DNA from: Verrucomicrobiaceae bacterium | GTDB taxonomy: Bacteria; Verrucomicrobiota; Verrucomicrobiia; Verrucomicrobiales; Akkermansiaceae | Reading direction: 5' to 3' | Assembly: GCA_027491155.1 (NCBI GenBank) | Contig: JAIXWR010000009.1 | Coordinates: 124,001-188,000, forward strand | Length of the DNA: 64,000 nucleotides | Part shown: piece after piece, positions 1 to 64,000 of the stretch | Numbering within the stretch: position 1 is the first letter of the stretch | Layout: every line of letters begins with the position of its first letter | Program-made: the position numbers and the translations under genes | The notes under the pieces: model-generated | Seen by the model: only the letters and a program-made list of their open reading frames with translations | What the model was told of the DNA's origin: nothing | Database searches by the model: none

Positions 1-2925
1 CGTCGCGCTCGCGGTGCGGACGAATCCTTCCGCGCCGAGATAGGTGTCGGTCGGCAGCTTGTAGGAAATGCTCGCCCCGCCGATGTCGAACAGCGGTGCG
101 GATAGTCCGCCGACCAGCGATTCGTTGATCAGCGTGCGGAACGATTGGGTGAAGCCCGCGACCTGCGTCGGCTCCAGCCGCACGCTCTCGTCGAAAGTCG
201 CGCCGGCCTGCGATCGCGCATAGCCCAGCCGCAGCGTGAGCGTGTCCGCCGGAGTCCAAACGAACCCCGCTTTCGGCAGCCACTCGGAGCTTTCCTCCCG
301 CGCATCCGATGCCGGAGGCACGCTGCTGTTCAGCGGATACTCCTGCCAGTCATACGCGAGGCCGGCCGTCGCCCAGAAGCCGTGCCACAACTCGCGGGAG
401 TAGTAGACATAGGCCACCCAGCGATCGTAGTCGGGATCGGCGGTGAGAACGAAGGGATCGCTCGGCAAGACCCCGCCGATCCCTTGGTTCACCAGAGTGT
501 TGACGGTCGGGAAGCTACCGGTGTCGAAGCGCGCGCCGGCCAGCAGCGTCTGCCGCCCGTCGCTCCAGATCTGCTGCACCTCACCGAAATAGACCTCTGT
601 TTCCCGCTCCTGCAGCACATCCGCATTGAAGGCCACCGGAGCCTGGAGGTCGGGCACGGCGGGATCGACCAGCATCGCCAGCACGCTTCCCGACGGATCG
701 CGGACGCTCAGCTTGTCTCTCAAAGCCCCGCCGAGCATCAGCGTGCGACTTTCCGGCGACCACTCGTGCTGGTAGCCGACGATCGTCACCGGCGCCTGCG
801 TTTGCTCGCCGCGGAAATCGGGATCGAAGGTTGTGGGATCGTAGAGCTGCCGCAGGTCGCCGCTTTCCAGCTCCTCGAACTTGAGGTTGAGATAAATGCT
901 GTCCTTCGCGGTGAGCGCGTGCTTCACCTGAAAGTAAGCGGTGTAGCGCTCGCTGTCCTGGTTCGGGCGATAGCCGTCGGCGGTGAAGATGTCGTAGTCG
1001 AGCGCCACGCTGGTCCGCTCGGTGCGCGCCATGGCCGTGCCGGAGGAAAGGAATTCGCCGTCGCCGCGGACTTTCGTGCGGTTGCTGAAGCCGAACTGCT
1101 TCGTGTCGAAGAGCGCGGCGTATTCCTGCTGCGAGACGTTCTGCGGCAGCAAGGCAGTGCCGGCCGGCGAGAGCAGGTTGGCGAGCAGGAGTTCGTTGAA
1201 CCACGGCGTCTCCTGCCGCAGCTCGACCCGCCGCGGGTCGCGCAGGGCGTTGACGCTGTTAGAAAGGAAGAGGTGAGCCGAGGGATTGAGGTAATCGCTC
1301 ACCACCGAGCGCCGTGCTTCCTCCAGGCTGACCTCGGTCATGCCGGCGTTCTCGTAAAGCGCCGCCAGGTTCGCCTCGCGCACGGCACGATCCTTGTCGA
1401 GCAGGAAGCCGGAACGGTAGATCGAGCGGTTGTCGTTCAGCGCGATCGATTCCTCCAGGTTCGCGATGCCCTTGTTGTAGGCATTGCCACGCTGGTCGAG
1501 CAGCGCCTGATAGAGCAGAGGCGTCGGGTCGCCGGGATCGAGCCGACGCGCCAGACCGAGTTCGTGCGCCGCGCGGCCGTCCTTATCCGACTCCGCGAAG
1601 GCCTTGCCGAGATAGCTGCGAAGGAAAGCGCGGTTCGGCTCCACCGCGGCGGCGATGGTGATCGACCGCAGACCTTCCTCGCGGTCCCGCAACTGAAAGT
1701 TCGCCAGCCCCTGCCCCAGCCACGCGTTGCCGAGCGCGGGATCGATGGCGATGGCCTCCGCGAAAAACCTCCGCGCCTCGGGGATGCGGTTCCGCCCCAG
1801 TTCCAGGTAGCCCTTCAGCGAAATCGCCTGCGCGTTCCTCGGGGAAATCGCCAGCGCCTTGTCGACCGTTGCGATCGCTTCCTCGTTCCGCCCGAAACTG
1901 AACTCCAGCTCCGCCACCCGCGCCCAGCCGAGCCCGAAGTCCGGCGACGCGGCCACCGCTTCCATCGCCGCCGCCAACGCGCCTTCCAAATCGCCGCGCG
2001 ATTGCCGCGCATACGACAACGCCATCCGCCCTTCAGGCGTTGCAGGCGCATCGACATCCGCCATCTCCGCGGCTGGCTTGCGCACCACTTCGATCAAGAG
2101 CCGCAAGGAATCGGTCATCGGCCCGCCACCCGCCTGCCGCAGCTCCGCTTCCACCTCGTCGATCCGTCCGCTCCCGAGCTTGACCGCCGCGGCAAAGCGA
2201 TGCTCATCCGCATTCCCCGCCGCCGGCAGCAACTCCAGCGCGCGTAGTAGATCGCCCTCCGCATAGGCTTTCCGCGACGCCGCGAAATCCGCACCCAGCC
2301 CGTCGAAGCCCGCCGGATCCGCGATGCCCGGATAGTAGAGGAACCACTGAATATCCTCCGAGGCATCGAGCACCGCCGTCTTGCGCGGCGGCTTTCCCGC
2401 TTCCGCGATCCCTTGCTCGCCGCTCGCCAAATCGATCGCGCCGAACCCGTTCGACAGCCCGACCTCGCCGTCGATCATCGTGACCACCGTCTTCCCGCCC
2501 TCGACCTCCAGCACGAATTCCGTGCCGCGGATGTTCAGGCTCGCGGTCGGCGTCTTGATGTCCGCCTCCGCCTCCGAGCGGCTGAAAAAGTAGGCGACGC
2601 CCTTGCCGAAATCGATCTTGCTCCGGCCGCCCGCCTGACCCGCCGGCGGTGCCTGGAGGCGCAGGCTGGTCAGCTCGCTCATCCGCAGCACGCCGCCGGT
2701 CGACAGCTCGATCCCCGCGCGGCTCAGTTCGCCGGTGCGGACCTGTTCCTGCCACTTCACCGCGTCGCCGACCGCCGCCTTGGTCCACTTCGACGACGCC
2801 GCGCTGCGGTCGACCTCGTTCTCGGTGAGAATGATTTCCCCGCCTTCCCGCGCCGCACTTTCATCCGCTTCGGCAGGCGAAACGGCGAACAACGCCAGCG
2901 CGGCGAGGATGCGGGAAAGGGACAT
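1..2925 (-). CDS. FecR-domain / TPR / outer-membrane beta-barrel protein (3' end outside window)
   Basis: The frame opens at an ATG at 2925 and runs off the window edge, giving 975 visible residues. Residues 1-20 form a signal peptide ending in AEA. A FecR-type domain follows at about 45-160; its typical core TPTASLNIRGTEFVLEV lies at 125-141. Residues of about 230-540 are TPR-like helices with phrases such as NAWLGQGLANF and ATVDKALAISPRNAQAISLKG. From about 560 onward the sequence alternates aromatic and polar residues like a TonB-receptor or porin barrel (AYVYYSRELWHGFWATAGLAY). FecR modules are normally periplasmic signal sensors and TPRs are protein-binding scaffolds, so the protein probably sits in the outer membrane with a periplasmic head; a transported substrate cannot be named. 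It diverges from purL across about 366 bp. The domain reading is firm in outline; the barrel boundary is approximate and the C-terminus is not visible. Confidence 0.8.
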   Translation of the reverse strand, partial: MSLSRILAALALFAVSPAEADESAAREGGEIILTENEVDRSAASSKWTKAAVGDAVKWQEQVRTGELSRAGIELSTGGVLRMSELTSLRLQAPPAGQAGGRSKIDFGKGVAYFFSRSEAEADIKTPTASLNIRGTEFVLEVEGGKTVVTMIDGEVGLSNGFGAIDLASGEQGIAEAGKPPRKTAVLDASEDIQWFLYYPGIADPAGFDGLGADFAASRKAYAEGDLLRALELLPAAGNADEHRFAAAVKLGSGRIDEVEAELRQAGGGPMTDSLRLLIEVVRKPAAEMADVDAPATPEGRMALSYARQSRGDLEGALAAAMEAVAASPDFGLGWARVAELEFSFGRNEEAIATVDKALAISPRNAQAISLKGYLELGRNRIPEARRFFAEAIAIDPALGNAWLGQGLANFQLRDREEGLRSITIAAAVEPNRAFLRSYLGKAFAESDKDGRAAHELGLARRLDPGDPTPLLYQALLDQRGNAYNKGIANLEESIALNDNRSIYRSGFLLDKDRAVREANLAALYENAGMTEVSLEEARRSVVSDYLNPSAHLFLSNSVNALRDPRRVELRQETPWFNELLLANLLSPAGTALLPQNVSQQEYAALFDTKQFGFSNRTKVRGDGEFLSSGTAMARTERTSVALDYDIFTADGYRPNQDSERYTAYFQVKHALTAKDSIYLNLKFEELESGDLRQLYDPTTFDPDFRGEQTQAPVTIVGYQHEWSPESRTLMLGGALRDKLSVRDPSGSVLAMLVDPAVPDLQAPVAFNADVLQERETEVYFGEVQQIWSDGRQTLLAGARFDTGSFPTVNTLVNQGIGGVLPSDPFVLTADPDYDRWVAYVYYSRELWHGFWATAGLAYDWQEYPLNSSVPPASDAREESSEWLPKAGFVWTPADTLTLRLGYARSQAGATFDESVRLEPTQVAGFTQSFRTLINESLVGGLSAPLFDIGGASISYKLPTDTYLGAEGFVRTASAT

Positions 2926-3291
2926 CGCTAACAGGCTCCCCCGCGTGGATTGCGGGGCAAAGCAAATACCCCGCAGGTGAAGAAATCGACACATCCGGAG
3001 GACTGGGTTTGCGGGAAAGCCCGCCGCGGGGACGAAACTGACAGCAGCGGCGATGCCAGCGCCGCCCTTCGTTTCGGCTCTTCCTGGTCGGAGAACTCCG
3101 ACCGGGAAAGCAGGCAAATGGGGAAAGAAGGGCATTGCCACGGGTCTTCAACGCGACCGCCCCACGGAATTGCAGCCGATCCCTGTTTCCTCCCCCACCC
3201 TTCGGCGGAAGCGTCGGATTCGCGAATCACCCGGCTTGCCCTCCCCGGACCGGCGACTAGCATCGACCGCTCCCGCAGGTCCCTGCCGCCC
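2926..3291. other. Intergenic region between the FecR/TPR gene and purL
   Basis: This stretch of about 366 bp separates two divergent genes and should hold both promoters. The purL frame stays open upstream to about 2950, but that part is proline-, arginine- and serine-rich with no PurL similarity, so I treat it as noncoding. I see no convincing terminator, riboswitch or promoter boxes. Confidence 0.5.
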
Positions 3292-6200
3292 ATGAACCGC
3301 ATTTTCGTCGAAAAGAAGCCCGAGTTTAACGGAGAAGCCCGCCACCTCCTCCACGACCTGCGCGAATCGCTCGGGCTCCCCGGCCTCGAAGCCGTCCGCA
3401 TCGTCCAGCGCTACGACATCGACGGCCTCAGCGACGCCGAATTCGCCCAGGCCGTCCGCCAGATCCTCTCCGAGCCCCAGGTCGACCTGACCTCCCCCAC
3501 CCTCTCCCTCGCTGAAAACGAGACCGCCTTCGCCGTCGAATACCTCCCCGGCCAGTTCGACCAGCGCGCCGACTCCGCCGCCCAATGCGTCCAGATCCTC
3601 ACCGGCAAGGAACGCCCGCTCGTCGCCTCCGCCAAGGTCATCGTCCTCGCCGGCAACCTTTCCCCCGACGACCTCGTCCGCATCAAGGGCTACGTCATCA
3701 ACGCCGTGGACTCTCACGAGGCCCGCATGGACCTGCCGGACTCGCTCCAGCCGAACATCCACGCCCCGGCCGACGTCGCCATCCTCGAAGGCTTCACCAC
3801 CCGCGACCCCGCCGCCGTCCGCGCCGATTTCGGCCTCGCGATGTCCGCGGAGGACGTCGCTTTCTGCCAGACCTACTTCCGCGACGAGGAGAAGCGCGAC
3901 CCGAGCATCACCGAGATCCGGATGCTCGACACCTACTGGTCCGACCACTGCCGCCACACCACCTTCCTCACCAAGATCGACGACGTCACCTTCGCCGAAG
4001 GCACCGCCCCGATCGAACGAGCCTGGCAAACCTACCTCGCCACCCGCGAGCAACTCGGCCGCCAGGAAAAGCCGGTCACCCTGATGGACATCGCCCTCAT
4101 CGGCATGCGCGAGCTCAAGGCCAGCGGCGAACTCGACAACCTCGAAGTCTCCGAAGAAGTCAACGCCGCCTCAATCGTCGTCCAAGTCCCGGTCTCCAAA
4201 CCATCAACCATCAACCATCAACCATCAACTTCCTCGGAAGAGTGGCTCGTGATGTTCAAGAACGAGACCCACAACCACCCGACCGAGATCGAGCCCTTCG
4301 GCGGCGCGGCGACCTGCCTCGGCGGCTGCATCCGCGATCCGCTCTCCGGCCGCTCCTACGTCTATCAGGCGATGCGCGTCACCGGTGCCGGCAATCCTCT
4401 GACACCTTTCTCCGAGACCCTGCCCGGCAAGCTCCCGCAGAAAAAAATCTGCCAGGTCGCCGCCGCCGGCTACTCGTCCTACGGCAACCAGATCGGACTC
4501 GCCACCGGCCAGGTCGCGGAAGTCTATCACGCCGGCTACGTCGCCAAGCGCCTCGAAATCGGCGCCGTGGTCGCCGCGGCGCCGCGCTCGCAGGTCTTCC
4601 GCGGCTCGCCTTCGCCCGGCGATGTCATCCTCCTCATCGGCGGCCGCACCGGCCGCGACGGCGTCGGCGGCGCCACCGGATCGTCGAAAGAACACACCGA
4701 CACCGCCCTCGAAAACTCGGCCGAAGTCCAGAAAGGCGACGCCCCGACCGAGCGGAAGATCCAGCGCCTGTTCCGCAATCCGGAACTCACCCGGAAGATC
4801 AAAATCTGCAACGACTTCGGAGCCGGCGGCGTGTCGGTCGCGATCGGCGAGATCGCGCCCTCCCTCGACATCGACCTCGATGCCGTGCCGAAGAAATACG
4901 ACGGCCTCGACGGCACCGAGCTCGCGATTTCCGAATCCCAGGAGCGCATGGCCGTCTGCATCGACCCCGCCGATGCCGCCTACTTCATCGCCGAGTCCGA
5001 CAAGGAGAACCTCGAGTGCGTCCACGTCGCCAACGTCACCGACAGCGGCCGCCTGCGGATGAAGTGGCGCGGCAAGACCATCGTCGACCTCTCCCGCGCC
5101 TTCCTCGACACCAACGGCGTCCAACAGACCGCCAAGGTCCACGTCGCCGCTCCCACGGGCGCCTTCCAATCGGCAATCGAAAATCCTGAATCGGCAATCT
5201 CGCTCCTCAGCGAACTCAACCACTGCTCGCAAAAAGGTCTCGGCCACCGCTTCGACGGCTCGGTCGGCGCCGGCACCGTCCTCTGGCCCTTCGGCGGCAA
5301 GCAGCAGCTCACCCCGCCCGACGCGATGGTCGCCAAGCTCCCGCTGCTCGAAGGCGACACCGACGTCTGCACCTACATGAGCTGGGGCTTCAATCCCCGC
5401 ATCTCCTCCTGGTCGCCCTTCCACGGCGCGGCCTACGCGGTCACCGAGTCCGTCTGCAAGGCCGTCGCCGCCGGCGCGCGCCTGTCCGACATCCGGCTGA
5501 CCCTCCAGGAATACTTCCCGAAACTCGGCAACGACCCCGCCCGCTGGGGCCTGCCCTTCGCGGCGCTGTTAGGAGCCTTCCACGTCCAGCACGAACTCCG
5601 CCTCGCCGCGATCGGCGGCAAGGACTCGATGTCCGGCTCCTTCAACGACCTCGACGTCCCGCCGACCCTCGTCTCCTTCGCCCTCGCCCCCGGCCAGGCC
5701 AGCCTCGCCCTCAGCCCGGAGTTCAAGAAAGCCGGCAGCAAGGTCTCGCTTGTCACCGTCCCGCGCGACGCCGACCAGCTCCCCGACTTCGCCAAGCTCA
5801 AGCAAACCGCCGCCGCTCTCCACCAGCTCAACGCCGCCGGCCAGCTCCTCTCGATGAAGGCCCTCGGCTCCGGCGGCCTTGTCCACGCCCTCGCCACCTC
5901 CGCCTTCGGCAACGCCATCGGCTTCACCGGGACCGCCGGCTTCAGCCGGCCCGAATGGTCCACCGAGCGCTACTTCTCCTTCCTCCTCGAACACGACGTC
6001 GAGCTCCCCGCATCGCTCAACGCCACCCTCCTCGGCCACACCACCGCCGAGCCCGTCCTCGCCTTCGCCGGCGAAAGCCACGCGCTCAGCGACCTCCAAG
6101 CCGCCTGGGAAGGCACGCTCGAGCCGGTTTATCCGACGAAGGCGGAGATGGCAGATGGTAGATCACAGATGTCAGATCTGGAATTGCCCCGCGCGGAGCG

Positions 6201-7038
6201 CCCGACATCCACCATCTCCCATCTACCATCCACCATATCCAGACCGAAGGTCCTCATCCCCGCCTTCCCCGGCACCAACAGCGAATACGACTCCGCCAAA
6301 GCCTTCCGCGAGGCCGGGGCGGACGCGGAGATCCTGGTCTTCCGCAATCTCACCGCCCGCCACATCGAGGAATCGCTCGAAGCCTTCGCGCGGCAGATCC
6401 GCCAGTCGCAGATCCTGATGTTCCCGGGTGGTTTCAGCGCCGGCGACGAGCCCGACGGCTCCGCCAAATTCATCGCCACCGTCATCCGCAACCCGCGGGT
6501 GGCCGATGCCATCATGGACCTGCTGAAGAACCGCGACGGCCTCGTCCTCGGCATCTGCAACGGCTTCCAGGCCCTCATCAAGACCGGCCTCGTCCCCTAC
6601 GGCGAGATCCGCGAACCCACCGCCGGAGCCCCCACCCTTGTCCACAACGACATCGGCCGCCACATCTCCTGCTACGCCACCACCAAGGTCGTCAGCAATT
6701 CGTCGCCCTGGCTTTCCCTCTGCCAACCCGGCGACCTCCACGCCATCCCGCTGTCGCACGGCGAAGGCAAGTTCCACGCCAGCCCGGAAGTCATCGCCGA
6801 GCTCGCGCGCAAGGGCCAGATCGCCACGCAGTATGTCGACGCCAGCGGCGCGCCCTCGATGGACATCGCCATCAATCCGAACGGCTCGCTGTTCGCCATC
6901 GAAGGCATCACCAGCCCCTGCGGCCGGGTCTTCGGCAAGATGGGCCACACCGAGCGCAGCGGCACCCGCGTCGCCAAAAACATCCCCGGCGAAAAGCATC
7001 AGCCGATCTTCGCCGCGGGCGTGAAATGGTTCTCGTGA
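3292..7038 (+). CDS. purL: Phosphoribosylformylglycinamidine synthase, large single-chain form
   Basis: This cytosolic enzyme makes FGAM from FGAR, glutamine and ATP in purine synthesis. The ATG at 3292 begins MNRIFVEKKPEF and gives 1248 aa, close to the roughly 1290 aa of the proteobacterial large form. Visible marks are DTYWSDHCRHTTF near residue 216, FKNETHNHPTEIEPFGGAA near 322, and a C-terminal class I glutaminase with FPGGFSAGDEPDG, nucleophile Cys1089 in GICNGFQAL and SHGEGKF. Four stretches look inserted: two heptad-coded linkers (residues about 304-313 and 626-637), a palindrome coding for AGFSRPE (about 879-890), and an inverted pair of heptad arrays (about 951-983) placed exactly between the synthetase and glutaminase parts. 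All keep the frame. No separate purS or purQ is needed. The next gene starts 3 bp downstream. Confidence 0.97.
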   Translation: MNRIFVEKKPEFNGEARHLLHDLRESLGLPGLEAVRIVQRYDIDGLSDAEFAQAVRQILSEPQVDLTSPTLSLAENETAFAVEYLPGQFDQRADSAAQCVQILTGKERPLVASAKVIVLAGNLSPDDLVRIKGYVINAVDSHEARMDLPDSLQPNIHAPADVAILEGFTTRDPAAVRADFGLAMSAEDVAFCQTYFRDEEKRDPSITEIRMLDTYWSDHCRHTTFLTKIDDVTFAEGTAPIERAWQTYLATREQLGRQEKPVTLMDIALIGMRELKASGELDNLEVSEEVNAASIVVQVPVSKPSTINHQPSTSSEEWLVMFKNETHNHPTEIEPFGGAATCLGGCIRDPLSGRSYVYQAMRVTGAGNPLTPFSETLPGKLPQKKICQVAAAGYSSYGNQIGLATGQVAEVYHAGYVAKRLEIGAVVAAAPRSQVFRGSPSPGDVILLIGGRTGRDGVGGATGSSKEHTDTALENSAEVQKGDAPTERKIQRLFRNPELTRKIKICNDFGAGGVSVAIGEIAPSLDIDLDAVPKKYDGLDGTELAISESQERMAVCIDPADAAYFIAESDKENLECVHVANVTDSGRLRMKWRGKTIVDLSRAFLDTNGVQQTAKVHVAAPTGAFQSAIENPESAISLLSELNHCSQKGLGHRFDGSVGAGTVLWPFGGKQQLTPPDAMVAKLPLLEGDTDVCTYMSWGFNPRISSWSPFHGAAYAVTESVCKAVAAGARLSDIRLTLQEYFPKLGNDPARWGLPFAALLGAFHVQHELRLAAIGGKDSMSGSFNDLDVPPTLVSFALAPGQASLALSPEFKKAGSKVSLVTVPRDADQLPDFAKLKQTAAALHQLNAAGQLLSMKALGSGGLVHALATSAFGNAIGFTGTAGFSRPEWSTERYFSFLLEHDVELPASLNATLLGHTTAEPVLAFAGESHALSDLQAAWEGTLEPVYPTKAEMADGRSQMSDLELPRAERPTSTISHLPSTISRPKVLIPAFPGTNSEYDSAKAFREAGADAEILVFRNLTARHIEESLEAFARQIRQSQILMFPGGFSAGDEPDGSAKFIATVIRNPRVADAIMDLLKNRDGLVLGICNGFQALIKTGLVPYGEIREPTAGAPTLVHNDIGRHISCYATTKVVSNSSPWLSLCQPGDLHAIPLSHGEGKFHASPEVIAELARKGQIATQYVDASGAPSMDIAINPNGSLFAIEGITSPCGRVFGKMGHTERSGTRVAKNIPGEKHQPIFAAGVKWFS
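4201..4228 (+). repeat. Heptad repeat inside purL (4 perfect copies)
   Basis: Four perfect tandem copies of CCATCAA fill 4201-4228 and encode the linker-like stretch STINHQPST just before the conserved FKNETHNHPTE motif. The unit is 7 bp, so gain or loss of a single copy would shift the purL frame. The same class (core CATC) recurs at 6206-6240, 42126-42153 and 60994-61028. Confidence 0.9.
5168..5202 (+). repeat. Heptad repeat inside purL (AATC class, 5 imperfect copies)
   Basis: Five consecutive 7-bp units each begin with AATC (5168, 5175, 5182, 5189, 5196); the other three positions vary. The array codes for the segment SAIENPESAIS between two conserved PurL blocks. Confidence 0.8.
5928..5961. 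repeat. REP-like palindromic element inside purL
   Basis: The palindrome GCCGGcttcaGCCGGC is preceded by CGGGACC and followed by CCGAATGGTCC. It is read in frame as AGFSRPE. Near-identical elements lie at 47441-47478 and 47516-47547 (intergenic) and 60896-60925 (inside another gene). The downstream ten bases CGAATGGTCC are identical to the intergenic copy at 47441. Confidence 0.8.
6146..6240. repeat. Inverted pair of heptad arrays inside purL
   Basis: Five 7-bp units with core AGAT start at 6146, 6153, 6160, 6167 and 6174. After a spacer of about 25 bp, five units with core CAT start at 6206, 6213, 6220, 6227 and 6234. The second array is the complement class of the first (GATGGTAGAT on one arm, ATCTACCATC on the other), so the two can pair. 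It encodes the linker between the FGAM-synthetase and glutaminase parts. Confidence 0.85.
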
Positions 7039-7041
7039 GCC

Positions 7042-8199
7042 ATGAAGCCAATCGTCCCGCTGCTGATGGCCTTGCTCCTCTGCGGAGCACCCTCCGCACG
7101 CGGGGAAGTCGATTTCGACAAGCTTCAGAACGAATACGAGACCAACCTCCGCATCGCCTCGCGCCATCCGTTCCGGGACTTCGAAAAGGCGGTTGATGCC
7201 AACGATCTGCCCGCGGTCCGGCGATTCCTTGACAAGGGCCTCCCGGCATCCCTCCAGATCCCTACACCGCAGGAAGAATGGGAAGGCATCCCGCCGTCCG
7301 AGCAGGCCATCCACCTCGCCGCGCGCCGCGGCCACCTCGCCATGGTCAAGCTCCTGCTCGACCGCGGTGCCAGCCCGGACGCCCGTGATTCCGAGGGCGC
7401 GACCCCGCTCTTCGAAACCTCGGATCCCACCATCGCAAAGCTCTTGATCGACAGCGGTGCCAAAGTCTCCGCCCGCGACTGCGATGGCACCCAACCGATC
7501 CACCGGGCCGCGACGCGGGGCCTCGAACTTGTCAAACTCCTGGTCCGACACGGTGCCGACCCGCTGGCCCGCGACCAACGCGGCGGCCGCCCGCTTCACG
7601 ATGCGGCCCGCGATGGGAACTTGGAGATCGCAAGCTATCTCGTCAGCCGCGGCTCGCCCGTCGATGCCCGGATCGCCGACCCGGAGGACTACTATCGCAA
7701 CGGCTGGCAAGCCCTGCACTTCGCCGCCGCGCGAAGCGAGTCGCCCGACGCGCTCGCGATCGCCGCCCTTCTGCTCCGAAAGGGAGCCCCGGTGAACGCC
7801 CCGACCCGTGACGGCGAAACTCCCCTCCACCTCGCCGGTGGCGAATCCGTCATCCGGCTCTTGCTGGAAAAGGGAGCCAAGGCCGATGCCGTCTCACGGC
7901 AGCTTGGTGAACAGCCTCTCCACGCAGCCGCCAGGGATGGCAACGTCGTCAAGATCCACCTGCTGCTCGACCACGGCGCGGATCCGAACGCCACCCGCCA
8001 CGACCGCTCCACACCCTTGGACACGGCCGTCTTTTTCGGCAGGACGGAAGCCGTCGAACTGCTGCTGGCCCGCGGCGCGAAACCGACCGCCCACACCTTG
8101 GACCAAGCCCGCGACCAAGGCGACCTGTCCATGATCCGCAAGATCCGCCTCGCCCTGCAAGGCGAGCGATCCGTCAAACCGCCCGCCCACCGGAGATAG
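7042..8199 (+). CDS. Exported ankyrin-repeat protein
   Basis: This 385-residue protein starts at an ATG 3 bp after the purL stop, so the two are probably co-transcribed. Residues 1-21 form a signal peptide (hydrophobic core LMALLLCGA, then ARGE). From about residue 90 there are seven or eight ankyrin repeats, recognisable by phrases such as HLAARRGHLAMVKLLLDRGA and PLHAAARDGN. Ankyrin repeats bind other proteins; no catalytic domain is visible. With the signal peptide, it is expected in the periplasm or at the cell surface. Partner and role are unknown, and there is no obvious link to purine synthesis. It converges on the FKBP gene with 6 bp between stops. Confidence 0.9.
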   Translation: MKPIVPLLMALLLCGAPSARGEVDFDKLQNEYETNLRIASRHPFRDFEKAVDANDLPAVRRFLDKGLPASLQIPTPQEEWEGIPPSEQAIHLAARRGHLAMVKLLLDRGASPDARDSEGATPLFETSDPTIAKLLIDSGAKVSARDCDGTQPIHRAATRGLELVKLLVRHGADPLARDQRGGRPLHDAARDGNLEIASYLVSRGSPVDARIADPEDYYRNGWQALHFAAARSESPDALAIAALLLRKGAPVNAPTRDGETPLHLAGGESVIRLLLEKGAKADAVSRQLGEQPLHAAARDGNVVKIHLLLDHGADPNATRHDRSTPLDTAVFFGRTEAVELLLARGAKPTAHTLDQARDQGDLSMIRKIRLALQGERSVKPPAHRR

Positions 8200-8205
8200 G
8201 GAGCC

Positions 8206-8745
8206 TCAGTTGATCCCCAGCAGCTCCACCTCGAACACCAGCGTGCTGTTCGGCGGGATCGCGGGGCTCGGGCTGCCGCCGCCATAGGCCAGCGGCGCGG
8301 GGATCTCGAACTTGAACTTGTCGCCCACCTTCATGAGCTGCACGCCCTCGGTCCAGCCGGGGATCACGCGGTTCAGAGGAAAGGTCGCCGGCTGGCCTCG
8401 GTCGACCGAGCTGTCGAAGACGGTGCCGTTGAGCAAGGTGCCGTGGTAGTGGACGGTCACGTTGTCGGTGGCCTTCGGATGCACGGTGCCGGTGCCTTTC
8501 TGGAGCACGGTGTATTTCAATCCGCTGGCGGTGGTGATCACCTCCGGCTTGGCGGAGGGATCGCGCGGACCGCTTTTACCTGGCATCGATTCGCCGCCCT
8601 CGGCTCCGGCCTCGCTCGAAGCGGCAGCGCTCCCGCCGGGCTTCGATGCGGCGGAGGACTCCGCTCCCGCGGTGCCCGACTTGGAATCACAGGCGGTCAG
8701 GGCGATCGCGGCGGCACAGGACAGGAATGGGAAAAGTGGCTTCAT
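8206..8745 (-). CDS. FKBP-type peptidyl-prolyl isomerase, lipoprotein
   Basis: This 179-residue protein speeds cis-trans isomerisation of proline bonds during folding outside the cytoplasm. It starts with a lipoprotein signal (IALTAC, lipid-anchored Cys19), then a Ser/Ala/Gly-rich linker to about residue 65, then one FKBP domain with VTVHYHGTLLNGTVFDSS, VIPGWTEGVQLMKVGDKF and FEVELLGIN at the end. The active-site aromatics, including the W in IPGW and the Y in LAYGGG, are present. It is probably membrane-anchored. It lies 59 bp downstream of the MazG-like gene on the same strand. Confidence 0.95.
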   Translation of the reverse strand: MKPLFPFLSCAAAIALTACDSKSGTAGAESSAASKPGGSAAASSEAGAEGGESMPGKSGPRDPSAKPEVITTASGLKYTVLQKGTGTVHPKATDNVTVHYHGTLLNGTVFDSSVDRGQPATFPLNRVIPGWTEGVQLMKVGDKFKFEIPAPLAYGGGSPSPAIPPNSTLVFEVELLGIN

Positions 8746-8804
8746 GGTCGTTGCGGGATTTCGGACAGAAGCTCCCCAAGCCCGGACCGGCGGTCAAGGC
8801 GCGA

Positions 8805-9155
8805 TCAAAGCTCATTGTATTTCAGATTGTTCCCGCGCGACTTCTCCGCCGGATAGCGCTCCTCGTTCCGGGCGAGCTTCGCCTCCATCACCTCGCCGAG
8901 CTTCATCCCGAGCAGGTCCGCCATCTCGAACAGCAGAATAGCCACGTCCGCGATCTCCGACGCGATCTCCTCGCGCTTCTCCGCCGCCCGCTTCTCGATC
9001 TGGCCGGGCTGCTGCCAGACGAAATGCTGCATCAACTCCCCCGCCTCCGCCGCGATCGCCACCGCCATGTCCTTGGGATTGTGGAATTGCTCCCAGTCGC
9101 GGGCGGCCACGAAGGTCCGGATGCGGGCGGTGAGATCGGCGATGGAATCGGACAT
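8805..9155 (-). CDS. MazG-like nucleotide pyrophosphohydrolase
   Basis: This 116-residue cytosolic protein belongs to the small all-alpha NTP pyrophosphohydrolase family that cleaves (d)NTPs to monophosphates. The metal-binding pattern is visible as EAGELMQHF (E-x2-E type) followed by [19 protein letters not shown] (E-x3-D type). I chose the ATG at 9155 ([12 protein letters not shown]) rather than an upstream in-frame start at 9194, because the extra residues are basic and unlike the family. Its actual nucleotide substrate cannot be told from sequence. It diverges from msrB across about 98 bp. Confidence 0.9.
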
Positions 9156-9253
9156 GGCGGCATCCAACACCCGGCCCGCCCTTCGGGAAACCAAAACCTC
9201 GCGGAATACCCCGCTCCTTGCATCCTCTGCCGTCCATGCGTAGATCTTCCCCG

Positions 9254-9814
9254 ATGAAAGCCGCCCTGATGCTCGCCGCCGCCCTGACGCTGTGCGCCTG
9301 CAGCGCCGAGGAGAAAAAGAAAACCGTCATGGAAACCGCCGACAAAGCCCCGGAACAGCCGACCGCAAAGGTCGAGAAGACCGACCAGGAGTGGAAGAAG
9401 ATCCTGACCCCGGAGCAGTACCGCATCCTCCGCCAGGCCGGGACCGAGCGGGCCCACGGCGAGGTTTACAAGGAGTTCAAGCACCAGGGCGAAGGCACCT
9501 ACTACTGCGGCGGCTGCAACGCCGAACTTTTCACCTCGAAGGAGAAATTCGACAGCGGCTGCGGCTGGCCCTCGTTCTACGACCCGTCCAAGGCGAAGAA
9601 CGTCGTCACCCGCGACGATTTCTCCGGCGGCATGGTCCGCACCGAGGTCCTCTGCGCCAAGTGCGACGGCCACCTCGGGCACGTTTTCAAGGGCGAAGGC
9701 TTCGACACCCCGACCGACAAGCGCTACTGCATCAACGGCGTGGCCCTGAAGTTCGTTCCTGCCGCGGCCGCTCCCGCTCCGGCCAAGGAAGAGCCGAAGG
9801 TGGAGAAGAAGTAG
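9254..9814 (+). CDS. msrB: Peptide-methionine (R)-S-oxide reductase, exported lipoprotein form
   Basis: MsrB repairs oxidised methionine (R-sulfoxide) in proteins. The ATG at 9254 gives 186 aa with a lipoprotein signal (LTLCAC), so this copy acts outside the cytoplasm. The domain spans about residues 45-165: zinc-binding pairs CGGC and CAKC, the GCGWPSF motif, HLGHVF, and the catalytic cysteine in RYCING. A charged Pro/Lys tail ends the protein. No msrA is nearby, and the electron donor for an exported enzyme is not apparent. Two small palindromes lie just downstream. Confidence 0.95.
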
Positions 9815-9917
9815 CGCAACCTTGCAGGTTGCGAAAGGGGACGGCCGCTTGGAAGAGCCTCGTGACCGAGCCGGTCAGCGGGCCGCACCACGCCCACAAC
9901 TTTCAAAGTTGTGTTAC
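9813..9917. repeat. Two small palindromes downstream of msrB
   Basis: CGCAACCTTGCAGGTTGCG at about 9815-9833 and ACAACTTTCAAAGTTGT at about 9896-9912 flank a short gap between convergent genes. The second shares its centre CTTTCAAAG with a palindrome at about 12497-12515. They may be REP-like elements or weak terminators; neither has a clear T-run. Confidence 0.6.
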
Positions 9918-10717
9918 TTCGACGCGGCATCCGCCTCGTGAAGCCGCTCCGCGGCGCGGCGGGCGTCGCTTTCCTGCGGGATGCACTCGGCACCCAGAGG
10001 AAGCGGTAGTCCCAGCTCCCGGACCTTGCGGAACACCTCGCTGAAACGGATCTCGCCCGTTCCCGGCTCGTGCCGTGCCGGGGAATCGGCGAACTGGACG
10101 TAGCCGATCCATTCTCGGTGCCGCTCGAGGTTGTCGAGCAGGTTGCCCTCGAAGCGCTGCATGTGGAAGAGGTCCCAGTTCAGCCGGACCCACGGCGAGT
10201 CCACCGCCTTGCAGATCGCGATCCCGTCGGCGCTGCCGTAAAGGCAATGGCCGGGGTGATTGTAGGGATTCATCGGCTCCAGGATGACCATCTTGCGATG
10301 CGCCTCCAGCACCGGCACCGCGGCGCGCAGCTTGGCGATGACCGAGGCGTGCATCTGCTCCTTGGTCAGCCCGTCGATGTTGTCGCCGGCCACCACGCAG
10401 AAGCGCTCGCAGCCCGGCAGGATCTCCGCGCCTTCGCAGGCGGCGGTGATTTCCGCGACGAAGTCTTCCACCGGAAAAGCCGGATCGTTGATCTGCTTGC
10501 CGAAACCCCAGGCGGTGAACTGGGTGGCGATCATGCCGTGCTTGTTCAAGGCCGCTGCTCCAGCCACGAGGTCCTTGTCGCGCCAGGTCCACAGCTCGAT
10601 CGCCGGAAAGCCCAGTGCCGCGGCCTGCTCGATCCGCTCCACGAAGGAGCCTTCAAACCACATCTCGATGTTGACGGCGATCGGCGTGTGCGGCGTGCGT
10701 CCGGGGAATTCGGTCAT
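9914..10717 (-). CDS. TIM-barrel sugar isomerase/epimerase, hydroxypyruvate isomerase-like
   Basis: This 267-residue protein matches the AP-endonuclease-2/xylose isomerase-like TIM-barrel superfamily. Visible marks are AIELWTWRDKD near the N-terminus, the metal-ligand strand MVILEPMNPYNHPGH at about 150-165, WDLFHMQRFEGN near 200, and a late glutamate in GAECIPQ. The HMQ..EG pattern and GTGEI resemble hydroxypyruvate isomerases (hydroxypyruvate to tartronate semialdehyde). Sugar epimerases of this fold are similar, so the substrate is uncertain. No signal peptide is seen and it is probably cytosolic. Nothing nearby indicates a glyoxylate pathway. Confidence 0.75.
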   Translation of the reverse strand: MTEFPGRTPHTPIAVNIEMWFEGSFVERIEQAAALGFPAIELWTWRDKDLVAGAAALNKHGMIATQFTAWGFGKQINDPAFPVEDFVAEITAACEGAEILPGCERFCVVAGDNIDGLTKEQMHASVIAKLRAAVPVLEAHRKMVILEPMNPYNHPGHCLYGSADGIAICKAVDSPWVRLNWDLFHMQRFEGNLLDNLERHREWIGYVQFADSPARHEPGTGEIRFSEVFRKVRELGLPLPLGAECIPQESDARRAAERLHEADAASK

Positions 10718-10786
10718 GCCGGGAGCAAAACGGAACCCCGCCGGAATGGCACGCGGGATTTGCGTTCAAAGGCAAAGTTCAGCCGC

Positions 10787-11341
10787 TCACACCATCGTGT
10801 CCGGAGCCGCGCTCTCGTCGCCGGCATCCGCCACCATGCCGTCCTCGAAATCCACCTCGCGGACGCGCTTCTTGTCCCGCCAGAACTCGACCTGCTTGCG
10901 CAGGGTCTCACGCAACTCGTCGCCGCGGTGTACGGCCTTGATCTCGATGCGAGGCTGCGAGCGGTCGGACGTTTCAATGATCAGCGTGGAGAGCCCGAAG
11001 ACGCGATACCAGAACGGCCGCTCCATCGAGGTGTCCTTCACCCGGTAGAGCTCGACGTCGTCCATCTGCTGGTTGAACACCCCCGCGCAAAGCCGGATGC
11101 GCTCGGTGGTCAGCTCGTGGCGGGTCGCCCGGGTCTCCACGAAGATCCACAGCGCCCAGCCGAGCGGCAGGACCAGGGCGATCCACGCCGGCTGAAAAAA
11201 CATGCCGCCCACTCCGATCCCGACCGCAAGTCCCAGCGCGATCGCATACTTGCCGAGGTTGAGGACCTGCGACGGGCTGCCTTTCCAAAGGATTTCTTCA
11301 CTCACGCTCGCAGATTGCCTGAAGCCGCCCGGGTTCAACAA
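10787..11341 (-). CDS. Membrane protein with bacterial PH (bPH2) domain
   Basis: This protein has up to 184 residues. Two adjacent hydrophobic segments at about 28-66 (YAIALGLAVGIGVGGMFF and AWIALVLPLGWALWIFV) form a hairpin in the membrane. A bacterial pleckstrin-like domain follows, with TTERIRLCAGVFNQQMDDVELYRVKD and STLIIETSD typical of that family. A GTG at 11305 (VSEEILWKG) is a plausible alternative start because the first dozen residues look non-native. PH-like domains of this kind are mostly uncharacterised, and no function is assigned. Confidence 0.8.
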   Translation of the reverse strand: MLNPGGFRQSASVSEEILWKGSPSQVLNLGKYAIALGLAVGIGVGGMFFQPAWIALVLPLGWALWIFVETRATRHELTTERIRLCAGVFNQQMDDVELYRVKDTSMERPFWYRVFGLSTLIIETSDRSQPRIEIKAVHRGDELRETLRKQVEFWRDKKRVREVDFEDGMVADAGDESAAPDTMV

Positions 11342-11362
11342 GTGGAGAATCCGTCCCGGATT

Positions 11363-12439
11363 TCAACGCACCCGAATCGGGTCCGACGGGATTTCCCCTT
11401 CCACCCCGCGAAGATGCTCGTCGAGGAACAGCTTGATCCGGCGGTTGAGCTCCGGGTTCACGAAGCCGTGCCCCGCGCCTTCCATCGCGATCAAGTGGCT
11501 TTCCACGCCGGACTTTTCCAAGGCCCCGTGAAGCTCTTCCGCCTGGGTGAAGGGCACTAGCGTGTCCTTCGTGCCGTGGGCGGTGAAGAAGGGCGCGTCG
11601 TCCTTGGTGATCCAGTTCACCGGCGAGGCGGCCTTGGCATTCGCCTTGATCTCTTCCGCTTCCTTGCCGAGCAGGCGGACCGCCATGTTGTCGCGGCGGA
11701 GCTTCTCGATGGCGACCTCTTTGCCGAAGAAGGTCAGGAAATTCGCCGGGCCGAAGAAGTTCACCACGCACTGCACGCGGCTGCTTTGCTTCACGAAGGA
11801 GCCGAGGCTGCCTTCGAGGTCACCGATCCCGCCGCTGGTGCCGAGCATGGCCACGAGGTGACCGCCGGCCGAGGCCCCCATCACGCCGATCTTGTCGGGA
11901 TCGATCCCGTATTCGTCCGCCTTGCCGCGAAGGAAGCGGATCGCCGCCTTGCAATCGTGGATCTGGGCGGGCCACACGGCTTCCTGGGTGAGGCGATAAT
12001 TGATGGTCGCCGCGGCGTAGTCGCCGGTCGCGGTGATCGTCCGGACGATGTCGAGCCCGTCCTCCTTCTTACCCGACATCCAGCCGCCGCCGTGGACGAA
12101 GACCACCATCGGCCGCTTCTTGCCGGCGCGGTCCTTCGGCAGCAGCAGGTCGAGCTTCTGCCGCGGGTTGTTGCCGCCCACGTAGTCGATGTTCTTGAGG
12201 TGCTCGACGTTCGCCGCGGTGGTGCCGCTGTTCCCGGCCTGGCCGGAGGCGACCCGGAGGAATTCGTCCTTCGAGACGAAGCCGTCGCCGTTGCCGTCGA
12301 CCATCGAGAAATGGGGCCGCAGAGGTTCCGGGACTTCGCTGCGGGAAAGCTTGCCGTCCTTGTTGGCATCGATCGCCGCGAAGGGATCGGCCTGGGCCTG
12401 GACGGCGGGGGCGAGGAGCAGGAAAAGGAGCCAGCGCAT
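11363..12439 (-). CDS. Secreted alpha/beta-hydrolase (BD-FAE-like esterase) with N-terminal EF-hands
   Basis: The ATG at 12439 gives 358 aa with a signal peptide (LLFLLLAPAVQAQA). Two EF-hand calcium loops follow (DANKDGKLSRSE and DGNGDGFVSKDE, about residues 24-62). The alpha/beta-hydrolase domain then shows the oxyanion motif HGGGW, nucleophile serine in GASAGG, an acid residue in GTKDTLVP and a histidine in GAGHGF. This fold and the HGGG pattern suggest a carboxylesterase acting on acetylated or feruloylated polysaccharides; the true substrate is unknown. EF-hand fusions to hydrolases are frequent in Planctomycetes/Verrucomicrobia. The frame extends upstream to 12598 but lacks a signal peptide there, so I prefer 12439. 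Confidence 0.88.
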   Translation of the reverse strand: MRWLLFLLLAPAVQAQADPFAAIDANKDGKLSRSEVPEPLRPHFSMVDGNGDGFVSKDEFLRVASGQAGNSGTTAANVEHLKNIDYVGGNNPRQKLDLLLPKDRAGKKRPMVVFVHGGGWMSGKKEDGLDIVRTITATGDYAAATINYRLTQEAVWPAQIHDCKAAIRFLRGKADEYGIDPDKIGVMGASAGGHLVAMLGTSGGIGDLEGSLGSFVKQSSRVQCVVNFFGPANFLTFFGKEVAIEKLRRDNMAVRLLGKEAEEIKANAKAASPVNWITKDDAPFFTAHGTKDTLVPFTQAEELHGALEKSGVESHLIAMEGAGHGFVNPELNRRIKLFLDEHLRGVEGEIPSDPIRVR

Positions 12440-12496
12440 GATGCCGGAGTGAACACCAAGCCGCGCCGCCTGTCGCGGGGGAAATTCGGATCGGAG

Positions 12497-12515
12497 TGTC
12501 GCTTTCAAAGCGACA
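12497..12515. repeat. Small palindrome, CTTTCAAAG-centred
   Basis: GTCGCTTTCAAAGCGAC is a perfect palindrome around the same nine-base centre seen at 9896-9912. It lies between the esterase start and the tpiA terminator-like hairpin. Confidence 0.6.
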
Positions 12516-12558
12516 TGGCGACGGCCAGGCGGCATTTTGCCGCGTGTCGCAACGAAGG

Positions 12559-12588
12559 AACCCGGGCGGCAGGTTTCCGCCCGGTTCG
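12559..12588 (-). terminator. Hairpin downstream of tpiA
   Basis: A GC-rich stem (CGGGCGG paired with CCGCCCG around a 7-nt loop) begins 7-8 bp after the tpiA stop on the minus strand. No clear run of T follows, so it may be a terminator or another palindromic repeat. Confidence 0.45.
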
Positions 12589-12594
12589 CCTCGC

Positions 12595-13362
12595 TCAAGG
12601 AGCTCCGTTCTGGATGATGTCGAGGAAGCTCTGCGGCTCCAGCGAGGCACCTCCGATAAGCGCGCCGTCGATGTCCGGGCAGGCCATCAGTTCGGCGGCA
12701 TTGCTTGGCTTCACCGACCCGCCGTACTGGATGCGGATCTTCGCCGCGCTGTCGGCCCCGAATTGCTCCGCGACCAGCGACCGGACGAAAGCGTGCGCCT
12801 CCTGCGCCTGGGCCGCCGTGGCGGTGACGCCGGTGCCGATCGCCCAGACGGGTTCATAGGCGATGACCGTGTCGAGCAAGTCGCGCTCGCTCAAGCCCTG
12901 GAGTCCCTTGCTCACCTGGGTGCGCAGGACTTTCTCCAGGCGGCCGGTCTCGCGCTCTTCGAGGGTCTCGCCGATGCAGAAGATCGGCTTGAGGTTCAGC
13001 TCGCGGGCCTTGCGGACCTTCGCGTTGATCACCTCGTCGGTCTCCAGATAGATCGCGCGGCGCTCGCTGTGGCCGAGGATCACGTAGTGAACGAAGAATT
13101 CCTTCAGCATCATCGCGCTGATCTCGCCGGTGTAGGCGCCGGAATCGAACTGCGAGCAATTCTGCGCCGCCAGCGCGATGCTCGAGACGTTGCCGAGGAT
13201 CTCCGCCGCCTTGGCCAGAGAGACGAAAGGCGGGGCGATGACGATATCGCAGGGGAAGGTCCGGTTCTGGATCTTCGAGAGGAAACTGCGGGCGAAGTCC
13301 TCGGTCTCCGAGGGGCCCTTGTTCATCTTCCAGTTGGCGGCAAAGATCGGTTTGCGGATCAT
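12595..13362 (-). CDS. tpiA: Triosephosphate isomerase
   Basis: This glycolytic enzyme interconverts dihydroxyacetone phosphate and glyceraldehyde-3-phosphate in the cytosol. At 255 aa it has the normal family length. The substrate-binding FAANWKMNKG, catalytic His in VILGHSERR, catalytic Glu in AYEPVWAIGTG, and phosphate-binding IQYGGSV and GALIGGASL are all present. It is the last gene of the run coaD, cstA-like, phosphatase, pgk, tpiA and starts 45 bp after pgk, so the two glycolytic genes are probably co-expressed. A hairpin follows the stop. Confidence 0.98.
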   Translation of the reverse strand: MIRKPIFAANWKMNKGPSETEDFARSFLSKIQNRTFPCDIVIAPPFVSLAKAAEILGNVSSIALAAQNCSQFDSGAYTGEISAMMLKEFFVHYVILGHSERRAIYLETDEVINAKVRKARELNLKPIFCIGETLEERETGRLEKVLRTQVSKGLQGLSERDLLDTVIAYEPVWAIGTGVTATAAQAQEAHAFVRSLVAEQFGADSAAKIRIQYGGSVKPSNAAELMACPDIDGALIGGASLEPQSFLDIIQNGAP

Positions 13363-13407
13363 GGCAATGCGGATGGGTGCGGGGTGGACAGCGGGAATCG
13401 GGCCAAA

Positions 13408-14604
13408 TCAGGCGTCGGAAAGGGCGGCCACGCCGGGCAGCACCTTGCCTTCGAGCAGTTCGAGCGACGCGCCGCCGCCCGTGGAGATGAAAGTCATGTC
13501 GTCATCGAGACCATACTTGTTCACCGCGGTCACCGAGTCGCCGCCGCCGACGATGGTCACCGCGCTGCTGGCGGCCATGGCCTCGGCCACCGCCTTGGTG
13601 CCCTTGCCGAAGCTGTCGATCTCGAACACGCCCATCGGGCCGTTCCAGATGATGGTCTTCGCCTTGGCGATCTCCGCGACGAACTCGCCGATCGCGACGT
13701 CGCCGATGTCGATGCCCTCCCAGCCGTCGGGCGTCTCGCCGCCCTGCTCGTAGGGGGCGGTGCACTTCGTCTCGGCGCCTTCCTTGAACTCCTGCGTCAC
13801 GCGGGTGTCGGCCGGCAGCAGGAAGCGCACGCCCTTGGCCTTGGCCGTGGCCAGGATCTCGAGCGCCAGGTCGAGCTTGTCGGCTTCCACGCGGCTGTTG
13901 CCGGTCTTGTAGCCCTGCGCCTTGCGGAAGGTGTTGGCCATCGCGCCGCCGATCAGGAAGGCATCGGCCTTCTCCATCAGGCGGGAGATCACCTGGATCT
14001 TGTCGGAAACTTTCGCACCGCCCATGATCACGAGGAAGGGGCGCTCGGGCGACTCGAGCTTGGCGTCGAGGTATTCCAACTCGCGCTCCATCAGGAAGCC
14101 CATGGCGCTCTGCTTGACGAAATGCGTCACGCCCTCGGTCGAGGCGTGGGCGCGGTGGGCGGTGCCGAAGGCGTCGTTCACGTAGATCTCGGCGCTGCCG
14201 GCCAGGGCTTCGGCGAAGGCGGCCTCGTTCGCCTCTTCGGCGGGATAAAAGCGGGTGTTTTCCAGCAGCAGCACCTGGCCGGGCTGGAGGGCGGCGCGCA
14301 GGGCGGCGACTTCCTCGCCGATGCAGTCCGGGGCGAGCTTCACCTCCTGGCCGAGGATTTCCCCGAGCATCGCGGCGGCCGGGGCCAGGGTGAACTGAGG
14401 GTCCGCCCCGCCCTTCGGACGACCGAGGTGCGAGCAGAGGACCAGCCTGGCACCGCCGGCGAGCAGGTGCTTGATCGAGGGCACCGCACCCTGGATGCGG
14501 GTGTCGTCGGTGATGACACCGTCCTTGAGCGGGACGTTGAAGTCCACGCGCATCAGGACTTCCTTGCCGGTGACATCGAGGTTGCGGATCGAAAGCTTGG
14601 CCAT
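13408..14604 (-). CDS. pgk: Phosphoglycerate kinase
   Basis: This cytosolic enzyme transfers phosphate from 1,3-bisphosphoglycerate to ADP. The ATG at 14604 (MAKLSIRNLDV) gives 398 aa, the usual length. The substrate site RVDFNVPLKDG, HLGRPKG, ENTRFYPAEEANE, and the nucleotide loop GGGDSVTAV are all visible. An upstream in-frame start at 14643 adds residues unlike the family, so it was rejected. It sits 31 bp after the SpoIIE-type phosphatase gene and 45 bp before tpiA. Confidence 0.98.
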   Translation of the reverse strand: MAKLSIRNLDVTGKEVLMRVDFNVPLKDGVITDDTRIQGAVPSIKHLLAGGARLVLCSHLGRPKGGADPQFTLAPAAAMLGEILGQEVKLAPDCIGEEVAALRAALQPGQVLLLENTRFYPAEEANEAAFAEALAGSAEIYVNDAFGTAHRAHASTEGVTHFVKQSAMGFLMERELEYLDAKLESPERPFLVIMGGAKVSDKIQVISRLMEKADAFLIGGAMANTFRKAQGYKTGNSRVEADKLDLALEILATAKAKGVRFLLPADTRVTQEFKEGAETKCTAPYEQGGETPDGWEGIDIGDVAIGEFVAEIAKAKTIIWNGPMGVFEIDSFGKGTKAVAEAMAASSAVTIVGGGDSVTAVNKYGLDDDMTFISTGGGASLELLEGKVLPGVAALSDA

Positions 14605-14635
14605 CGCGCGGGACTGCCCGAGGACGCCGTGCAAG

Positions 14636-16777
14636 TCAAGCACCGCTTGGGTGGGATCCTGTCAGGAGACCCGTCCCCGGCCGGCTCCCGGAAGCGCTGC
14701 CCGGACTAACCTCCACCGCGACCACGCAGACGTCGTCGTCGTGATGCCGCCGCTTCTGGAAGGACACCACCTCGCAGATGATCTTCGCCGGCATCGCCGC
14801 CAGCGGCCCGTCGAGCGACTCGTCGAAGGCCGCGGAAAGCCGCTGCTGCCCGAAGTCCTTCCCGGCCGGATTCTCCGCCTCGACCACCCCGTCGGTGTAG
14901 AGCAGGAAGACATCGCCCGAGCGGATCGGCGAGCCGGCGGTCTCGTAGGAAGCCTCCGCGGTGAGCCCCAGCGCGAGCTGGCGGCGGGCCCCGCTCCACA
15001 AGGGCTGCGGCGGGTTGCCCGTGCCCCGGCGGGCGCGCAGCGGTGCCGGATGCCCGGCAGCGGCCCAGGCCACCCGGCCTTCGAATGTGTCCAGCACCAT
15101 GAAGAAAGCGGTGACGAAAAGGGTCTGCCGGCTGCGCTCGATCACCTCGTGCAGCTCCCGGTTCAGAATACCGAGGAACTTGCCGGGATCGCCCGCGGAG
15201 CCGACATGGTTGCGCACCAGCGCGCGGAGGATGGCGGTGACCAGCGCCGACCGGGCGCCGTGGCCCATGACGTCGGCGATGAGCACGCCCGTGCGGTGCT
15301 CGTCGAGCTCGATCAGGTCGAAAAAATCCCCGCCGACCGTCGACGCCGGCTGGTAGAAATGCGCGAAGCCCAGCCGCAGCGGATCCGCCACCCGCTCCGG
15401 CGGGAACTCCGCGTAGCCCGACGGCATGAGGGCGTTCTGGAACTCCCGCGCCATCTCCAGGTCCTCCCGGATCACCGCGGTCTTCGCTTCCACCTCGGCC
15501 TCAAGCTCGCGGTGGTAGCGCATCACCCGGGACGTCATCACGCCGAAGTCCGCCGCCAGATCCTCCACCTCGTCCCCGGTCGAGATCGCCTGGATCTGCT
15601 CCAGGTCCTCCTCCGCCACCCGCCGCCGGACTTCCGCCTCCTCCTCGCTCAACCCGCTTTCCTTCCGCAGCCGGACCGTGTCGGCCAGCGCCCGCGCCGC
15701 CTCACCCAGCACCGCGATCGGCCGCAGGATCTTGCGGCTGACCAAGGCGTAGCCGGCCAGAACGCAGAGCCCGGTGGTCAGCCCCGCGGCCGCGCCGACC
15801 AGCAGGACCTGCCGGCGCAGCGGCGCCATCACCGCCGACTTCGGCGATGAAAAGAGCACGTAACCGCCGGGCTCGAAGCGCTGGCGGTCGACCACCGGCG
15901 ATTGGATCGCCGCGAAGCCGGTCATGCTCTCCCCCTCGGTGCCCTTGCCGGAAACCATCCAGCCCTCGCGACCCACCCGGATGCACAGCAGGGTTTCCGG
16001 ATCCATCCTTCCGGCCGTGGCCTCGTAGCCGGACTCTCCCTTCCGCGCCAGGACCACGCCGTCCGGCAGCAGGATCTCGAGCGCCCCGCCGTCTTCATCC
16101 GGCATCGGCCGCAGCCGCTGGAACATGGTCGAGACGTTCAGCACCACCTTGACCACGCCGGTCAAAAGCCCGCCGCGGTGCAAGGGAATCACCAGATCCA
16201 GCGAAAACACATCGGCGCTCTCGTCGAAATGCAGCGAGTCCATCCACATCCCGCCCTCCGGCAAGGTGGACCCGACCTGCCACCACTCCTCGTCCGACTG
16301 CACGTAGTCGCTCGTCTTCAGGGTCGATGCCACCACGCGCCCCGTCCCGTCCGCGACCAGGATCTCCGCCGCAAGCGGATGCAGCTCGACATAATGGCCG
16401 AGGCTTGCGGAGGCCGGATTCACGAGGATCTCCCGCAGCAGCGGATCGCCCGGTGCGAGGCCGCGCCAGCGCTTCTCGATCTCCGCCGCCGGCTCCAGGT
16501 CGGCCATCCGCCCCGGGGGCGGAGTGGCGAGAAAATCAGGCACCGCGGGATCCGCCGCCATCCAGCTCCACAGGTGCCCGGCCTGGGACTCCACCGCGTG
16601 GTCCAGCGATCGGGCCAGCGTCACGGCCTCCGCCTCGTGCAGCCGCCCCTTGGTCGCCAGCAGGTGGCGGAACCCCAGGGTCTGCAGCACCACGAATCCC
16701 GCCACCAGCGGCAGCAAGGCCGCGATCGCCAGCGCCAGCGCGAACTTCGCCCGCAGTCCCATGGCCGAAAGCCTCAC
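14636..16777 (-). CDS. Membrane SpoIIE/RsbU-type serine phosphatase with extracytoplasmic sensor
   Basis: This 713-residue protein has an N-terminal membrane helix (about 10-32), a large extracytoplasmic sensor region (about 33-305, Cache-like), and a second helix (VGAAAGLTTGLCVLAGYAL). A signalling helix/coiled coil rich in Glu and Arg follows, then a PP2C-type phosphatase. Metal-binding residues are in VGGDFFD, IADVMGHG, LYTDGVVEAEN and DDDVCVVAVEV. Proteins of this layout dephosphorylate anti-sigma-factor antagonists in partner-switching systems, but no anti-sigma factor or antagonist gene is in the window. Lying between cstA and pgk, it may respond to carbon or energy status; that is inference. 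Confidence 0.9.
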   Translation of the reverse strand: MRLSAMGLRAKFALALAIAALLPLVAGFVVLQTLGFRHLLATKGRLHEAEAVTLARSLDHAVESQAGHLWSWMAADPAVPDFLATPPPGRMADLEPAAEIEKRWRGLAPGDPLLREILVNPASASLGHYVELHPLAAEILVADGTGRVVASTLKTSDYVQSDEEWWQVGSTLPEGGMWMDSLHFDESADVFSLDLVIPLHRGGLLTGVVKVVLNVSTMFQRLRPMPDEDGGALEILLPDGVVLARKGESGYEATAGRMDPETLLCIRVGREGWMVSGKGTEGESMTGFAAIQSPVVDRQRFEPGGYVLFSSPKSAVMAPLRRQVLLVGAAAGLTTGLCVLAGYALVSRKILRPIAVLGEAARALADTVRLRKESGLSEEEAEVRRRVAEEDLEQIQAISTGDEVEDLAADFGVMTSRVMRYHRELEAEVEAKTAVIREDLEMAREFQNALMPSGYAEFPPERVADPLRLGFAHFYQPASTVGGDFFDLIELDEHRTGVLIADVMGHGARSALVTAILRALVRNHVGSAGDPGKFLGILNRELHEVIERSRQTLFVTAFFMVLDTFEGRVAWAAAGHPAPLRARRGTGNPPQPLWSGARRQLALGLTAEASYETAGSPIRSGDVFLLYTDGVVEAENPAGKDFGQQRLSAAFDESLDGPLAAMPAKIICEVVSFQKRRHHDDDVCVVAVEVSPGSASGSRPGTGLLTGSHPSGA

Positions 16778-16824
16778 CCGGAAGATCTAGCGCGGCCCCT
16801 CCCCGATGGCCAGAAGCATTTGGG

Positions 16825-18702
16825 TCAGGCACCTCCGGCAGACGGCCCGGCCGGCGCCTCCAGCACGCCGTCCGACCCGCGCCAGGCTTTCACGGCCTCG
16901 ATGATCATCCAGGCCTCGATCGCCAGCGTCGCCACGCCGAAGAACGCCAACACCCAATCGCCGCCGGCCAGCCACGAGGTCGATGATCCCAGCGCCTGCA
17001 CGAAGAGCTGGTAACCCAGCGCGTAGGCCGGCAGCACCAGCATGAAGACCGCCGGGATCGCCACGAACCACAGCGGCAGGCGGCGGCGGCGCATCCAGAA
17101 CAGGATCACGATGAAGGCGAGCCCTCCCAACAACTGGTTCATCGCCCCGAACAGCGGCCACAGGATGAAACCGCCCTGACCCGCCGTCTCGAAGGACCAC
17201 GGCACCCCCGGCCGCGGCGCCGCGGCGAGGATCGCGGCGATGGTCACGCCGAACAAGGTGGCACCGTGGCGATGGCTCAGCCAGCTCAGGGGATTGCCCG
17301 TGACTTTCACCCCGGTGTGCGGCGCGGTCACGGCGCGGTGCTTCAAGAAAGTCGCCGCCAGTTCCTCGATCACGTAGCGCTGCAGGCGGCAGGCGGTGTC
17401 CATGGTCGTCGCGGCGAACGAGGCCACCAGCACGCCGACCAGCGCGGTCGCGGCGGCGGCGCTGATTCCCAGCGCCCGCAGGAAATTCCCCGCGCCCTCG
17501 ACAAAGGCGGCGAGCGCGCCTTTCTCCGCCACCGACCAGCTCGCATACTTCGAAGCCCAGGCCGCGGCTCCTGTTAGAACGCTCCCGTCCGGCCCTTTCA
17601 CCCCGAGGCTCAGCCCCGCGACGCAGGCAAGGATGACGATCACCGCGAGGAAGCCCTCGGTCAGCATCGACCCGAAGCCGACGAAGGTCGCATCGGTCTC
17701 GGTCTTGAGCTGCTTCGACGAGGTCCCGGAAGACACCAGGCAGTGGAAGCCCGAGATCGCCCCGCAGGCGATGGTGATGAAGAGGAACGGAAACATCAGC
17801 GGCAGCGTGGACGCCTTGCCGGTATCGACGGCCGGCGCGATGATCTCCAGGGGCGCTTGCGAGCCGTCCGCCAGCGCCGGTCCGCCCATGAGCGCCGCGG
17901 CGACCAGACCGGCGACGATCAGACCCAGCGCGCTTAGAAGCTGCAGCGAATTGATGTAATCGCGCGGCTGGAGCAGCAGCCACACCGGCATCACCGACGC
18001 CGCGTAGGAGTAAAGCAGCAGGAAGCCGACCCAAACGATGAGCGGCAGCTTGGACAGCCATTCATTGATCGAATGGAGAATTCCGATGTCGCCGAACCAC
18101 ACGCTCAGATACATCAGCACGAGCACCACCAGCGAAGGGATCACGATGCCCGCGCCCTTCTTGTGCAGCAGCGCGCCGATCCCCATCGCCATCGGGATCT
18201 GCACGAGGCAGGGCAGGATCGACGACGGGAACATCGCGAACACCTTCGCGATCACCACCCCGAAGATCGCCAGCACCACGGTCAGCGCGAGGAAGAGGAT
18301 GCCCAGGAACAGCAGCCTCGCCCGCGGCCCGACCACCCGGCCGGCGATGTCGCCCACCGTTTGCCCGCGGTTCCGCATCGAGATCACCAGCGAGGCGAAG
18401 TCGTGGACCGCGCCGATGAAGATCGAGCCGAACAGCACCCACAGCAGCGCCGGCACCCAGCCCCACATCACCGCGAGCGCCGGACCGACGATCGGCCCGG
18501 TCCCGGCGATCGAGGTGAAATGGTGGCCGAACACCACCGACTTGCTGGTCGGCACGAAATCGCTGCCGTCTTCCAGCTCGATCGACGGCGCGATCCGGGC
18601 CGGATCCAGCTTGAAGATCTTGCGGGCCAGCCAGCGGCCGTAGGTGTGGTAGGCGACCAGATAGAGGACGAGCGAGCCGAGGGCGATGGCGAGGGTTTGC
18701 AT
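16825..18702 (-). CDS. cstA: CstA-family peptide/pyruvate transporter (carbon starvation protein A)
   Basis: The ATG at 18702 (MQTLAIALGSLVLYLVAYHTYG) gives 625 aa dominated by about 16 hydrophobic segments. Family signatures are SIAGTGPIVGPALAVMWGW and FIGAVHDFASLVIS in the first third, and GFHCLVSSGTSSKQL in the middle. CstA-family proteins import peptides or pyruvate in the inner membrane, usually under carbon limitation. The gene starts 17 bp after coaD and is followed by the phosphatase, so it is part of a five-gene run. The symbol marks the family; the substrate is not shown by sequence. Confidence 0.93.
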   Translation of the reverse strand: MQTLAIALGSLVLYLVAYHTYGRWLARKIFKLDPARIAPSIELEDGSDFVPTSKSVVFGHHFTSIAGTGPIVGPALAVMWGWVPALLWVLFGSIFIGAVHDFASLVISMRNRGQTVGDIAGRVVGPRARLLFLGILFLALTVVLAIFGVVIAKVFAMFPSSILPCLVQIPMAMGIGALLHKKGAGIVIPSLVVLVLMYLSVWFGDIGILHSINEWLSKLPLIVWVGFLLLYSYAASVMPVWLLLQPRDYINSLQLLSALGLIVAGLVAAALMGGPALADGSQAPLEIIAPAVDTGKASTLPLMFPFLFITIACGAISGFHCLVSSGTSSKQLKTETDATFVGFGSMLTEGFLAVIVILACVAGLSLGVKGPDGSVLTGAAAWASKYASWSVAEKGALAAFVEGAGNFLRALGISAAAATALVGVLVASFAATTMDTACRLQRYVIEELAATFLKHRAVTAPHTGVKVTGNPLSWLSHRHGATLFGVTIAAILAAAPRPGVPWSFETAGQGGFILWPLFGAMNQLLGGLAFIVILFWMRRRRLPLWFVAIPAVFMLVLPAYALGYQLFVQALGSSTSWLAGGDWVLAFFGVATLAIEAWMIIEAVKAWRGSDGVLEAPAGPSAGGA

Positions 18703-18719
18703 GGTTGGGTTCGAAAGTT

Positions 18720-19208
18720 CTAACGGCTGCGCTTCTCCAGCGCCTCGAACACCGGGGCCGGGACGTAGCGGCGGACCTGGTCTTCCCAGCCGACCGGCCC
18801 GACGAGGCCCATCACCATGCTCGACGACACTTCGGCGATGTCCCGCGGCGGCATCAGGAAGGTGGTGGTGATGCTCGGCGCGAGGTCGGCGTTGATGTGG
18901 CGCATCACGCGCTCGTATTCGTAGTCGTTCGGCCCGCGGATCCCGCGCAGGATGAACTTCGCGTCCTGCTCCTTGGCGTAGTGGACCAGGTAGCGGTTGT
19001 CGAAATGCGCGATCGTCAGGCGCTCCGCGGAGGGAATCGAGGCGCGCAGCAGCTCCAGCCGCTCCGCCACGGTGAAGGTGTAGCTCTTGGAAGGATTGCT
19101 GCCGAGCGCGACGATCAGCCGGTCGAACAACTCCAGCCCGCGCTGGATCATCCACAGGTGACCGTTGGTCGGTGGGTCGAAGGAACCGGCGTAAACCGCG
19201 GTGCGCAT
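18720..19208 (-). CDS. coaD: Phosphopantetheine adenylyltransferase
   Basis: CoaD joins ATP and 4'-phosphopantetheine to dephospho-CoA, the penultimate step of CoA synthesis. The ATG at 19208 gives 162 aa, the normal size. The nucleotidyltransferase motif [11 protein letters not shown] (T/H-x-G-H type) is at residues 7-17, [14 protein letters not shown] at about 87-100, and the C-terminal EVSSSMV motif is close to the usual ISSS. Its leader contains a heptad array 13-44 bp upstream of the start, then a large inverted repeat, so translation or transcription could be influenced by them. Confidence 0.97.
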
Positions 19209-19220
19209 GGGGGGAGAGTG

Positions 19221-19252
19221 AAGTTCCAAGTGAAAAGTTCCAAGTGCCAAGA
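19221..19252 (-). repeat. Heptad repeat in the coaD leader (TTGGAAC class)
   Basis: On the plus strand, AAGT recurs every 7 bp at 19221, 19228, 19235 and 19242, with AAGA at 19249. On the coding strand of coaD the units read CTTGGCA, CTTGGAA, CTTTTCA, CTTGGAA. The same unit occurs upstream of the decarboxylase gene at 59981-60015. Confidence 0.8.
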
Positions 19253-19258
19253 AAGGCA

Positions 19259-19361
19259 TGAAGGACCTTCCGTGTACTGGACCGCGGACTTCAGTCCGCT
19301 TGGATGGTTGGGATTTCGAGCGGACTAAAGTCCGCGGTTCAGTACAACTCACGTCCTTCGG
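19259..19361. repeat. REPIN-like inverted repeat
   Basis: Two arms of about 43 bp (19259-19301 and 19318-19361) are imperfect reverse complements around a short AT-richer loop. Each arm contains its own palindrome, GCGGACTtcAGTCCGC on the left and GCGGACTaaAGTCCGC on the right, flanked outward by the shared TGTACTG. That is the classic layout of a REP doublet. It occupies the gap between the divergent coaD and EEP-phosphatase genes. Confidence 0.85.
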
Positions 19362-19412
19362 GCCTTGGGGATTTTTCTCCCAATCCCCGCCAGTAGCGCC
19401 AAGGTCCCCGCC

Positions 19413-20267
19413 GTGCATTTCCGGAGCATCATTCTGCTGGCGATCCTCGCCACGCTCGCAAAGGCCGAGCCCCTCGCCCTCCGCGTGGTCGCCGCCAACC
19501 TGACCTCGGACCGGCACTCCACCTACTCTCCCGACAACGGCAACCACAGCAACCCCGAGGGAGCCGGCGCGCGGATCCTGAAAGCCCTCGAGCCGGACCT
19601 CGTGCTGATCCAGGAATTCAACACCAGCATCCCCGTCCGGCAGTGGGTGAACGCGACCTTCGGCAAGGACTTCCACTTCATGCGGGAGGAAACGAAGGGC
19701 ATCCCGAACGGCATCATCAGCCGCCACCCGATCGCCGCCTCCGGCCATTGGGACGATCCCGTCCTCGACAACCGCGAGTTCGCCTGGGCGCGGATCCGCC
19801 TGCCGGGCGATCGCGACCTGTGGGCGGTCAGCGTCCACTTCCACTCGAAGAACGCCACCTCGCGGGCGAAGCAGGCGACCGCCTTGTTAGAGGCGATCCG
19901 CAAGAACGTCCCGGCCGGCGCGATGCTGCTGTTAGGCGGCGACCTCAACACCCGGACCACCGGCGAGCCCTGCTTCGCGCTGCTGGCGAAATCGGTGATC
20001 GTGCCGGAGGAACCGCCGCACGACGGGCAGGGAAACATCCACACCAACTCGCCGCGCAACCGGCCCTACGACTGGGTGCTCGCCTCCCCTGCCCTCGACA
20101 AGCTCGAGGTCCCGGTGAAGCTCGCCGGGATCGAGTTCGACGGCGGCCTGGTCTTCGACACCCGGGTCTTCGAGCCCCTGGATCAGGTCCCGCCGGTCCA
20201 GGAAGGCGACAGCGGGCTCAAGATGATGCAGCACATGGCGGTGGTCAGGGATTTCCGCCTGCCGTGA
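19413..20267 (+). CDS. Secreted endonuclease/exonuclease/phosphatase-family protein
   Basis: The GTG at 19413 ([20 protein letters not shown]) gives 284 aa with a good signal peptide, which is why it is preferred over the open frame start at 19365. The EEP (DNase I-like) fold is visible from LVLIQEFN (catalytic Glu), [19 protein letters not shown] (catalytic Asp/Asn), [10 protein letters not shown], and a terminal HMAVVRDF (catalytic His). Family members hydrolyse phosphodiesters of nucleic acids, lipids or inositol phosphates; the substrate here cannot be named. It is expected outside the cytoplasm. It ends 1 bp before the convergent thiD stop. Confidence 0.85.
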
Positions 20268-20268
20268 T

Positions 20269-21066
20269 TCACCGCGCCAGCGTCGTCCCCTGATTCAGCA
20301 TGGCGATGTCGCCCCAGGCGAGCGACTCCACCAAGGTGCGGTTCAGATAGTCCTTCGCCGCCGCCACGGCCTCGTGCAGGTCTTTGCCCCGGGCCAGATG
20401 CGCCGCGATCGCCGCCGAAAGCGTGCAGCCGGTGCCGTGCGAGGCGGCGGTGTCGATCCGCGGCGAGCGGAACCAGGCCGGCAGGTCGCGATCCACCAGC
20501 AGGTCGGCGCACTCCGGCCCGCCGAGGTGGCCGCCTTTCAAAAGCACCGCGCAACCATGCCGGGCCGACAGCTCGCGCGCGGCTCTTTCAATCGTCGCCT
20601 CGTCCCGCGCCGCGGCACCCCACAGCACTTCCGCCTCGTCGAGATTCGGCGTGATCACGGTCGCCAGCGGGAACAGCCGCTCCTTGTAAGCCGCGACCGC
20701 GTTCTCCTCCAGCAGCGGGTCGCCGGTCGAAGCGATCATCACCGGATCGATCACCAGCGGGATGCCCGGATACTCCTGCAGGATCTCGGTCACGGCGACG
20801 ATGTGGGCCTTGGAAAACAGCATGCCGGTCTTGATCGCGGCGACCGGATAGGCTTCCAGCAGCACCCGGAGCTGGTCTTGCAGGATCGCCGGCGGCACCG
20901 AGTGGACGGAGCGCACGACCTTCGGCGTCTCCGCCACCACGCAGGTCGCCGCCGTGAGGCCGAAGACCCCGAAGTGCTGGAAGGTCTTGAGGTCCGCCTG
21001 CAAGCCGGCACCGGCGGAGCAATCGGATCCGGCAATGGTCAGGGCGACCGGAGGGGAACTGGTCAT
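20269..21066 (-). CDS. thiD: Hydroxymethylpyrimidine/phosphomethylpyrimidine kinase
   Basis: ThiD phosphorylates HMP and HMP-phosphate for thiamine synthesis in the cytosol. The 265-residue frame begins with the typical VALTIAGSDCSAGAGLQADLKTFQ. It also shows IDPVMIASTGDPLL and, near the C-terminus, the anion-hole and catalytic Asp region DTAASHGTGCTLSAAIAAHLARG. It stands alone without other thi genes, and the 99 bp upstream shows no recognisable TPP riboswitch. Confidence 0.96.
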   Translation of the reverse strand: MTSSPPVALTIAGSDCSAGAGLQADLKTFQHFGVFGLTAATCVVAETPKVVRSVHSVPPAILQDQLRVLLEAYPVAAIKTGMLFSKAHIVAVTEILQEYPGIPLVIDPVMIASTGDPLLEENAVAAYKERLFPLATVITPNLDEAEVLWGAAARDEATIERAARELSARHGCAVLLKGGHLGGPECADLLVDRDLPAWFRSPRIDTAASHGTGCTLSAAIAAHLARGKDLHEAVAAAKDYLNRTLVESLAWGDIAMLNQGTTLAR

Positions 21067-21165
21067 GCGGCGAAACTAGTCCCGCCACCGCAAGGGGCAA
21101 TGCCCAAAGAGCCCCAGTCCGGCATCGACAGCCCTCGGCCGGATCCCTTTCATGGATGCCCGGCC

Positions 21166-21792
21166 ATGAACGAATTCTCTCCCTACGCCGCGCCTTCCGC
21201 CGCACCGCCCCCGATGCCTGCCGGAGGCTTGCTGGAACCGGCCGCGGTCCGCGTCTTCGGCATCCTCCACCTCGTCCTCGCCGGCCTCGGGGTGCTGATG
21301 AGCCTGTGGGCCTTCTTTTCCAACCGGGTGAACGCCCTCTTCTTCGATGCCGGCAGCCCGGAGATGAAAGCCCAGGCCGCCTACATGAACCAACTGGAGT
21401 GGGTCAGCATCATGTCGGGAGTCTTTCTGGCGGTGCTCGCGGGCCTGCTTCTCCACTCCGGCATCCTGCTGGTCCGCTCGCGGCCCGACGGCGTGCAATG
21501 GTCGCACCGCTACGCCTGGACCTCCATCGGCACCAAGCTGTTCTCGCTGGTGATCACCGTCGCCTTCGTGCTGCCGGCGATGCAGCGGATGATGGACGAC
21601 GCGATGGGAATGGCCCCCGGCATGCCGCCCGGCGCCGCGGACCAGTTCGCGGGGATGATGAAGACCATGACCGCGGTCTCCACCGTGGCCACCCCTCTGA
21701 TCTCTTGCATCTATCCCGCGCTCGCCCTGTTCTTCCTGTCCCGTCCGCAGGTCAAGGAGTGGGCCGGCCTGCGCCGTTCAGGTGGAGCTTGA
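21166..21792 (+). CDS. Four-helix membrane protein of unknown function
   Basis: The ATG at 21166 (MNEFSPYAAPSAAPPPMP) gives 208 aa. A Pro/Ala-rich N-terminus of about 25 residues is followed by four hydrophobic segments: VFGILHLVLAGLGVLMSLWAFF, SGVFLAVLAGLLLHSGILLV, SIGTKLFSLVITVAFVLP and ATPLISCIYPALALFFL. A Met-rich loop precedes the last one. I do not recognise a family. The last 41 bp overlap the 3' end of the convergent lipase-like gene. Confidence 0.75.
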   Translation: MNEFSPYAAPSAAPPPMPAGGLLEPAAVRVFGILHLVLAGLGVLMSLWAFFSNRVNALFFDAGSPEMKAQAAYMNQLEWVSIMSGVFLAVLAGLLLHSGILLVRSRPDGVQWSHRYAWTSIGTKLFSLVITVAFVLPAMQRMMDDAMGMAPGMPPGAADQFAGMMKTMTAVSTVATPLISCIYPALALFFLSRPQVKEWAGLRRSGGA

Positions 21793-23356
21793 GGATCCGC
21801 TTCACCTCGGCCGCGCATTCCGGCGAATTCTGCACGCTGTGGCCGGCGGGCACGATGACCTCGCTCTCGACCGGGCCGAGGTGCGAGGACCAGTAGGGCA
21901 CGATCCCGTCCGAACTTTTTGGCGTGTCGCCTTTCCCTCGGTCGCCGATCACCGAGTGGACCTTCAGCCCCTGGCGGAAGGGCACCCGGTCCAGCGCCTT
22001 GTAGGCCGGATACGACGGCGACAGCGAGCCGACGCTCGTGAACCAGCCCTTCGACGAACTTTCGCCGGTGGTCAGCAGGCTGCCGAAATCGTTCAGGGTG
22101 AGGTCGACCAAATCCACCGTCAGCCGCTTGGGCAGGCGGATCAGGTTGGTCATCCATTCGGAGAAAAAGCGGTCGGCCATCGGCGACCCGCGGTGCGGCG
22201 CGGCGAGGAAGATCACCCGGTCCGGCTGCGGCATCGCGTCGTACATCGTGAGCTGGCGGATCGCCTCGCGGGTTTCCTTGTTCTCGGTCAGCTGCTCGAT
22301 CGGACGCTCCTGGAACGCCTTGTAGAGTTCGTCCCCCGGCTTCTTGAGCGAGGCGTGGGAGATCACCCCCCCCATCGAATGCCCGACGATCACCATGCGC
22401 TCCCATTGGTCGACCGGTCCCTGCTTCCGCGCGAAGGCATCCGCCCGGGCCATCTCCTGGCGGAAGCGCGCCGCGCTGAAGGTCCAGTTGTTCCCCGTCG
22501 GGTAGCTGTAGAACCAGACCTGGTAGTTGTCGCGGAACCACGGCTCGCGGTTCAGCTCGTTGTAGAGCTTCTTGTAGGCACCCGGGCTGGATTTCAAGCC
22601 GTGCACGAGCACCACCGGGATGCGCTTGGGATCGTACGGGGAAGCGACATAGAGCCGTGTCTCGTCGGTGAAGCGGCTCGGCAGGAAGACCTTCGCCAGA
22701 TCGAGGTCGTCGAGGTCGCTCATGTGCCAGTAGAAGGCCGCCGGCGCCGACCAGTCGGCCGCCAGGGCCACCTCGCGCGAGCCCACCTCCACCGGCTTCG
22801 CCCGGCCGGGATAAAGGAAGGCCCATTCCGGCGCACGCCCGGCGGGAAAGCGCAACACCGCCGTCAGCATCAGAGGCACCCCGGTCGGCGGCTCGAACTC
22901 CCAGCGCGGCCGGCCTTCCTCCGCGGTCTTCTTCCACGCGACCACCGGAACCCCGATGCCATCCACAAGGTGCCTCGTTCCCACCGATTCGGTCGGCACC
23001 GACGCCGCCGGGATCAGCGCGTCGATGTCGGCAAGGCGGATGCCCACGCCCAGCGTGCGGGATTCGTCGATCACCGTGCCCATCGCCGCGGCCTTGTCAT
23101 GAATGCTTCCCGGGCCGCAACGCAAGCGGTCCACCAGCTTGGCCACCGCGGCATTGTAGGATGCCAGGGCCGCGGCCCTCTCCTCCGCCGTGCCCGCGGC
23201 ACCGACGCCCGACCACGCCGCCTTGGCCTCGTTCACCTGCGCGGCGGCGTCGCCCCGCGAGGCCCGCGGCAGGACCCGGCATTGCGGCGCCGACGGCGTT
23301 CCGCAGTGGCAAAGCATCAGCACGGCGGCACAAGCGGGAATCCAGCGGTGATTCAT
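21752..23356 (-). CDS. Lipase-like alpha/beta-hydrolase lipoprotein
   Basis: The ATG at 23356 gives 534 aa with a lipoprotein-type signal (VLMLCHC). The N-terminal 250 residues are a helical and beta-rich region without a recognised domain. The alpha/beta-hydrolase part starts near residue 260: IPVVLVHGLKSSPGAYKKL (strand and oxyanion region), nucleophile Ser in VGHSMGGV, FLAAPHRGSPMAD, and a candidate histidine in VPAGHSVQNSPE. This resembles triacylglycerol lipase or PGAP1-like hydrolases. It is probably anchored in the periplasm or outer membrane. Its 3' end overlaps the convergent membrane-protein gene by 41 bp. Confidence 0.85.
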   Translation of the reverse strand: MNHRWIPACAAVLMLCHCGTPSAPQCRVLPRASRGDAAAQVNEAKAAWSGVGAAGTAEERAAALASYNAAVAKLVDRLRCGPGSIHDKAAAMGTVIDESRTLGVGIRLADIDALIPAASVPTESVGTRHLVDGIGVPVVAWKKTAEEGRPRWEFEPPTGVPLMLTAVLRFPAGRAPEWAFLYPGRAKPVEVGSREVALAADWSAPAAFYWHMSDLDDLDLAKVFLPSRFTDETRLYVASPYDPKRIPVVLVHGLKSSPGAYKKLYNELNREPWFRDNYQVWFYSYPTGNNWTFSAARFRQEMARADAFARKQGPVDQWERMVIVGHSMGGVISHASLKKPGDELYKAFQERPIEQLTENKETREAIRQLTMYDAMPQPDRVIFLAAPHRGSPMADRFFSEWMTNLIRLPKRLTVDLVDLTLNDFGSLLTTGESSSKGWFTSVGSLSPSYPAYKALDRVPFRQGLKVHSVIGDRGKGDTPKSSDGIVPYWSSHLGPVESEVIVPAGHSVQNSPECAAEVKRILKLHLNGAGRPTP

Positions 23357-23468
23357 CACCCGGCGACGCCTAGCCGCCTTCCCCCCGCGCGGCAAGCCGG
23401 CACTGCCGGAACGGAGCCGCAGCCGGATCGGCCTTGAGTCGCGAGAGCCATCGGATAGACCCTCGGGA

Positions 23469-24077
23469 ATGCCATCCTCCCCGTCGCCCCGCGACCCGCG
23501 CCACCGCTGCCGCATCGTGCTGACCGGCGGACCCGGCGGGGGCAAGACCACCGCCGCCGACCTCTTCCGCCGGGAAATCGGGGAACGCGTGGTGATCGTC
23601 CCCGAGGCGGCCACCATGATCTTCTCCGGCGGCTTCCCGCGATATCCGGGCGATGCCCCCCGGCAGGCGGCCCAACGCGCCGTCTATCACGTCCAGCGCA
23701 ACCTGGAAGACACCCAGGCGGCACGCTATCCCGACCGCATCCTGCTTTGCGACCGCGGCACCGTCGATGGCGCCGCCTACTGGCCGGGGGAGCCGGAGGC
23801 CTTCTACGCCGATCTCGGCACCACCGCGGAGGCGGAACTGGCGCGCTACGATGCGGTCATCTTCTTCGAAAGCGCGGCTGTCGGCGGCATGGCCATCGAG
23901 GGTGGCAACCCGGTGCGCCGCGAATCGATCGAGGAAGCCGTCGCCCTCGACGCCCGCCTCCGCGCGGCCTGGTCGCGCCACCCGAACTTCATCGTGGTGA
24001 ACCACCAGCCGTCCTTCTTCGGCAAGATCGCGCGCGGGCTCGAGATCCTCAACGGACTGGTCAACGCGGCGGGATGA
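23469..24077 (+). CDS. P-loop ATPase/kinase-like protein (AAA_28 type)
   Basis: This 202-residue cytosolic protein begins with a Walker A motif GGPGGGKTT at residues 20-28. It continues with VIVPEAATMIFSGGFPR and ILLCDRGTVDGAAYW, where the DRG segment is a Walker B-like element. The pattern fits small AAA_28/NadR-like proteins, possibly nucleoside or nicotinamide-riboside kinase-like. Substrate is unknown. It stands alone, divergent from the lipase-like gene by about 112 bp. Confidence 0.85.
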   Translation: MPSSPSPRDPRHRCRIVLTGGPGGGKTTAADLFRREIGERVVIVPEAATMIFSGGFPRYPGDAPRQAAQRAVYHVQRNLEDTQAARYPDRILLCDRGTVDGAAYWPGEPEAFYADLGTTAEAELARYDAVIFFESAAVGGMAIEGGNPVRRESIEEAVALDARLRAAWSRHPNFIVVNHQPSFFGKIARGLEILNGLVNAAG

Positions 24078-24188
24078 ACCGGTGTTGAACCGACGGGTCC
24101 GCGGCCGGCTTCCGCCGCTCCGCACATCTCCGGTTCACCGTTGAAATTAACAGTTCCCCGGATCCGGCACTTAGTGTTAGCTTTTCTC

Positions 24189-24518
24189 ATGGCCAATCGA
24201 AAGAAAGGGAAAAGCGCGAAGGGCCGCCGGTACACGGCGGAGGAGAAAGCCCGCGTCATCGAGCACGTCGAGAAGGTGAATGCCGGCAAGGGCCGCGGCG
24301 GCCAGACCGCCGCCTCGAAGAAGTTCGGGATTTCCATGCTGACCATCTCCAGCTGGATGAAGAAATCTTCCGGCACCCCGGCCCGCTCAGCCGGCGGGAA
24401 GAAATCCCTGGGCGGTGCCTTGACCAGGCTCGCGGGCCTTCACTCGCAGATCGAAGCGAAGGAGAAGGAGCTCGCGAAGCTCCGGAAGCAGTTCGATGCG
24501 ATCAAGCGGTCGCTCTGA
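24189..24518 (+). CDS. Small HTH DNA-binding protein (transposase-OrfA-like)
   Basis: The ATG at 24189 (MANRKKGKSAKGRRYTAEEK) gives 109 aa. After a strongly basic N-terminus comes a helix-turn-helix like that of IS3-type OrfA or Hin-type proteins (YTAEEKARVIEHVEK, then AASKKFGISMLTISSWMKK). A Lys/Glu-rich C-terminal helix (IEAKEKELAKLRKQFDAIKRSL) looks like a coiled coil. No transposase OrfB follows and no terminal repeats are seen, so it is more likely a domesticated or chromosomal regulator. A strong stem-loop follows 40 bp downstream. Confidence 0.75.
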   Translation: MANRKKGKSAKGRRYTAEEKARVIEHVEKVNAGKGRGGQTAASKKFGISMLTISSWMKKSSGTPARSAGGKKSLGGALTRLAGLHSQIEAKEKELAKLRKQFDAIKRSL

Positions 24519-24557
24519 AGACCGCGCCCCTGCTTCTTTTCCTCTCCCTGAAACGGC

Positions 24558-24587
24558 GAAGGCCACGGTGTGCAAACCGTGGCCTTC
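24558..24587. terminator. Strong stem-loop between the HTH gene and tRNA-fMet
   Basis: A perfect 12-bp stem (GAAGGCCACGGT paired with ACCGTGGCCTTC) closes a 6-nt loop. It lies 40 bp after the HTH stop and 3 bp beyond the 3' end of the convergent tRNA, so it can serve both. Confidence 0.75.
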
Positions 24588-24589
24588 AT

Positions 24590-24666
<77 letters not shown>

Positions 24667-24744
24667 ATTGTGAGGCACCTTGCGGTGCGGGGCGGCACCC
24701 TAGTCGGATCGCGGGGCGGTGCAAGAGGTTTTTTGCAAGCGCCC

Positions 24745-25878
24745 TCACCCTTCGATCCGGTGCGGCAGGAAGCGGCTGAGGTTGCCGGTCACCGGGGACG
24801 CGTCGCCACGGGCGGACAGGCCGCGGCATTCGTCGCCGACCATCCACAAGCCCCACACCACGTGCTGGCCGCCGGCTTGGAACAGCGGCGCATGCTGCTG
24901 GTAGACGACCGGGCCGGCGGCGGACGCGCTGGAATGGAAAGGCCCGCGCGAATGAAGGCTGACACCCGCCCCCTCGCGGCCGAAAAACGGCTTCTCGACC
25001 CAGCGCTCGACCGGCCCCAGCCCGTCGCGGGTGAAAGCGGCGGGCAACAACAGCGGATGCCCCGGATTCAACTCCCACAGGATCGGCAGGATCGCCTTGT
25101 TGGAGAGCATCATCTTCCATGCCGGCTCGGTGAAGCGCGACCGCTCCTGGCCGATCTCGGCGAAGAAGGGCTCCTCCACCATCCACTCCCAGGGGTAGAG
25201 CTTGAAGAGCCGCTCGATAGGACGCTCCGCGGGATCGGTGAAGCGGCCCTGTTCGGAAAACCCGATCTCCGACAGGTCGAGCAGCTCGACGCTTTTCCCC
25301 GCCTGCTCCGCGGTCTCGGCGAGATAGGCGATGGTCTGGCGGTCCTCGAGATGATCCCAGGCGCAGGCGAAATGGACGGACGGCTCCGCGAAGGTCTTCC
25401 AGCGCTCCACCAGGGCCTCGTGCAGGGAGTTGAGCTGGTCGCTCTCCGGCGCCACGTCCTCCAGCCACTGCCACTGGATCACCGCCGCCTCTAACAGGGA
25501 CGTCGGGGTGTCGGCGTTGTATTCGAGCAGCTTCGGCGTGCCGCTGCCGTCCCACGCCAGGTCGAAGCGGCCGTAGAGCGCCGGATCGCCCGCCAGCCAC
25601 GAGGTCTGCACCAGGCCGATCGCGGACTCCGGGATGGCAAGGCGCTCCCACCAGCCGCGGCGGACGATCTCGCTGCAGGCATCGAGGCACATCGCATGCA
25701 GCTCGTTGGCCGCATCCTCCAGCGCCTCGGCCGCCTCCAGAGTGAAGACCAGGTTGCGGTTCTAGGTCCAGTAGGGCTCGCCGCCCGCGCCGTGCCAGAT
25801 CAGGCCGGCGGACTCGACGCGCTCCTGCCAGCCCGGCCGGGGCGCGCGGGTTTCAAGTCGGATCGCGGACTTCATCAT
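24745..25878 (-). pseudogene. Glutathionylspermidine synthase-like ATP-grasp gene (YgiC-like) with in-frame TAG
   Basis: From the ATG at 25878 the frame reads MMKSAIRLETRAPRPGWQ and reaches GGEPYWT, then hits TAG at 25764-25762 (codon 39). It continues open in the same frame through NRNLVFTLEAAEALED and ELHAMCLDACSEIV to a stop at 24745. Apart from this codon it is a full-length GspS/YgiC-type protein (about 377 aa), with KLLEYNADTPTSLLEA, SNKAILPILWE, and VEKPFFGREGAGVSL of the ATP-grasp part. In relatives the position after YW-x is Glu, so GAG to TAG is a likely single change. A shorter product starting at the ATG at 25692 is possible but would lack the N-terminal part. The 5' end overlaps the upstream lipoprotein stop as ATGA. 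Confidence 0.85.
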
Positions 25879-26618
25879 CCGCCGATCGAGGGACGTCCGC
25901 TGCCACGGCTGTTTCCAAAGCCGCCGCGCACCGACTGGCCGGCCCGCACGCTCGTGCCGCTCGCACGGCTCTGCTCCACCAGCCGGCGGTAGCCCGGATG
26001 GGCGGCGGCGTGGGCGTTCACGGCGCTGCGCTGGCTTTCGACCGATCCCTGCCACCCCGGCGCCTGGCTGCTCGCCTGGCGGAAGCCGGCACCGGGCGAG
26101 AAGAAGCCGCGGTTGCCGGAAAGCAGCCAGTACATCATCAGCGCGTTGCCCATGCCGAAGCCGTGGCCCTGCCCCTGGGACGACCCCGTCGATCCCGCCG
26201 GCTGGCTTGCAAGAAGCTGCTGCTCCTTTTCCAGCGCCGCCTCGACCTTCTTCAGCGCCTCGGGCGTCGGGCGGCTGTCGGCCACCGCTTCCGGGCCGGG
26301 ATAAGCCTCCCACTTGCCGTTCACAAACCAACCCTGCGTGCCGGTCGCACCGTAGCGCTCCGGGAAAAAGTCGCGCGCGGCGGCGTGGTAGTAGCCCACG
26401 CCTTCCAGGTGGAAGTTGTTCGGCAGTTCGCCCGCCATCAGCTTCGCTTTCACGGCGTCGAGTTCGTCGAGCCGCTTCTGGGTGGCCGCCACCTGTTCGT
26501 CCTTCGGCGTGGCCACGTAGCCGCGGTCGCAACCGGTGAGACCCGTCCCCGCCAGGATGCAGACGGTGGACCAGCGGAGAATGCCGCCGGGGCGGATCGA
26601 TGCAGGGCTTCGTTTCAT
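25875..26618 (-). CDS. YgiB-like lipoprotein preceding the GspS-like gene
   Basis: The ATG at 26618 (MKRSPASIRPGG) gives 247 aa with a lipoprotein signal (LAGTGLTGC). A charged helical region follows (EQVAATQKRLDELDAVKAKLM), then a Gly-rich segment with GMGNALMMYWLLSGNRGFFSPG, and a C-terminal stretch ending RGGFGNSRGSGRPSIGG. That organisation (lipobox, MMYWLL-like patch, RGGFG near the end) resembles E. coli YgiB/DUF1190, which also sits directly before the GspS-like ygiC. The stop overlaps the start of the GspS-like frame (ATGA), so translation is coupled. Function is unknown; the family assignment rests on layout and short motifs. Confidence 0.7.
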   Translation of the reverse strand: MKRSPASIRPGGILRWSTVCILAGTGLTGCDRGYVATPKDEQVAATQKRLDELDAVKAKLMAGELPNNFHLEGVGYYHAAARDFFPERYGATGTQGWFVNGKWEAYPGPEAVADSRPTPEALKKVEAALEKEQQLLASQPAGSTGSSQGQGHGFGMGNALMMYWLLSGNRGFFSPGAGFRQASSQAPGWQGSVESQRSAVNAHAAAHPGYRRLVEQSRASGTSVRAGQSVRGGFGNSRGSGRPSIGG

Positions 26619-26747
26619 GAATGCGGCGGACGCTACAGGCTGCCCGCGCCTCCCGTCAACGCGGCACGGATTCCAAATCCGCCCCCGTCTTCCATCCTCG
26701 AGCCCGTGCTGGAAAACCGCGCGGCACCGTGATTCCCTCCCGCCGCG

Positions 26748-27674
26748 ATGTCCGCTCCGACCGCCGCCACCTTGCTCGATGCCCGCGACTGGCAAGCGCG
26801 GTCCGCGGCGCATCGTGCCCGGGCCGAACGCTGGACCGCCCCCGCCCGGAAGCGCCGCGGCGCGAACCGGCCGCACCCGGTGGAGGATTTCCTCTTCACC
26901 TACTACCCTTTCTCCTTCGCGAAGCTCGAGGAGTGGCACCCGCCCGCCGGCACCGCCCTGGTCGCGGCCGCTCCCCTCCCCGCCTGCTGGAAAAAGCCGC
27001 CTTACCGGCAGCAGGACGGCACGGTGCTTGCCGACCGCGCCCTGCTCTCCGACAAGGAAGCGGCCCGCCTTCACTGGCTGCGCGAACTGCTTGCCGCCAC
27101 CCGCGACCGCGCGCCGATCCTCGCCTGCCACGGCTTGCACGAATGGGCCATGGTCTATCGCGGCGAACAGGTCCGCCACGCCCGCACCACCCCGCTGCGC
27201 CTCCCGCAGACGGAGATCGACGCGCTGGTGGAGTCGCGGCCCGTCCGCTGTTCGCACTTCGACGCCTTCCGCTTCTTCCACCCCGATGCCCAGCCGCTCA
27301 ACCGCCTGCAACCGTCGCTGATCGGTCGCCGCGATTTCGAACAGCCGGCCTGCATCCACGCCAACATGGACCTCTACAAGTGGGCCTTCAAGGCGATGCC
27401 CTGGGCGGGATCGGATCTCTTGTTAGACTGCTTCGAGCTGGCGATGGAACTGCGCGATCTCGACATGCGCGCCAGCCCCTACGACCTCGCCGCCTTCGGC
27501 CTGCAGCCGGTGCGGATCGAGACCGCGGAAGGCCGGCGCGATTACGAAAGGGAACAAGCACGCCTCGCCGCGAAAGCCGCCCCGCTGCGGCAGCGGCTGA
27601 TCGACGTGCTCGACCGCGTGACCGGCGACCTGGCGACCTCGCGGACCGATGGAATGGGGAAAGGATCGGCGTAA
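26748..27674 (+). CDS. Conserved protein of the type annotated '3-methyladenine DNA glycosylase'
   Basis: This 308-residue cytosolic protein carries conserved stretches HPVEDFLFTYYPFSF near residue 43, LACHGLHEWAMVYRG near 125, and NMDLYKWAFKAMPW near 205, followed by DCFELAMELRDLDMRASPYDL. I recognise this as the family, common in actinobacteria and verrucomicrobia, that databases label 3-methyladenine DNA glycosylase. No helix-hairpin-helix or other classical glycosylase signature is apparent, so that label may be weak. The conserved His, Glu, Asp and Tyr residues suggest an enzyme. It diverges from the YgiB-like gene by about 130 bp. Confidence 0.7.
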   Translation: MSAPTAATLLDARDWQARSAAHRARAERWTAPARKRRGANRPHPVEDFLFTYYPFSFAKLEEWHPPAGTALVAAAPLPACWKKPPYRQQDGTVLADRALLSDKEAARLHWLRELLAATRDRAPILACHGLHEWAMVYRGEQVRHARTTPLRLPQTEIDALVESRPVRCSHFDAFRFFHPDAQPLNRLQPSLIGRRDFEQPACIHANMDLYKWAFKAMPWAGSDLLLDCFELAMELRDLDMRASPYDLAAFGLQPVRIETAEGRRDYEREQARLAAKAAPLRQRLIDVLDRVTGDLATSRTDGMGKGSA

Positions 27675-27716
27675 GCCTGTCCACCCGACGGATTCCCTCA
27701 CACGCCATCTCACGCC

Positions 27717-29300
27717 ATGAAAAAGCCCGCCCTCTCGCGCCTCGCCGCGGCACTTCTCGCCCTCGCGGCCCTGGCGCTGCCGGCGCTTGCCGCCAAGCCG
27801 CCGAACATCGTGATCGTCTACACCGACGACCTCGGGCTGGGCGACCTTTCCTGCTACAACCCGAAGGCCGCCTACCGCACGCCGAACCTCGACCGCATGG
27901 CTGCCGAGGGGATCCGCTTCACCGACGCCCACAGCGCCTCGACCATATGCTCGCCCTCGCGCTACAGCCTCTTTTCCGGCCAGCAGATCTACCGCTCGAC
28001 CGGCGGCGGCGGCGGGGCTTTCGAAGGACCCGGCGGCCCGAGCTACCTCAAGTCCGGCACGCTCACCCTCGGCGACATGCTCCGCAAACAGGGCTACCGC
28101 ACCGGCATCTTCGGCAAGTGGCACGTCGGCCTGACCTGGCTCGACAAGGACGGCAAGCCCCTCCGTGGCGGCTTCGAGACCCCGCGCCTCATCGACTACG
28201 AAAAAAGTACCCCGCTCATCGACGGCCCGAACGCCCGCGGCTTCGACGAATCCTTCATCACCCCGAACTGCCCCTGCACCGATCCGCTCTACGTTTACAT
28301 CGAGAACGGCATGGTCCCCGTCCCCGCGGATCGCAAGCACGACAGCTCGACGCTGCCCAACCCCGGCGGCAAGTGGCGCTGGGACAACGACGAGGGATGG
28401 GTCGCCCCCGGCTACGAGTTCGTGAAGGCCGACCTGCTCTTCTACGACAAGATGAGCTCCTTCATCACCAAGCACCGCACGGAGCATCCGGACCGACCCT
28501 TCCTCGCGGTGCTATCCACCCAGGTCGCCCACGCGCCGGTGCTGCCGGCCCCCGAGTTCGCCGGCGCCACCAAGGCCGGCCCGCGCGGGGACTTCGTGCA
28601 CCAGCTCGATGTGCTCGTCGGCCGCCTGATCGAACTGCTCAAGCAAAGCGGCATCGATCAGGAAACCCTGATCCTCTTCCACGCCGACAACGGCGCCGAG
28701 ACGCGGCATGTCGTGTGGATGCGCGAGGACCACAACCACGACCCCGTCGGCGGCTGGCGGGGCATGAAGCGCGACGGCTGGGAAGGCGGGCACCGCGTTC
28801 CGTTCATCGCCCGCTGGCCCGGGAAGATCCCTCCCGGCCACGTCACCATCCAGATGATGAACACCACCGACATCTTCGCCACCCTCGCCTCCGCCACCGG
28901 CTTCACGCTTCCCGACGAGGCCGCCGTCGATAGCTTCGACCTGCTGCCCGTGCTGCTGGGCAAGCAAGCCGACGACCAACCGGTCCGGCCCCATCTCCTC
29001 ACGCAGAGTTTCCAAGGCCAGTTCCAGATCCGCCAGGGACAATGGAAATACCTCGATCACAAGGGATCGGGCGGAAACAAATACGAAGGGGATCTGGCCC
29101 GCTTCGCCCTTCCGGAAAGCGAACCCGATGCCCCCGGGCAGCTCTACGATCTGGCGAAGGATCCCGGCGAAACCACCAACCTTTACTTCAAAGAAGAGGT
29201 GAAGCGGAAAGAACTCCAGGCGCTGCTCAAGAAGCTGAAGGAAGACGGCCGCAGCGCCCCTCGGGACCGCAAGCCGCTACTCACTTTCACCGGTCCTTGA
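27717..29300 (+). CDS. Secreted sulfatase (arylsulfatase family)
   Basis: This 527-residue protein has a signal peptide (LAAALLALAALALPALAA) and a sulfatase fold. IVIVYTDDLGLGDLSC supplies metal-binding Asp residues. The maturation motif CSPSR at about residues 79-83 has cysteine as the future formylglycine, so an anaerobic or FGE-type maturase is needed elsewhere. GKWHVGL, LILFHADNGAE and a C-terminal RQGQWKYLDHKG are also typical. Such enzymes remove sulfate from polysaccharides; the exact glycan cannot be told. It follows the preceding gene by 42 bp on the same strand. Confidence 0.95.
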   Translation: MKKPALSRLAAALLALAALALPALAAKPPNIVIVYTDDLGLGDLSCYNPKAAYRTPNLDRMAAEGIRFTDAHSASTICSPSRYSLFSGQQIYRSTGGGGGAFEGPGGPSYLKSGTLTLGDMLRKQGYRTGIFGKWHVGLTWLDKDGKPLRGGFETPRLIDYEKSTPLIDGPNARGFDESFITPNCPCTDPLYVYIENGMVPVPADRKHDSSTLPNPGGKWRWDNDEGWVAPGYEFVKADLLFYDKMSSFITKHRTEHPDRPFLAVLSTQVAHAPVLPAPEFAGATKAGPRGDFVHQLDVLVGRLIELLKQSGIDQETLILFHADNGAETRHVVWMREDHNHDPVGGWRGMKRDGWEGGHRVPFIARWPGKIPPGHVTIQMMNTTDIFATLASATGFTLPDEAAVDSFDLLPVLLGKQADDQPVRPHLLTQSFQGQFQIRQGQWKYLDHKGSGGNKYEGDLARFALPESEPDAPGQLYDLAKDPGETTNLYFKEEVKRKELQALLKKLKEDGRSAPRDRKPLLTFTGP

Positions 29301-29386
29301 TCCCGATCCACCGGCCGTGATACGGGCTGTCGGTTTGCGCCGCGGGCGCAGTGAAAGAGTTTGTCGGGAGGGGTTCGGTGGTTTAT

Positions 29387-29433
29387 CCAAAGGCAATAGG
29401 TCTCATAGGTCCTATACGACCTATTGCCTTTGG
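29387..29433. repeat. Perfect 16-bp inverted repeat upstream of the four-helix gene
   Basis: CCAAAGGCAATAGGTC (29387-29402) and its exact complement (29418-29433) flank a 15-nt loop that itself contains ATAGGTCCTAT. It lies 32 bp before the start of the four-helix suffix gene and could be a cruciform, operator or transcript hairpin. It is much more AT-rich than its surroundings. Confidence 0.8.
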
Positions 29434-29464
29434 CATTCCTCACACCTCCGGCGACACTCCTCCC

Positions 29465-30037
29465 ATGTCAGACGACTCTCCCGGCTTCCTCCCCAAGGGC
29501 GGGAACTACCAAGAACTTCTCTCCTACCGGAAGGCCGAGATCATCTTCGACCTCACTTTCCGCTTCTGCGATCGCTTCCTGAAACAAGGGGACCGTACCA
29601 TCGACCAGATGGTGCAAGCCGCCCGCTCGGGAAAACAGAATATCGCCGAAGGCAGCAAGGCCTCGCTCACCTCCACCGAGATGGAGCTGAAGCTGACCAA
29701 TGTCGCCCGTGCGAGTTTGGAAGAGCTTCTGCTCGACTACCAGGACTACCTCCGGGTCCGCGACCACGTGGCCTGGGACAAGAACTCCAAGGAAGCGCTC
29801 TACGTCCGCCGCCTCGGAAAACTCCCCGACGAAAGCTACGAGACCTACCGCGCCTTCATGGACACCCGGCCGCCGGAAGTCGTCGCCAACATCGCCATCT
29901 GCCTGCTCCACCAAGCGAACTACCTTTTGGATCGGCAGATCCGGAGCTTGGAAAAGAGCTTCCTCCAAAAGGGCGGACTCCGCGAGAGGATGACCCGGGC
30001 CCGACTGGATCACAGGGACCGGAAGAAAAAAGAATAG
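29465..30037 (+). CDS. Four-helix-bundle suffix-domain protein
   Basis: The ATG at 29465 (MSDDSPGFLPKGGNYQEL) gives 190 aa. The body is all-helical: SYRKAEIIFDLTFRFCDRFL, RTIDQMVQAARSGKQNIAEGSKA, and LKLTNVARASLEELLLDYQDYL match the 23S-rRNA-intervening-sequence-type four-helix bundle. The additional C-terminal helix (ANIAICLLHQANYLLDRQIRSLEKSFL) is the 'suffix' found in a Verrucomicrobia/Bacteroidetes subset. It ends in a basic tail (RKKKE). These proteins are mobile in genomes and of unknown function. A perfect AT-rich inverted repeat lies just upstream. Confidence 0.88.
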   Translation: MSDDSPGFLPKGGNYQELLSYRKAEIIFDLTFRFCDRFLKQGDRTIDQMVQAARSGKQNIAEGSKASLTSTEMELKLTNVARASLEELLLDYQDYLRVRDHVAWDKNSKEALYVRRLGKLPDESYETYRAFMDTRPPEVVANIAICLLHQANYLLDRQIRSLEKSFLQKGGLRERMTRARLDHRDRKKKE

Positions 30038-30137
30038 GCCCGTAGCTCCTTTTCCCCTGCTGGCCGGGGGGATTCGACGCCTGGTGCCCACCACGGATCG
30101 TCCTCGAGGATGAGGTTTCCAATAGCGTGCCCCGCCC

Positions 30138-31334
30138 TCACATCCCGCCGAGGACGCCATCGAAATACCACTCCACGATCTTCCAGCCGCCGAACATCCA
30201 GCTCAAGGTGCCGAGGATGAGGAAAGGACCGAAAGGCAAGGGCCGGCCGAGGCCCACCCGCCCGAGCACCGCGGCGACGATGGCATAGACCGATGCCGCA
30301 AAGAGGCTGAAGAACACCCCGGTCCAGCCGAAGAAGGCCCCGATCGAGCCCATCAGGTGGACGTCGCCCATGCCCATCGCTTCCCGCGGGATCACGGCGC
30401 GCGGTGCCATGCCTTCGAGCGACTTCAACTCCTCGATCGGCACCTTGCGCCCGCCGGGCAGCTCCACCCCGTCCTCGCGGATGACCACCATCCCCGCCGG
30501 CACGCTTTCGCCGTTCACCCGCACCTCGGTGGCCTCGATCTCGAGGCGGTCGGTCTTGCGGAAGAAAATGTCCCACCATCCGGTGCGCTCGCCGTTCATC
30601 TCGAACCAGATCGGATCCTGGTCGTTCTCCGGCTCGATCAAGCGCCACGCAACCGGCGTCGGAAACTCCATCACCTTCTTGCCGAACATCATCTTGCCCA
30701 TCCGCACGATAACCCACAGCCCGCAGAAGCCGAAGATCCAGCCGATCACCGATTGCTTGATGCCGTCCGCCAGCAAGGGATCGCCGGATGCCCACAGCGC
30801 GAGGTCCGGCAGCTTCGGCCAGACGGCCGCCGCCGCGATCCCGGCGATGGACAAGGCGGTGGTGAACGAGGTCGGGATCACCATGTGCTCGGCATCGATG
30901 AAGGTGATCGAGATGAACAAGGCGGCCATGATCCACAGCGGCAGCAGCGCCGCCATTTCCAGCTGGAGGAAAGGCCCGAGGTTCAGCGAGGTGCGGAGGA
31001 AACCCCAGATCGCGGTGAACAGCAGCGCGGTCAGCAGCTCGACCGCGAAGTAGCGGAAGGCGATCGGCGCCTTGCAGTTCTTGCACTTCCCGCGGAGCCA
31101 CAGCCAGCTCACCAGCGGGATGTTCAGCCGCATCGGGATGTCGCCCTTGCACTTCGGGCAGAACGAGCGCTTCGGCTCGTTCACCGACAGGCCCAGCGGC
31201 ACGCGGTAGATGACGACGTTGAGGAAGGACCCGATGCACGCGCCGATCAGGAAGGCCGGCACGAACCACACCGGATGGGCAAGGGATGGGAAAATCTGGA
31301 TCAAGGTGGCGCCATTGAATCCGATTCTAACCAT
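30138..31334 (-). CDS. Prepilin peptidase (PilD/GspO-like) with a large insertion
   Basis: This inner-membrane aspartic protease cleaves type IV pilin or type II secretion pseudopilin leaders and usually N-methylates them. The 398-residue protein has the N-terminal domain IGSFLNVVIYRVP at 34-46, two CxxC zinc pairs (CPKC, CKNC at about 59-87), and catalytic Asp147 in FIDAEHMVIP and Asp324 in GMGDVHLM. The family is usually about 250-290 aa; the extra length is a soluble segment (about 218-318) between the two catalytic loops. Its start overlaps the stop of the YjdF-like gene by 8 bp, so the pair is one transcript. No pilin genes are nearby. Confidence 0.93.
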   Translation of the reverse strand: MVRIGFNGATLIQIFPSLAHPVWFVPAFLIGACIGSFLNVVIYRVPLGLSVNEPKRSFCPKCKGDIPMRLNIPLVSWLWLRGKCKNCKAPIAFRYFAVELLTALLFTAIWGFLRTSLNLGPFLQLEMAALLPLWIMAALFISITFIDAEHMVIPTSFTTALSIAGIAAAAVWPKLPDLALWASGDPLLADGIKQSVIGWIFGFCGLWVIVRMGKMMFGKKVMEFPTPVAWRLIEPENDQDPIWFEMNGERTGWWDIFFRKTDRLEIEATEVRVNGESVPAGMVVIREDGVELPGGRKVPIEELKSLEGMAPRAVIPREAMGMGDVHLMGSIGAFFGWTGVFFSLFAASVYAIVAAVLGRVGLGRPLPFGPFLILGTLSWMFGGWKIVEWYFDGVLGGM

Positions 31335-31959
31335 TTCGGAAATCCGAAATTTCCGCCCGGCGGATCCACGCCGCGGCGACCAGCGCCCCCGCGAAGTTCG
31401 CCACCAGGTCCCAGCCGGTGTTCTGGTAGTCGCCGATGTTGGTATCGGGCAGGAGGTGGGTGGCGATGAACTCCACCATCTCGTTGAAAGCCCCGAAGCC
31501 CATGCCCGCGGCCACGCAGAGCAGCAGGATCCCGGCGCTCGGCCGCACCGTCGTGCCGTCGGGCTCGCGCAGCACGGACTTCAGGATCTGCCAGCACAGC
31601 CAGGTGGTGATGCCGAAGCCGTAGGCATGGACGACGTGATCGTAGCGCAGCCGGTCCGGGATCAACCACCAGCTGTAGAGCAGCGCGTGCGATCCCTCGC
31701 GGCTCCAGCCCTCCGGGATCGGCATCAACCCGCCGGCCATGTGCATCAGGCCCCAGAGGCTGAAAGCCCAGAGCAAGGGCGCGCTGAGCCGGCACCTCCG
31801 GTGGACCGCGTAAATCGCCGGCACGAGCACCATCATCAGGCCGAGGTAGATCGGCCATTCACGGCTGCCGATCGATCGCGCGCCGATCGTCGCCAGCAGC
31901 ACGTAGGCCCCGGTGAAAACCAGAAGCGGCAGAAGTCGCGGACGGGCGGGGTCGTTCAT
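31327..31959 (-). CDS. YjdF-like (DUF2238) membrane protein
   Basis: The ATG at 31959 (MNDPARPRLLPLLVF) gives 210 aa with six or so hydrophobic helices. Family phrases are LWGLMHMAGGLMPIP, DRLRYDHVVHAYGFG with conserved His and Asp, and GFGAFNEMVEFIAT followed by NTGWDLVANFAGAL. These mark the DUF2238/YjdF inner-membrane family, whose function is not established. The last codons (EISDFRNG) come from a short run with 7-bp periodicity that also supplies the start of the downstream prepilin peptidase gene. Confidence 0.85.
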   Translation of the reverse strand: MNDPARPRLLPLLVFTGAYVLLATIGARSIGSREWPIYLGLMMVLVPAIYAVHRRCRLSAPLLWAFSLWGLMHMAGGLMPIPEGWSREGSHALLYSWWLIPDRLRYDHVVHAYGFGITTWLCWQILKSVLREPDGTTVRPSAGILLLCVAAGMGFGAFNEMVEFIATHLLPDTNIGDYQNTGWDLVANFAGALVAAAWIRRAEISDFRNG

Positions 31960-32034
31960 GAAGGCGCTTCCTCCGACCCTGACAGCCCGCCACCGCCCCG
32001 TCACCGGCAAAAGCACGCACCCGCCGGCGGTGCC

Positions 32035-33603
32035 TCAGCGCGGCATCCCGTTCTTCTCCATCAACTGCCGGATCTCCTGCTGGCCGAGGGCGCCGGACAC
32101 GATGAACACCTCGTCCAGGCCGCCGCGGAAAAAGCCGCCGTGACGGTTCTCTTTGGACCCGGCCCGGTAGCTGAGGTTCCGGCCCAGCCAGACACCGTGC
32201 GCGGAGTCATCGATCCTCGTGTCCAGTTCGTGAAGCGCGCGCCGCGAGATCGGCTCGAGCCGTCCGTCGAGATAGATGAGCACGTGCTTCCCGATGTCGG
32301 GCCGCGACGCCGGGTAAAGCACCACGGCCACGTGATGCCAGCGCCCGTCGCGCAGGTCGGTCGCCCCGACGATCTGCCCGCCATGGGCCCCGACCCGCAG
32401 GCGACCGAGCGGCCCGTCTTCCTCGAGCGGGTTGATGGAAATCTGCCACGCCCGCCCGAAGTCCGCCGCTCCCACGCTGCCCCACGAGATGATGCCGAAG
32501 CCTTCGCGGACGCTGAAGTCCTCGGGAACCTTCACCCAGAAGCTCACCGTCCGCGGCTCCTGCCCGCCGATGCCCGGGAAGGCGCTTTCCGCGTAGCCGC
32601 CCTTGCCATCGAACGCCGCCGCCGAGCCGAAAACCCCGGCCACCGTTTCAGGCATTCCGCCGTCATCCGCCGCCTTGAAGACCATGTCGTAAGCCCCGGG
32701 TCCGAAGCCGCCGACCTCCGCCCGATCGCGGCCTTCCCGCGCCGACTCCATCGGCCAGCGGATCCAGTCCGGTCGACCGCTCCGCGGCGGCGGCAGTTCG
32801 GTGTAGAACGAGCCGCCGTCGGTCTTGAAGCGCGTGCCATCGCCGCCGTCGAAGCGCAGGGCGTCGTCCTTCTTCAGGAGCACCTTGCGCCCGCCGTCCG
32901 GGATCGCCTCGACCTCGCCCGAGAGCACGTGGGTCTCCACCCGCTCGTCGCCGTCGACCGCCACCCCGAACTCCGTGCCGAGATCGATCACCGAGCCCTT
33001 CGGCGTTTCCACCCGGTAGCCGTGCCCGGCCGGTTCCACCTTCATCATCACCCGCCCGCGGTGGAGCCTCGACTCCATGCCGCTCACGAATTCGAGATCC
33101 GCCGGTCCTTCGACGATCATCCGGCCGCGACCGCCCATCTCCAGTTCCACCAGCCCGCCGTCGAAACGCAGCCGCGCGCCCGAACGAAGGACCGCCCCTT
33201 CCAACAGCGAAGTCCCGCCGGTCCACGACACGGTCTCCAGCCGGCGGACCGTGGCCACCCCGTCGGGCCGGACCATCAGCCAGGAAAGCCCGCCGATCGC
33301 CAGCACCGCCGCGATGGCCGTGATCCGCTTGCGCCACTGCTGCCTTTGGATCCGCCGGTTCACGCCCGCCAGGAAGTCGTCCTGATCCACCCGCCTCACC
33401 GCCTCCATCAGCCGCCCGTGCCGGCGCTCCGCGGAAAACTCGTCTTCCAAAGCCACGCCTAACAGCCCCTCGACCAGCGCGTGCCCGCCGAGCTCCTTCT
33501 TCGCCGCCGGATCCGCCGCAAGCCGCGCCGCGAGCGCCTGCCGCCCAGCCTCGTCGAGTTCCCCGGCCAGCAGCCGCGCGATGTCGTCCGGCTCGCCGCT
33601 CAT
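32035..33603 (-). CDS. FecR-domain protein with C-terminal LamG-like domain
   Basis: This 522-residue membrane protein starts with a short cytoplasmic anti-sigma-like part (LLAGELDEAGRQALAARLAADP), then one transmembrane helix (about 94-112, AAVLAIGGLSWLMV). A periplasmic FecR domain follows (about 140-240; TPKGSVIDLGTEFGVAVDGDE) and a LamG/concanavalin-like jellyroll (about 300-510; AAAFDGKGGYAE, VSFWVKVPE, RDGRWHHVAVVLY, GGLDEVFI). Its ATG at 33603 overlaps the sigma-factor stop by 4 bp. This points to a sigma/regulator pair in which the jellyroll may sense glycans; that role is inference. The layout is frequent in Planctomycetes and Verrucomicrobia. Confidence 0.9.
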   Translation of the reverse strand: MSGEPDDIARLLAGELDEAGRQALAARLAADPAAKKELGGHALVEGLLGVALEDEFSAERRHGRLMEAVRRVDQDDFLAGVNRRIQRQQWRKRITAIAAVLAIGGLSWLMVRPDGVATVRRLETVSWTGGTSLLEGAVLRSGARLRFDGGLVELEMGGRGRMIVEGPADLEFVSGMESRLHRGRVMMKVEPAGHGYRVETPKGSVIDLGTEFGVAVDGDERVETHVLSGEVEAIPDGGRKVLLKKDDALRFDGGDGTRFKTDGGSFYTELPPPRSGRPDWIRWPMESAREGRDRAEVGGFGPGAYDMVFKAADDGGMPETVAGVFGSAAAFDGKGGYAESAFPGIGGQEPRTVSFWVKVPEDFSVREGFGIISWGSVGAADFGRAWQISINPLEEDGPLGRLRVGAHGGQIVGATDLRDGRWHHVAVVLYPASRPDIGKHVLIYLDGRLEPISRRALHELDTRIDDSAHGVWLGRNLSYRAGSKENRHGGFFRGGLDEVFIVSGALGQQEIRQLMEKNGMPR

Positions 33604-34190
33604 GATTCGCTTGCCTCCATTTTCCGCTCCACGCAGTCCGCCAGCAGTTCGCGCAGCCGGTGCAGCTGCATCGTCAGCGCCGAGTATCCCCGGCCGCTCT
33701 CCGCCGCCATCTCCCGCACCGTCTTGCCCGTCACGTAGCGCCGGTCCAGCAGCTCGCGCGAGGGCCCGTCGATCTTTCCAAGGCACTCCCGCAGGGCCTC
33801 CAGCGCGCCGCCTTCGTCCGCGCCGGCCAGGAAGGATTCCGCGCCTTGATCGATCAGCACCTGCAGCTCGTCGTTGCCGCCGATCGCCTGCTCGCGGCGC
33901 TTGCGCAGGAAATTCCGCAAGTGGTTCACGGCGATCCCGCGCAGCCATCCCTCGAAACCCGACTCGCCGTTGAACGTGTGCACCCGGCGGAAGGCCGTGA
34001 CGAACACCTCCTGCGCCAGATCGTCCGCCGCCGCCCAGTCGCGGATGCGGGACCGGAGAAAGCCGCGCACCCAGCCCTCGTGGAGCCGCACCAGATCGCC
34101 GAAGGCATCCATCCAGCCCGGACCGCGCGCCTGCAAGCGGCGAAGCAGGTCGCCGGAAGGATCGCCCGGGGATTCGGAAGGAACAGCCAC
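33600..34190 (-). CDS. ECF-type RNA polymerase sigma factor
   Basis: The region 2 helix HEGWVRGFLRSRIRDWAAADDLAQEVFVTAFRR and region 4 LDRRYVTGKTVREMAAESGRGYSALTMQLHRLRELL are clear. I prefer the GTG at 34190, giving 196 aa, the normal ECF length. A further upstream GTG at 34313 would read through an inverted repeat. The gene overlaps the FecR/LamG gene by ATGA, so the two are coupled and the FecR protein is the likely regulator. The divergent gene at 34355 may be a target; its promoter region is shared. Target promoters cannot be predicted. Confidence 0.9.
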   Translation of the reverse strand: MAVPSESPGDPSGDLLRRLQARGPGWMDAFGDLVRLHEGWVRGFLRSRIRDWAAADDLAQEVFVTAFRRVHTFNGESGFEGWLRGIAVNHLRNFLRKRREQAIGGNDELQVLIDQGAESFLAGADEGGALEALRECLGKIDGPSRELLDRRYVTGKTVREMAAESGRGYSALTMQLHRLRELLADCVERKMEASES

Positions 34191-34340
34191 CGGGAGAAGT
34201 GTTCCGGGCGGGGAGAAGTGCCACAAGTTTTTCCACCGACGGCGAAATCCGTCTTCCCGATGCCGAGGAACCGGGATCGACCTCCGAAAGATTCCGGAAA
34301 ACAAATGTGTCACTTCTCCCCGCCCGGCACACTTCCCGGG
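34191..34340. repeat. Inverted repeat filling the sigma-factor / secreted-protein promoter region
   Basis: Arms 34191-34234 and 34296-34340 are imperfect reverse complements. Each holds two spaced copies of a GAAGTG-type core, and they share the exact 17-mer CCGGGCGGGGAGAAGTG. About 60 bp separate them. The element spans almost the entire gap between the proposed start at 34190 and the ATG at 34355, so both promoters must lie in or next to it. Confidence 0.8.
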
Positions 34341-34354
34341 AAACCCGGTCCTTC

Positions 34355-37300
34355 ATGCTCCGCCTCCTCGCCGCACCTGCCCTCGTCCTGTCGCTTCCCG
34401 CGGCGGAGCTGCTGGTGAACGCGGACTTCGAAACCCCGCCCTTCCCCGCACCCTGGACGTCTTCCGGCGGCACGGTGCAAGTCGCCGGACTGAACGGCAC
34501 CGCCACCGCGGCTCGGCTGCCCTTCAACACCGCCGCCTCGCTTTCGCAGGTCACCGCCACCTCCGCCGCGGACTTCACCTTCGACGTCTGCTTCCAAGTC
34601 CCCGGCATCAACGAGGCCCAGTCGTTCCGCATGACCCTGCTCGCCGGGTCGGCCGATGCCATCGACCTGCGGCTCGCCACCAGCGGCGCGCTGGAACTTG
34701 CCACCGCTCCCTCGATCTATCTGCCGCTCACCGCCATCGCGGACGGCAGCACCACCGCGATCCCGATCAACCAGAGCGTCAAGGTCCGCATCATCGGCCG
34801 CGGCTTCGGCACGCCCGCCGCCCGCTACGACCTGCTGTGGACCGCTCCTTACACCGGCGCCGCCGTGCCGCCGTTCACCCGTGCGGCGAACCATCTGACC
34901 GCATTCACCGGCGACGCCGCGAAAGCCGCCGCGCTCAACGGGGTCCGCTTCCAGCGCAACATCACCGCCGCGAACTCGTTCCTTGTCGACCAACTCTCGC
35001 TGCAGGACAGCGCCGCCGCGGGCATCGCCGCCACCCACCGGATCGTCCTCCCGCCGCCCGACAAGGTGGTCAACATCTCCGGGGTCTATCCGCACCTCGC
35101 GATGACCAACAGCCACCTCGAATGCGGCGTCGGCGCGGTGGTCCCCTGGGCCGGCAGGCTGTGGACCATGACCTACGGCCCCCACCTGCCGAACGGGTCC
35201 ACCGACAAGCTCTACGAGATCGCCCCCGACCTCTCGCGCGTCATCCGCCCGGAATCCGTCGGCGGCACGCCCGCCAACCGCTTCATCCACGCCGCGTCGA
35301 ACCAGCTCAACATCGGTCCGTATTTCATCGACGCCTCCCGCAACGTCCGCGTCCTCCGCCCGGCCGGCGCCACCACCGGCGTGATCCCCGGGCGCCTGAC
35401 CGCCAGCGCCGCGCACCTCGGACCGCTGCCCGCCACCGATCCCGCCTCCACGGTCATCGGCAGCGACCCGGCCCGCATGCTGATCTTCACCATGGAAGAC
35501 GGCGTCTACGACGTGAATCCGGCCGACCTCACCTACATCACCCGCTATCCCGACGTCCAGGGCACCGGCGACCGCTTCCTCTTCGGCTACCACGGCAAGG
35601 GCGCCTACACCGGCCAGGGCCGCTTCGTCGTCGCCAACAACGGCCGCCCGAACAACCAGGGCGTCCCGACCGGCGAGTCCGGCGTGCTCGCCACCTGGGA
35701 CGGCACCACCGTGCAAAGGAACGGCGGCGGCTACCTCGAAACCGGCGGAATCCCCTTCCACCAGTCCAACCCGGCGGCCGACGGCGCCGCACCCGCCGCG
35801 GCCCAGCCCCAGTTCCTCCACGGCTGGGAGCAGGTGAGCAAGACCCAGCACTGCGAGGTCACCGGACCAGGCGGCATCTACGGGAACTCCAGTAACAACG
35901 ACGCCGTCTGGTCCACCGGCTTCGACGCGAAGTCGGTCCTGCTCCACGTGATGGAGAACCGGCAGTGGAACCTCTGGCGGCTGCCGAAGGGCTCCTATTC
36001 CCACGACGGCTCGCACGGCTGGCACACCGAGTGGCCGCGCATCCGCCAGCTCGATCCCGCCGATCCGCAAAGCCCATTCCTGATGCACATGCACGGGCTG
36101 TTCTTCGATTTCCCGAAGACCTTCTCCGCCGCCAATTTCGCCGGACTCCAGCCGGTCTCGAGCTACTACAAGATGCCCACCGACTACTGCACCTTCGAAG
36201 GCCGCATCGTCATGGGCAAGAACGACGCCTCGCAGTTCAGCAACGCCTTCGCCCTGAAGAACCAGTCGAACCTCTGGTTCGGCACGATGGAAGACATCGC
36301 GGACTGGGGCCCGCCGTCCGGCCATGGAGCGGTCTGGATGAACGAAGCCGTCGCCGCGGACCAGGTCTCCGATCCTTTCCTCATCGGCGGCTTCCCGCAG
36401 CGCACGCTCCACCTCCGGAATCCCGGCGTCACCCCCGTTTCGATCGAAGTCCAGGTTTCCCAAGGCACCCACGCGTGGACCGCGGTCCGCAGCGTGGAAG
36501 TGCCGGCCGGCGGCTACGTCGCCGAGATCCTCAACGACCTCGCCGCGCCCTGGGTTCGGCTGAAAGCCGCCGCCGCCGGCAGCGACCTCACCGCCTTCTT
36601 CCACCTGGCCTCTCCCTACCCGCACGGCACCCCGGCCTCGGCGCACACCGCGGAGTTCGCCGCCCTCGCGGACATCCGCGACACCCGGTCGATGTCCGAC
36701 GGCATCATCCGCGTGATGAACGACGCCAGCCTGCCGCTCGAGTTCGCCTCCAGCCGCACCGCGGCCGACGGCTCCGCCGCGCTCCACCGCTACCACCGGA
36801 TCGGCGGCCCGATGGAACTCGCCGACACGGCCAATCCCGCCGCGGAAAGCGCGCTGCGGACCTCCGCCGCGTTGGTCAAGGAGTTCGGCTCCGACGCCGC
36901 CTCCGCCTGGCTCGAGGAAAGCGGCACGCGCTTCCGCCTGCCGAAGCTCGACCCTCTCTACGACGCTCCTTTCGCCGCCGGTTGGGCGCGCGGCATCCGC
37001 GAAACCGTGACCGAACGCCAGATGCTCAATTGCCACGGCACCTTCTACGAGGTTCCTCGTAGCAACTCCGGCGGCGCCCGCAAGATGCGCGCCCTGGCCA
37101 CCCACGGCAAACGCATCACCGACTTCGCCTCCTGGCGCGGCCTGCTGGTGCTCACCGGCGTGCTCGACGACGCGCCCGCCTCCGACAAGCTCGTCCGCAA
37201 TGCCGATGGAAGCGCCGCCCTCTGGCTCGGCGAGATCGACGACCTCTGGCGCATGGGCGAACCCCGCGGCAAAGGCGGCCCCTGGCTGGACACCGGGATC

Positions 37301-37960
37301 ACCGCCGGCACGCTTTCGGACCCCTACCTGATGTACGGCTACGATCGCAAGGAGCTCCGCCTGTCCTCGACCGCCGCCGCCACCCTCACCGTCGAAGTCG
37401 ACTTCCTCGGCGACAACACGTGGTCGGTTTACCGCGACTTCCCGCTGGCCGCCGGGGAAAGCCTCACCCACCTGTTCCCGGCCGGTTTCCACGCCCACTG
37501 GGTCCGGCTGAAATCGAGCGCCGCCACCACCGCCACCGCGCAGTTCACCTACGGCCCGGCCGATGCCCGCGACGCGTTCCTCGACTGGGCTCGCGACCGG
37601 GGGCTGCCCACCGCTTCAGGCCGCGCCGCCTTGACCGCGGCCGACTCCGATGGCGACGGGCTGGACGAGCTCGGCGAGTTCGTCTTCGGCACCGATCCCC
37701 GTGCCGCGGATGCCAATCCCCTCCGCGTTGCCGACGGCGAAGCCGGGATCGTCGTCCGCGACCTGCAGCCCGCCGACCGGATCACCTGCGTCTTCGAATC
37801 GTCCGAAACGCTCGCCGGCACCTGGACGCCGCGGCCGGACCTCGAATCGGAAGCCGTGGATCAAAGCGGCGTGCCCGCGGGCTTCCGCCGGGTCCGTTAC
37901 GCGCTCGAACCCGGCCACCCGCGCTTCTTCATCCGAGCCCGCGCCATTCTTTCTCCCTGA
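34355..37960 (+). CDS. Large secreted protein, duplicated-module family, with CBM-like and TSP3-like ends
   Basis: The ATG at 34355 gives 1201 aa with a short signal peptide (LLAAPALVLSLPAAE). Residues of about 20-230 form a beta-rich N-terminal domain starting ELLVNADFETPPFPAPW, like carbohydrate-binding modules. The core (about 240-1085) is shared with the next gene: ISGVYPHLAM, ECGVGAVVPWAGRLWTMTYG, IRPESVGGTPANRF and EVTGPGGIYG. It contains two similar half-modules, each with SDPF/YL...G...LHL/RLS. The C-terminus has a calcium-type repeat (DSDGDGLDELGEFVFGTDP) and ends RFFIRARAILSP. I do not recognise the core family; it may be a beta-propeller that binds or processes glycans. It diverges from the ECF sigma factor. 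Confidence 0.85.
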   Translation: MLRLLAAPALVLSLPAAELLVNADFETPPFPAPWTSSGGTVQVAGLNGTATAARLPFNTAASLSQVTATSAADFTFDVCFQVPGINEAQSFRMTLLAGSADAIDLRLATSGALELATAPSIYLPLTAIADGSTTAIPINQSVKVRIIGRGFGTPAARYDLLWTAPYTGAAVPPFTRAANHLTAFTGDAAKAAALNGVRFQRNITAANSFLVDQLSLQDSAAAGIAATHRIVLPPPDKVVNISGVYPHLAMTNSHLECGVGAVVPWAGRLWTMTYGPHLPNGSTDKLYEIAPDLSRVIRPESVGGTPANRFIHAASNQLNIGPYFIDASRNVRVLRPAGATTGVIPGRLTASAAHLGPLPATDPASTVIGSDPARMLIFTMEDGVYDVNPADLTYITRYPDVQGTGDRFLFGYHGKGAYTGQGRFVVANNGRPNNQGVPTGESGVLATWDGTTVQRNGGGYLETGGIPFHQSNPAADGAAPAAAQPQFLHGWEQVSKTQHCEVTGPGGIYGNSSNNDAVWSTGFDAKSVLLHVMENRQWNLWRLPKGSYSHDGSHGWHTEWPRIRQLDPADPQSPFLMHMHGLFFDFPKTFSAANFAGLQPVSSYYKMPTDYCTFEGRIVMGKNDASQFSNAFALKNQSNLWFGTMEDIADWGPPSGHGAVWMNEAVAADQVSDPFLIGGFPQRTLHLRNPGVTPVSIEVQVSQGTHAWTAVRSVEVPAGGYVAEILNDLAAPWVRLKAAAAGSDLTAFFHLASPYPHGTPASAHTAEFAALADIRDTRSMSDGIIRVMNDASLPLEFASSRTAADGSAALHRYHRIGGPMELADTANPAAESALRTSAALVKEFGSDAASAWLEESGTRFRLPKLDPLYDAPFAAGWARGIRETVTERQMLNCHGTFYEVPRSNSGGARKMRALATHGKRITDFASWRGLLVLTGVLDDAPASDKLVRNADGSAALWLGEIDDLWRMGEPRGKGGPWLDTGITAGTLSDPYLMYGYDRKELRLSSTAAATLTVEVDFLGDNTWSVYRDFPLAAGESLTHLFPAGFHAHWVRLKSSAATTATAQFTYGPADARDAFLDWARDRGLPTASGRAALTAADSDGDGLDELGEFVFGTDPRAADANPLRVADGEAGIVVRDLQPADRITCVFESSETLAGTWTPRPDLESEAVDQSGVPAGFRRVRYALEPGHPRFFIRARAILSP

Positions 37961-37992
37961 CCCGACAACTCCCGCCAACCGAACACCGCACC

Positions 37993-40428
37993 ATGAACCC
38001 GCGCCTCTTCGCCGCCCTGCTTCTCACCAGCCCGCTTTCCGCCGAGCCCCGCCAGATCTCCGGCATCTATCCGCACCTCGCGATGTTCAATGACGAGGGC
38101 GAATGCGGCACCGGTGCCGTGGTCCCCTGGGCCGACCGCCTGTGGATCGTCACCTACGCACCCCACCAGCCGAAGGGCTCCTCCGACAAGCTCTACGAAA
38201 TCACCCCGGACCTCCGGCAGATCATCCGCCCGGAATCCATCGGCGGCACCCCGGCCAACCGGTTGATCCACGACGAATCGCAGCAGCTCTTCATCGGACC
38301 TCACGCCATCGCCGCAGACGGCACCGTCCGCACCATCCCCTACGCCAGCATGCCCGGCCGCCCGACCGGCAATGCGCGCCACCTTTCCGACCCCGCCGGA
38401 AAGATCTACTACGCCACGATGGAGGAAGGCGTCTACGAGGTCGACGTCAAGACGCTGCAGGTGACCGAACTCTTCGCCGACAACCAGGGACAGATCGGCC
38501 ACTACGAGGACAACGCCAAGGGCCGCCGCCTCGCCGGACTTCCCGGCTACCACGGCAAGGGCCTCTACTCCGGCCAGGGCCGCCTGATCTATGCCAACAA
38601 CGGCGAAGCCGGCGGCGCCGCGAAAACCAACCCCGCCACGCCTTCGGGCGTCCTCGGTTCGTGGGATGGAAAATCGGACAAGTTCGAGGTGGTCCGCCGC
38701 AACCAGTTCACCGAAGTCACCGGACCCGGCGGCATCCACGGCAGCAAGAACCCGGCCACCGACCCCGTCTGGTCGATGGGCTGGGACCACCGTTCCCTCA
38801 TCCTGATGCTGCTCGACGGCGGCAAGTGGCACGCCTACCGCCTGCCGAAGGGCTCCCACTCCTACGACGGCGCCCACGGCTGGAACACCGAGTGGCCGCG
38901 CATCCGCGAGATCGGCGAGGGCGACACGCTGCTCGCCACCATGCACGGCACTTTCTGGAAATTTCCGAAGACCTTCTCCGCGAAGAACAGCGCCGGCATC
39001 GCCCCGCGCTCGAATTACCTCAAGGTCATCGGCGACTTCGCCCGCTGGAACGACCGTGTGGTCTTCGGCTGCGACGACACCGCCAAGTCCGAGTTCCTCA
39101 ACAAGCGCAAGGCCAAGGGCGAGATCGCCGCGCCCCGCTCGCAGTCGAACCTCTGGTTCGTCGAGCCCGCGACCATCGACAAGCTCGGCCCGGCCATCGG
39201 CCGCGGCGCGGTCTGGCTCGGCGATGCCGTGAAAGCCGGCGCCCCCTCCGACCCCTTCCTCTTCTCCGGCTACACCCGCCGCGGCGTCCACCTCCACCAT
39301 GAGGGTTCCGCCCCGCTGACCTTCTCCTTCGAGATCGACCGCGAAGGAAACGGCACCTGGACCCCGCTCGCCAAGACCACCGTGCCCGCCGGCGAGCACC
39401 GCTGGTTCGCCTTCACCCCGGATCAGGCCGGTGCCTGGATCCGCATCACCCCGGACGCGGATGCCGCCAAGGTCACCGCGTTCTTCCAGTGCTCGAACTC
39501 CGACGAACGCAGTACTTCCCCCGCGGGAATCTTCAACGGCCTCGCCAAGGCAGGCGACACCCGGGTCAGCGGCGGGCTCATCCGCGCCCGCGACGGCAAG
39601 AGCGGCAATCTCGCCTTCGCCGCCATCGATGCCGACGGCAAGGACACCGGCTGCTACGAACTCGACGGCGATCTTAACCTCAAGCCGACCGCCGAAAGCG
39701 CGCTTCACCAGCACACGCTCCAGAACACGAAGATCCCGGTCGGCATCATCCAAACCGACGCCGCTTCGGTGCTCTTCATCGACGACGACGGCAAGCGCTG
39801 GCGTCTGCCGAAGGGCGACCCCGCCCTCGACAAGACCGGGGCCCTCGGCGAAAGCCGCGCCGCCCGCGAAGTCGCCACCGAGCGCGACCTCTTCCACGCC
39901 CACGGCACCTTCTACGAACTTCCCGCGAACAACGCCGGCGGCTTCGCCAAGGTCCGCCCCGTCACCACCCACAACTTCCGCATCCACGACTACTGCTCCT
40001 TCCGCGGCCTCTTCCTGATGACCGGCATCTCCGCCGACGCCCCGGCGGACAATCCCCACCTGATCCGCTCTTCCGACGGCAAGGCCGTACTCTGGGCCGG
40101 CGCTATCGACGACATCTGGTCCATGGGCAAGCCCCGCGGCCAGGGCGGCCCGTGGAAGGACAGCGCGGTGAAGGCCGGCGAGGTCTCCGATCCCTACCTG
40201 ATGACTGCCTACGACAAGAAGTCGCTCGTCCTCACCGCCGACAAGGACGCGACCCTCACCGCGGAGATCGACCTCACCGGCGACGGCGATTGGGTCACCT
40301 ACCGGAGCTTCCCCGTCAAAGCCGGCACGCCGGTGAACCACGATTTCCCCGACGGCTTCTCCGCCTACTGGATCCGCTTCAAGTCCGGCCACGACGCCAC
40401 GGTCAGCGCCCAGCTCGACTACCGCTGA
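37993..40428 (+). CDS. Large secreted protein, paralogue of the preceding gene
   Basis: This 811-residue protein starts with a signal peptide (LFAALLLTSPLSAEP) 32 bp after the previous stop, so the two form a transcription unit. It covers only the shared core: ISGIYPHLAMFN, ECGTGAVVPWADRLWIVTYAPH, YEITPDLRQIIRPESIGGTPANRL, ATMEEGVYEVD, GYHGKGLYSGQGR, EVTGPGGIHGSKN, LPKGSHSYDGAHGW. It lacks the N-terminal CBM-like and C-terminal TSP3-like parts of its neighbour. The second half repeats the module (FYELPANNAGG, GAIDDIWSMGKPRGQGGPW, SDPYLMTAYDKK). No catalytic signature is recognised; periplasmic or extracellular location is likely. Confidence 0.85.
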   Translation: MNPRLFAALLLTSPLSAEPRQISGIYPHLAMFNDEGECGTGAVVPWADRLWIVTYAPHQPKGSSDKLYEITPDLRQIIRPESIGGTPANRLIHDESQQLFIGPHAIAADGTVRTIPYASMPGRPTGNARHLSDPAGKIYYATMEEGVYEVDVKTLQVTELFADNQGQIGHYEDNAKGRRLAGLPGYHGKGLYSGQGRLIYANNGEAGGAAKTNPATPSGVLGSWDGKSDKFEVVRRNQFTEVTGPGGIHGSKNPATDPVWSMGWDHRSLILMLLDGGKWHAYRLPKGSHSYDGAHGWNTEWPRIREIGEGDTLLATMHGTFWKFPKTFSAKNSAGIAPRSNYLKVIGDFARWNDRVVFGCDDTAKSEFLNKRKAKGEIAAPRSQSNLWFVEPATIDKLGPAIGRGAVWLGDAVKAGAPSDPFLFSGYTRRGVHLHHEGSAPLTFSFEIDREGNGTWTPLAKTTVPAGEHRWFAFTPDQAGAWIRITPDADAAKVTAFFQCSNSDERSTSPAGIFNGLAKAGDTRVSGGLIRARDGKSGNLAFAAIDADGKDTGCYELDGDLNLKPTAESALHQHTLQNTKIPVGIIQTDAASVLFIDDDGKRWRLPKGDPALDKTGALGESRAAREVATERDLFHAHGTFYELPANNAGGFAKVRPVTTHNFRIHDYCSFRGLFLMTGISADAPADNPHLIRSSDGKAVLWAGAIDDIWSMGKPRGQGGPWKDSAVKAGEVSDPYLMTAYDKKSLVLTADKDATLTAEIDLTGDGDWVTYRSFPVKAGTPVNHDFPDGFSAYWIRFKSGHDATVSAQLDYR

Positions 40429-40564
40429 GGAAAGGCCACGCCGCCTGCCGTCACGACGAAGGTCTCACCACGCGGATCAGCCGCCGGTCCGCTTGAGGAA
40501 CTTCTCATTCGAGTAGATGCGCGCCATCAGGATTCTACCCGTTACCCACAGCTTCCGAGAGATC

Positions 40565-40797
40565 GATGTCCCAACGGGACTCCAATCACGAAGCCCGGGG
40601 TTGCGAGGGACGAGCTACCCCGGGTCATTTAGGCAGAGCAAATCCTACCTCGAAGAGGTTGTGGACGATGGGGGCCCGCAACTCCCGGAGAACCGCTCTT
40701 GCTCAACACCTTCGGCGTAGGAACACCGACTGCGGCTACCTGGGGTAGCTCGTTCCTCGCAACCCCGGGCTTTGAAACGCAGTCCCCTTGGGACAAC
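40565..40797. repeat. Large inverted-repeat element (MITE/REPIN-like)
   Basis: Arms 40565-40624 and 40738-40797 are near-complementary over about 58 bp, sharing the core GCCCGGGGTTGCGAGG and GAGCTACCCC. Inner segments also pair (TCCTACCTCGAAGAGGTTG near 40643 with CAACACCTTCGGCGTAGGA near 40703). Almost the whole 230 bp could therefore fold as one long hairpin. It fills the gap between two convergent genes, and no gene is seen in it. Confidence 0.85.
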
Positions 40798-40811
40798 CTA
40801 AACCGCCCCGC

Positions 40812-42116
40812 CTACAACCGCCCCGCCGCCTTGATGTCGAGGTAGCGGTTCGCCAGGGCCACCGGGAACTGCTGCGCCGGCACGTCCAGCGTCAGGATCC
40901 CGAAGCCTTGCAAGGTGGCCAGCACCTCGGAGCGCTCCGCATCGTAACGCTCCGCCGCGGCGAAGCGCAGCGCACCGCCGAAGTCCTCGATCGGCCGCGT
41001 CCTCGAATCCTCGACCGATCGCTCGCGCAGGCTGGCCAGCATCACGAGGTGCCGCGAACGCAGCAGGCGCATCGCCGGCACCAGCTCCGAAGCGTCCTCG
41101 CCGCGCAGGTTCGTCATCACCACCACCAGCGCCCGCCGCTTCTGGCGGGCCAGCAGCAGCTCCGCGGCTTCCGAGAAATCACTCGGCTCCGGCGTGGTCC
41201 GGTAGTCGAAGAGATGGTTCAGCAGCACCGACATCGAGTGCGATCCCTTCACCGGCGGCAGCCAGCGCCGCGTCCCGCCGAATGCCTGCACCCCGACCTG
41301 GTCGCCCTGCCGCAGCGCGACATACGAAAGCAGCAGCATCGCGTTCAGGCAGTGGTCGAACTGCGGCAGCTCGCCGTCCATCGCCCGCATCCGGCGACCG
41401 GTATCGGTTAGAAACACCACCGTCTGGTTCCGCTGCTCCTGGAACTCGCGGCTGATCAGCATCGCCCGCCGCGAGGTCGCCTTCCAGTCGATCTGCGAAA
41501 AGGGATCGCCCTCGCGATACTCGCGCAACTGGTGGAAGTCCCGGCTGCTCCCGGCGAAGGATTTCCGCACGATCCCCATCTGGTCCTGCCGCGCTTGCAT
41601 CGCCAGCAGCGCGAAACGCAGCACCGGCTCGTAGTCCGGATACACCTTCGCCTCCTCGGCCACCCCGGCCCGGTCCTTCTTGCGCCAGAGTCCCATCGGC
41701 GAATCACGCCGCAGGTGGATCCGGTCGAACCCCGCCATCCCCCGCTCCAGGATCCGCACCGCATGGGTCACCCGCGCCTTGCCACCCGGCGGAATGTTTC
41801 CCGTCCACGGCATCTGCTCCGCCTCGGCGCCCGCAGGAATGCCGTCGAACACCTCCACCTTCGCCGGCAGACGACCCGGATTCACGATCTCCAGCCGCAC
41901 CTCGCCCGCCTCCCCCACCGCGAAGCGCCCCGGCAAGCGCCGCGTCACCTCCACCTTCTTCAATTTCGCCAGCGTCACCGCATCGAACAACGCCACCACC
42001 GCAAAGCCCGCACCGCTCATCCACCAAGCCGGCACCAGATCGCGCCACACCGAGGCCGCGAGCCCGAACAAGGCCCACCCCACCACGATCCCCAGCGCTC
42101 TCCCGGTCGGACTCAT
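40812..42116 (-). CDS. DUF58-domain protein (last gene of MoxR operon)
   Basis: This protein has 434 residues from the ATG at 42116 (MSPTGRALGIVVGW). Two N-terminal membrane helices precede a beta-rich region and the DUF58 core, marked by REYREGDPFSQIDWKATSRR followed by a von Willebrand-like fold (TVVFLTDTGRRM). DUF58 proteins accompany MoxR AAA+ ATPases and are thought to help maturation or assembly of protein complexes at the envelope. An alternative ATG at 42128 arises from a heptad repeat and adds four residues (MDEG). It is the sixth and last gene in the operon that starts at 47364. Confidence 0.92.
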   Translation of the reverse strand: MSPTGRALGIVVGWALFGLAASVWRDLVPAWWMSGAGFAVVALFDAVTLAKLKKVEVTRRLPGRFAVGEAGEVRLEIVNPGRLPAKVEVFDGIPAGAEAEQMPWTGNIPPGGKARVTHAVRILERGMAGFDRIHLRRDSPMGLWRKKDRAGVAEEAKVYPDYEPVLRFALLAMQARQDQMGIVRKSFAGSSRDFHQLREYREGDPFSQIDWKATSRRAMLISREFQEQRNQTVVFLTDTGRRMRAMDGELPQFDHCLNAMLLLSYVALRQGDQVGVQAFGGTRRWLPPVKGSHSMSVLLNHLFDYRTTPEPSDFSEAAELLLARQKRRALVVVMTNLRGEDASELVPAMRLLRSRHLVMLASLRERSVEDSRTRPIEDFGGALRFAAAERYDAERSEVLATLQGFGILTLDVPAQQFPVALANRYLDIKAAGRL

Positions 42117-42125
42117 CCCTTCATC

Positions 42126-42153
42126 CATCTACCATCCACCATCTAACATCTCT
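42126..42153. repeat. Heptad repeat between moxR-like and DUF58 genes
   Basis: CAT recurs every 7 bp at 42126, 42133, 42140 and 42147 (units CATCTAC, CATCCAC, CATCTAA, CATCTCT). It lies in the 39-bp gap between two operon genes and creates an extra in-frame ATG for DUF58. Confidence 0.85.
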
Positions 42154-42155
42154 TT

Positions 42156-43141
<986 letters not shown>

Positions 43142-43145
<4 letters not shown>

Positions 43146-44239
43146 GAGAGAGATAAGTGAATTTTCTGCAAGTCGGCCAGCACCCGGGTGAACGACGCCG
43201 CGTCGCCGGGATGCTCGTGGGTCATTGCCCGCTGCGCGCGTTCCCGGGTGACCCCGGCGCGCTGGGCGATCCATTCGAAAAGGTCGCCATCCCGGTGGCC
43301 CACCGCCGCCAGCCGCTGGGCGCGATCCAGCACCGAGTCGCGCAGCGGCCGCAGCAGCGCCGCGCCCTTGTCGAGCCGCCATTGGAAGTCGCCGAGCGCC
43401 TCGAGGTGATGGTCGTAGTCGCGCAGCGACGAGGGGGCCTCCGCCCGCCGCAGCGGACCGAAGCGCGGCATGTTCTTCCACAGCCAGAACACCGTCACCG
43501 CCAGCAATCCCGCCAGCGCCGGCCAGCCGTGCCGCCACAGGAGCGTCCACAGCGAAAGCGCGGCGTCGCGCACGATCACCACGCCGCCCTCGTAGGGCGA
43601 GGCCTCCACCAGCGCCAGCAGCAGCGCGGCATGGTCGTGATCGGCGATGTAGCGGTTGCGGAAAGGCCGCGCGTCGGCCATCACCGTCAGCAAGCCTTCC
43701 CCGTATTCGACCTGCCCCATCAGCCGCCGCTTTCCGCCGGAGTCCGTCACGCCGATGCCCGACTCCGCGAACACCTCGTAGCGCTCGCCCGCGGCACGCA
43801 AGGCCTTCGCCTCGATCTTCTCGCCGCGCTCGACCGTTAGACCGGTCTCGCCGAACCAATCGCCCAGCGCCTCCGGCACCGGCTCTTCATCGCCGTCGAA
43901 GCGCATCCGGAAGGTCGACCAGTCGTCGTGATAGGACTCCGCATGCTCCACCAGGCAGATCAGGTGCCCGCCATCCGCCACCCACTCCCCCAGCTCGCGG
44001 ACGTAGGCTTTCGTGGAAATCACCGACGCAGGGACGATCGCCACCGCCAGGTCGTGATCGAGCCCCGGCCACCCCGGCTTGCTCACCACCGTGTAGCCGT
44101 TCTTCTCGAGAAAGCGGCCCGCCGCCAGATACGCGTCGAGCCGCGCCTTCCCCTTGTAGCCGATCTCGCGCTTGCGGGTGGTGTAGCCGCCGCAGCCGGC
44201 GAGCAGGGCGCAGAGCAGCATCACGACCAGCGCCCTCAC
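43142..44239 (-). CDS. DUF4350-domain lipoprotein
   Basis: The GTG at 44239 overlaps the upstream stop (GTGA) and gives 365 aa: MRALVVMLLCALLAGC, a lipoprotein signal. The N-terminal half is a GATase1-like DUF4350 fold (RFLEKNGYTVVSK, LAVAIVPASVISTKAYVRELGEWVADGGHLICLVEH). A transmembrane helix follows (HGWPALAGLLAVTVFWLWK), then a helical cytoplasmic tail (LEALGDFQWRLDKGAALLRPLRDSVLDRAQRL). The family is a standard member of RDD/SpoIIM/DUF4129/MoxR/DUF58 operons and has no proven activity. If the lipobox is used, the topology with one later helix is unusual. Confidence 0.88.
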
Positions 44240-45660
44240 GCGCCCCTCCCTTCCACGTAGGGCCAGCGGTCGCACAACTCCTGCATCGCCTCGTCGGGCG
44301 GTGCGTTGCGTCCGTAAGCCAGCATCATCCACGCCGCGGTCAGGCCGCCGAAATACCCCGCATGCGCCGCCGCTTCCGCCTCCACCCGCCGCAGGCAGTC
44401 GCTCTCGGTGTCGGATTCCGCGATCTCCACCCCGGCGATCTCGATCAGCTTCGAAATCGTCCCGCGGTAGAGCAGGCTCATCGCCTCCTGCCTTCTTCCC
44501 ACGCGCCACAAATCCATCGCCGCCCCGGGAATGTCGCGCGGCAGCGATTCCGGCGCGACCGCCATCCCCATCACCACCTGCGCCCGCGGCGCCGGCACCC
44601 GCTTGCCCGACACCGACGCACCGCCCGCGAGCAGGTGGCGGTAGCGCCAGATCAGCCAGCCGATGAAGAAAAGGAACGCGCCGACGATCAGCCACATCAG
44701 CACCTGCGCGAGCCCCGCCAGCCAGGAACCGTCCCAGTTCCACGAGGAGGAACTCCCCGGATTCGACACCTTGTATTCCACCGAGTGCACCGTGAAATCC
44801 TCGTGCGCCTTGACCTCCTCGATCGTCTCCTTCGGCCCGGCCTCCACCCGCGGTGCCAGCCCGCACAGGAGCACCAGGCCCAGCAGCGCCGCACCCGCGC
44901 CGCGCAGGCGGTTGCCCAGGCGGCGGAAGGCCAGCTCGACGTCCCAGCCCTCGATCCACGTACGATGGTTCACGTAGATCCCGAAACCGGCACCGGTGGC
45001 GAACACGTCCACCAGCGACATCGAAAGCAGCAGCGACACCATCCCCATCCAGCCGACCAGCGCCGGGATCTCGTTCCACGAATCGTTGCTCCACGCGTCC
45101 ACCAGCACCTGCCACTCCTCCGCCTGCCCCGCGGGCAGGAACATCATCCCCGTGAAAAACAGCGCCAGCGAAAGCCAGCCGGTCAAGGCCGCCCGCCACA
45201 GCGCGAGCATCACCACCGTGGCATCGCCCCGCCGCAGCAGCAGCCGCACCCGCTGCGCGTAGTCCTTGCCCCGCAGACCTTCCAGATCCTCCACCGCCAT
45301 CGTCAGCGGGCGCCACGGCGAAAGCCGCGCCCACAGCATCCGGAACCCGAAGCGCCGCACGCAGGCCCGCGGCCATTCGCGCAGGATCTCCTTCCAGCCC
45401 GGAACGTCGCCGAACAGGCGGCGGCTCAGCACGAACAGCACCAGCCGCGAACCCACCGGCATCCACCACGCGGCAATGAAGAGCAGCAGCACCGGATGCT
45501 CCGGCAGCAACAGCGGGAACAGCGCCAGCACCGGCACCATGCCCAGCCACCAGCAGGCGAAGAGCCGCCGGAAATCCCGACGGACCAGCGCCAGCCCGAG
45601 ATCGACCGCCTCCCAGTCGCTGCGCGGCCTCAGCTCCGCCGTGACCGATTCAAGCCGCAC
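44236..45660 (-). CDS. DUF4129-domain membrane protein
   Basis: This 474-residue integral membrane protein has several helices in its first 270 residues. A short extracytoplasmic segment (about 285-330, GPKETIEEVKAHEDFTVHSVEY) and one more helix (VLMWLIVGAFLFFIGWLIW) follow. The C-terminal DUF4129 domain reads AMDLWRVGRRQEAMSLLYRGTISKLIE and ESDTESDCLRRV. DUF4129 is thought to be a helical cytoplasmic domain resembling protease or scaffold partners; the role is unproven. It overlaps the SpoIIM-like gene by 11 bp and the DUF4350 gene by 4 bp. Confidence 0.9.
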   Translation of the reverse strand: MRLESVTAELRPRSDWEAVDLGLALVRRDFRRLFACWWLGMVPVLALFPLLLPEHPVLLLFIAAWWMPVGSRLVLFVLSRRLFGDVPGWKEILREWPRACVRRFGFRMLWARLSPWRPLTMAVEDLEGLRGKDYAQRVRLLLRRGDATVVMLALWRAALTGWLSLALFFTGMMFLPAGQAEEWQVLVDAWSNDSWNEIPALVGWMGMVSLLLSMSLVDVFATGAGFGIYVNHRTWIEGWDVELAFRRLGNRLRGAGAALLGLVLLCGLAPRVEAGPKETIEEVKAHEDFTVHSVEYKVSNPGSSSSWNWDGSWLAGLAQVLMWLIVGAFLFFIGWLIWRYRHLLAGGASVSGKRVPAPRAQVVMGMAVAPESLPRDIPGAAMDLWRVGRRQEAMSLLYRGTISKLIEIAGVEIAESDTESDCLRRVEAEAAAHAGYFGGLTAAWMMLAYGRNAPPDEAMQELCDRWPYVEGRGA

Positions 45661-46621
45661 CCGCCCCCCTTCCCATCGCCAGGAAATACACGAGATGCAG
45701 CACCCAGCCGGCGATCCCCACCGCGTACTTCACCTCCGCCGGGAAATCCCGCGCCGACCAGAAACCTTCCACCACCGCCGCGAAGGCCGTCATCAGCCCC
45801 GCCCCGCAGATCAGCGGCAGCGAACGCTTCGCCGCCTCCGCGATCGCCCGGCCGCGAGGGAATCGCCCGGGATTCAAAACACCGAGCCCGAGCCGCATCC
45901 CCGCCATCCCCGCCACCACCATACCTAACAGCTCGTAGGAAGAGTGCCCCGCGACGAAGGTCCAGAACGACTCCGGGTTGCACGCGTAGTGGACGTAGCC
46001 CGCCGCCGCGCCGATGTAGATGCCGTTGAAGACGAGGAAAAAGATGGTGCCGAGACAGGCCACGATGCCGCCCGCGAAGATCTGGAAATCGATCCCGACG
46101 TTGTTCTGGATGTAGTGGCCGAACATCATGAAGTTCGACCCGAAGCGCTCGCGCAGATGGCTGATCTGCTGCTTCTGGTCGCCGCCGTACATCGACTCCA
46201 TGGACTGCATCCCTTCCGGACCCAGCGTCGCGCGGATCCAGTCGATATCGAGCCAGGCCGAGGCCATCATCGCGCCGAAGGGCACCCAGAACATCGCGCT
46301 GCACAGCCAGAACAAGCGCCACTCCGCCCGCACCGCCCGGGGAAAGCCGACCGCGAGGAACTTCACCAGCATTTCCCAGCCCGCGCGGCGGCTGCGATAG
46401 AGCAGCTTGTAGCCGCGGATGACCAGCGCGTTGAGCCGCTCGATCACGTGGCCGGAATACATCCGGTGCCGCGCCAGCGCCAGATCCGCACAGGCCTCGC
46501 GGAAGCGCCGCGGCAGATCTTCCACCCCCGGCTCCGGCCGCCTCGCCTCCACGCTGCTCAGCAGCCGGTCCAGCTCCACCCACTCGGCACCCCGCCGTTC
46601 TTCGAAGGATCCCGGGCTCAT
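45650..46621 (-). CDS. SpoIIM (DUF95)-family membrane protein
   Basis: This 323-residue protein starts with a cytoplasmic helical region (RFREACADLALARHRMYSGHVIERLNALVIRGYKLLY), then about five membrane helices. These include WRLFWLCSAMFWVPFGAMMASAW, DFQIFAGGIVACLGTIFFLVFNGIYIGAAAGY and HSSYELLGMVVAGMAGMRLGLG; the HSSYELLG segment is diagnostic for the SpoIIM/DUF95 family. In sporulating bacteria SpoIIM belongs to the engulfment complex. Here, in a non-sporulating context, it is part of the MoxR operon. Its ATG overlaps the RDD gene stop (ATGA). Confidence 0.93.
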   Translation of the reverse strand: MSPGSFEERRGAEWVELDRLLSSVEARRPEPGVEDLPRRFREACADLALARHRMYSGHVIERLNALVIRGYKLLYRSRRAGWEMLVKFLAVGFPRAVRAEWRLFWLCSAMFWVPFGAMMASAWLDIDWIRATLGPEGMQSMESMYGGDQKQQISHLRERFGSNFMMFGHYIQNNVGIDFQIFAGGIVACLGTIFFLVFNGIYIGAAAGYVHYACNPESFWTFVAGHSSYELLGMVVAGMAGMRLGLGVLNPGRFPRGRAIAEAAKRSLPLICGAGLMTAFAAVVEGFWSARDFPAEVKYAVGIAGWVLHLVYFLAMGRGAGAA

Positions 46622-47364
46622 CGTTTTTCCTGCAGCCAGTGGGCGATCGCCATCATCCGCGAGACCCCGGGCTGGCCGGTGGCGCCGGTCAGCTCATGGG
46701 CGTGGTCCGCGATCTCCGCCCGCCGGTCTTCCGACCACAGGCCCGCCCGTTCCCGGAATGCCGTCACCGCCCGCACCTCCTCCGGCCGCAGCGCCGCCGC
46801 GGGCCGCGCCGAGGCCATCGGCGGCGGTGCCGGGACCGACGGCTCCGGCTGCAGCTTGTCGTAAATCACCACCGTCCCCGCCGCCAGGTCGCCCAGCCGC
46901 TGGAAGCGCCGCGTCGCCAGGCAGGTCGCCAGCCCGAAGCCCATCGTCGGGATCCCCACGATCAAGCCGCCGAAGCAGGGCAGCCCGTCCGCGAAGCGCA
47001 GGAAGTTCCGCAGCATCGACTGCCCGAAAGTCACCGGCGCGCCCGATGTCTGCACCACCCGCAGGCCCAGCATCTTCTTCCCCGGCGTCGCCCCCCAGCG
47101 GCCCGCCTCGAAAAACACCGGATACCACCACCAGGTGAAGAACCACACCAGGCTCATCATCCCCGCCGTCACCAGCGAGCCCATCGCGATCCCCGCCAGC
47201 CCGAGCACGAAGCCGGCGACCATCAGCCCGGCCAACTGGATCGCCACGTCGATCCCCAGCGCCATCCCCCGCAACAGCGGCCCCGCGATCCGCAGGCGCA
47301 CCTCCACTCCTTCGGCCAGTTCGATGGCCTGCAAGGTGTCGATCCGTCCCGCCACTTCCTCCAT
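46618..47364 (-). CDS. RDD-family membrane protein (first gene of MoxR operon)
   Basis: This 248-residue protein carries the RDD domain. The first helix begins RGMALGIDVAIQLAGLMVAG (with R and D of the signature), the second part reads WWYPVFFEAGRWGATPGKKMLGLRVV, and RRFQRLGDLAAGTVVIY gives the last conserved D. A cytoplasmic C-terminal tail of about 75 residues is Pro- and Glu-rich then helical. RDD proteins are small integral membrane proteins, some acting in ion exchange. It opens the six-gene operon; upstream is a 685-bp repeat-rich gap. Confidence 0.93.
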   Translation of the reverse strand: MEEVAGRIDTLQAIELAEGVEVRLRIAGPLLRGMALGIDVAIQLAGLMVAGFVLGLAGIAMGSLVTAGMMSLVWFFTWWWYPVFFEAGRWGATPGKKMLGLRVVQTSGAPVTFGQSMLRNFLRFADGLPCFGGLIVGIPTMGFGLATCLATRRFQRLGDLAAGTVVIYDKLQPEPSVPAPPPMASARPAAALRPEEVRAVTAFRERAGLWSEDRRAEIADHAHELTGATGQPGVSRMMAIAHWLQEKR

Positions 47365-47440
47365 ATCCCGAGATTCCCGCCGAAACTAGCCGCTTCCGCC
47401 GTCCCGTAAAGCCCGATCCCCAGCGCTCCGGGAGAAGTCC

Positions 47441-47547
47441 ACCCGGGAGCGCCGGTCTTCGACCGGCCGAATGGTCCCTCCCCCTCCGCCCCCCTCTCAC
47501 CGCCGAAGCCCACCCCACCCGGGACCGCCGGTCTTCGACCGGCCTTC
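47441..47547. repeat. Pair of directly repeated REP-like palindromes
   Basis: Two copies (47441-47478 and 47516-47547) share ACCCGGGA, one variable base, then CGCCGGTCTTCGACCGGCC. The first continues with CGAATGGTCC exactly as the element inside purL does at 5928-5961. A further relative lies inside the decarboxylase gene at 60896-60925. Confidence 0.85.
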
Positions 47548-47612
47548 GCCACTTCCCCGGCCTTCGCCACTTCCCCAACCTTCGTCGCTTCCCCGGCCTC
47601 CCTACCTTCCCC
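47541..47612. repeat. 18-bp tandem repeat, 4 copies
   Basis: Two identical copies of GGCCTTCGCCACTTCCCC (47541 and 47559) are followed by two diverged copies (47577 and 47595), all 18 bp apart, directly abutting the second REP palindrome. No spacers are present, so it is not a CRISPR array. The pyrimidine bias continues to about 47700. Confidence 0.85.
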
Positions 47613-48049
47613 GGCCGAATCCCCCCAAACTTCCCTCTCCCCATCCTTGCCACCCGTCCTTCGGACCTCCTAACTTCCCCTAACTCGAAGTTTCCACCCC
47701 CCTCGCCCCGCACTTGTCCCAGCTCCCCGGCCCAGGTCTCCCACTTCAGCATCTCCGCTTCTCAATCTTCTTCCATGCCCCCCTCTGTAGCATCCTCGCC
47801 GAAACATTCCTCCGCGAGTTCCAACCGGACGTCAGCGGTGACTACTTCCTCGTCAACGCGCCCTTCAACAGGGCCTATTGGGTCAGCCTACAACACTGCG
47901 GGGGTCGACACCCAAGCGAAGCGCGACGGAAGATCCACGGTTACCCGAAAGGGGAAAACGGCGACGTTCATCAATTCGGTGTCCCGCCAGAGTTCGATAC
48001 CCACCACTCCTCGGCGCGGCAATTCATCCACCACCTACCCTCTTAAAGC

Positions 48050-50467
48050 ATGAACGAAGCCGACACCTGTAGGAAATACGTCGTGCCTTTGCTTCAGGCA
48101 GCGGGATGGGAAAAAACGCCGTTTAGCATCACGGAGCAACGCTGTTTCACAAACCCCAGGGGCCGCATCCGTGTCGTTGCCGGCAAAATCATTCGAGGAA
48201 AACCGAAACGCTCAGACTACCTTCTCCGCTACCGGCCAGACTTCCCGATAGCCGTGGTCGAGGCCAAGGCGGACTACAAAACGCCAGGTGCTGGCCTTTC
48301 GCAGGCGAAGGAATACGCCGGGATTCTTGATTTGAAGTTCGCCTATTCCACCAATGGCAAAGGCATCGTCGAGTTCGACTACATCACCGGAATTGAGAGG
48401 CGCATCGACCATTTCCCAACGCCCGACGAACTATGGGCACGCCTAAATGGAGCTGCCCCTCTTCCGGAGCCCGCAATCGAGAAGGTTCTCGCGCCTTTCT
48501 ACCACGACGCCGACCGCCCTCCGCGCTATTATCAGCAGATCGCCATCAACCGAGCTGTGAAAGAGATCATGCTCGGCAAGAACCGCATCCTCATCACGAT
48601 GGCGACCGGCACGGGCAAGACCGTCGTCGCGTTTCAAATCTGCTACAAACTTTGGTCCACCCGCTGGAACCGCAGCAACGACCCGGTCAAACGGCCGAAG
48701 ATCCTGTTCCTCGCAGACCGGAACATCCTTGTGGACGACCCGAAGGACAAGACCTTCATCCCGTTCGGTGATGCACGCCACAAAATCGAGAACGGTGAAG
48801 CCATCAAAAGCCGGGAGATGTATTTCGCCACCTACCAGTCCATCGCCGAGGACGATAAGCGCCCGGGGCTCTACAAAGAATACCCACCCGACTTCTTCGA
48901 TCTCATCATCATTGATGAGTGCCATCGCGGCAGTTCCCGGAAGGAAAGCAACTGGCGGGAGATTCTGGACTACTTCTCACCCGCCGTTCAAATCGGCATG
49001 ACCGCTACCCCGCTACGCAAGGACAACAAGGCAACCTACCGCTACTTCGGAAACCCGATTTTCCAATACAGCCTCCGGCAGGGTCTCGCCGATGGCTTTC
49101 TCGCTCCCTACCGCGTGCATCGTGTCGTCACCTCCGCCGACGCGACCGGCTGGCGTCCGACCAAAGGCGAACTCGACAAACTGGGCCGTGATATTCCCGA
49201 CGAGGAATACCACACGCCGGATTTTGAAAAGCGGCTCTCGCTCCGTCCCCGCTCCGAGGCCATCGCGAAGCACCTCACGAACTTCCTCCAGCGCACCAAT
49301 TCCTACGACAAGACCATCGTCTTCTGCGTGGACCAGGAGCACGCCGACGAAATGAGGCAACTGCTCAACAACCTGAGACCCGACATCGTCAGAAAGCACC
49401 CGGACTATGTCTGCCGCGTTACCTCCGACGAGAAAGCCATCGGCAAAGGCCACCTCGGGCGCTTTCAGGAACTCGAATCCGAAACGCCCGTCATCCTCAC
49501 AACGTCCCAGCTCCTCAGCACCGGCGTGGACGCTCCGATGGTGAAGAACGTCGTGCTCATTCGCGTCATCGGCACTATGACCGAGTTCAAGCAAATCATC
49601 GGGCGCGGCACGCGTCTCCGCGAGGACTACGGCAAGTTCTGCTTCAACATCCTCGACTACACGGGCACCGCGACCCGCCACTTTGCCGACCCGGAGTTCG
49701 ACGGTGACCCCGAGTTTGTTGCCGAGGAAGAAATCGACAGCGATGGCAACACCACGACGACTACCGTCGTTGACCCCGGGCCCGAGCCCACCGACGGCGA
49801 AGGCGGGGAAACTGCGGATGACGACCACGACGGCGAGGGCATCGTCGATCCTGAGCCGCCCGTCATCATCGAACCGCCCGAGCCTCCACTGGAGCCGCGC
49901 AAATATTACGTCGAGAAAGGCAAAGTCAGCATCTCCACCCACCTGACGCAGGACCTCGATGCCGAGGGAAAGCAGCTTCGCGCCACGGAGTTTCGCGATT
50001 ACACCAGCGAAATCGTCCGTTCGCTCTTCGTGGACGTCGCCGAGTTCCGCCACGGCTGGAGCGACCCGGACCGCCGCGCCGAAATCCTGACCGAGCTGGA
50101 GGCGAAAGGCATCAGCGCTGCCGAAGTCGGCGAAGCCTTTGGCAATCCCGATGCCGACCCCTTCGACCTTCTTTGCAACATCGCGTGGAATGCTCCCGTC
50201 CTCACTCGCAAGGAACGCGCCGCCCGTTTGCAGAAGGATGCCCCGTCATTCTTCGAGGAGTATGGCGACCAGGCCCGCCAGATTCTCGACGCCCTTCTCA
50301 CAAAATACGCCGAACACGGTCCCGCTGAGTTCAGCATCCCCGACTCATTGAAAGTCCCGCCCCTCTCCGACCTCGGCAACGTCACCGAGATCACCCAGCG
50401 CTTTGGAGGTGCGGACCAGTTCCGCACAGCCGTCGCAAAACTCCAGGAACTCCTTTACGCCGCCTAA
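48050..50467 (+). CDS. hsdR: Type I restriction endonuclease, R subunit (EcoEI-like)
   Basis: HsdR supplies ATP-driven translocation and DNA cleavage to the type I complex. The 805-residue protein has an N-terminal PD-(D/E)xK nuclease (Asp56 and Glu71-x-Lys73 in SDYLLRYRPDFPIAVVEAKA). Its SF2 helicase core follows, with Walker A MATGTGKTVV near 185, DECHRGS (DEAD-box type), MTATPLRKDNK, and motif VI QIIGRGTRLRED. An acidic, Pro-rich linker (about 565-620) leads to the C-terminal HsdM-binding part. Codon use is less GC3-biased than the flanks, suggesting transfer. It ends 12 bp before hsdM. Confidence 0.96.
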   Translation: MNEADTCRKYVVPLLQAAGWEKTPFSITEQRCFTNPRGRIRVVAGKIIRGKPKRSDYLLRYRPDFPIAVVEAKADYKTPGAGLSQAKEYAGILDLKFAYSTNGKGIVEFDYITGIERRIDHFPTPDELWARLNGAAPLPEPAIEKVLAPFYHDADRPPRYYQQIAINRAVKEIMLGKNRILITMATGTGKTVVAFQICYKLWSTRWNRSNDPVKRPKILFLADRNILVDDPKDKTFIPFGDARHKIENGEAIKSREMYFATYQSIAEDDKRPGLYKEYPPDFFDLIIIDECHRGSSRKESNWREILDYFSPAVQIGMTATPLRKDNKATYRYFGNPIFQYSLRQGLADGFLAPYRVHRVVTSADATGWRPTKGELDKLGRDIPDEEYHTPDFEKRLSLRPRSEAIAKHLTNFLQRTNSYDKTIVFCVDQEHADEMRQLLNNLRPDIVRKHPDYVCRVTSDEKAIGKGHLGRFQELESETPVILTTSQLLSTGVDAPMVKNVVLIRVIGTMTEFKQIIGRGTRLREDYGKFCFNILDYTGTATRHFADPEFDGDPEFVAEEEIDSDGNTTTTTVVDPGPEPTDGEGGETADDDHDGEGIVDPEPPVIIEPPEPPLEPRKYYVEKGKVSISTHLTQDLDAEGKQLRATEFRDYTSEIVRSLFVDVAEFRHGWSDPDRRAEILTELEAKGISAAEVGEAFGNPDADPFDLLCNIAWNAPVLTRKERAARLQKDAPSFFEEYGDQARQILDALLTKYAEHGPAEFSIPDSLKVPPLSDLGNVTEITQRFGGADQFRTAVAKLQELLYAA

Positions 50468-50479
50468 CCGAGCCAACTC

Positions 50480-52285
50480 ATGCCCGCAAAATCAGCCACG
50501 AAAAAAGCACCGCGCCAGAAGAAGACCGCGCCGCCCATGACCACCGCGCAGCGGCTCGGTTCACTGATCAAGTCCGCCCGCCAGATCATGCGGAAGGACA
50601 AGGGGCTGAACGGCGACCTCGACCGCTTACCGCTCTTCACCTGGATTCTTTTCCTCAAATTCCTCGACGACATGGAGATCACCGCCGAGGAGGAAGCGAA
50701 GCTCGGCAGAAAGAAATACCAGCCCGTCATCGAGCCGCCCTACCGCTGGCGCGATTGGGCGGTGAAGGCCGACGGCATCACCGGTGACGAACTGCTCAAG
50801 TTCATCTCGCAGGACGAAACCATGCGGCCCGATGGCAGCAAGGGCGCGGGGCTCTTTGCCTACCTGCGCAGCCTCCAGTCCGAATCCGGCAAAGCCCGTC
50901 AGGATGTCATCGCCAACGTGTTCAAAGGCGTCACCAACCGCATGGAGTCCGGCTACCTCCTGCGCGATGTCATCAACAAGGTCTCCGGCATCCACTTCAC
51001 CGCTAGTGAGGAGATGCACACCCTCAGCCGCCTTTACGAAAACATGCTGCGCGAGATGCGCGATGCCGCCGGAGACAGCGGCGAGTTCTACACCCCGCGC
51101 CCCGTGGTGAAGTTCATGGTGGATGTCACCGACCCACAGCTCGGCGAGACCGTGCTTGACCCGGCCTGCGGCACCGGCGGCTTCCTTGTGGAGGCTTACG
51201 ACCACCTTGCCGCCGGGTGCAAATCCGTCGCCGACCGCACCAAGCTCCAGCAGGAGACGCTCTTCGGGCAGGAGGCCAAGCCGCTGCCCTACATGCTCGT
51301 GCAGATGAACCTCCTCCTGCACGGGCTGGAATACCCGAATATCAAATACGGCAACACCCTCGCTGTGAAGGTCACCGAGATTGGCGACAACGACCGCGTG
51401 GACGTCATCCTCACCAACCCGCCCTTCGGCGGCGAGGAGGAGAAGGGCATCCTCAACAACTTCCCCGCCGACAAGCAGACCGCCGAGACCGCGCTCCTCT
51501 TCCTCCAGCTCATCATGCGCAAGCTCAAGCGCCCCGCTCGCGGGACGCCGGGCCGCGCCGCCGTCGTGGTGCCGAATGGCACGCTCTTCGGCGATGGCAT
51601 CTGCGCCCGCATCAAGGAAGAGCTGCTCAAGGAATACAACCTCCACACCATCGTCCGTCTGCCCGAGGGCACCTTCGCGCCCTACACCGACATCCCGGCC
51701 AATCTCCTCTTCTTCGACCGCTCCGGCCCCACGCAGACCATCTGGTATTACCAAGTGCCACTGCCCGAAGGCCGGAAAAAATACTCTAAAACCATGCCCA
51801 TGCAGGTGGAAGACATGGCCGCGTGCAAGGCATGGTTCACCGCCAAAAAGCGCGTGGAGAACGAGCAGGCGTGGAAGATTGAGTTCAAGACCCTGCTCGA
51901 CAAAGCCGTCGACGAGGCCACCCCGCATTGGGACGCCGCCAAGGAAGCCAACAGCCGCGCCCACAAGCTGGAACGGCAGGCCAAGGAGACGAAGGACGAA
52001 CTCCGCAACAACGCCAAGGACGCGGCGCAGAAAGCCAAGCTCCAGACCCAACTCGACGAACTCGAAACCGCCGCCGCCAGCGAGCGGAAGATTCAGGCCA
52101 CTGAGCAAGCTGCCGGTGACGCCATCTACTGGCCGCTCTTCAACCTCGACCGCAAAAACCCCACCACTGCCGACGCCCTCGAACACCGCCCGCCCGGCGA
52201 ACTCGTCGCCAGCATCATCGAGAAAGAGCGCGAAATTCTCCGCCTCATGGACGAAATCCAAACCGAGGTGGAGGCACTCGCATGA
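50480..52285 (+). CDS. hsdM: Type I DNA methyltransferase, M subunit
   Basis: HsdM methylates adenine in the target and pairs with HsdS. The 601-residue protein has a helical N-terminal domain (RLPLFTWILFLKFLDDMEITAEEE), S-adenosylmethionine motif I VLDPACGTGGFLVEAY near residue 225, the catalytic NPPFGG motif near 312, and VVVPNGTLFGDG. A long charged coiled-coil tail (about 470-560; KLERQAKETKDELRNNAKDAAQKAKLQ) probably contacts HsdS. Its stop overlaps the hsdS start by 4 bp (ATGA). Confidence 0.97.
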   Translation: MPAKSATKKAPRQKKTAPPMTTAQRLGSLIKSARQIMRKDKGLNGDLDRLPLFTWILFLKFLDDMEITAEEEAKLGRKKYQPVIEPPYRWRDWAVKADGITGDELLKFISQDETMRPDGSKGAGLFAYLRSLQSESGKARQDVIANVFKGVTNRMESGYLLRDVINKVSGIHFTASEEMHTLSRLYENMLREMRDAAGDSGEFYTPRPVVKFMVDVTDPQLGETVLDPACGTGGFLVEAYDHLAAGCKSVADRTKLQQETLFGQEAKPLPYMLVQMNLLLHGLEYPNIKYGNTLAVKVTEIGDNDRVDVILTNPPFGGEEEKGILNNFPADKQTAETALLFLQLIMRKLKRPARGTPGRAAVVVPNGTLFGDGICARIKEELLKEYNLHTIVRLPEGTFAPYTDIPANLLFFDRSGPTQTIWYYQVPLPEGRKKYSKTMPMQVEDMAACKAWFTAKKRVENEQAWKIEFKTLLDKAVDEATPHWDAAKEANSRAHKLERQAKETKDELRNNAKDAAQKAKLQTQLDELETAAASERKIQATEQAAGDAIYWPLFNLDRKNPTTADALEHRPPGELVASIIEKEREILRLMDEIQTEVEALA

Positions 52286-53427
52286 AGAAGGGCTGGAGCG
52301 AGGTTGAGCTTGGAGAGCTGTTGAGTCCTCGAACTGAGGTCTGCTCAATCATGCCCGAACGGCAGTATCAAGAGGTCACAGTCAGCCTTTGGGGCAAAGG
52401 CACAAGATTGCGCCGGAATGTAGCTGGTTCAGAAATTGCATCACAGGAGCGCAACGTAGCTCGGACGGGCGATTTCATCGTCTCCAGAATAGATGCGCGT
52501 AACGGCGCTTACGGCTTCATACCCCCAGAACTCGATGGTGCGGTCGTGACCAACGATTTTCCCCTTTTTGCTGTCGTCGAAGCACATATTCACCCGCGCT
52601 GGATGTATTGGGTGTGCCGGTCAAAGTTCTTTGTGGATCTTTGTCGGGCGGCGAGTGAGGGCACGACGAACCGAGTTCGGCTCAAGGAATCAAAGTTTGC
52701 CCAAATGCGAATCCCCCTGCCACCGCTGGCGGAGCAGCAGCGAATCGTCGCCCACTTGGACGCCATCGAATCCCGCCTCACCCGCGCCCAAAAGCTCCGG
52801 GAGGAACAAGAGAATGAACTCAAAGCTGCTCTCAGCGCGGCCTTTCACAAGCTCGAAGCCGATGTCACATGGAAACCGCTGGCGGAAGTGGCCCCTCTGG
52901 CGTGGCGGCAAATCGCCATCGACCCGGATGAAAGCTACACGGAGTTTGGAGTGCGGAGCTTTTACAAAGGCATCTTCCTTCGGCGAAAGGTCGCCGGTTC
53001 CACCTTCAGTTGGCAGGAACTTTATCGGTTGAAGGCCGGGGACATCGTCTTCAGCAACATCATGGCGTGGGAGAAGGCAATCGCCGTTGCTGGCCCCGAG
53101 CATGATGGCTGGGTAGGCAATCACCGAATGCTCGTCTGCGAGCCTAGGCCCGATGTGGTTCTTCCCAGCTACTTGCTGCAATATTTCATGACTTCCGAAG
53201 GCTTCGCCAAGATCCTCCAAGCATCGCCCGGAACAGCGGCAAGAAACAAAACGCTAAAGGCCGACAACCTGATGGCCATTGAAGTGCCTGTCCCTTCACT
53301 AGCCCGCCAACGAACGTTTGAGTCGTTGTGTGACCAAGTCGCCCGTATTCGGGCTGCACAAAATCCACAAGTGACCGAGGCCGCCAAAGTCCTCCCCTCA
53401 CTTCTCGACCGCATCTTCAACGCGTAG
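52282..53427 (+). CDS. hsdS: Type I specificity subunit (two target-recognition domains)
   Basis: HsdS determines the DNA target of the complex. The 381-residue protein shows a first recognition domain (about 1-150) ending in the conserved junction RIPLPPLAEQQRIVAHLDAIESRL. A central helix (AQKLREEQENELKAALSAAFHKLE) and a second recognition domain (about 200-345) follow, with the weaker junction VPVPSLARQRTFESLCDQVARI. It is slightly short for the family, but both domains look intact. GC is lower than in neighbours, as usual for these variable genes. The bipartite target cannot be read from sequence. Confidence 0.93.
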   Translation: MKKGWSEVELGELLSPRTEVCSIMPERQYQEVTVSLWGKGTRLRRNVAGSEIASQERNVARTGDFIVSRIDARNGAYGFIPPELDGAVVTNDFPLFAVVEAHIHPRWMYWVCRSKFFVDLCRAASEGTTNRVRLKESKFAQMRIPLPPLAEQQRIVAHLDAIESRLTRAQKLREEQENELKAALSAAFHKLEADVTWKPLAEVAPLAWRQIAIDPDESYTEFGVRSFYKGIFLRRKVAGSTFSWQELYRLKAGDIVFSNIMAWEKAIAVAGPEHDGWVGNHRMLVCEPRPDVVLPSYLLQYFMTSEGFAKILQASPGTAARNKTLKADNLMAIEVPVPSLARQRTFESLCDQVARIRAAQNPQVTEAAKVLPSLLDRIFNA

Positions 53428-53433
53428 CCGACC

Positions 53434-54240
53434 ATGAACGCGCCAGCCCTAGCTTTGGACACGATTGAAGTGGAAGTCAGCTTCTACGATGACGCCGAGG
53501 AAGCGAAGCTGCTGGCCTATCCCACCGCTGCCGCCATGCAGGCGCTGGTCGCGAAGCCGCTGGAAATTCCCAAAGCCGAGTTCCTGACTTACTATCTGTT
53601 CCATCGCATCAAACTCGGGACAGAGGGATACCGTGACTACAACAGCGTCGCTCAAAAGGTCCACCTTTGGCTTGGTGCCATCGGCGAGTGCATCGAATAC
53701 GAGGACGGAAGCGTCCGCACGCCCCACGGAGCCTCGCAGCAGCTCACCGAAGTTTCCGAGCATGTCGGCGAGGCCATCGGGCTGTCCGTGATGAGCCGCA
53801 TCCACGGCCTGACCGGAGCCGATTGGGCACCCATCCCGGAAGAGCGAGGCCGCAGGGCGAGGCCGTCATTCGACTTCCAGATTGCCAGCGACGGGAGGCA
53901 GTTCGTGCAGGTCGAGACCAAGGGCAGCTCCGTGAAGGATAACCGCGTCCTGTCCGACGCCGTGAAAGCACAGAAGCGAAAAATCGACGAGAAAAAGGCC
54001 AGGCTCGCTGAGTTGGCAAAGAATGGCGGAGACCCGAATCCTGCCGGCCTGCGCTATGGCACCATCACCGTCGTCGATGCGCGGAAAGACGGAAACGTGC
54101 GCTGCCTCCTCACCGACCCGCCGCCCGAACAAGTGGACGAAGACCCGGCGGGTGGATGGGGTCAGGCCTCGCCGATTCACATTCCAGGAGATCGAGGATT
54201 GGAAAGGAGACCGACGACTGGAGCTCGACCCGGTTGCTGA
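53434..54240 (+). CDS. Island-associated protein with nuclease-like DxxxxK motif, C-terminally truncated
   Basis: This 268-residue frame starts 6 bp after hsdS, so it belongs to the island operon. I do not recognise a named family. A segment FDFQIASDGRQFVQVETKGSSVKDN (about residues 147-171) has the D...E-x-K spacing of PD-(D/E)xK nucleases and is followed by a Lys/Glu helix (SDAVKAQKRKIDEKKARLAELAK). The protein reads well until about DPPPEQVDEDP (54154). The remaining 29 residues (GGWGQASPIHIPGDRG onward) have no similarity in composition and probably come from a junction. It may be a fourth island component, now damaged. Confidence 0.65.
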   Translation: MNAPALALDTIEVEVSFYDDAEEAKLLAYPTAAAMQALVAKPLEIPKAEFLTYYLFHRIKLGTEGYRDYNSVAQKVHLWLGAIGECIEYEDGSVRTPHGASQQLTEVSEHVGEAIGLSVMSRIHGLTGADWAPIPEERGRRARPSFDFQIASDGRQFVQVETKGSSVKDNRVLSDAVKAQKRKIDEKKARLAELAKNGGDPNPAGLRYGTITVVDARKDGNVRCLLTDPPPEQVDEDPAGGWGQASPIHIPGDRGLERRPTTGARPGC

Positions 54241-54282
54241 GGTGACTCCAGCGCGGCCCGATCGCAGGCGGGCTAGAGTCCG

Positions 54283-54525
54283 CTATCGCGAGGCAATCGG
54301 GAAGTATGCGGCGGGGCCACCGGGGAGGACGGATGCGTCGATGCTGTGGTCGAAGGTCGCGAACCGTGCCCCGTGTTTCACGGCGAGGCCGAGAAGGTAG
54401 AGGTCGGTGAGGTGTTTGGATGCGGGAAGCGCGGGAAATGCGACGGGATCGGCGAGGGAAAGATCGTCCGGCCAGAACTGGTGTCCCGGGGAGGCCATCA
54501 CCCCGTCGAGGAGCAGTCGTCCCGG
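54283..54525 (-). pseudogene. VapC-like PIN-domain toxin remnant
   Basis: About 80 codons on the minus strand read RLLLDGVMASPGHQFWPDD, then HLTDLYLLGLAVKHGARFATFD, which is the C-terminal half of a VapC/PIN ribonuclease with its conserved T-D-x-Y and FD residues. The N-terminal half with the first acidic residues is missing: homology stops at about 54525, where a GGGTCAGTA direct repeat marks the left edge of the IS110-family element. No N-terminal half is found beyond the right edge, so a deletion also took place. The remnant is not functional. Confidence 0.75.
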
Positions 54526-55752
54526 GGGTCAGTAGGTATGAAAGGGCTCCGCGTCGGTTCCGCCCCATGGTAAGGTGGCGGGTGCAAACAAAACCAACCG
54601 ACACGGAAGCCCATGAAGACGTCCATACACTACTACATCGGCATCGACGCGCACAAGCGTTTCAGCCAGGTCCACGTCCTCGCGAATGACGGCTCGACCG
54701 CTTGGAAAGGGCGGATCGAGGACAACGATCCCGCTGCGTTTGAAGGCCTCGTCCACATGCTCGGAGGAAGCTGCAAGGCGGTCTTCGAGGCATCAATGAA
54801 CTGGCATGTTCTCCACGACACGCTGAGTTCCATGGAAGGCATCGAGGAAGTCGTGATGGCCCACCCGCTCAAGGTGCGGATCATCTGTGACGCCCAGCTC
54901 AAGAACGACAAGGTCGACGCCATGCGACTCGCCCAACTGCTGCGGCTCGACATGGTGCCGCGTGCCCATGCTGCCAGCGCGGAGGCACGCCACACCAAGG
55001 AGCTCGTCCGGCAGCGCGCCTGCTGGGTGGGCATGCGCACCCGGATCCGCAACCGCACCCACCGCCTGTTGGGCGGAATTCCCGCCGGCGTGGATTTGCC
55101 CCAATGCTCCGACCTGTTCGGCCGCAAGGGCACGTGTGCGATGCGCGGCCTGAGCCTGCCCGAGCCCCACCGGATGCAGCTCGATCAGAACCTCGAAACC
55201 CTGGTCGAACTCCAAGCCAAGATCGGCCCGCTCGAGAAGCAACTGGAGACCCGTTGCCGCGACAACCCGGACATGAAGTTGCTGCGCACCATCCCTGGCC
55301 TCGGCAAGCTGCTGGCGAGCGTCATTGGCAGCGAGATCGACGGTATCGGCCGTTTCGCCACCAAGGCCCACTTCATCGGCTACTGCGGGCTCGCCCCGAC
55401 CACCCACGGGTCCGCCGGCAAGTTCAACCAGGGCCGGATGATCGCGCAATGCAACCGCATGCTCAAATGGGCCTTCATCGAAGCGGCCTGGGTGGCCATC
55501 GGCTGCGACGGCTACTTCGGAAGCCTCTTCAAGTCCCAGCGTGACCGCGGCAAGAAAGCCAACACCGCGATCACCATCGTCGCCCGGCGCATCGCGCAGA
55601 TCGCCTGGGAGATCCTCAGCCAACGCCGGGCCTACCGGAACGACATCACCACCAAACCCATCACCGGCACGAAAACTTTCCCCGCCCGCTCCTCGCAAGG
55701 ACTGGTTGGCGAACCTGCCTGAAGAGGCAGGTTCGCGCACCTTGGGTCAGTA
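54526..55752 (+). mobile_element. IS110-family insertion sequence (about 1.2 kb)
   Basis: The transposase gene at 54613-55722 is bracketed by direct copies of GGGTCAGTA at 54526-54534 and 55744-55752. The left copy lies exactly where the vapC remnant stops, supporting it as the junction. Noncoding ends would be about 78 bp (left) and 21 bp (right); the right end holds a hairpin GCCTgaagAGGC. There are no clear terminal inverted repeats, as expected for this family. Confidence 0.7.
54613..55722 (+). CDS. IS110-family transposase (DEDD type)
   Basis: This 369-residue protein moves the element. The N-terminal RuvC-like DEDD domain starts YYIGIDAHKRFSQVHVLAN (first Asp), then VFEAS (Glu) and KNDKVDAMRLAQLLR (Asp pair). 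The C-terminal Transposase_20 domain begins LLRTIPGLGKLLASVIGSEI and contains GYCGLAPTTHGSAGKFNQGR, which carries the conserved serine region, and NRMLKWAFIEAAW. Members are guided by a bridge RNA encoded in a noncoding end. The frame is intact, so the element may be active. Confidence 0.95.
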   Translation: MKTSIHYYIGIDAHKRFSQVHVLANDGSTAWKGRIEDNDPAAFEGLVHMLGGSCKAVFEASMNWHVLHDTLSSMEGIEEVVMAHPLKVRIICDAQLKNDKVDAMRLAQLLRLDMVPRAHAASAEARHTKELVRQRACWVGMRTRIRNRTHRLLGGIPAGVDLPQCSDLFGRKGTCAMRGLSLPEPHRMQLDQNLETLVELQAKIGPLEKQLETRCRDNPDMKLLRTIPGLGKLLASVIGSEIDGIGRFATKAHFIGYCGLAPTTHGSAGKFNQGRMIAQCNRMLKWAFIEAAWVAIGCDGYFGSLFKSQRDRGKKANTAITIVARRIAQIAWEILSQRRAYRNDITTKPITGTKTFPARSSQGLVGEPA

Positions 55753-56160
55753 TGGAGGGGCGGGGATCTGATTGCCTTTGTGACACCAGGCGGCCCCGTG
55801 AGGAGTGCCGCGCGCCTTAGAGAAGTGTGATTCCGCATCTGCAAACGACCCGGAGAGGGCATGAACCCGAACTTCAAACCACCGCGACAAGCCCCGCAGG
55901 TCCGGCGGCGATGTCTCCGACGAGCTCGTCCCAGCCCATTCTCGACATCGCCGTCGGACCTGCTCACGGAACATCGCAAACCGCATCCAAGAACCATCAA
56001 CTAACAGTTAGCAAACCGCCGTTGACACCTTTCAGAGAAGTCCTTGAATCTTGAATCTCGACGACGTCGCGACGGTTACCCCACTCTCACACTTTTGAAG
56101 CTGTGTCGGTAGCAAGCCCCAAACCTCGGGCCGCGGGGTGGCGAGATCTTTGTTTGAGCA
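55753..56160. other. Intergenic region between the IS element and the GH16-SGNH gene
   Basis: About 400 bp hold no recognisable gene. A frame of about 80 codons on the minus strand (55747-55986) lacks similarity to known families and a convincing start. Near the right end, CTTGAAT occurs twice in tandem (56043-56056), again a 7-bp period. The sequence may be remnant DNA from the deletion that accompanied the IS insertion. Confidence 0.5.
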
Positions 56161-58107
56161 CTAGGGCATGACCTCACCCACCACCAGCAACTGCCCGGCG
56201 TAGTAGGAAGTGCCCTCGGGCAAGCTCTTGATCCTGATGACGGCGGTGTGTTCGCCCGGCTCTTGTTCGGGGAGGTAGAAGAAGCGGGAGTAGGGCTGCC
56301 TTTTGTCGGTTTGCGGCCGTTGGATCGTGACGGGCGGCTGTTGGTCGATGGTGACTTCCAGCTCCATGCCATCGCCCTGGGGGATGTCGCTGAGGCCGAG
56401 GGTGGTGCCGTTCCATTTCACGGTGATGGTTTCGCCCGCCCGGTCGCACTTCACGGCGCCGCGCAGCATCTGGTGGGTGCGGCCGGAGGTGCCGCGGTAG
56501 ATCGGATCCTTCGCGGGATCGACCGCTTTCCATCCGGCGCTGAGGGTGGCCTTCTGGATGGGGACGGTGGTGGCGTTTTCCCAGCACCGCGGCTCCAGCG
56601 GCTGCGGCAGGGCGTGGGCCTTGGCCTGATCGAGCGGCATCATCCGGAACATCGAGCGCACGACGGTATCGCGGTAGATGGCGTGGCCGGCCTCGAGCGG
56701 ATGGGTGCCGTCCTCGGAGAAGACGAGGTTGCCGTTCTGCCAGCCCTTCGCCTTGAAGATCAGGGTCTTCGCTTTCTCACGCCGGGCGATCTCCACGCCG
56801 AGGTCGATGGAGGGGATGCCGTAGGCGTTGGCGACGGTCTCCATGATGCTGCCGAAGCGCGGCGGCTTGCCGGCCTGCAGGTCCTTGAGCATGCCTTCGC
56901 TGATCGTGTAAACGAGGCAGATGTCGGTGTGCGGATCGGCCTTCCGGATCCGGCGCACGATGCCTTCCACCGACTTCGCCTCGAAGCCGCCGCCGCCGTT
57001 GACGCGGTGCTCCATGAACACCAGGTCGGGCTTCTTCTCCAGCACGTCGCCGGCGATGCGGCAGGCGCCGTAGTCGGAGCCCGTGCCCGAGATGGCGGCG
57101 TTGATCTCGAGGATCTCGGCCTTCGGATACTGCGCCTTGAACCAGGCGGTGGTCTTCACCCGCCAGCCTTCCGCCGCGGTGATGCTGCCGCCGAGGTAGG
57201 CGATGCGCACGGGACCGCCGGCCTTGAGTTTGGCGAAGAGATTCGGCAAGCCGTCGCGCACCCGGAGTTCCTCGGCGACGAGCGGGTCGTTGGTGGAGGG
57301 CTTGCTTTCCTCCGCGACCGGCGGCGGAGCGCCCTCCAGGTCGTAGACGCGGACGTAGTCGATGAGGCAGTGATCCGGCAGCTTCGCTTCCTTGATATCG
57401 CCCGCCCAGCTCCCCACTTCGTTGGAAAGGATGATGTACTGCGGCACCCGCGAGATCATGCCTTCGTTGGTGCGCCAGACCTCCTTGCCGTCGTAGTAGA
57501 AGACGTATTCCTTCTCGTTCCAGTGCACGGCATAGGTGTGGAAGCCTTCGGTGAAGGCCTTGTCGAAATGCCGCGTGCCGCGCACCTGGTGGTCCTTGCC
57601 GTAGCCGTCCCAGTGCACCGCCATGTTCAGCTCGCCGGTGCGCTTGGGATACTCGATGACGTCGATCTCGGTGCCGTCCATGCCCTCGTCGCCGACTTTC
57701 CCGACCGTGTTCCCCATCAACCAGAACGCGGACCAGAAGCCCGGCTGCTTCGGCATCTGCATGCGCGCCACCCACAGCCCGTGCTTGTGCTCGAACTTGC
57801 CCTTGGTGTTCACCGCGCCGGTGCCGTAGGTGCCATCGGCTTCCTGGGTCGCGAGCAATTGCAGGTTTCCCCGGCCATCGAGCAGCGAGCACTTCTTCAG
57901 CCACATGCCGCCCTTGCGGACGTGGTCGCCCTGGACGTTCCACTTCGCCGGATCGAGTTCCTTCCCGTCGAACTCGTCGTTCCACACCATGCGCCACTGC
58001 TGCCCGGCGGGGAGCGGGGGGAGGTTGGGCGATTTGCTTTCATCGGCCGCGGCCGGGAGATGGCCGGCGATGGCGAAGGCGCAGGAAAGGAGGATCGGGT
58101 GTTTCAT
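56161..58107 (-). CDS. Secreted GH16 glycoside hydrolase fused to an SGNH esterase-like domain
   Basis: The ATG at 58107 (MKHPILLSCAFAIAG) gives 648 aa with a signal peptide. Residues of about 40-265 are a GH16 beta-glucanase-type domain: WRMVWNDEFDGKELDPAKW, the catalytic motif DGTEIDVIEYP (E-x-D-x-x-E), and LIDYVRVYDLEG at its end. Residues of about 290-500 form an SGNH-type domain: IAYLGGSITAAEGW (nucleophile Ser) and EDGTHPLEAGH (Asp-x-x-His). A C-terminal beta domain follows. It probably cleaves and deacylates a polysaccharide such as laminarin, agar or carrageenan; the specific glycan is not shown. Confidence 0.92.
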   Translation of the reverse strand: MKHPILLSCAFAIAGHLPAAADESKSPNLPPLPAGQQWRMVWNDEFDGKELDPAKWNVQGDHVRKGGMWLKKCSLLDGRGNLQLLATQEADGTYGTGAVNTKGKFEHKHGLWVARMQMPKQPGFWSAFWLMGNTVGKVGDEGMDGTEIDVIEYPKRTGELNMAVHWDGYGKDHQVRGTRHFDKAFTEGFHTYAVHWNEKEYVFYYDGKEVWRTNEGMISRVPQYIILSNEVGSWAGDIKEAKLPDHCLIDYVRVYDLEGAPPPVAEESKPSTNDPLVAEELRVRDGLPNLFAKLKAGGPVRIAYLGGSITAAEGWRVKTTAWFKAQYPKAEILEINAAISGTGSDYGACRIAGDVLEKKPDLVFMEHRVNGGGGFEAKSVEGIVRRIRKADPHTDICLVYTISEGMLKDLQAGKPPRFGSIMETVANAYGIPSIDLGVEIARREKAKTLIFKAKGWQNGNLVFSEDGTHPLEAGHAIYRDTVVRSMFRMMPLDQAKAHALPQPLEPRCWENATTVPIQKATLSAGWKAVDPAKDPIYRGTSGRTHQMLRGAVKCDRAGETITVKWNGTTLGLSDIPQGDGMELEVTIDQQPPVTIQRPQTDKRQPYSRFFYLPEQEPGEHTAVIRIKSLPEGTSYYAGQLLVVGEVMP

Positions 58108-58421
58108 GGGGCGGAACGATGAACATGCTAGCTCCGGGGGCGCGTCCATCAACACGGGATCCAAGCGGAAACTGCCGGAGGCCGCGGCGTCGCCGGAATC
58201 TGGAGATCGCGGCCGAACTGGAGAAGGGGTCGCCTCGCAGGATGTGGCCGCGACGTGAGGACCGGGAACGACCGGAGAATCAGGCTCCGCGGGCCGCGGG
58301 CACGGTCGCGCGCCGGGCCCGCATGAAGGATCCGGGGAAATTGAGCTTTGCCGCGCCGCCGGAATCAGGCTACACCCGCGGCACGCCGGCAGCGATCGCC
58401 GCCGGCTGTCTTCCCGGTGCC
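58108..58421. other. Intergenic region upstream of tRNA-Thr
   Basis: This gap of about 310 bp separates the leftward GH16-SGNH gene from tRNA-Thr and holds promoters for both. Apart from short GC-rich self-complementary runs near 58390-58425, I see no definite element. Confidence 0.5.
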
Positions 58422-58497
58422 GCCGGCTTAGCTCAGTTGGTAGAGCAACTGATTTGTAATCAGTAGGTCAACGGTTCGAATCCGTTAGCCGGCTCCA
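58422..58497 (+). tRNA. tRNA-Thr (TGT anticodon)
   Basis: The 76-nt sequence folds with acceptor stem GCCGGCT/AGCCGGC, D arm AGCTCAGTTGGTAGAGC, anticodon loop TTTGTAA (anticodon TGT), and T arm ACGGTTCGAATCCGT, with CCA encoded. Confidence 0.97.
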
Positions 58498-58593
58498 GGA
58501 AAAACCCGTCGGGATCCTTTTCCCCGGCAAGCCCGGCGCGGACTGCCGCGATTCAGGCGTGACGCCCCGCTTCGCCTGTGGCGGTCTGCCGGG

Positions 58594-59943
58594 ATGCTGG
58601 CCGACCATCCCCTGCTTGCGGTGACCACCGCCGTGATCCTGCTCCTGGCGATGATCCTGTGGCTGCGCTGGCAGGCCTTCGTGGCGCTGCTCCTTTCCAG
58701 CCTGATCTTCGCGGTGCTGGTCGGCATGCCGCTCGACGCCATCCCCGCCACGGTGGTGAACGGCATGGGCAAGACCCTCGGCGCGGTCGCCACGTTGGTC
58801 GGGCTGGGCGCGATCTTCGGTGCGATGCTCGAGCGCTCCGGCGGCGCCCGCGCGCTGGCGAAGTGGATGATCGGCATCACCGGACCGAAAGCCGCGCCCT
58901 GGGCCCTGATGGTTGCCGGTTTCCTGATCTCGATTCCGGTCTTCCTCGACGTCGCGCTGGTCATCCTCTGCCCGCTGCTGATCGCGCTGGGCCGGAGCCA
59001 GAAGAAACCCGCCTACTGGTTCGGCCTGCCCTTGCTGGCCGGGCTCGCGGTGTCGCATTCCTTCGTGCCGCCGACGCCCGGGCCGGTGGCAGTGGCGGAG
59101 CTCTTCGGCGTCTCGCTGGGCCCGGTGATCCTGATGGGCACCGTCTGCGGCTTGCCCGGCGCCATCCTCGCCGGTCCGATCTTCGGCCGCTGGATCGTTC
59201 CCAAGCTCAACCTGCCGGTGCCCGATGCCGTGGCCGAGGACGAGAGCATGGCCTTCGATCGCGGGATGGCATGGATCACCCTCGCGCTGATCCTTGCGCC
59301 CATCCTGCTCATCCTCGCGGGCTCGGCGGCGGACCTCCAGTGGGGGAAGGAAAACCGCGGCGGCCTGCACGCGGCGCTCGCCTTCGCCGGGCATCCGGTG
59401 ATCGCCCTGCTGCTCACCACCCTGGCCGCGATGGCCGTGCTGGCCTTCCGCGAAAAGGCGGGCAAGGACGAGTTGCAGGAGCTGGCCACCGCCGCGCTCG
59501 GCCCGGCCGGCATCATCATCCTGGTCACCGGCGCGGGCGGCGTGTTCAAGGAAGTGCTGGTCGAAAGCGGGGCCGGCAAAGCCATGGCCGCCGGACTCAT
59601 GGAGCGCTTCTCGCTCGGTCCGGTGGTGCTCGCCTGGTTCCTTTCCACCGTCATCCGCGTCAGCCAGGGATCGGCCACGGTCGCCATGGTCGCCGCGGCC
59701 GGGCTGATGGCCCCCATCGTCGAATCCGCGGACCTCAGCCCGATGAAGCTCGGCCTGCTGGTCGCCGCCATCGCCGCCGGGGCCTCGACCGCCTCGCACG
59801 TCAACGACAGCGGCTTCTGGATGATCAGCCGCTACCTCCAGGTGCCGGAGAAGCAGATGCTGAAATCGTGGACCGTCGCCGAGACCATCATCTCGCTGGT
59901 CGGCCTCGGCATGGCCCTGCTGCTCTGGCCGCTGGTGAAGTGA
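58594..59943 (+). CDS. GntP-family gluconate:proton symporter
   Basis: This 449-residue inner-membrane permease has about 13 hydrophobic segments. Family marks include LVGLGAIFGAMLERSGGARALA, GFLISIPVFLDVALVILCPL and SHSFVPPTPGPVAVA in the first half. GAGGVFKEVLVESGAGKA, RVSQGSATVAMV and ASHVNDSGFWM are in the second. GntP-type proteins import gluconate or related hexonates; substrate is not certain. It is separated by 80 bp from the decarboxylase gene and may be expressed with it. Confidence 0.95.
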   Translation: MLADHPLLAVTTAVILLLAMILWLRWQAFVALLLSSLIFAVLVGMPLDAIPATVVNGMGKTLGAVATLVGLGAIFGAMLERSGGARALAKWMIGITGPKAAPWALMVAGFLISIPVFLDVALVILCPLLIALGRSQKKPAYWFGLPLLAGLAVSHSFVPPTPGPVAVAELFGVSLGPVILMGTVCGLPGAILAGPIFGRWIVPKLNLPVPDAVAEDESMAFDRGMAWITLALILAPILLILAGSAADLQWGKENRGGLHAALAFAGHPVIALLLTTLAAMAVLAFREKAGKDELQELATAALGPAGIIILVTGAGGVFKEVLVESGAGKAMAAGLMERFSLGPVVLAWFLSTVIRVSQGSATVAMVAAAGLMAPIVESADLSPMKLGLLVAAIAAGASTASHVNDSGFWMISRYLQVPEKQMLKSWTVAETIISLVGLGMALLLWPLVK

Positions 59944-59980
59944 AGCCGCCCTGCCAGTGCCGCTTCTCCCCCCTTCTCAA

Positions 59981-60015
59981 ATTGGAACTTGGCACTTCCT
60001 CCTTGGAACTTCCTC
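59981..60015 (+). repeat. Heptad repeat in the nspC leader (TTGGAAC class)
   Basis: Units ATTGGAA, CTTGGCA, CTTCCTC, CTTGGAA and CTTCCTC follow each other at exact 7-bp spacing and end 8 bp before the GTG at 60024. The array thus covers the ribosome-binding region. The same unit lies in the coaD leader at 19221-19252. Confidence 0.85.
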
Positions 60016-60023
60016 CTCTCCCC

Positions 60024-61271
60024 GTGGCCTCCTTCGTCATCTCCATCGCCGCGCTCCGCCGCAACACCGCCCTGCTCCGCGAAACCGCCGATGCCGCGGG
60101 CTGCAAGATCGTCCTCGCGCTGAAAGGCTTCTCCTGCTGGAAGGCCTTCCCCCATTTCCGCGAGCACCTCGACGGCTGCTGCGCCTCCGGCCTGTGGGAG
60201 GCCATGCTGGCCCGCGATTACTTCGGCAAGCACGTGGTCACCTACTCGCCCGCCTATCAGGAGGAGGAAATCCGCCAACTCTGCGAGTTCACCCACCACC
60301 TCGACTTCAACTCGCTGTCCCAGTGGTTCCGCTTTCGCGAGATCGTGCTGGCTCACCCGCGTTTCCAAAGCGGCCAGCTCCACTGCGGCCTGCGGATCAA
60401 TCCCGAGTGCTCCACCGGCAGCACCCCGCTGTACGATCCCTGCGTTGCCGGCTCGCGCCTCGGCATCACCGCCGACCAGCTTGAAGGCGCCGATCTCACC
60501 GGCCTGTCCGGCCTGCATTTCCACACGCTGTGCGAGCAGGACTCCGACGACCTCGAAAAGACCCTCGCCGCGGTCGATGAGAAGTTCGGCCACCTCCTCC
60601 GCTCGCCGCAGTTCACCTATCTCAACATGGGCGGCGGCCACTGGATCACCAAGCCCTTCTACGACCGCGACCGCCTGATCCGTCTGGTCCGCGAGACCCG
60701 GACGAAATACGGCGTCGAAGTCTGGCTCGAACCCGGCGAGGCGAATGCCATCCACACCGGCGTGCTCCGCGCAACCGTGCTCGATGTCTTCGAAAGCATG
60801 GGCCACCGCCACGCCATCCTCGACATCTCCGCCACCGCCCACATGCCGGACGTGTTGGAAATGCCATACCGCCCCGAAGTTCACCTCGCGTGCACCGGGA
60901 GCGCCGGCTTTAGCCGGCCCGAGTCCACGACGAATCCCTGCGTCACCCTCGAAGGCGAAACCTACCTCCCCGCCTCGGATCCATCTTCCAGCAATCAACC
61001 ATCAACCATCCACCATCCACCATCAGCGGTCCCCTACCGCCTCGGCGGTCCCACCTGCCTCGCCGGCGACGTCACCGGCGACTTCGCCTTCCCCCGCCCG
61101 CTGGAAGTCGGCGACATCCTCGTCTTCGACGACATGGCGCACTACACGATGGTCAAGACGACGACTTTCAACGGCGTGCCGCATCCGTCCATCGTCCTCC
61201 AGCACGAGGACGGCCGCCTCGAAACGATCCGCGAGTTCGGTTATGCGGACTTCCGGGACCGGCTGAGTTGA
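60024..61271 (+). CDS. nspC: Carboxynorspermidine/carboxyspermidine decarboxylase
   Basis: This PLP enzyme makes norspermidine or spermidine by decarboxylation. The GTG at 60024 (VASFVISIAALRRN) gives 415 aa. The PLP lysine is in IVLALKGFSCWKAF; LHFHTLCEQ, YLNMGGGHWI and WLEPGEA are also typical, with the C-terminal DILVFDDMAHYTMVKTTTFNG. Between CTGSAGFSRPE and VPYRLGGPTC lies an abnormal stretch of about 45 residues: first a palindrome-coded AGFSRPE and then a heptad-coded NQPSTIHHPPS. Both keep the frame. The partner dehydrogenase/synthase is not in the window, but a spermidine-linked GspS-like gene is at 24745. Confidence 0.93.
   Translation: MASFVISIAALRRNTALLRETADAAGCKIVLALKGFSCWKAFPHFREHLDGCCASGLWEAMLARDYFGKHVVTYSPAYQEEEIRQLCEFTHHLDFNSLSQWFRFREIVLAHPRFQSGQLHCGLRINPECSTGSTPLYDPCVAGSRLGITADQLEGADLTGLSGLHFHTLCEQDSDDLEKTLAAVDEKFGHLLRSPQFTYLNMGGGHWITKPFYDRDRLIRLVRETRTKYGVEVWLEPGEANAIHTGVLRATVLDVFESMGHRHAILDISATAHMPDVLEMPYRPEVHLACTGSAGFSRPESTTNPCVTLEGETYLPASDPSSSNQPSTIHHPPSAVPYRLGGPTCLAGDVTGDFAFPRPLEVGDILVFDDMAHYTMVKTTTFNGVPHPSIVLQHEDGRLETIREFGYADFRDRLS
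60896..60925. repeat. REP-like palindrome inside nspC
   Basis: GCCGGCTttAGCCGGC is flanked by CGGGAGC and CCGAGTCC. It is read in frame as AGFSRPE, exactly the peptide produced by the purL copy. The upstream flank matches the intergenic copy at 47441. Confidence 0.8.
60994..61028 (+). repeat. Heptad repeat inside nspC
   Basis: ATC recurs every 7 bp at 60994, 61001, 61008, 61015 and 61022 (units ATCAACC twice, ATCCACC twice, then ATCAGCG). It codes for NQPSTIHHPPS. The class is the same as in purL at 4201. Confidence 0.88.
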
Positions 61272-61287
61272 ATCCACCCCCCGCCCC

Positions 61288-61689
61288 ATGAGCAGCAACT
61301 ACCTCGAACTCTTCCGGCTCTTCTGGATCGGCTTTCAAATTGTCCAAGGAGTCCTCTTCCTGTGGATCGCCCTCCTCGTATTCCGGTCCCGGACCACCGC
61401 AGCCTGGATCACGCTCATCGCGGCGATCTTGTCTCCCTTGTTCTCACTTGCAGGCCAACTGTGGCAGCATCTCGCGATGCGGAACCTGTCCGGCGGCATG
61501 GACCGGTATATCGAAATCTCCCAGGCCCTTTATCTGGGCTATGGCGTGGCGGGCCTCGCCTTTACGGTCGGCCTCCTCCTCCACCTCCAGCGCCGCAAGC
61601 TCGAGTCCGACCGCATCGCTGAACTCGAAGCCATCCTTCACGACCTCCAGCAGCGGCAGGCGGACTCGACTCCTCAACCGCCGAGGTAG
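61288..61689 (+). CDS. Small membrane protein of unknown function
   Basis: This 133-residue protein begins 16 bp after the nspC stop. Three hydrophobic segments are visible (IVQGVLFLWIALLVF, TAAWITLIAAILSPLFSLAG, YLGYGVAGLAFTVGLLLHL), followed by a charged helix RRKLESDRIAELEAILHDLQQRQ likely to form a coiled coil. I do not recognise a family. Its 3' end overlaps the convergent moaA gene by 16 bp. Confidence 0.7.
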   Translation: MSSNYLELFRLFWIGFQIVQGVLFLWIALLVFRSRTTAAWITLIAAILSPLFSLAGQLWQHLAMRNLSGGMDRYIEISQALYLGYGVAGLAFTVGLLLHLQRRKLESDRIAELEAILHDLQQRQADSTPQPPR

Positions 61690-62675
61690 CTCATCTCCGC
61701 CTTCGGCCGCACGACTTCGCCGCGCTCTTCCGAATAGCGGTCCCTCCGCCCCGTCCAGATCCCCGCCACCGCGGCACGGACCACATCATCCCCCACCCCG
61801 CCACGCAGCAGGCCGCGGACATCGTGACCGTCCGCCGCGAACAGGCAGGTGAAAAGCTTGCCGTCCGCCGACAGCCGCAGCCGCTGGCAGTCCCGGCAAA
61901 AGGGCCGCGTGACCGAGGCGATCACCCCGATTTCGCAAGTCCCGTCGCGATGGCTCCAATGCGCCGCCACTTCGCCGCGATACGCCGGCTCGCGCGGCAC
62001 GAGATCGAACTCCGTCCCGAGGATTTCTAACAGCTCCGCCGCCGGCACGACCTCGCCCAGCTTCCAGCCGTTGGTCTCGCCGACGTCCATGTATTCGATG
62101 TAGCGCAGGTCAATCCCCTCCGCCTTCGCCCAGCGCGCCAGCGGCAGGATCTCGCCTTCGTTCACCCCGCGCTGGATCACCGCGTTGACCTTGGTTTTCA
62201 GCCCGAAGGCCATCGCCGTGCGGATCCCCGCCAGCACGCGGTCCACCTTTGCGCCGACGCCGTTCATCCGGGCGAAGATTTCCGGATCGAGCGCATCGAG
62301 GCTCACCGTCACCCGGCTCAGCCCCGCCAGCGCCAGCGCCTCGGCATGATGGGCGAGCAGCACGCCGTTGGTGGTGAGCGCGATGTCCTGCACGCCGTCG
62401 ATCGCCGCGAGCATCGCCACCAGATCCTCCACCCCGCGCCGCAGCAGCGGCTCGCCGCCGGTCAGCCGCACCTTTCCGATGCCCAGCGGCACCAGCAGCC
62501 CGGTCAGCCGCACGATCTCCTCGAAGCTCAGCAGGTCTTCCCGCGGCAGGAAGCGGTAGCCGGGACCGAAGACCTCCACCGGCATGCAGTAGCGGCAGCG
62601 GAAATTGCAACGGTCGGTCAGCGAGATCCGCAAATCCCGCATCCCCCGCCCGAGCTGGTCCACCGGTCCGTTCAC
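61674..62675 (-). CDS. moaA: GTP 3',8-cyclase (molybdenum cofactor synthesis)
   Basis: MoaA is a radical-SAM enzyme that rearranges GTP in the first step of molybdopterin synthesis. I place the start at a GTG (62675, [27 protein letters not shown]), as the region further upstream is unlike the family; it gives 333 aa. The SAM cluster motif is [20 protein letters not shown] follows, and the second cluster is in [21 protein letters not shown]. No other moa gene is in the window. The C-terminus lacks the usual paired glycines at the extreme end but has YLGG, consistent with the family. Confidence 0.95.
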
Positions 62676-62791
62676 GGCGTGAAGATGCGTGCGGATCCCG
62701 ATCCGTGGAAATGAATTCCTTTCGCGACTCCCATGAGCCCGGGGAGGATTCGCTTGCCGCGGGATCGCCGGACTCCTTACCACTGGTCTCC

Positions 62792-63529
62792 ATGAAACCG
62801 CGGATCTTCCCCACCAAGCCCGAACTCGGCAAAGCCGCCGCCGCGGAAGGCGCGGTTCTGATCCGCGAGGCGCTGGCGGCCCGCGGCGAGGCGAACATCA
62901 TCGTGGCCACCGGGGCCTCGCAGTTCGAAATGCTGGAAGCCCTGACCGCCGAGCCCGGCATCGACTGGAGCCGCGTGACCGGCTTCCACCTCGACGAATA
63001 CGTCGGCCTCCCGATCACCCATCCGGCTTCCTTCCGCGCCTACCTGTGGCAGCGCTTCGTCAGCAAGCTGCCGCTGCCCCTCCGCGCCTTCCATTTCCTG
63101 GATGCGGAAATTTCACCGGAAGCCGAGTGCGCACGTGTCGGGGCCATCCTGCTCGGGCACCCGGTCGATGTCGCCTTCATCGGCATCGGCGAGAACGGCC
63201 ACATCGCTTTCAACGATCCGCCCGCCGACTTCGAAACGGAAGAGCCCTACCTGGTGGTCGGACTCGACGAAGCCTGCCGCCGCCAGCAGCTCGGCGAAGG
63301 CTGGTTCCCGACGCTCGATAGCGTGCCACGGCGCGCGGTCTCGATGTCCGTCCGCCAGATCCTCAAGAGCGCGGCGATCGTCTGCACCGTGCCCGACCTT
63401 CGGAAGGCCGAAGCGGTGCGCAAGTCCCTGCAAGGCCCGGTGACGCCCGCGGTGCCGGCGTCCGTGCTGCAGCTTCATCCGGACTGCCGGCTGTTCCTCG
63501 ACTCCGCCGCCGCGTCGCTGCTGTCATGA
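62792..63529 (+). CDS. nagB: Glucosamine-6-phosphate deaminase
   Basis: NagB turns glucosamine-6-phosphate into fructose-6-phosphate and ammonia. The ATG at 62792 ([13 protein letters not shown]) gives 245 aa. Marks are [26 protein letters not shown] (catalytic Asp), [19 protein letters not shown], and [19 protein letters not shown]. Its stop overlaps the next start (ATGA), so it is coupled to nagA, which supplies its substrate. The coding start follows an open region that overlaps the moaA leader. Confidence 0.95.
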
Positions 63530-64000
63530 GCCCGCTCGACCTCCAGGTGAACGGCTTCGGCGGCGTGGATTTCAATCGCGACGGCCTGACCTCGGATGCC
63601 CTGCGCTGCGCCTGCGAAAGGCTGCGTGACTCCGGCGGCGGGCAATTCCTCGCGACGGTCATCACCGCGGAGCCCGACGCGATGTGCCGGCGCTTGGCGG
63701 CGATCGTGAAGTGCCGGGAGGAAGATCCACTCGTCGCGGAGATGATCGCCGGCATCCACATCGAGGGCCCCTTTCTGAACGAAACGCCCGGCTTCATCGG
63801 CGCGCATCCGGCGGCCCATGCGAGGCCGGCCGCTCCCGAGTTCGCCCGCCGCCTGCTCGATGCCGCGGGCGGCTTGACCCGCATCGTCACCCTGGCCCCC
63901 GAACGCGATCCCGGTGGCCGGGTGACGGAGTTTCTTGCCGGCCAGGGCATCGTTGTTTCGGCCGGCCACTGCGACCCCTCCCTCGACCAACTCCGCGAAT
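63526..64000 (+). CDS. nagA: N-acetylglucosamine-6-phosphate deacetylase (3' end outside window)
   Basis: The ATG at 63526 begins [17 protein letters not shown], and the frame is open to the window edge (about 158 codons). [13 protein letters not shown] is the family N-terminus; [21 protein letters not shown] includes the metal-ligand Glu, and [13 protein letters not shown] follows with a further His. The enzyme removes acetate from GlcNAc-6-phosphate. With nagB it forms a recycling or chitin/peptidoglycan-sugar catabolic pair. Confidence 0.95.

Follow-up and report, generated by a model that had tools for sequence, protein, structure and literature searches.

Gene content and organization of the locus

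The window, a stretch of 64,000 nucleotides from a Verrucomicrobiaceae bacterium, encodes an ECF sigma factor and a FecR-type anti-sigma factor bearing LamG, divergent from two predicted secreted proteins, here called A and B. All four genes claimed in an earlier note for 33600-40428 were found in this arrangement, the FecR-LamG gene lying just outside the start given there. The gene content, homology, internal duplication, predicted fold, clade-specific linkage and shared site described below were all obtained by computation. The features are:

32035..33603, minus strand: FecR-type transmembrane anti-sigma factor with a C-terminal LamG (ConA-like lectin) domain, 522 aa (Pfam)
33600..34313, minus strand: ECF sigma factor of the TIGR02989 (Sig-70_gvs1) family (profile score, homology, tree)
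34199..34225, minus strand: promoter-like site before the ECF gene, TGTGGCACTTCTCCCCGCCCGGAACAC (motif comparison)
34306..34332, plus strand: promoter-like site 22 bp 5' of the ATG of A, TGTGTCACTTCTCCCCGCCCGGCACAC (motif comparison)
34355..37960, plus strand: protein A, 1201 aa, predicted secreted (signal peptide by eye)
35072..37552, plus strand: core of A, residues 240-1066, homologous to the whole of B (42% identity)
37553..37957, plus strand: C-terminal extension of A with the calcium-binding-like repeat DSDGDGLDELGEFVFGTDP (sequence reading only)
37993..40428, plus strand: protein B, 811 aa, predicted secreted (signal peptide by eye)
38056..39192, plus strand: B residues 22-400, predicted seven-bladed beta-propeller (AlphaFold2, fold comparison, conservation)
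39196..39498, plus strand: B residues 402-502, jelly-roll domain 1, CBM-like fold (predicted structure, fold comparison)
39499..40131, plus strand: B residues 503-713, blade-like second copy, a partial propeller duplicate of unmatched fold
40132..40425, plus strand: B residues 714-811, jelly-roll domain 2 (duplication, predicted structure)

The ECF protein scores 136 bits against TIGR02989 (NCBIfam trusted cut-off 124.55), covering model positions 2-158 of 158. Because homology to its closest relatives begins near residue 46, its true start probably lies near 34184, about 43 codons into the listed open reading frame, rather than at the GTG at 34313. The gene for the anti-sigma protein overlaps the ECF stop codon, and its product consists of an N-terminal anti-sigma region, a single transmembrane segment at about residues 93-112 (by eye), a FecR domain (Pfam, 31.6 bits; cut-off 24) and a LamG domain at residues 333-511 (Laminin_G_3, 39.9 bits; cut-off 27.6). 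Homologues of this protein that are linked to A/B retain LamG. Protein A has an N-terminal extension, the propeller/jelly-roll core and a tail of the DxDxDG type; the extension, labelled CBM-like in the earlier note, has no match in Pfam, and the TSP3-like end is recognized by reading the sequence DSDGDGLDELGEFVFGTDP. An Rfam scan of positions 30000-44000 gave no match. At 29351-30037 on the plus strand, the window also encodes a four-helix-bundle protein with a TIGR04258 suffix domain and weak similarity to 23S rRNA intervening-sequence proteins.

Distribution of the shared core

The core that A and B were said to have in common is evident from the alignment of A residues 240-1066 with all of B, and it falls outside known families, as had also been proposed: a profile of 55 sequences has no curated match, and searches of Pfam, NCBIfam and PDB sequences with the single proteins, the 55-member profile and compact forms returned nothing significant for the core. 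In the genome that carries the window, the only matches to B are B itself and A. Relatives of the core occur in 66 of 195 genomes of the same bacterial family and in 74 of 388 genomes of the phylum, and a scan of genome contigs gave at least 581 contig-level matches, from which a PVC-wide set of 80 loci was kept. The 80 belong to Verrucomicrobiota, Planctomycetota, Kiritimatiellota, Lentisphaerae, Omnitrophota and Bryobacteraceae, the majority at 57-67% identity; a further full-length relative, at 52% identity, is carried on a plasmid of the Bacteroidota member Spirosoma oryzicola. On these sequence matches, the core family is widespread yet unnamed in Pfam or NCBIfam.

Some genomes of the phylum encode a core version of about 465 aa that is unduplicated and has no evident signal peptide (by eye). 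Six such compact loci have a divergent gene immediately upstream, which is of the LacI type in all three of the six that were scanned individually; a tally of the remaining compact-locus neighbours gave four more LacI members, and a GH2 beta-galactosidase, a sulfatase, SASA and GH20C are also found nearby.

Predicted fold and conserved residues

An AlphaFold2 model of B built with 55 sequences (pLDDT 92.3, pTM 0.92) consists of a propeller, a jelly-roll, a blade-like stretch and a second jelly-roll. The internal duplication that had been claimed for the core is confirmed by comparison of residues ~252-501 with 585-811 (HHalign probability 99.9, E 3e-34, 28% identity), and in B it is partial and detectable at the profile level. 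Residues from about 18 to 400 match seven-bladed propellers with Z of 17-19 (best 19.1). Residues 402-811 modelled alone (pLDDT 95.7) form two jelly-rolls with CBM-like matches (YomS, Z 10.9; CBM6, CBM22 and CBM36, Z 7-8), and a fold search of this part gave no match for the middle stretch 503-713. A viral fold library returned only generic propeller and tail-protein matches.

The propeller has twelve polar residues that do not vary among the long, A-type and compact forms (E37, R90, H93, R123, H130, E144, H187, K189, H295, E300, R303 and D348), and this invariance of charged and histidine residues holds down to ~32% identity between forms. The polysaccharide lyases PL24, PL25 and PL42 (formerly GH145) have a seven-bladed propeller, the fold here predicted for residues 22-400, and in propeller lyases residues of the His and Arg types serve as base-acid and neutraliser (PMC8377490); both types are among the invariant residues here, a likeness at the level of residue type. 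Unlike those lyases, A and B show no sequence match to them and carry extra jelly-rolls and a partial duplication. PL24, PL25 and PL42 are absent among the fold matches listed for B, with the seven-bladed propeller itself predicted, and in the fold comparison the scores of lyases are equalled by those of generic propellers. BNR_4 (PF15892), the model to which the PL42 enzyme FoRham1 belongs, matches neither B (E 1) nor, at E 0.05, any of the 55 family members; because membership was sought in this way and not found, no lyase family is claimed for A/B. Virginiamycin B lyase, YncE and the sensor propeller of BT3049 match residues 22-400 with Z of 17-19, at ~10% identity and at the level of the fold only.

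Linkage to the ECF sigma factor and a shared promoter-like site

Recurrent linkage of the core to ECF/FecR-LamG pairs holds within the same bacterial family (about 20 loci) and fails beyond it: a related ECF gene is nearby in only 1 of the 80 PVC-wide loci, so the core does not inherently come with the pair. By gene neighbourhood, the ECF link is real and confined to one bacterial family. Since genomes encode 13-49 ECFs of the gvs1 type, the identity of the linked ECF matters. In a tree, the A/B-linked ECFs form one clade (support 98/95) separate from ~30 sampled paralogues; two sequences within it, L258 and L259, had been entered as 'other', and their positions identify them as the linked ECFs of genomes G082 and G056.

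A TGTG[T/G]YAC...ACAC site, with the elements TGTGTCAC and ACAC, precedes both the ECF gene and A. Two divergent copies of TGTGKCA-N15-VACAC lie in the ECF-A intergenic region, and the whole 5.7 Mb genome has three; the third (C34:141990-142016, 44 bp before a fumarase-like gene) was rejected as a meaningful site, being within chance expectation (~2.6, a base-composition estimate). Over ten relatives a strict pattern has two matches, both 5' of B. Other ECF genes of the same genome have no upstream site except for one score-9 match, judged to be coding sequence. With one mismatch or fewer, the site precedes 12 of 24 ECF-linked A/B genes versus 177 of 3120 background regions (5.7%; p 2e-9), the patterns having been tuned on some of the genomes later counted; PVC-wide, it precedes 4 of 83. 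A dyad search of 20 ECF upstream regions, from which the window was excluded, ranked GTGT-N18-ACAC first (8 of 20 observed versus 0.06 expected, p 3e-15), and this search alone is exempt from the tuning, though it does share lineages. The dyad is self-complementary, 4 of its 8 matches facing away from the ECF gene, and in divergent pairs some of the signal upstream of the ECF gene comes from the site that faces A/B being read in reverse. The dyad search took the place of an EM motif search on ECF upstream regions, which had converged on A/T-rich noise.

A/B copies situated away from an ECF gene retain the site in three genomes (G082, G131 and G114) that have the clade ECF elsewhere, and several clade members have no clear copy upstream of the ECF gene. 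A cultured relative, Haloferula sp. BvORR071, has B together with the site on contig NZ_BATP01000046. The GTYACTT part of the site resembles GGAACTT and the spacing is plausible; the -10 element is ACAC, not CGT, the canonical ECF boxes being AAC (-35) and CGT (-10) (PMC8103513). Occurrence of the same promoter-like motif before the ECF gene and A/B, as in an autoregulated ECF regulon, is consistent with a promoter of this ECF; because the site is nearly symmetric (GTGT...ACAC), it could instead be an operator. Small PEP-CTERM-like or CBM-like secreted proteins are encoded between the ECF gene and A/B at six loci (L048, L056, L065, L079, L080 and L081), and those of L079 and L081 may join the regulon because the motif near the ECF gene faces them.

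Proposed function of the locus

Neighbourhoods of the core in other bacteria are, judging from their predicted genes, of the polysaccharide-utilization type. Among the nearest open reading frames PVC-wide (n=104; raw counts) are nine sulfatases, five FAD_oxidored proteins and four AraC regulators, together with sugar oxidoreductases, SASA and GH127. Sulfatases are abundant in the PVC superphylum. A sulfatase gene also lies between the ECF gene and B in two genomes of the same genus. The Spirosoma oryzicola relative starts 45 bp downstream of a SusC/SusD pair, made up of RagB/SusD and its TonB receptor. Verrucomicrobial loci have no evident SusCD pair, and none was seen next to the genes of the window. 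Because the family sits in sugar-degradation neighbourhoods in other bacteria, A and B probably represent glycan-acting proteins of an undescribed kind, controlled by a dedicated sensor.

We slightly favour a self-contained, sensor-controlled glycan-response module with A and B as undescribed propeller proteins, working as follows: the LamG domain that the membrane-spanning anti-sigma factor exposes to the periplasm would bind a polysaccharide or its fragments; binding would free the dedicated ECF sigma factor; the freed sigma factor, as comparative sequence analysis suggests, would use one promoter, present in two copies, to drive both its own gene and the divergently oriented A-B operon; and exported A and B would act on the glycan through the predicted seven-bladed propeller with its invariant His/Arg/Glu/Asp set, while the CBM-like jelly-rolls flanking the propeller would hold the polymer. 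In other phyla, the core would be kept, with LacI, AraC, a histidine kinase or SusCD-linked control taking the place of the switch. The glycan-sensing and binding system envisaged in the earlier note agrees with the glycan context, the lack of a curated family, the ECF clade and the shared site; binding, however, is not the sole reading of A and B. We consider pure binding less likely than catalysis, of lyase or hydrolase type, since the unduplicated form, which has no evident signal peptide, shares the same invariant residues and adjoins LacI-type regulators. More tentatively, and at somewhat less than even probability, A and B may belong to a carbohydrate-active enzyme family, as yet undescribed and built of a seven-bladed propeller plus jelly-roll, in which the ancestral single-copy form is intracellular; A and B would be its secreted and partly duplicated branch, captured in one verrucomicrobial family by a LamG-sensing ECF switch of its own.

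Surface glycan-binding proteins are usually encoded directly after SusC/SusD, the position that the Spirosoma relative occupies, and A and B might be non-catalytic binders of this kind serving import under the same ECF control, with the propeller as a lectin and the jelly-rolls as CBMs. The CBM-like folds and the extra N-terminal extension and calcium-binding-like tail of A fit such a role, but proteins with no evident signal peptide, such as the compact relatives, would be of little use at the surface, and the invariance of charged and histidine residues across the forms also argues against it; we consider it unlikely, at perhaps one chance in four. Less probable still is a reading in which the signal sensed by the ECF/FecR-LamG pair is not a glycan but, for example, a self protein or the state of the envelope, with A and B as structural surface proteins. 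FecR systems classically answer protein-relayed signals, PEP-CTERM-like proteins intervene between the ECF gene and A/B in some relatives, and LamG, with 36 matches in this genome, is common and not glycan-specific; yet the neighbours found in different phyla (sulfatase, LacI, SusCD and sugar oxidoreductase) are hard to account for on that basis. Finally, ECF/FecR pairs could be so common, at 13-49 gvs1-type ECFs per genome, that their adjacency to A/B is accidental and the repeated site unrelated. The ECF tree and the promoter data strongly disfavour chance adjacency and led us to reject it as very improbable: the linked ECFs are one clade, the site common to the ECF gene and A/B is specific, and unlinked A/B copies retain it.

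In the favoured module, with LamG as the presumptive glycan sensor, the regulatory pair resembles FecI/FecR systems in that an ECF and a single-pass anti-sigma partner with a FecR domain are encoded side by side. Unlike those systems, it has LamG fused to FecR as a possible direct sensor, no adjoining TonB receptor, and an apparent autoregulation, suggested by the site before the ECF gene, that is usually absent from FecI-like systems; that FecI-like ECFs are mostly not autoregulated (PMC8103513) counts against the favoured reading. The literature searched contained no description of ECF/FecR-LamG control in Verrucomicrobiota and no study of what such pairs sense in the PVC superphylum. Because neither Pfam nor NCBIfam names the family, which has at least 581 relatives in several phyla, one component of whole sets of sugar-degradation loci has gone unread. 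A testable fold, invariant pocket residues, a minimal form of ~465 aa without a signal peptide, and a predicted promoter and sensor are now available for it, giving a concrete route to what one of the many ECF/FecR-LamG pairs of the superphylum senses.

Two further observations concern related regulators on the same contig. About 10 kb before the window (G000 C31:111620-114336), a second gvs1-type ECF lies near FecR and LamG matches and, by domain content, is possibly another ECF/FecR-LamG pair. Within the window, a FecR-domain match occurs at 2461-2745 on the minus strand (G000:C31:126461-126745) in a long reverse-strand open frame.

Follow-up and report, generated by a model that had tools for sequence, protein, structure and literature searches.

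On the evidence of the sequence, an inverted repeat in the 64,000-nucleotide stretch of DNA that we analyzed (the window) is very probably the divergent promoter pair of a TIGR02989-type ECF sigma factor under the control of a FecR-LamG anti-sigma protein. Each arm would supply a promoter of the same type, made up of TGTGNNA as the −35 block, ACAC(T) as the −10 block, and a spacer of 16 nt between them, with the two promoters standing back to back. The ECF sigma factor encoded at 33600–34190 is predicted to read both of them and, as we infer, to bind both sites. Its release by the FecR-LamG anti-sigma partner, presumably upon binding of an extracellular glycan or surface ligand, would lead to transcription of the sigma factor's own operon, giving positive autoregulation, and to transcription of a secreted-protein operon, tgt-par, in the opposite direction.

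The sigma factor gene (33600–34190, minus strand) begins with a GTG (34190) that lies 35 nt from the initial T of TGTGGCA. Its product contains a Sigma70_r2 domain and scores 136.8 bits against TIGR02989, the Rhodopirellula/Verrucomicrobium ECF family, which is above the curated cut-off of 124.55 and places it in that family. The candidate anti-sigma gene (32035–33603, minus strand) has an ATG that overlaps the sigma stop codon, as befits an anti-sigma-type neighbor, and its product has Pfam matches to FecR (2.4e-07) and to the lectin-like Laminin_G_3 (5.9e-10). On the other side of the repeat, tgt (34355–37960, plus strand) encodes a protein of 1201 residues whose N terminus looks, by eye, like a signal peptide and whose ortholog in genome G008 is 75% identical. 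It is followed after 32 nt by par (37993–40428, plus strand), which encodes a secreted-looking protein of 811 residues, a shorter relative of Tgt. Neither protein matched a Pfam family at E 0.001, and no solved structure matched Par by sequence at E 10. In a fold comparison of a predicted model of Par (mean pLDDT 89.4), the N-terminal residues 18–400 matched β-propellers, with a best Z of 19.3.

A repeat search delimited two arms of 56 nt each (34177–34232 and 34299–34354), 75% complementary and 66 nt apart, with an exact core of 17 nt, CCGGGCGGGGAGAAGTG (34204–34220 on the plus strand and 34311–34327 on the minus strand). In 60 first-order Markov shuffles of the window, with arms up to 250 nt apart, the longest perfect repeats were 11–15 nt. 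The initial annotation had described an inverted repeat spanning the intergenic promoter region, and the repeat is real, its exact core exceeding the shuffle maximum; the flanking start codons (GTG at 34190 on the minus strand and ATG at 34355 on the plus strand) are also where that annotation had placed them. Three perfect inverted repeats in the window are longer than 15 nt, namely the present one (17 nt, 34204–34327), one of 18 nt (40591–40772), and one of 16 nt (29387–29433). The 16-nt repeat, AAAGGCAATAGGTC...GACCTATTGCCTTT, is located at the beginning of a gene whose match to 23S_rRNA_IVP is weak and below the cut-off. The 18-nt repeat forms the perfect ends of a hairpin, about 180 nt long, that is situated between par and a DUF58 gene. 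This hairpin is a dispersed element with 10 matches in the genome at up to three mismatches, two of them its own arms, against 0 for the control; some of its copies show paired changes in the stem, and no Rfam family was found for it at the gathering score.

The sigma-side promoter (34197–34225, minus strand) consists of TGTGGCA (34225–34219), the 16-nt spacer CTTCTCCCCGCCCGGA, and ACACTT (34202–34197), and the divergent-gene promoter (34306–34334, plus strand) of TGTGTCA (34306–34312), the 16-nt spacer CTTCTCCCCGCCCGGC, and ACACTT (34329–34334). Directly upstream of each −35 block lies an A-rich tract, GGTGGAAAAACT on the sigma side (34226–34237, minus strand) and CCGGAAAACAAA on the divergent side (34294–34305, plus strand), and over 32 sites the A+T content of the 10 nt preceding the −35 block is 67%, versus 37% for the spacer. 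These tracts may act as UP-like elements. The site is asymmetric: one side reads TGTG(T/G)(T/C)A with the A+T-rich tract ahead of it, and the −10 side reads GNNACACT, unlike the TGTGNNA side, mostly with a G three bases before ACAC(T). This asymmetry, together with the placement of the A+T tract on the −35 side, gives the site the shape of a promoter and not that of a dimer operator. The initial annotation had looked for the functional core in the symmetric GAAGTG sequences and the 17-mer, but both fall mainly in the nonconserved promoter spacer, and it is the TGTGNNA and ACAC blocks flanking the spacer that are conserved. Neither sigma-70-like promoters nor terminators were found at 33500–35000.

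The upstream regions of 16 sigma genes, those of the window and 15 relatives, have the blocks TGTGNNA and ACA(C) in common, and not the 17-mer. The blocks are 16 nt apart in these first 16 loci except in G024, where they are 15 nt apart, and they are found at the equivalent place in relatives that have no inverted repeat. Since this two-block pattern had first been spotted by eye in those loci, it was tested elsewhere, on a held-out set of 27 sigma-upstream regions (335 nt each, paralogs among them) that came from further genomes of the family; L186, L187, and L188 were left out because their contigs were too short for a sigma gene. Matches to the FecR protein at E 1e-60 exist in 39 of 260 genomes of the family, and a sigma relative lies beside the FecR match in all 27 held-out stretches long enough for one. 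The relaxed pattern [CT]GTGNNA-N16-ACA occurred before 14 of the 27 held-out sigma relatives, and the same blocks at spacings of 8–15 and 17–25 gave 0–2 matches in the 27 regions (two at N15). In the 335-nt search, the positions of all 14 matches relative to aligned residue 1 fell between −43 and −6. With a weight matrix built from 15 sigma-upstream sites of the first locus set, 15 of the 27 held-out regions scored p < 0.01 against shuffles on their sense strand. The fairly close relatives L178 and L181 are among both the 13 regions without the relaxed pattern and the 12 without such a matrix score, and L161 and L182 carry near-forms of the relaxed pattern. The site is identical in G246, G250, and G260, and the genomes are related, so the counts are not independent. 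The conservation of the site, its spacing, its orientation, and its position are established by these comparisons. In the more distant sigma relatives L167 and L171 (G167, G154), the usual place is occupied by TGTGACA-N15-ACA, which is one base shorter.

In the genome of the window, the strict pattern TGTGKYA-N16-ACACT matched twice, at the two arms, against 0 for the control. A matrix trained without the window gave the arms the two highest scores among 127,906 window positions, 25.7 on the sigma side and 21.6 on the divergent side, the next best being 5.2. This genome contains 32 matches to one sigma family; among the 30 that were examined, the site was found only at the window's own sigma gene and at 0 of 29 others. 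Across 57 genomes, the strict pattern gave 23 matches. Genomes with the sigma/FecR pair account for 11 of them, 10 at the sigma locus or par and one exception, G004:C13, with a matrix score of 1.8, and the 12 in the remaining genomes did not rise above the reversed-pattern control (20, counted by hand). The relaxed form TGTGNNA-N16-ACAY had nine matches in the genome of the window, two of which are the arms; these have matrix scores of 24.4 and 29.3, versus −9.0 to 6.7 for the other seven. A wider regulon in this genome was considered and rejected. The site at C34:141990 (score 6.1), before a gene that by eye is aspartase/fumarase-like, is probably a chance match.

The same matrix, with its sigma-upstream training only, was applied upstream of par, one ortholog being counted per genome. 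Among the 31 genomes that have the sigma/anti-sigma pair, 18 carry a par site (9 of the 14 first-set genomes and 9 of the 17 held-out ones), versus 0 of the 14 genomes that lack the pair, the totals of 31 and 14 genomes having been tallied by hand. Sites were counted when no shuffle reached their score; G012 was scored without shuffles, and its par site scores 22.1, with the next best on that strand at −4.1. The Fisher p value of the association is 0.00016, or 0.0025 with G009 counted as site-bearing (a genome without the pair, whose par site was reached by 1 of 100 shuffles), and both values are optimistic owing to the relatedness of the genomes. Dropped from the count were par copies of less than 50% identity in pair-bearing genomes (G014, G025, G143, and G237, together with paralogs in G133, G142, G154, G163, G167, G179, and G205) and the second par copies L218 and L219, which had no site at 0/100. 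Among the 14 pair-less genomes, the par of G042 is only 45% identical, and G037 and G051 have weak FecR matches (39–45%). We regard the target association as established. Par and the sigma gene are on separate contigs in G003, G012, G015, G171, G245, G238, and G163, so that the site they share cannot be put down to immediate adjacency. The par orthologs without a site number 13 of the 31 in pair-bearing genomes, including that of the window, which has no site of its own upstream and follows tgt by the 32 nt given above; in G154, G167, G194, and G029, a par without its own site follows FecR on the same strand. Orthologs of tgt outside the locus (G004:C4, G012:C135, G014, and G017:C250) have no site directly upstream, so the conserved target is par rather than tgt, and the par family is the most frequent carrier of the promoter in relatives.

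The genes beyond the 15 paired divergent sites were read, and Pfam was run on 10 of the 15 proteins. These partners are of exported or surface type and comprise two sulfatases (L077 and L078), four PEP-CTERM matches at E 0.001 (L088, L161, L184, and L071, the last below the curated cut-off), an FAD oxidoreductase (L162), and propellers; in L072 and L073 the partner is par. Most of the remaining ones are secreted-looking with no clear family, and in L180 no convincing gene was found downstream of the divergent site. The prediction that a regulatory site would be restricted to positions upstream of secreted-protein genes was thus borne out in the relatives, for par and for the divergent partners. 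A common bipartite motif with a spacing of about 16 nt is found before both the sigma gene and its targets, as in an autoregulated ECF promoter. The sulfatase-facing sites in L077 and L078 have AGTGCTA in place of TGTGNNA, a variant common to those two genomes. In the window, a sulfatase gene lies at 27717–29300, about 3 kb from the FecR gene, and a sulfatase is the divergent site-bearing partner in G002 and G013.

In the window and in G006, G008, G007, G004, G003, and G012, the sigma start codon is 35–36 nt from the first TGTG base; the codon is GTG, or ATG in G003. By promoter geometry, transcription is expected to start about 35–36 nt from where the −35 block begins. The sigma start codon therefore lies about where transcription should begin, and the sigma transcript, judged from sequence features, probably starts about at its own start codon and would be leaderless, with translation, we infer, starting there. 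The first in-frame start was at 33–46 nt from the site in 33 of 38 site-bearing loci, the distance for L179 and L185 being that to the better site. L071 has a TTG at 27 nt and a GTG at 36 nt, and in L165, L170, L172, and L174 the first in-frame start is at 52–70 nt. Five of 43 loci gave no site in this start-distance search, which was confined to the 60 nt upstream of aligned residue 1, so that the 335-nt search is the fairer test. Listings of the literature on leaderless mRNA with ECF sigma factors or Verrucomicrobia showed nothing on this sigma clade.

The arms might instead be operators of a dimeric regulator other than the sigma factor, controlling both genes. The sites are conserved upstream of both genes, and the TGT...ACA within each is loosely inverted; however, the two sides of the site differ as described, the A+T tract lies on the −35 side, and the orientation is always gene-ward, with all 14 held-out matches in the same narrow interval before aligned residue 1. 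Moreover, the TGTG-to-TGTG distance in the 16 divergent pairs compared (the window and 15 relatives) varies between 13 and 187 nt; the two sites thus do not form a fixed complex. No separate promoter was seen, the number of sigma-70-like sites at 33500–35000 being 0. We consider a dimer operator improbable. The alternative put forward in the initial annotation that the ECF sigma factor binds both arms and acts on both genes is supported. That annotation had also allowed for a mobile inverted repeat, and a REP/REPIN or MITE inserted between the genes would account for promoters brought in with arms that are nearly identical (15 of 16 spacer positions) only in this genome. A REP or REPIN would have many scattered copies, but a search of the 5.73-Mb genome found two exact copies of the 17-mer, both at 34204–34327; with no exact copies beyond the arms, we rejected this candidate. 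Eight other matches carry two mismatches each (reversed-pattern control, 3). Relatives without the repeat keep the promoter blocks in the same position, and a true dispersed hairpin in the same window, that at 40591–40772, has 10 genome matches. A mobile origin is accordingly very improbable, and hardly any likelihood attaches to a DNA cruciform or RNA hairpin structure as what matters. The perfect 17-nt arms would suit such a structure, but each predicted transcript starts past the arm that drives it, and an RNA from either promoter would therefore not hold both arms, and the similarity of the arms is not conserved in relatives.

Within the promoter reading, the near-identity of the two spacers is peculiar to this genome, and promoter function neither needs nor explains it. 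The arms agree at 15 of 16 spacer positions and at 13 of 25 downstream positions, versus 2–8 of 16 and 3–10 of 25 in 15 other divergent pairs; the spacer agreement in the nearest relative, G006, is only 7 of 16. The likeliest cause is a recent inverted duplication or gene conversion. That such an event, or a common origin of the arms, explains the extra identity stands about an even chance and is compatible with the promoter reading; against it, convergence in the G+C-rich spacer may have had the same effect, and the nearest comparison is G006, not a close strain.

Divergent autoregulated ECF promoters are a known kind of arrangement, and what is new is likely to be the sequence of the promoters, the probable lack of a leader in the sigma mRNA, and the secreted-protein regulon. 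Both this sequence and the family of secreted proteins seem to have received little study. No paper mentioning TIGR02989 was found, and listings of papers on verrucomicrobial and planctomycetal ECF sigma factors showed no report of this promoter, although the ECF group classification may already list it. To our knowledge, ECF sigma factors are numerous in this bacterial group, and their promoters and signals are largely unassigned. Somewhat tentatively, and as a proposal a little short of even likelihood, we suggest that TGTGNNA and GNNACACT with a spacer of 16 define an undescribed ECF promoter class of the family's FecR-LamG sigma clade, with a sigma mRNA that starts at its start codon or no more than a few nt from it and a small circuit that senses extracellular glycans and turns on a new family of secreted propellers as well as sulfatases and PEP-CTERM proteins. 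Through this analysis, one sigma clade acquires a promoter sequence, a probable regulon, and a candidate sensor, each genome offers one testable prediction, and an uncharacterized secreted propeller family is linked to sulfatases and PEP-CTERM proteins.

Among known systems, SigI-RsgI of Clostridium thermocellum reportedly combines a carbohydrate-binding anti-sigma protein with a sigma factor for secreted proteins and would be a functional parallel in outline, as a sensor/secreted-protein switch; its sigma and anti-sigma families are said to be unrelated to those described here. Unlike classical FecI-FecR systems, the present locus has a FecR protein with a lectin-like domain, and the adjacent genes examined showed no TonB receptor. 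It resembles FecI-FecR signaling in that the ECF sigma gene adjoins a FecR-domain gene, and ECF sigma factors with FecR-like partners are on record (PMC12155086). Autoregulation is predicted here, whereas classical FecI-type systems are exceptions to autoregulation (PMC8103513). The usual ECF consensus, AAC for the −35 element and CGT for the −10 element (PMC8103513), is not seen in the present TGTGNNA/ACAC sites. ECF41 promoters (PMC3426412) have a −35 element TGTCACA and a −10 element CGTC with a spacer of 16 ± 1, so the blocks here are of different sequence, and the regulatory domain that is fused to the ECF41 sigma factor is replaced here by a separate FecR-LamG protein acting beside a TIGR02989 sigma factor. 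The two systems are alike in that the sigma gene and its target are each preceded by a bipartite promoter whose spacer is 16 ± 1 and whose −35 element begins with TGT, and ECF41, too, often has a single target locus (PMC3426412).
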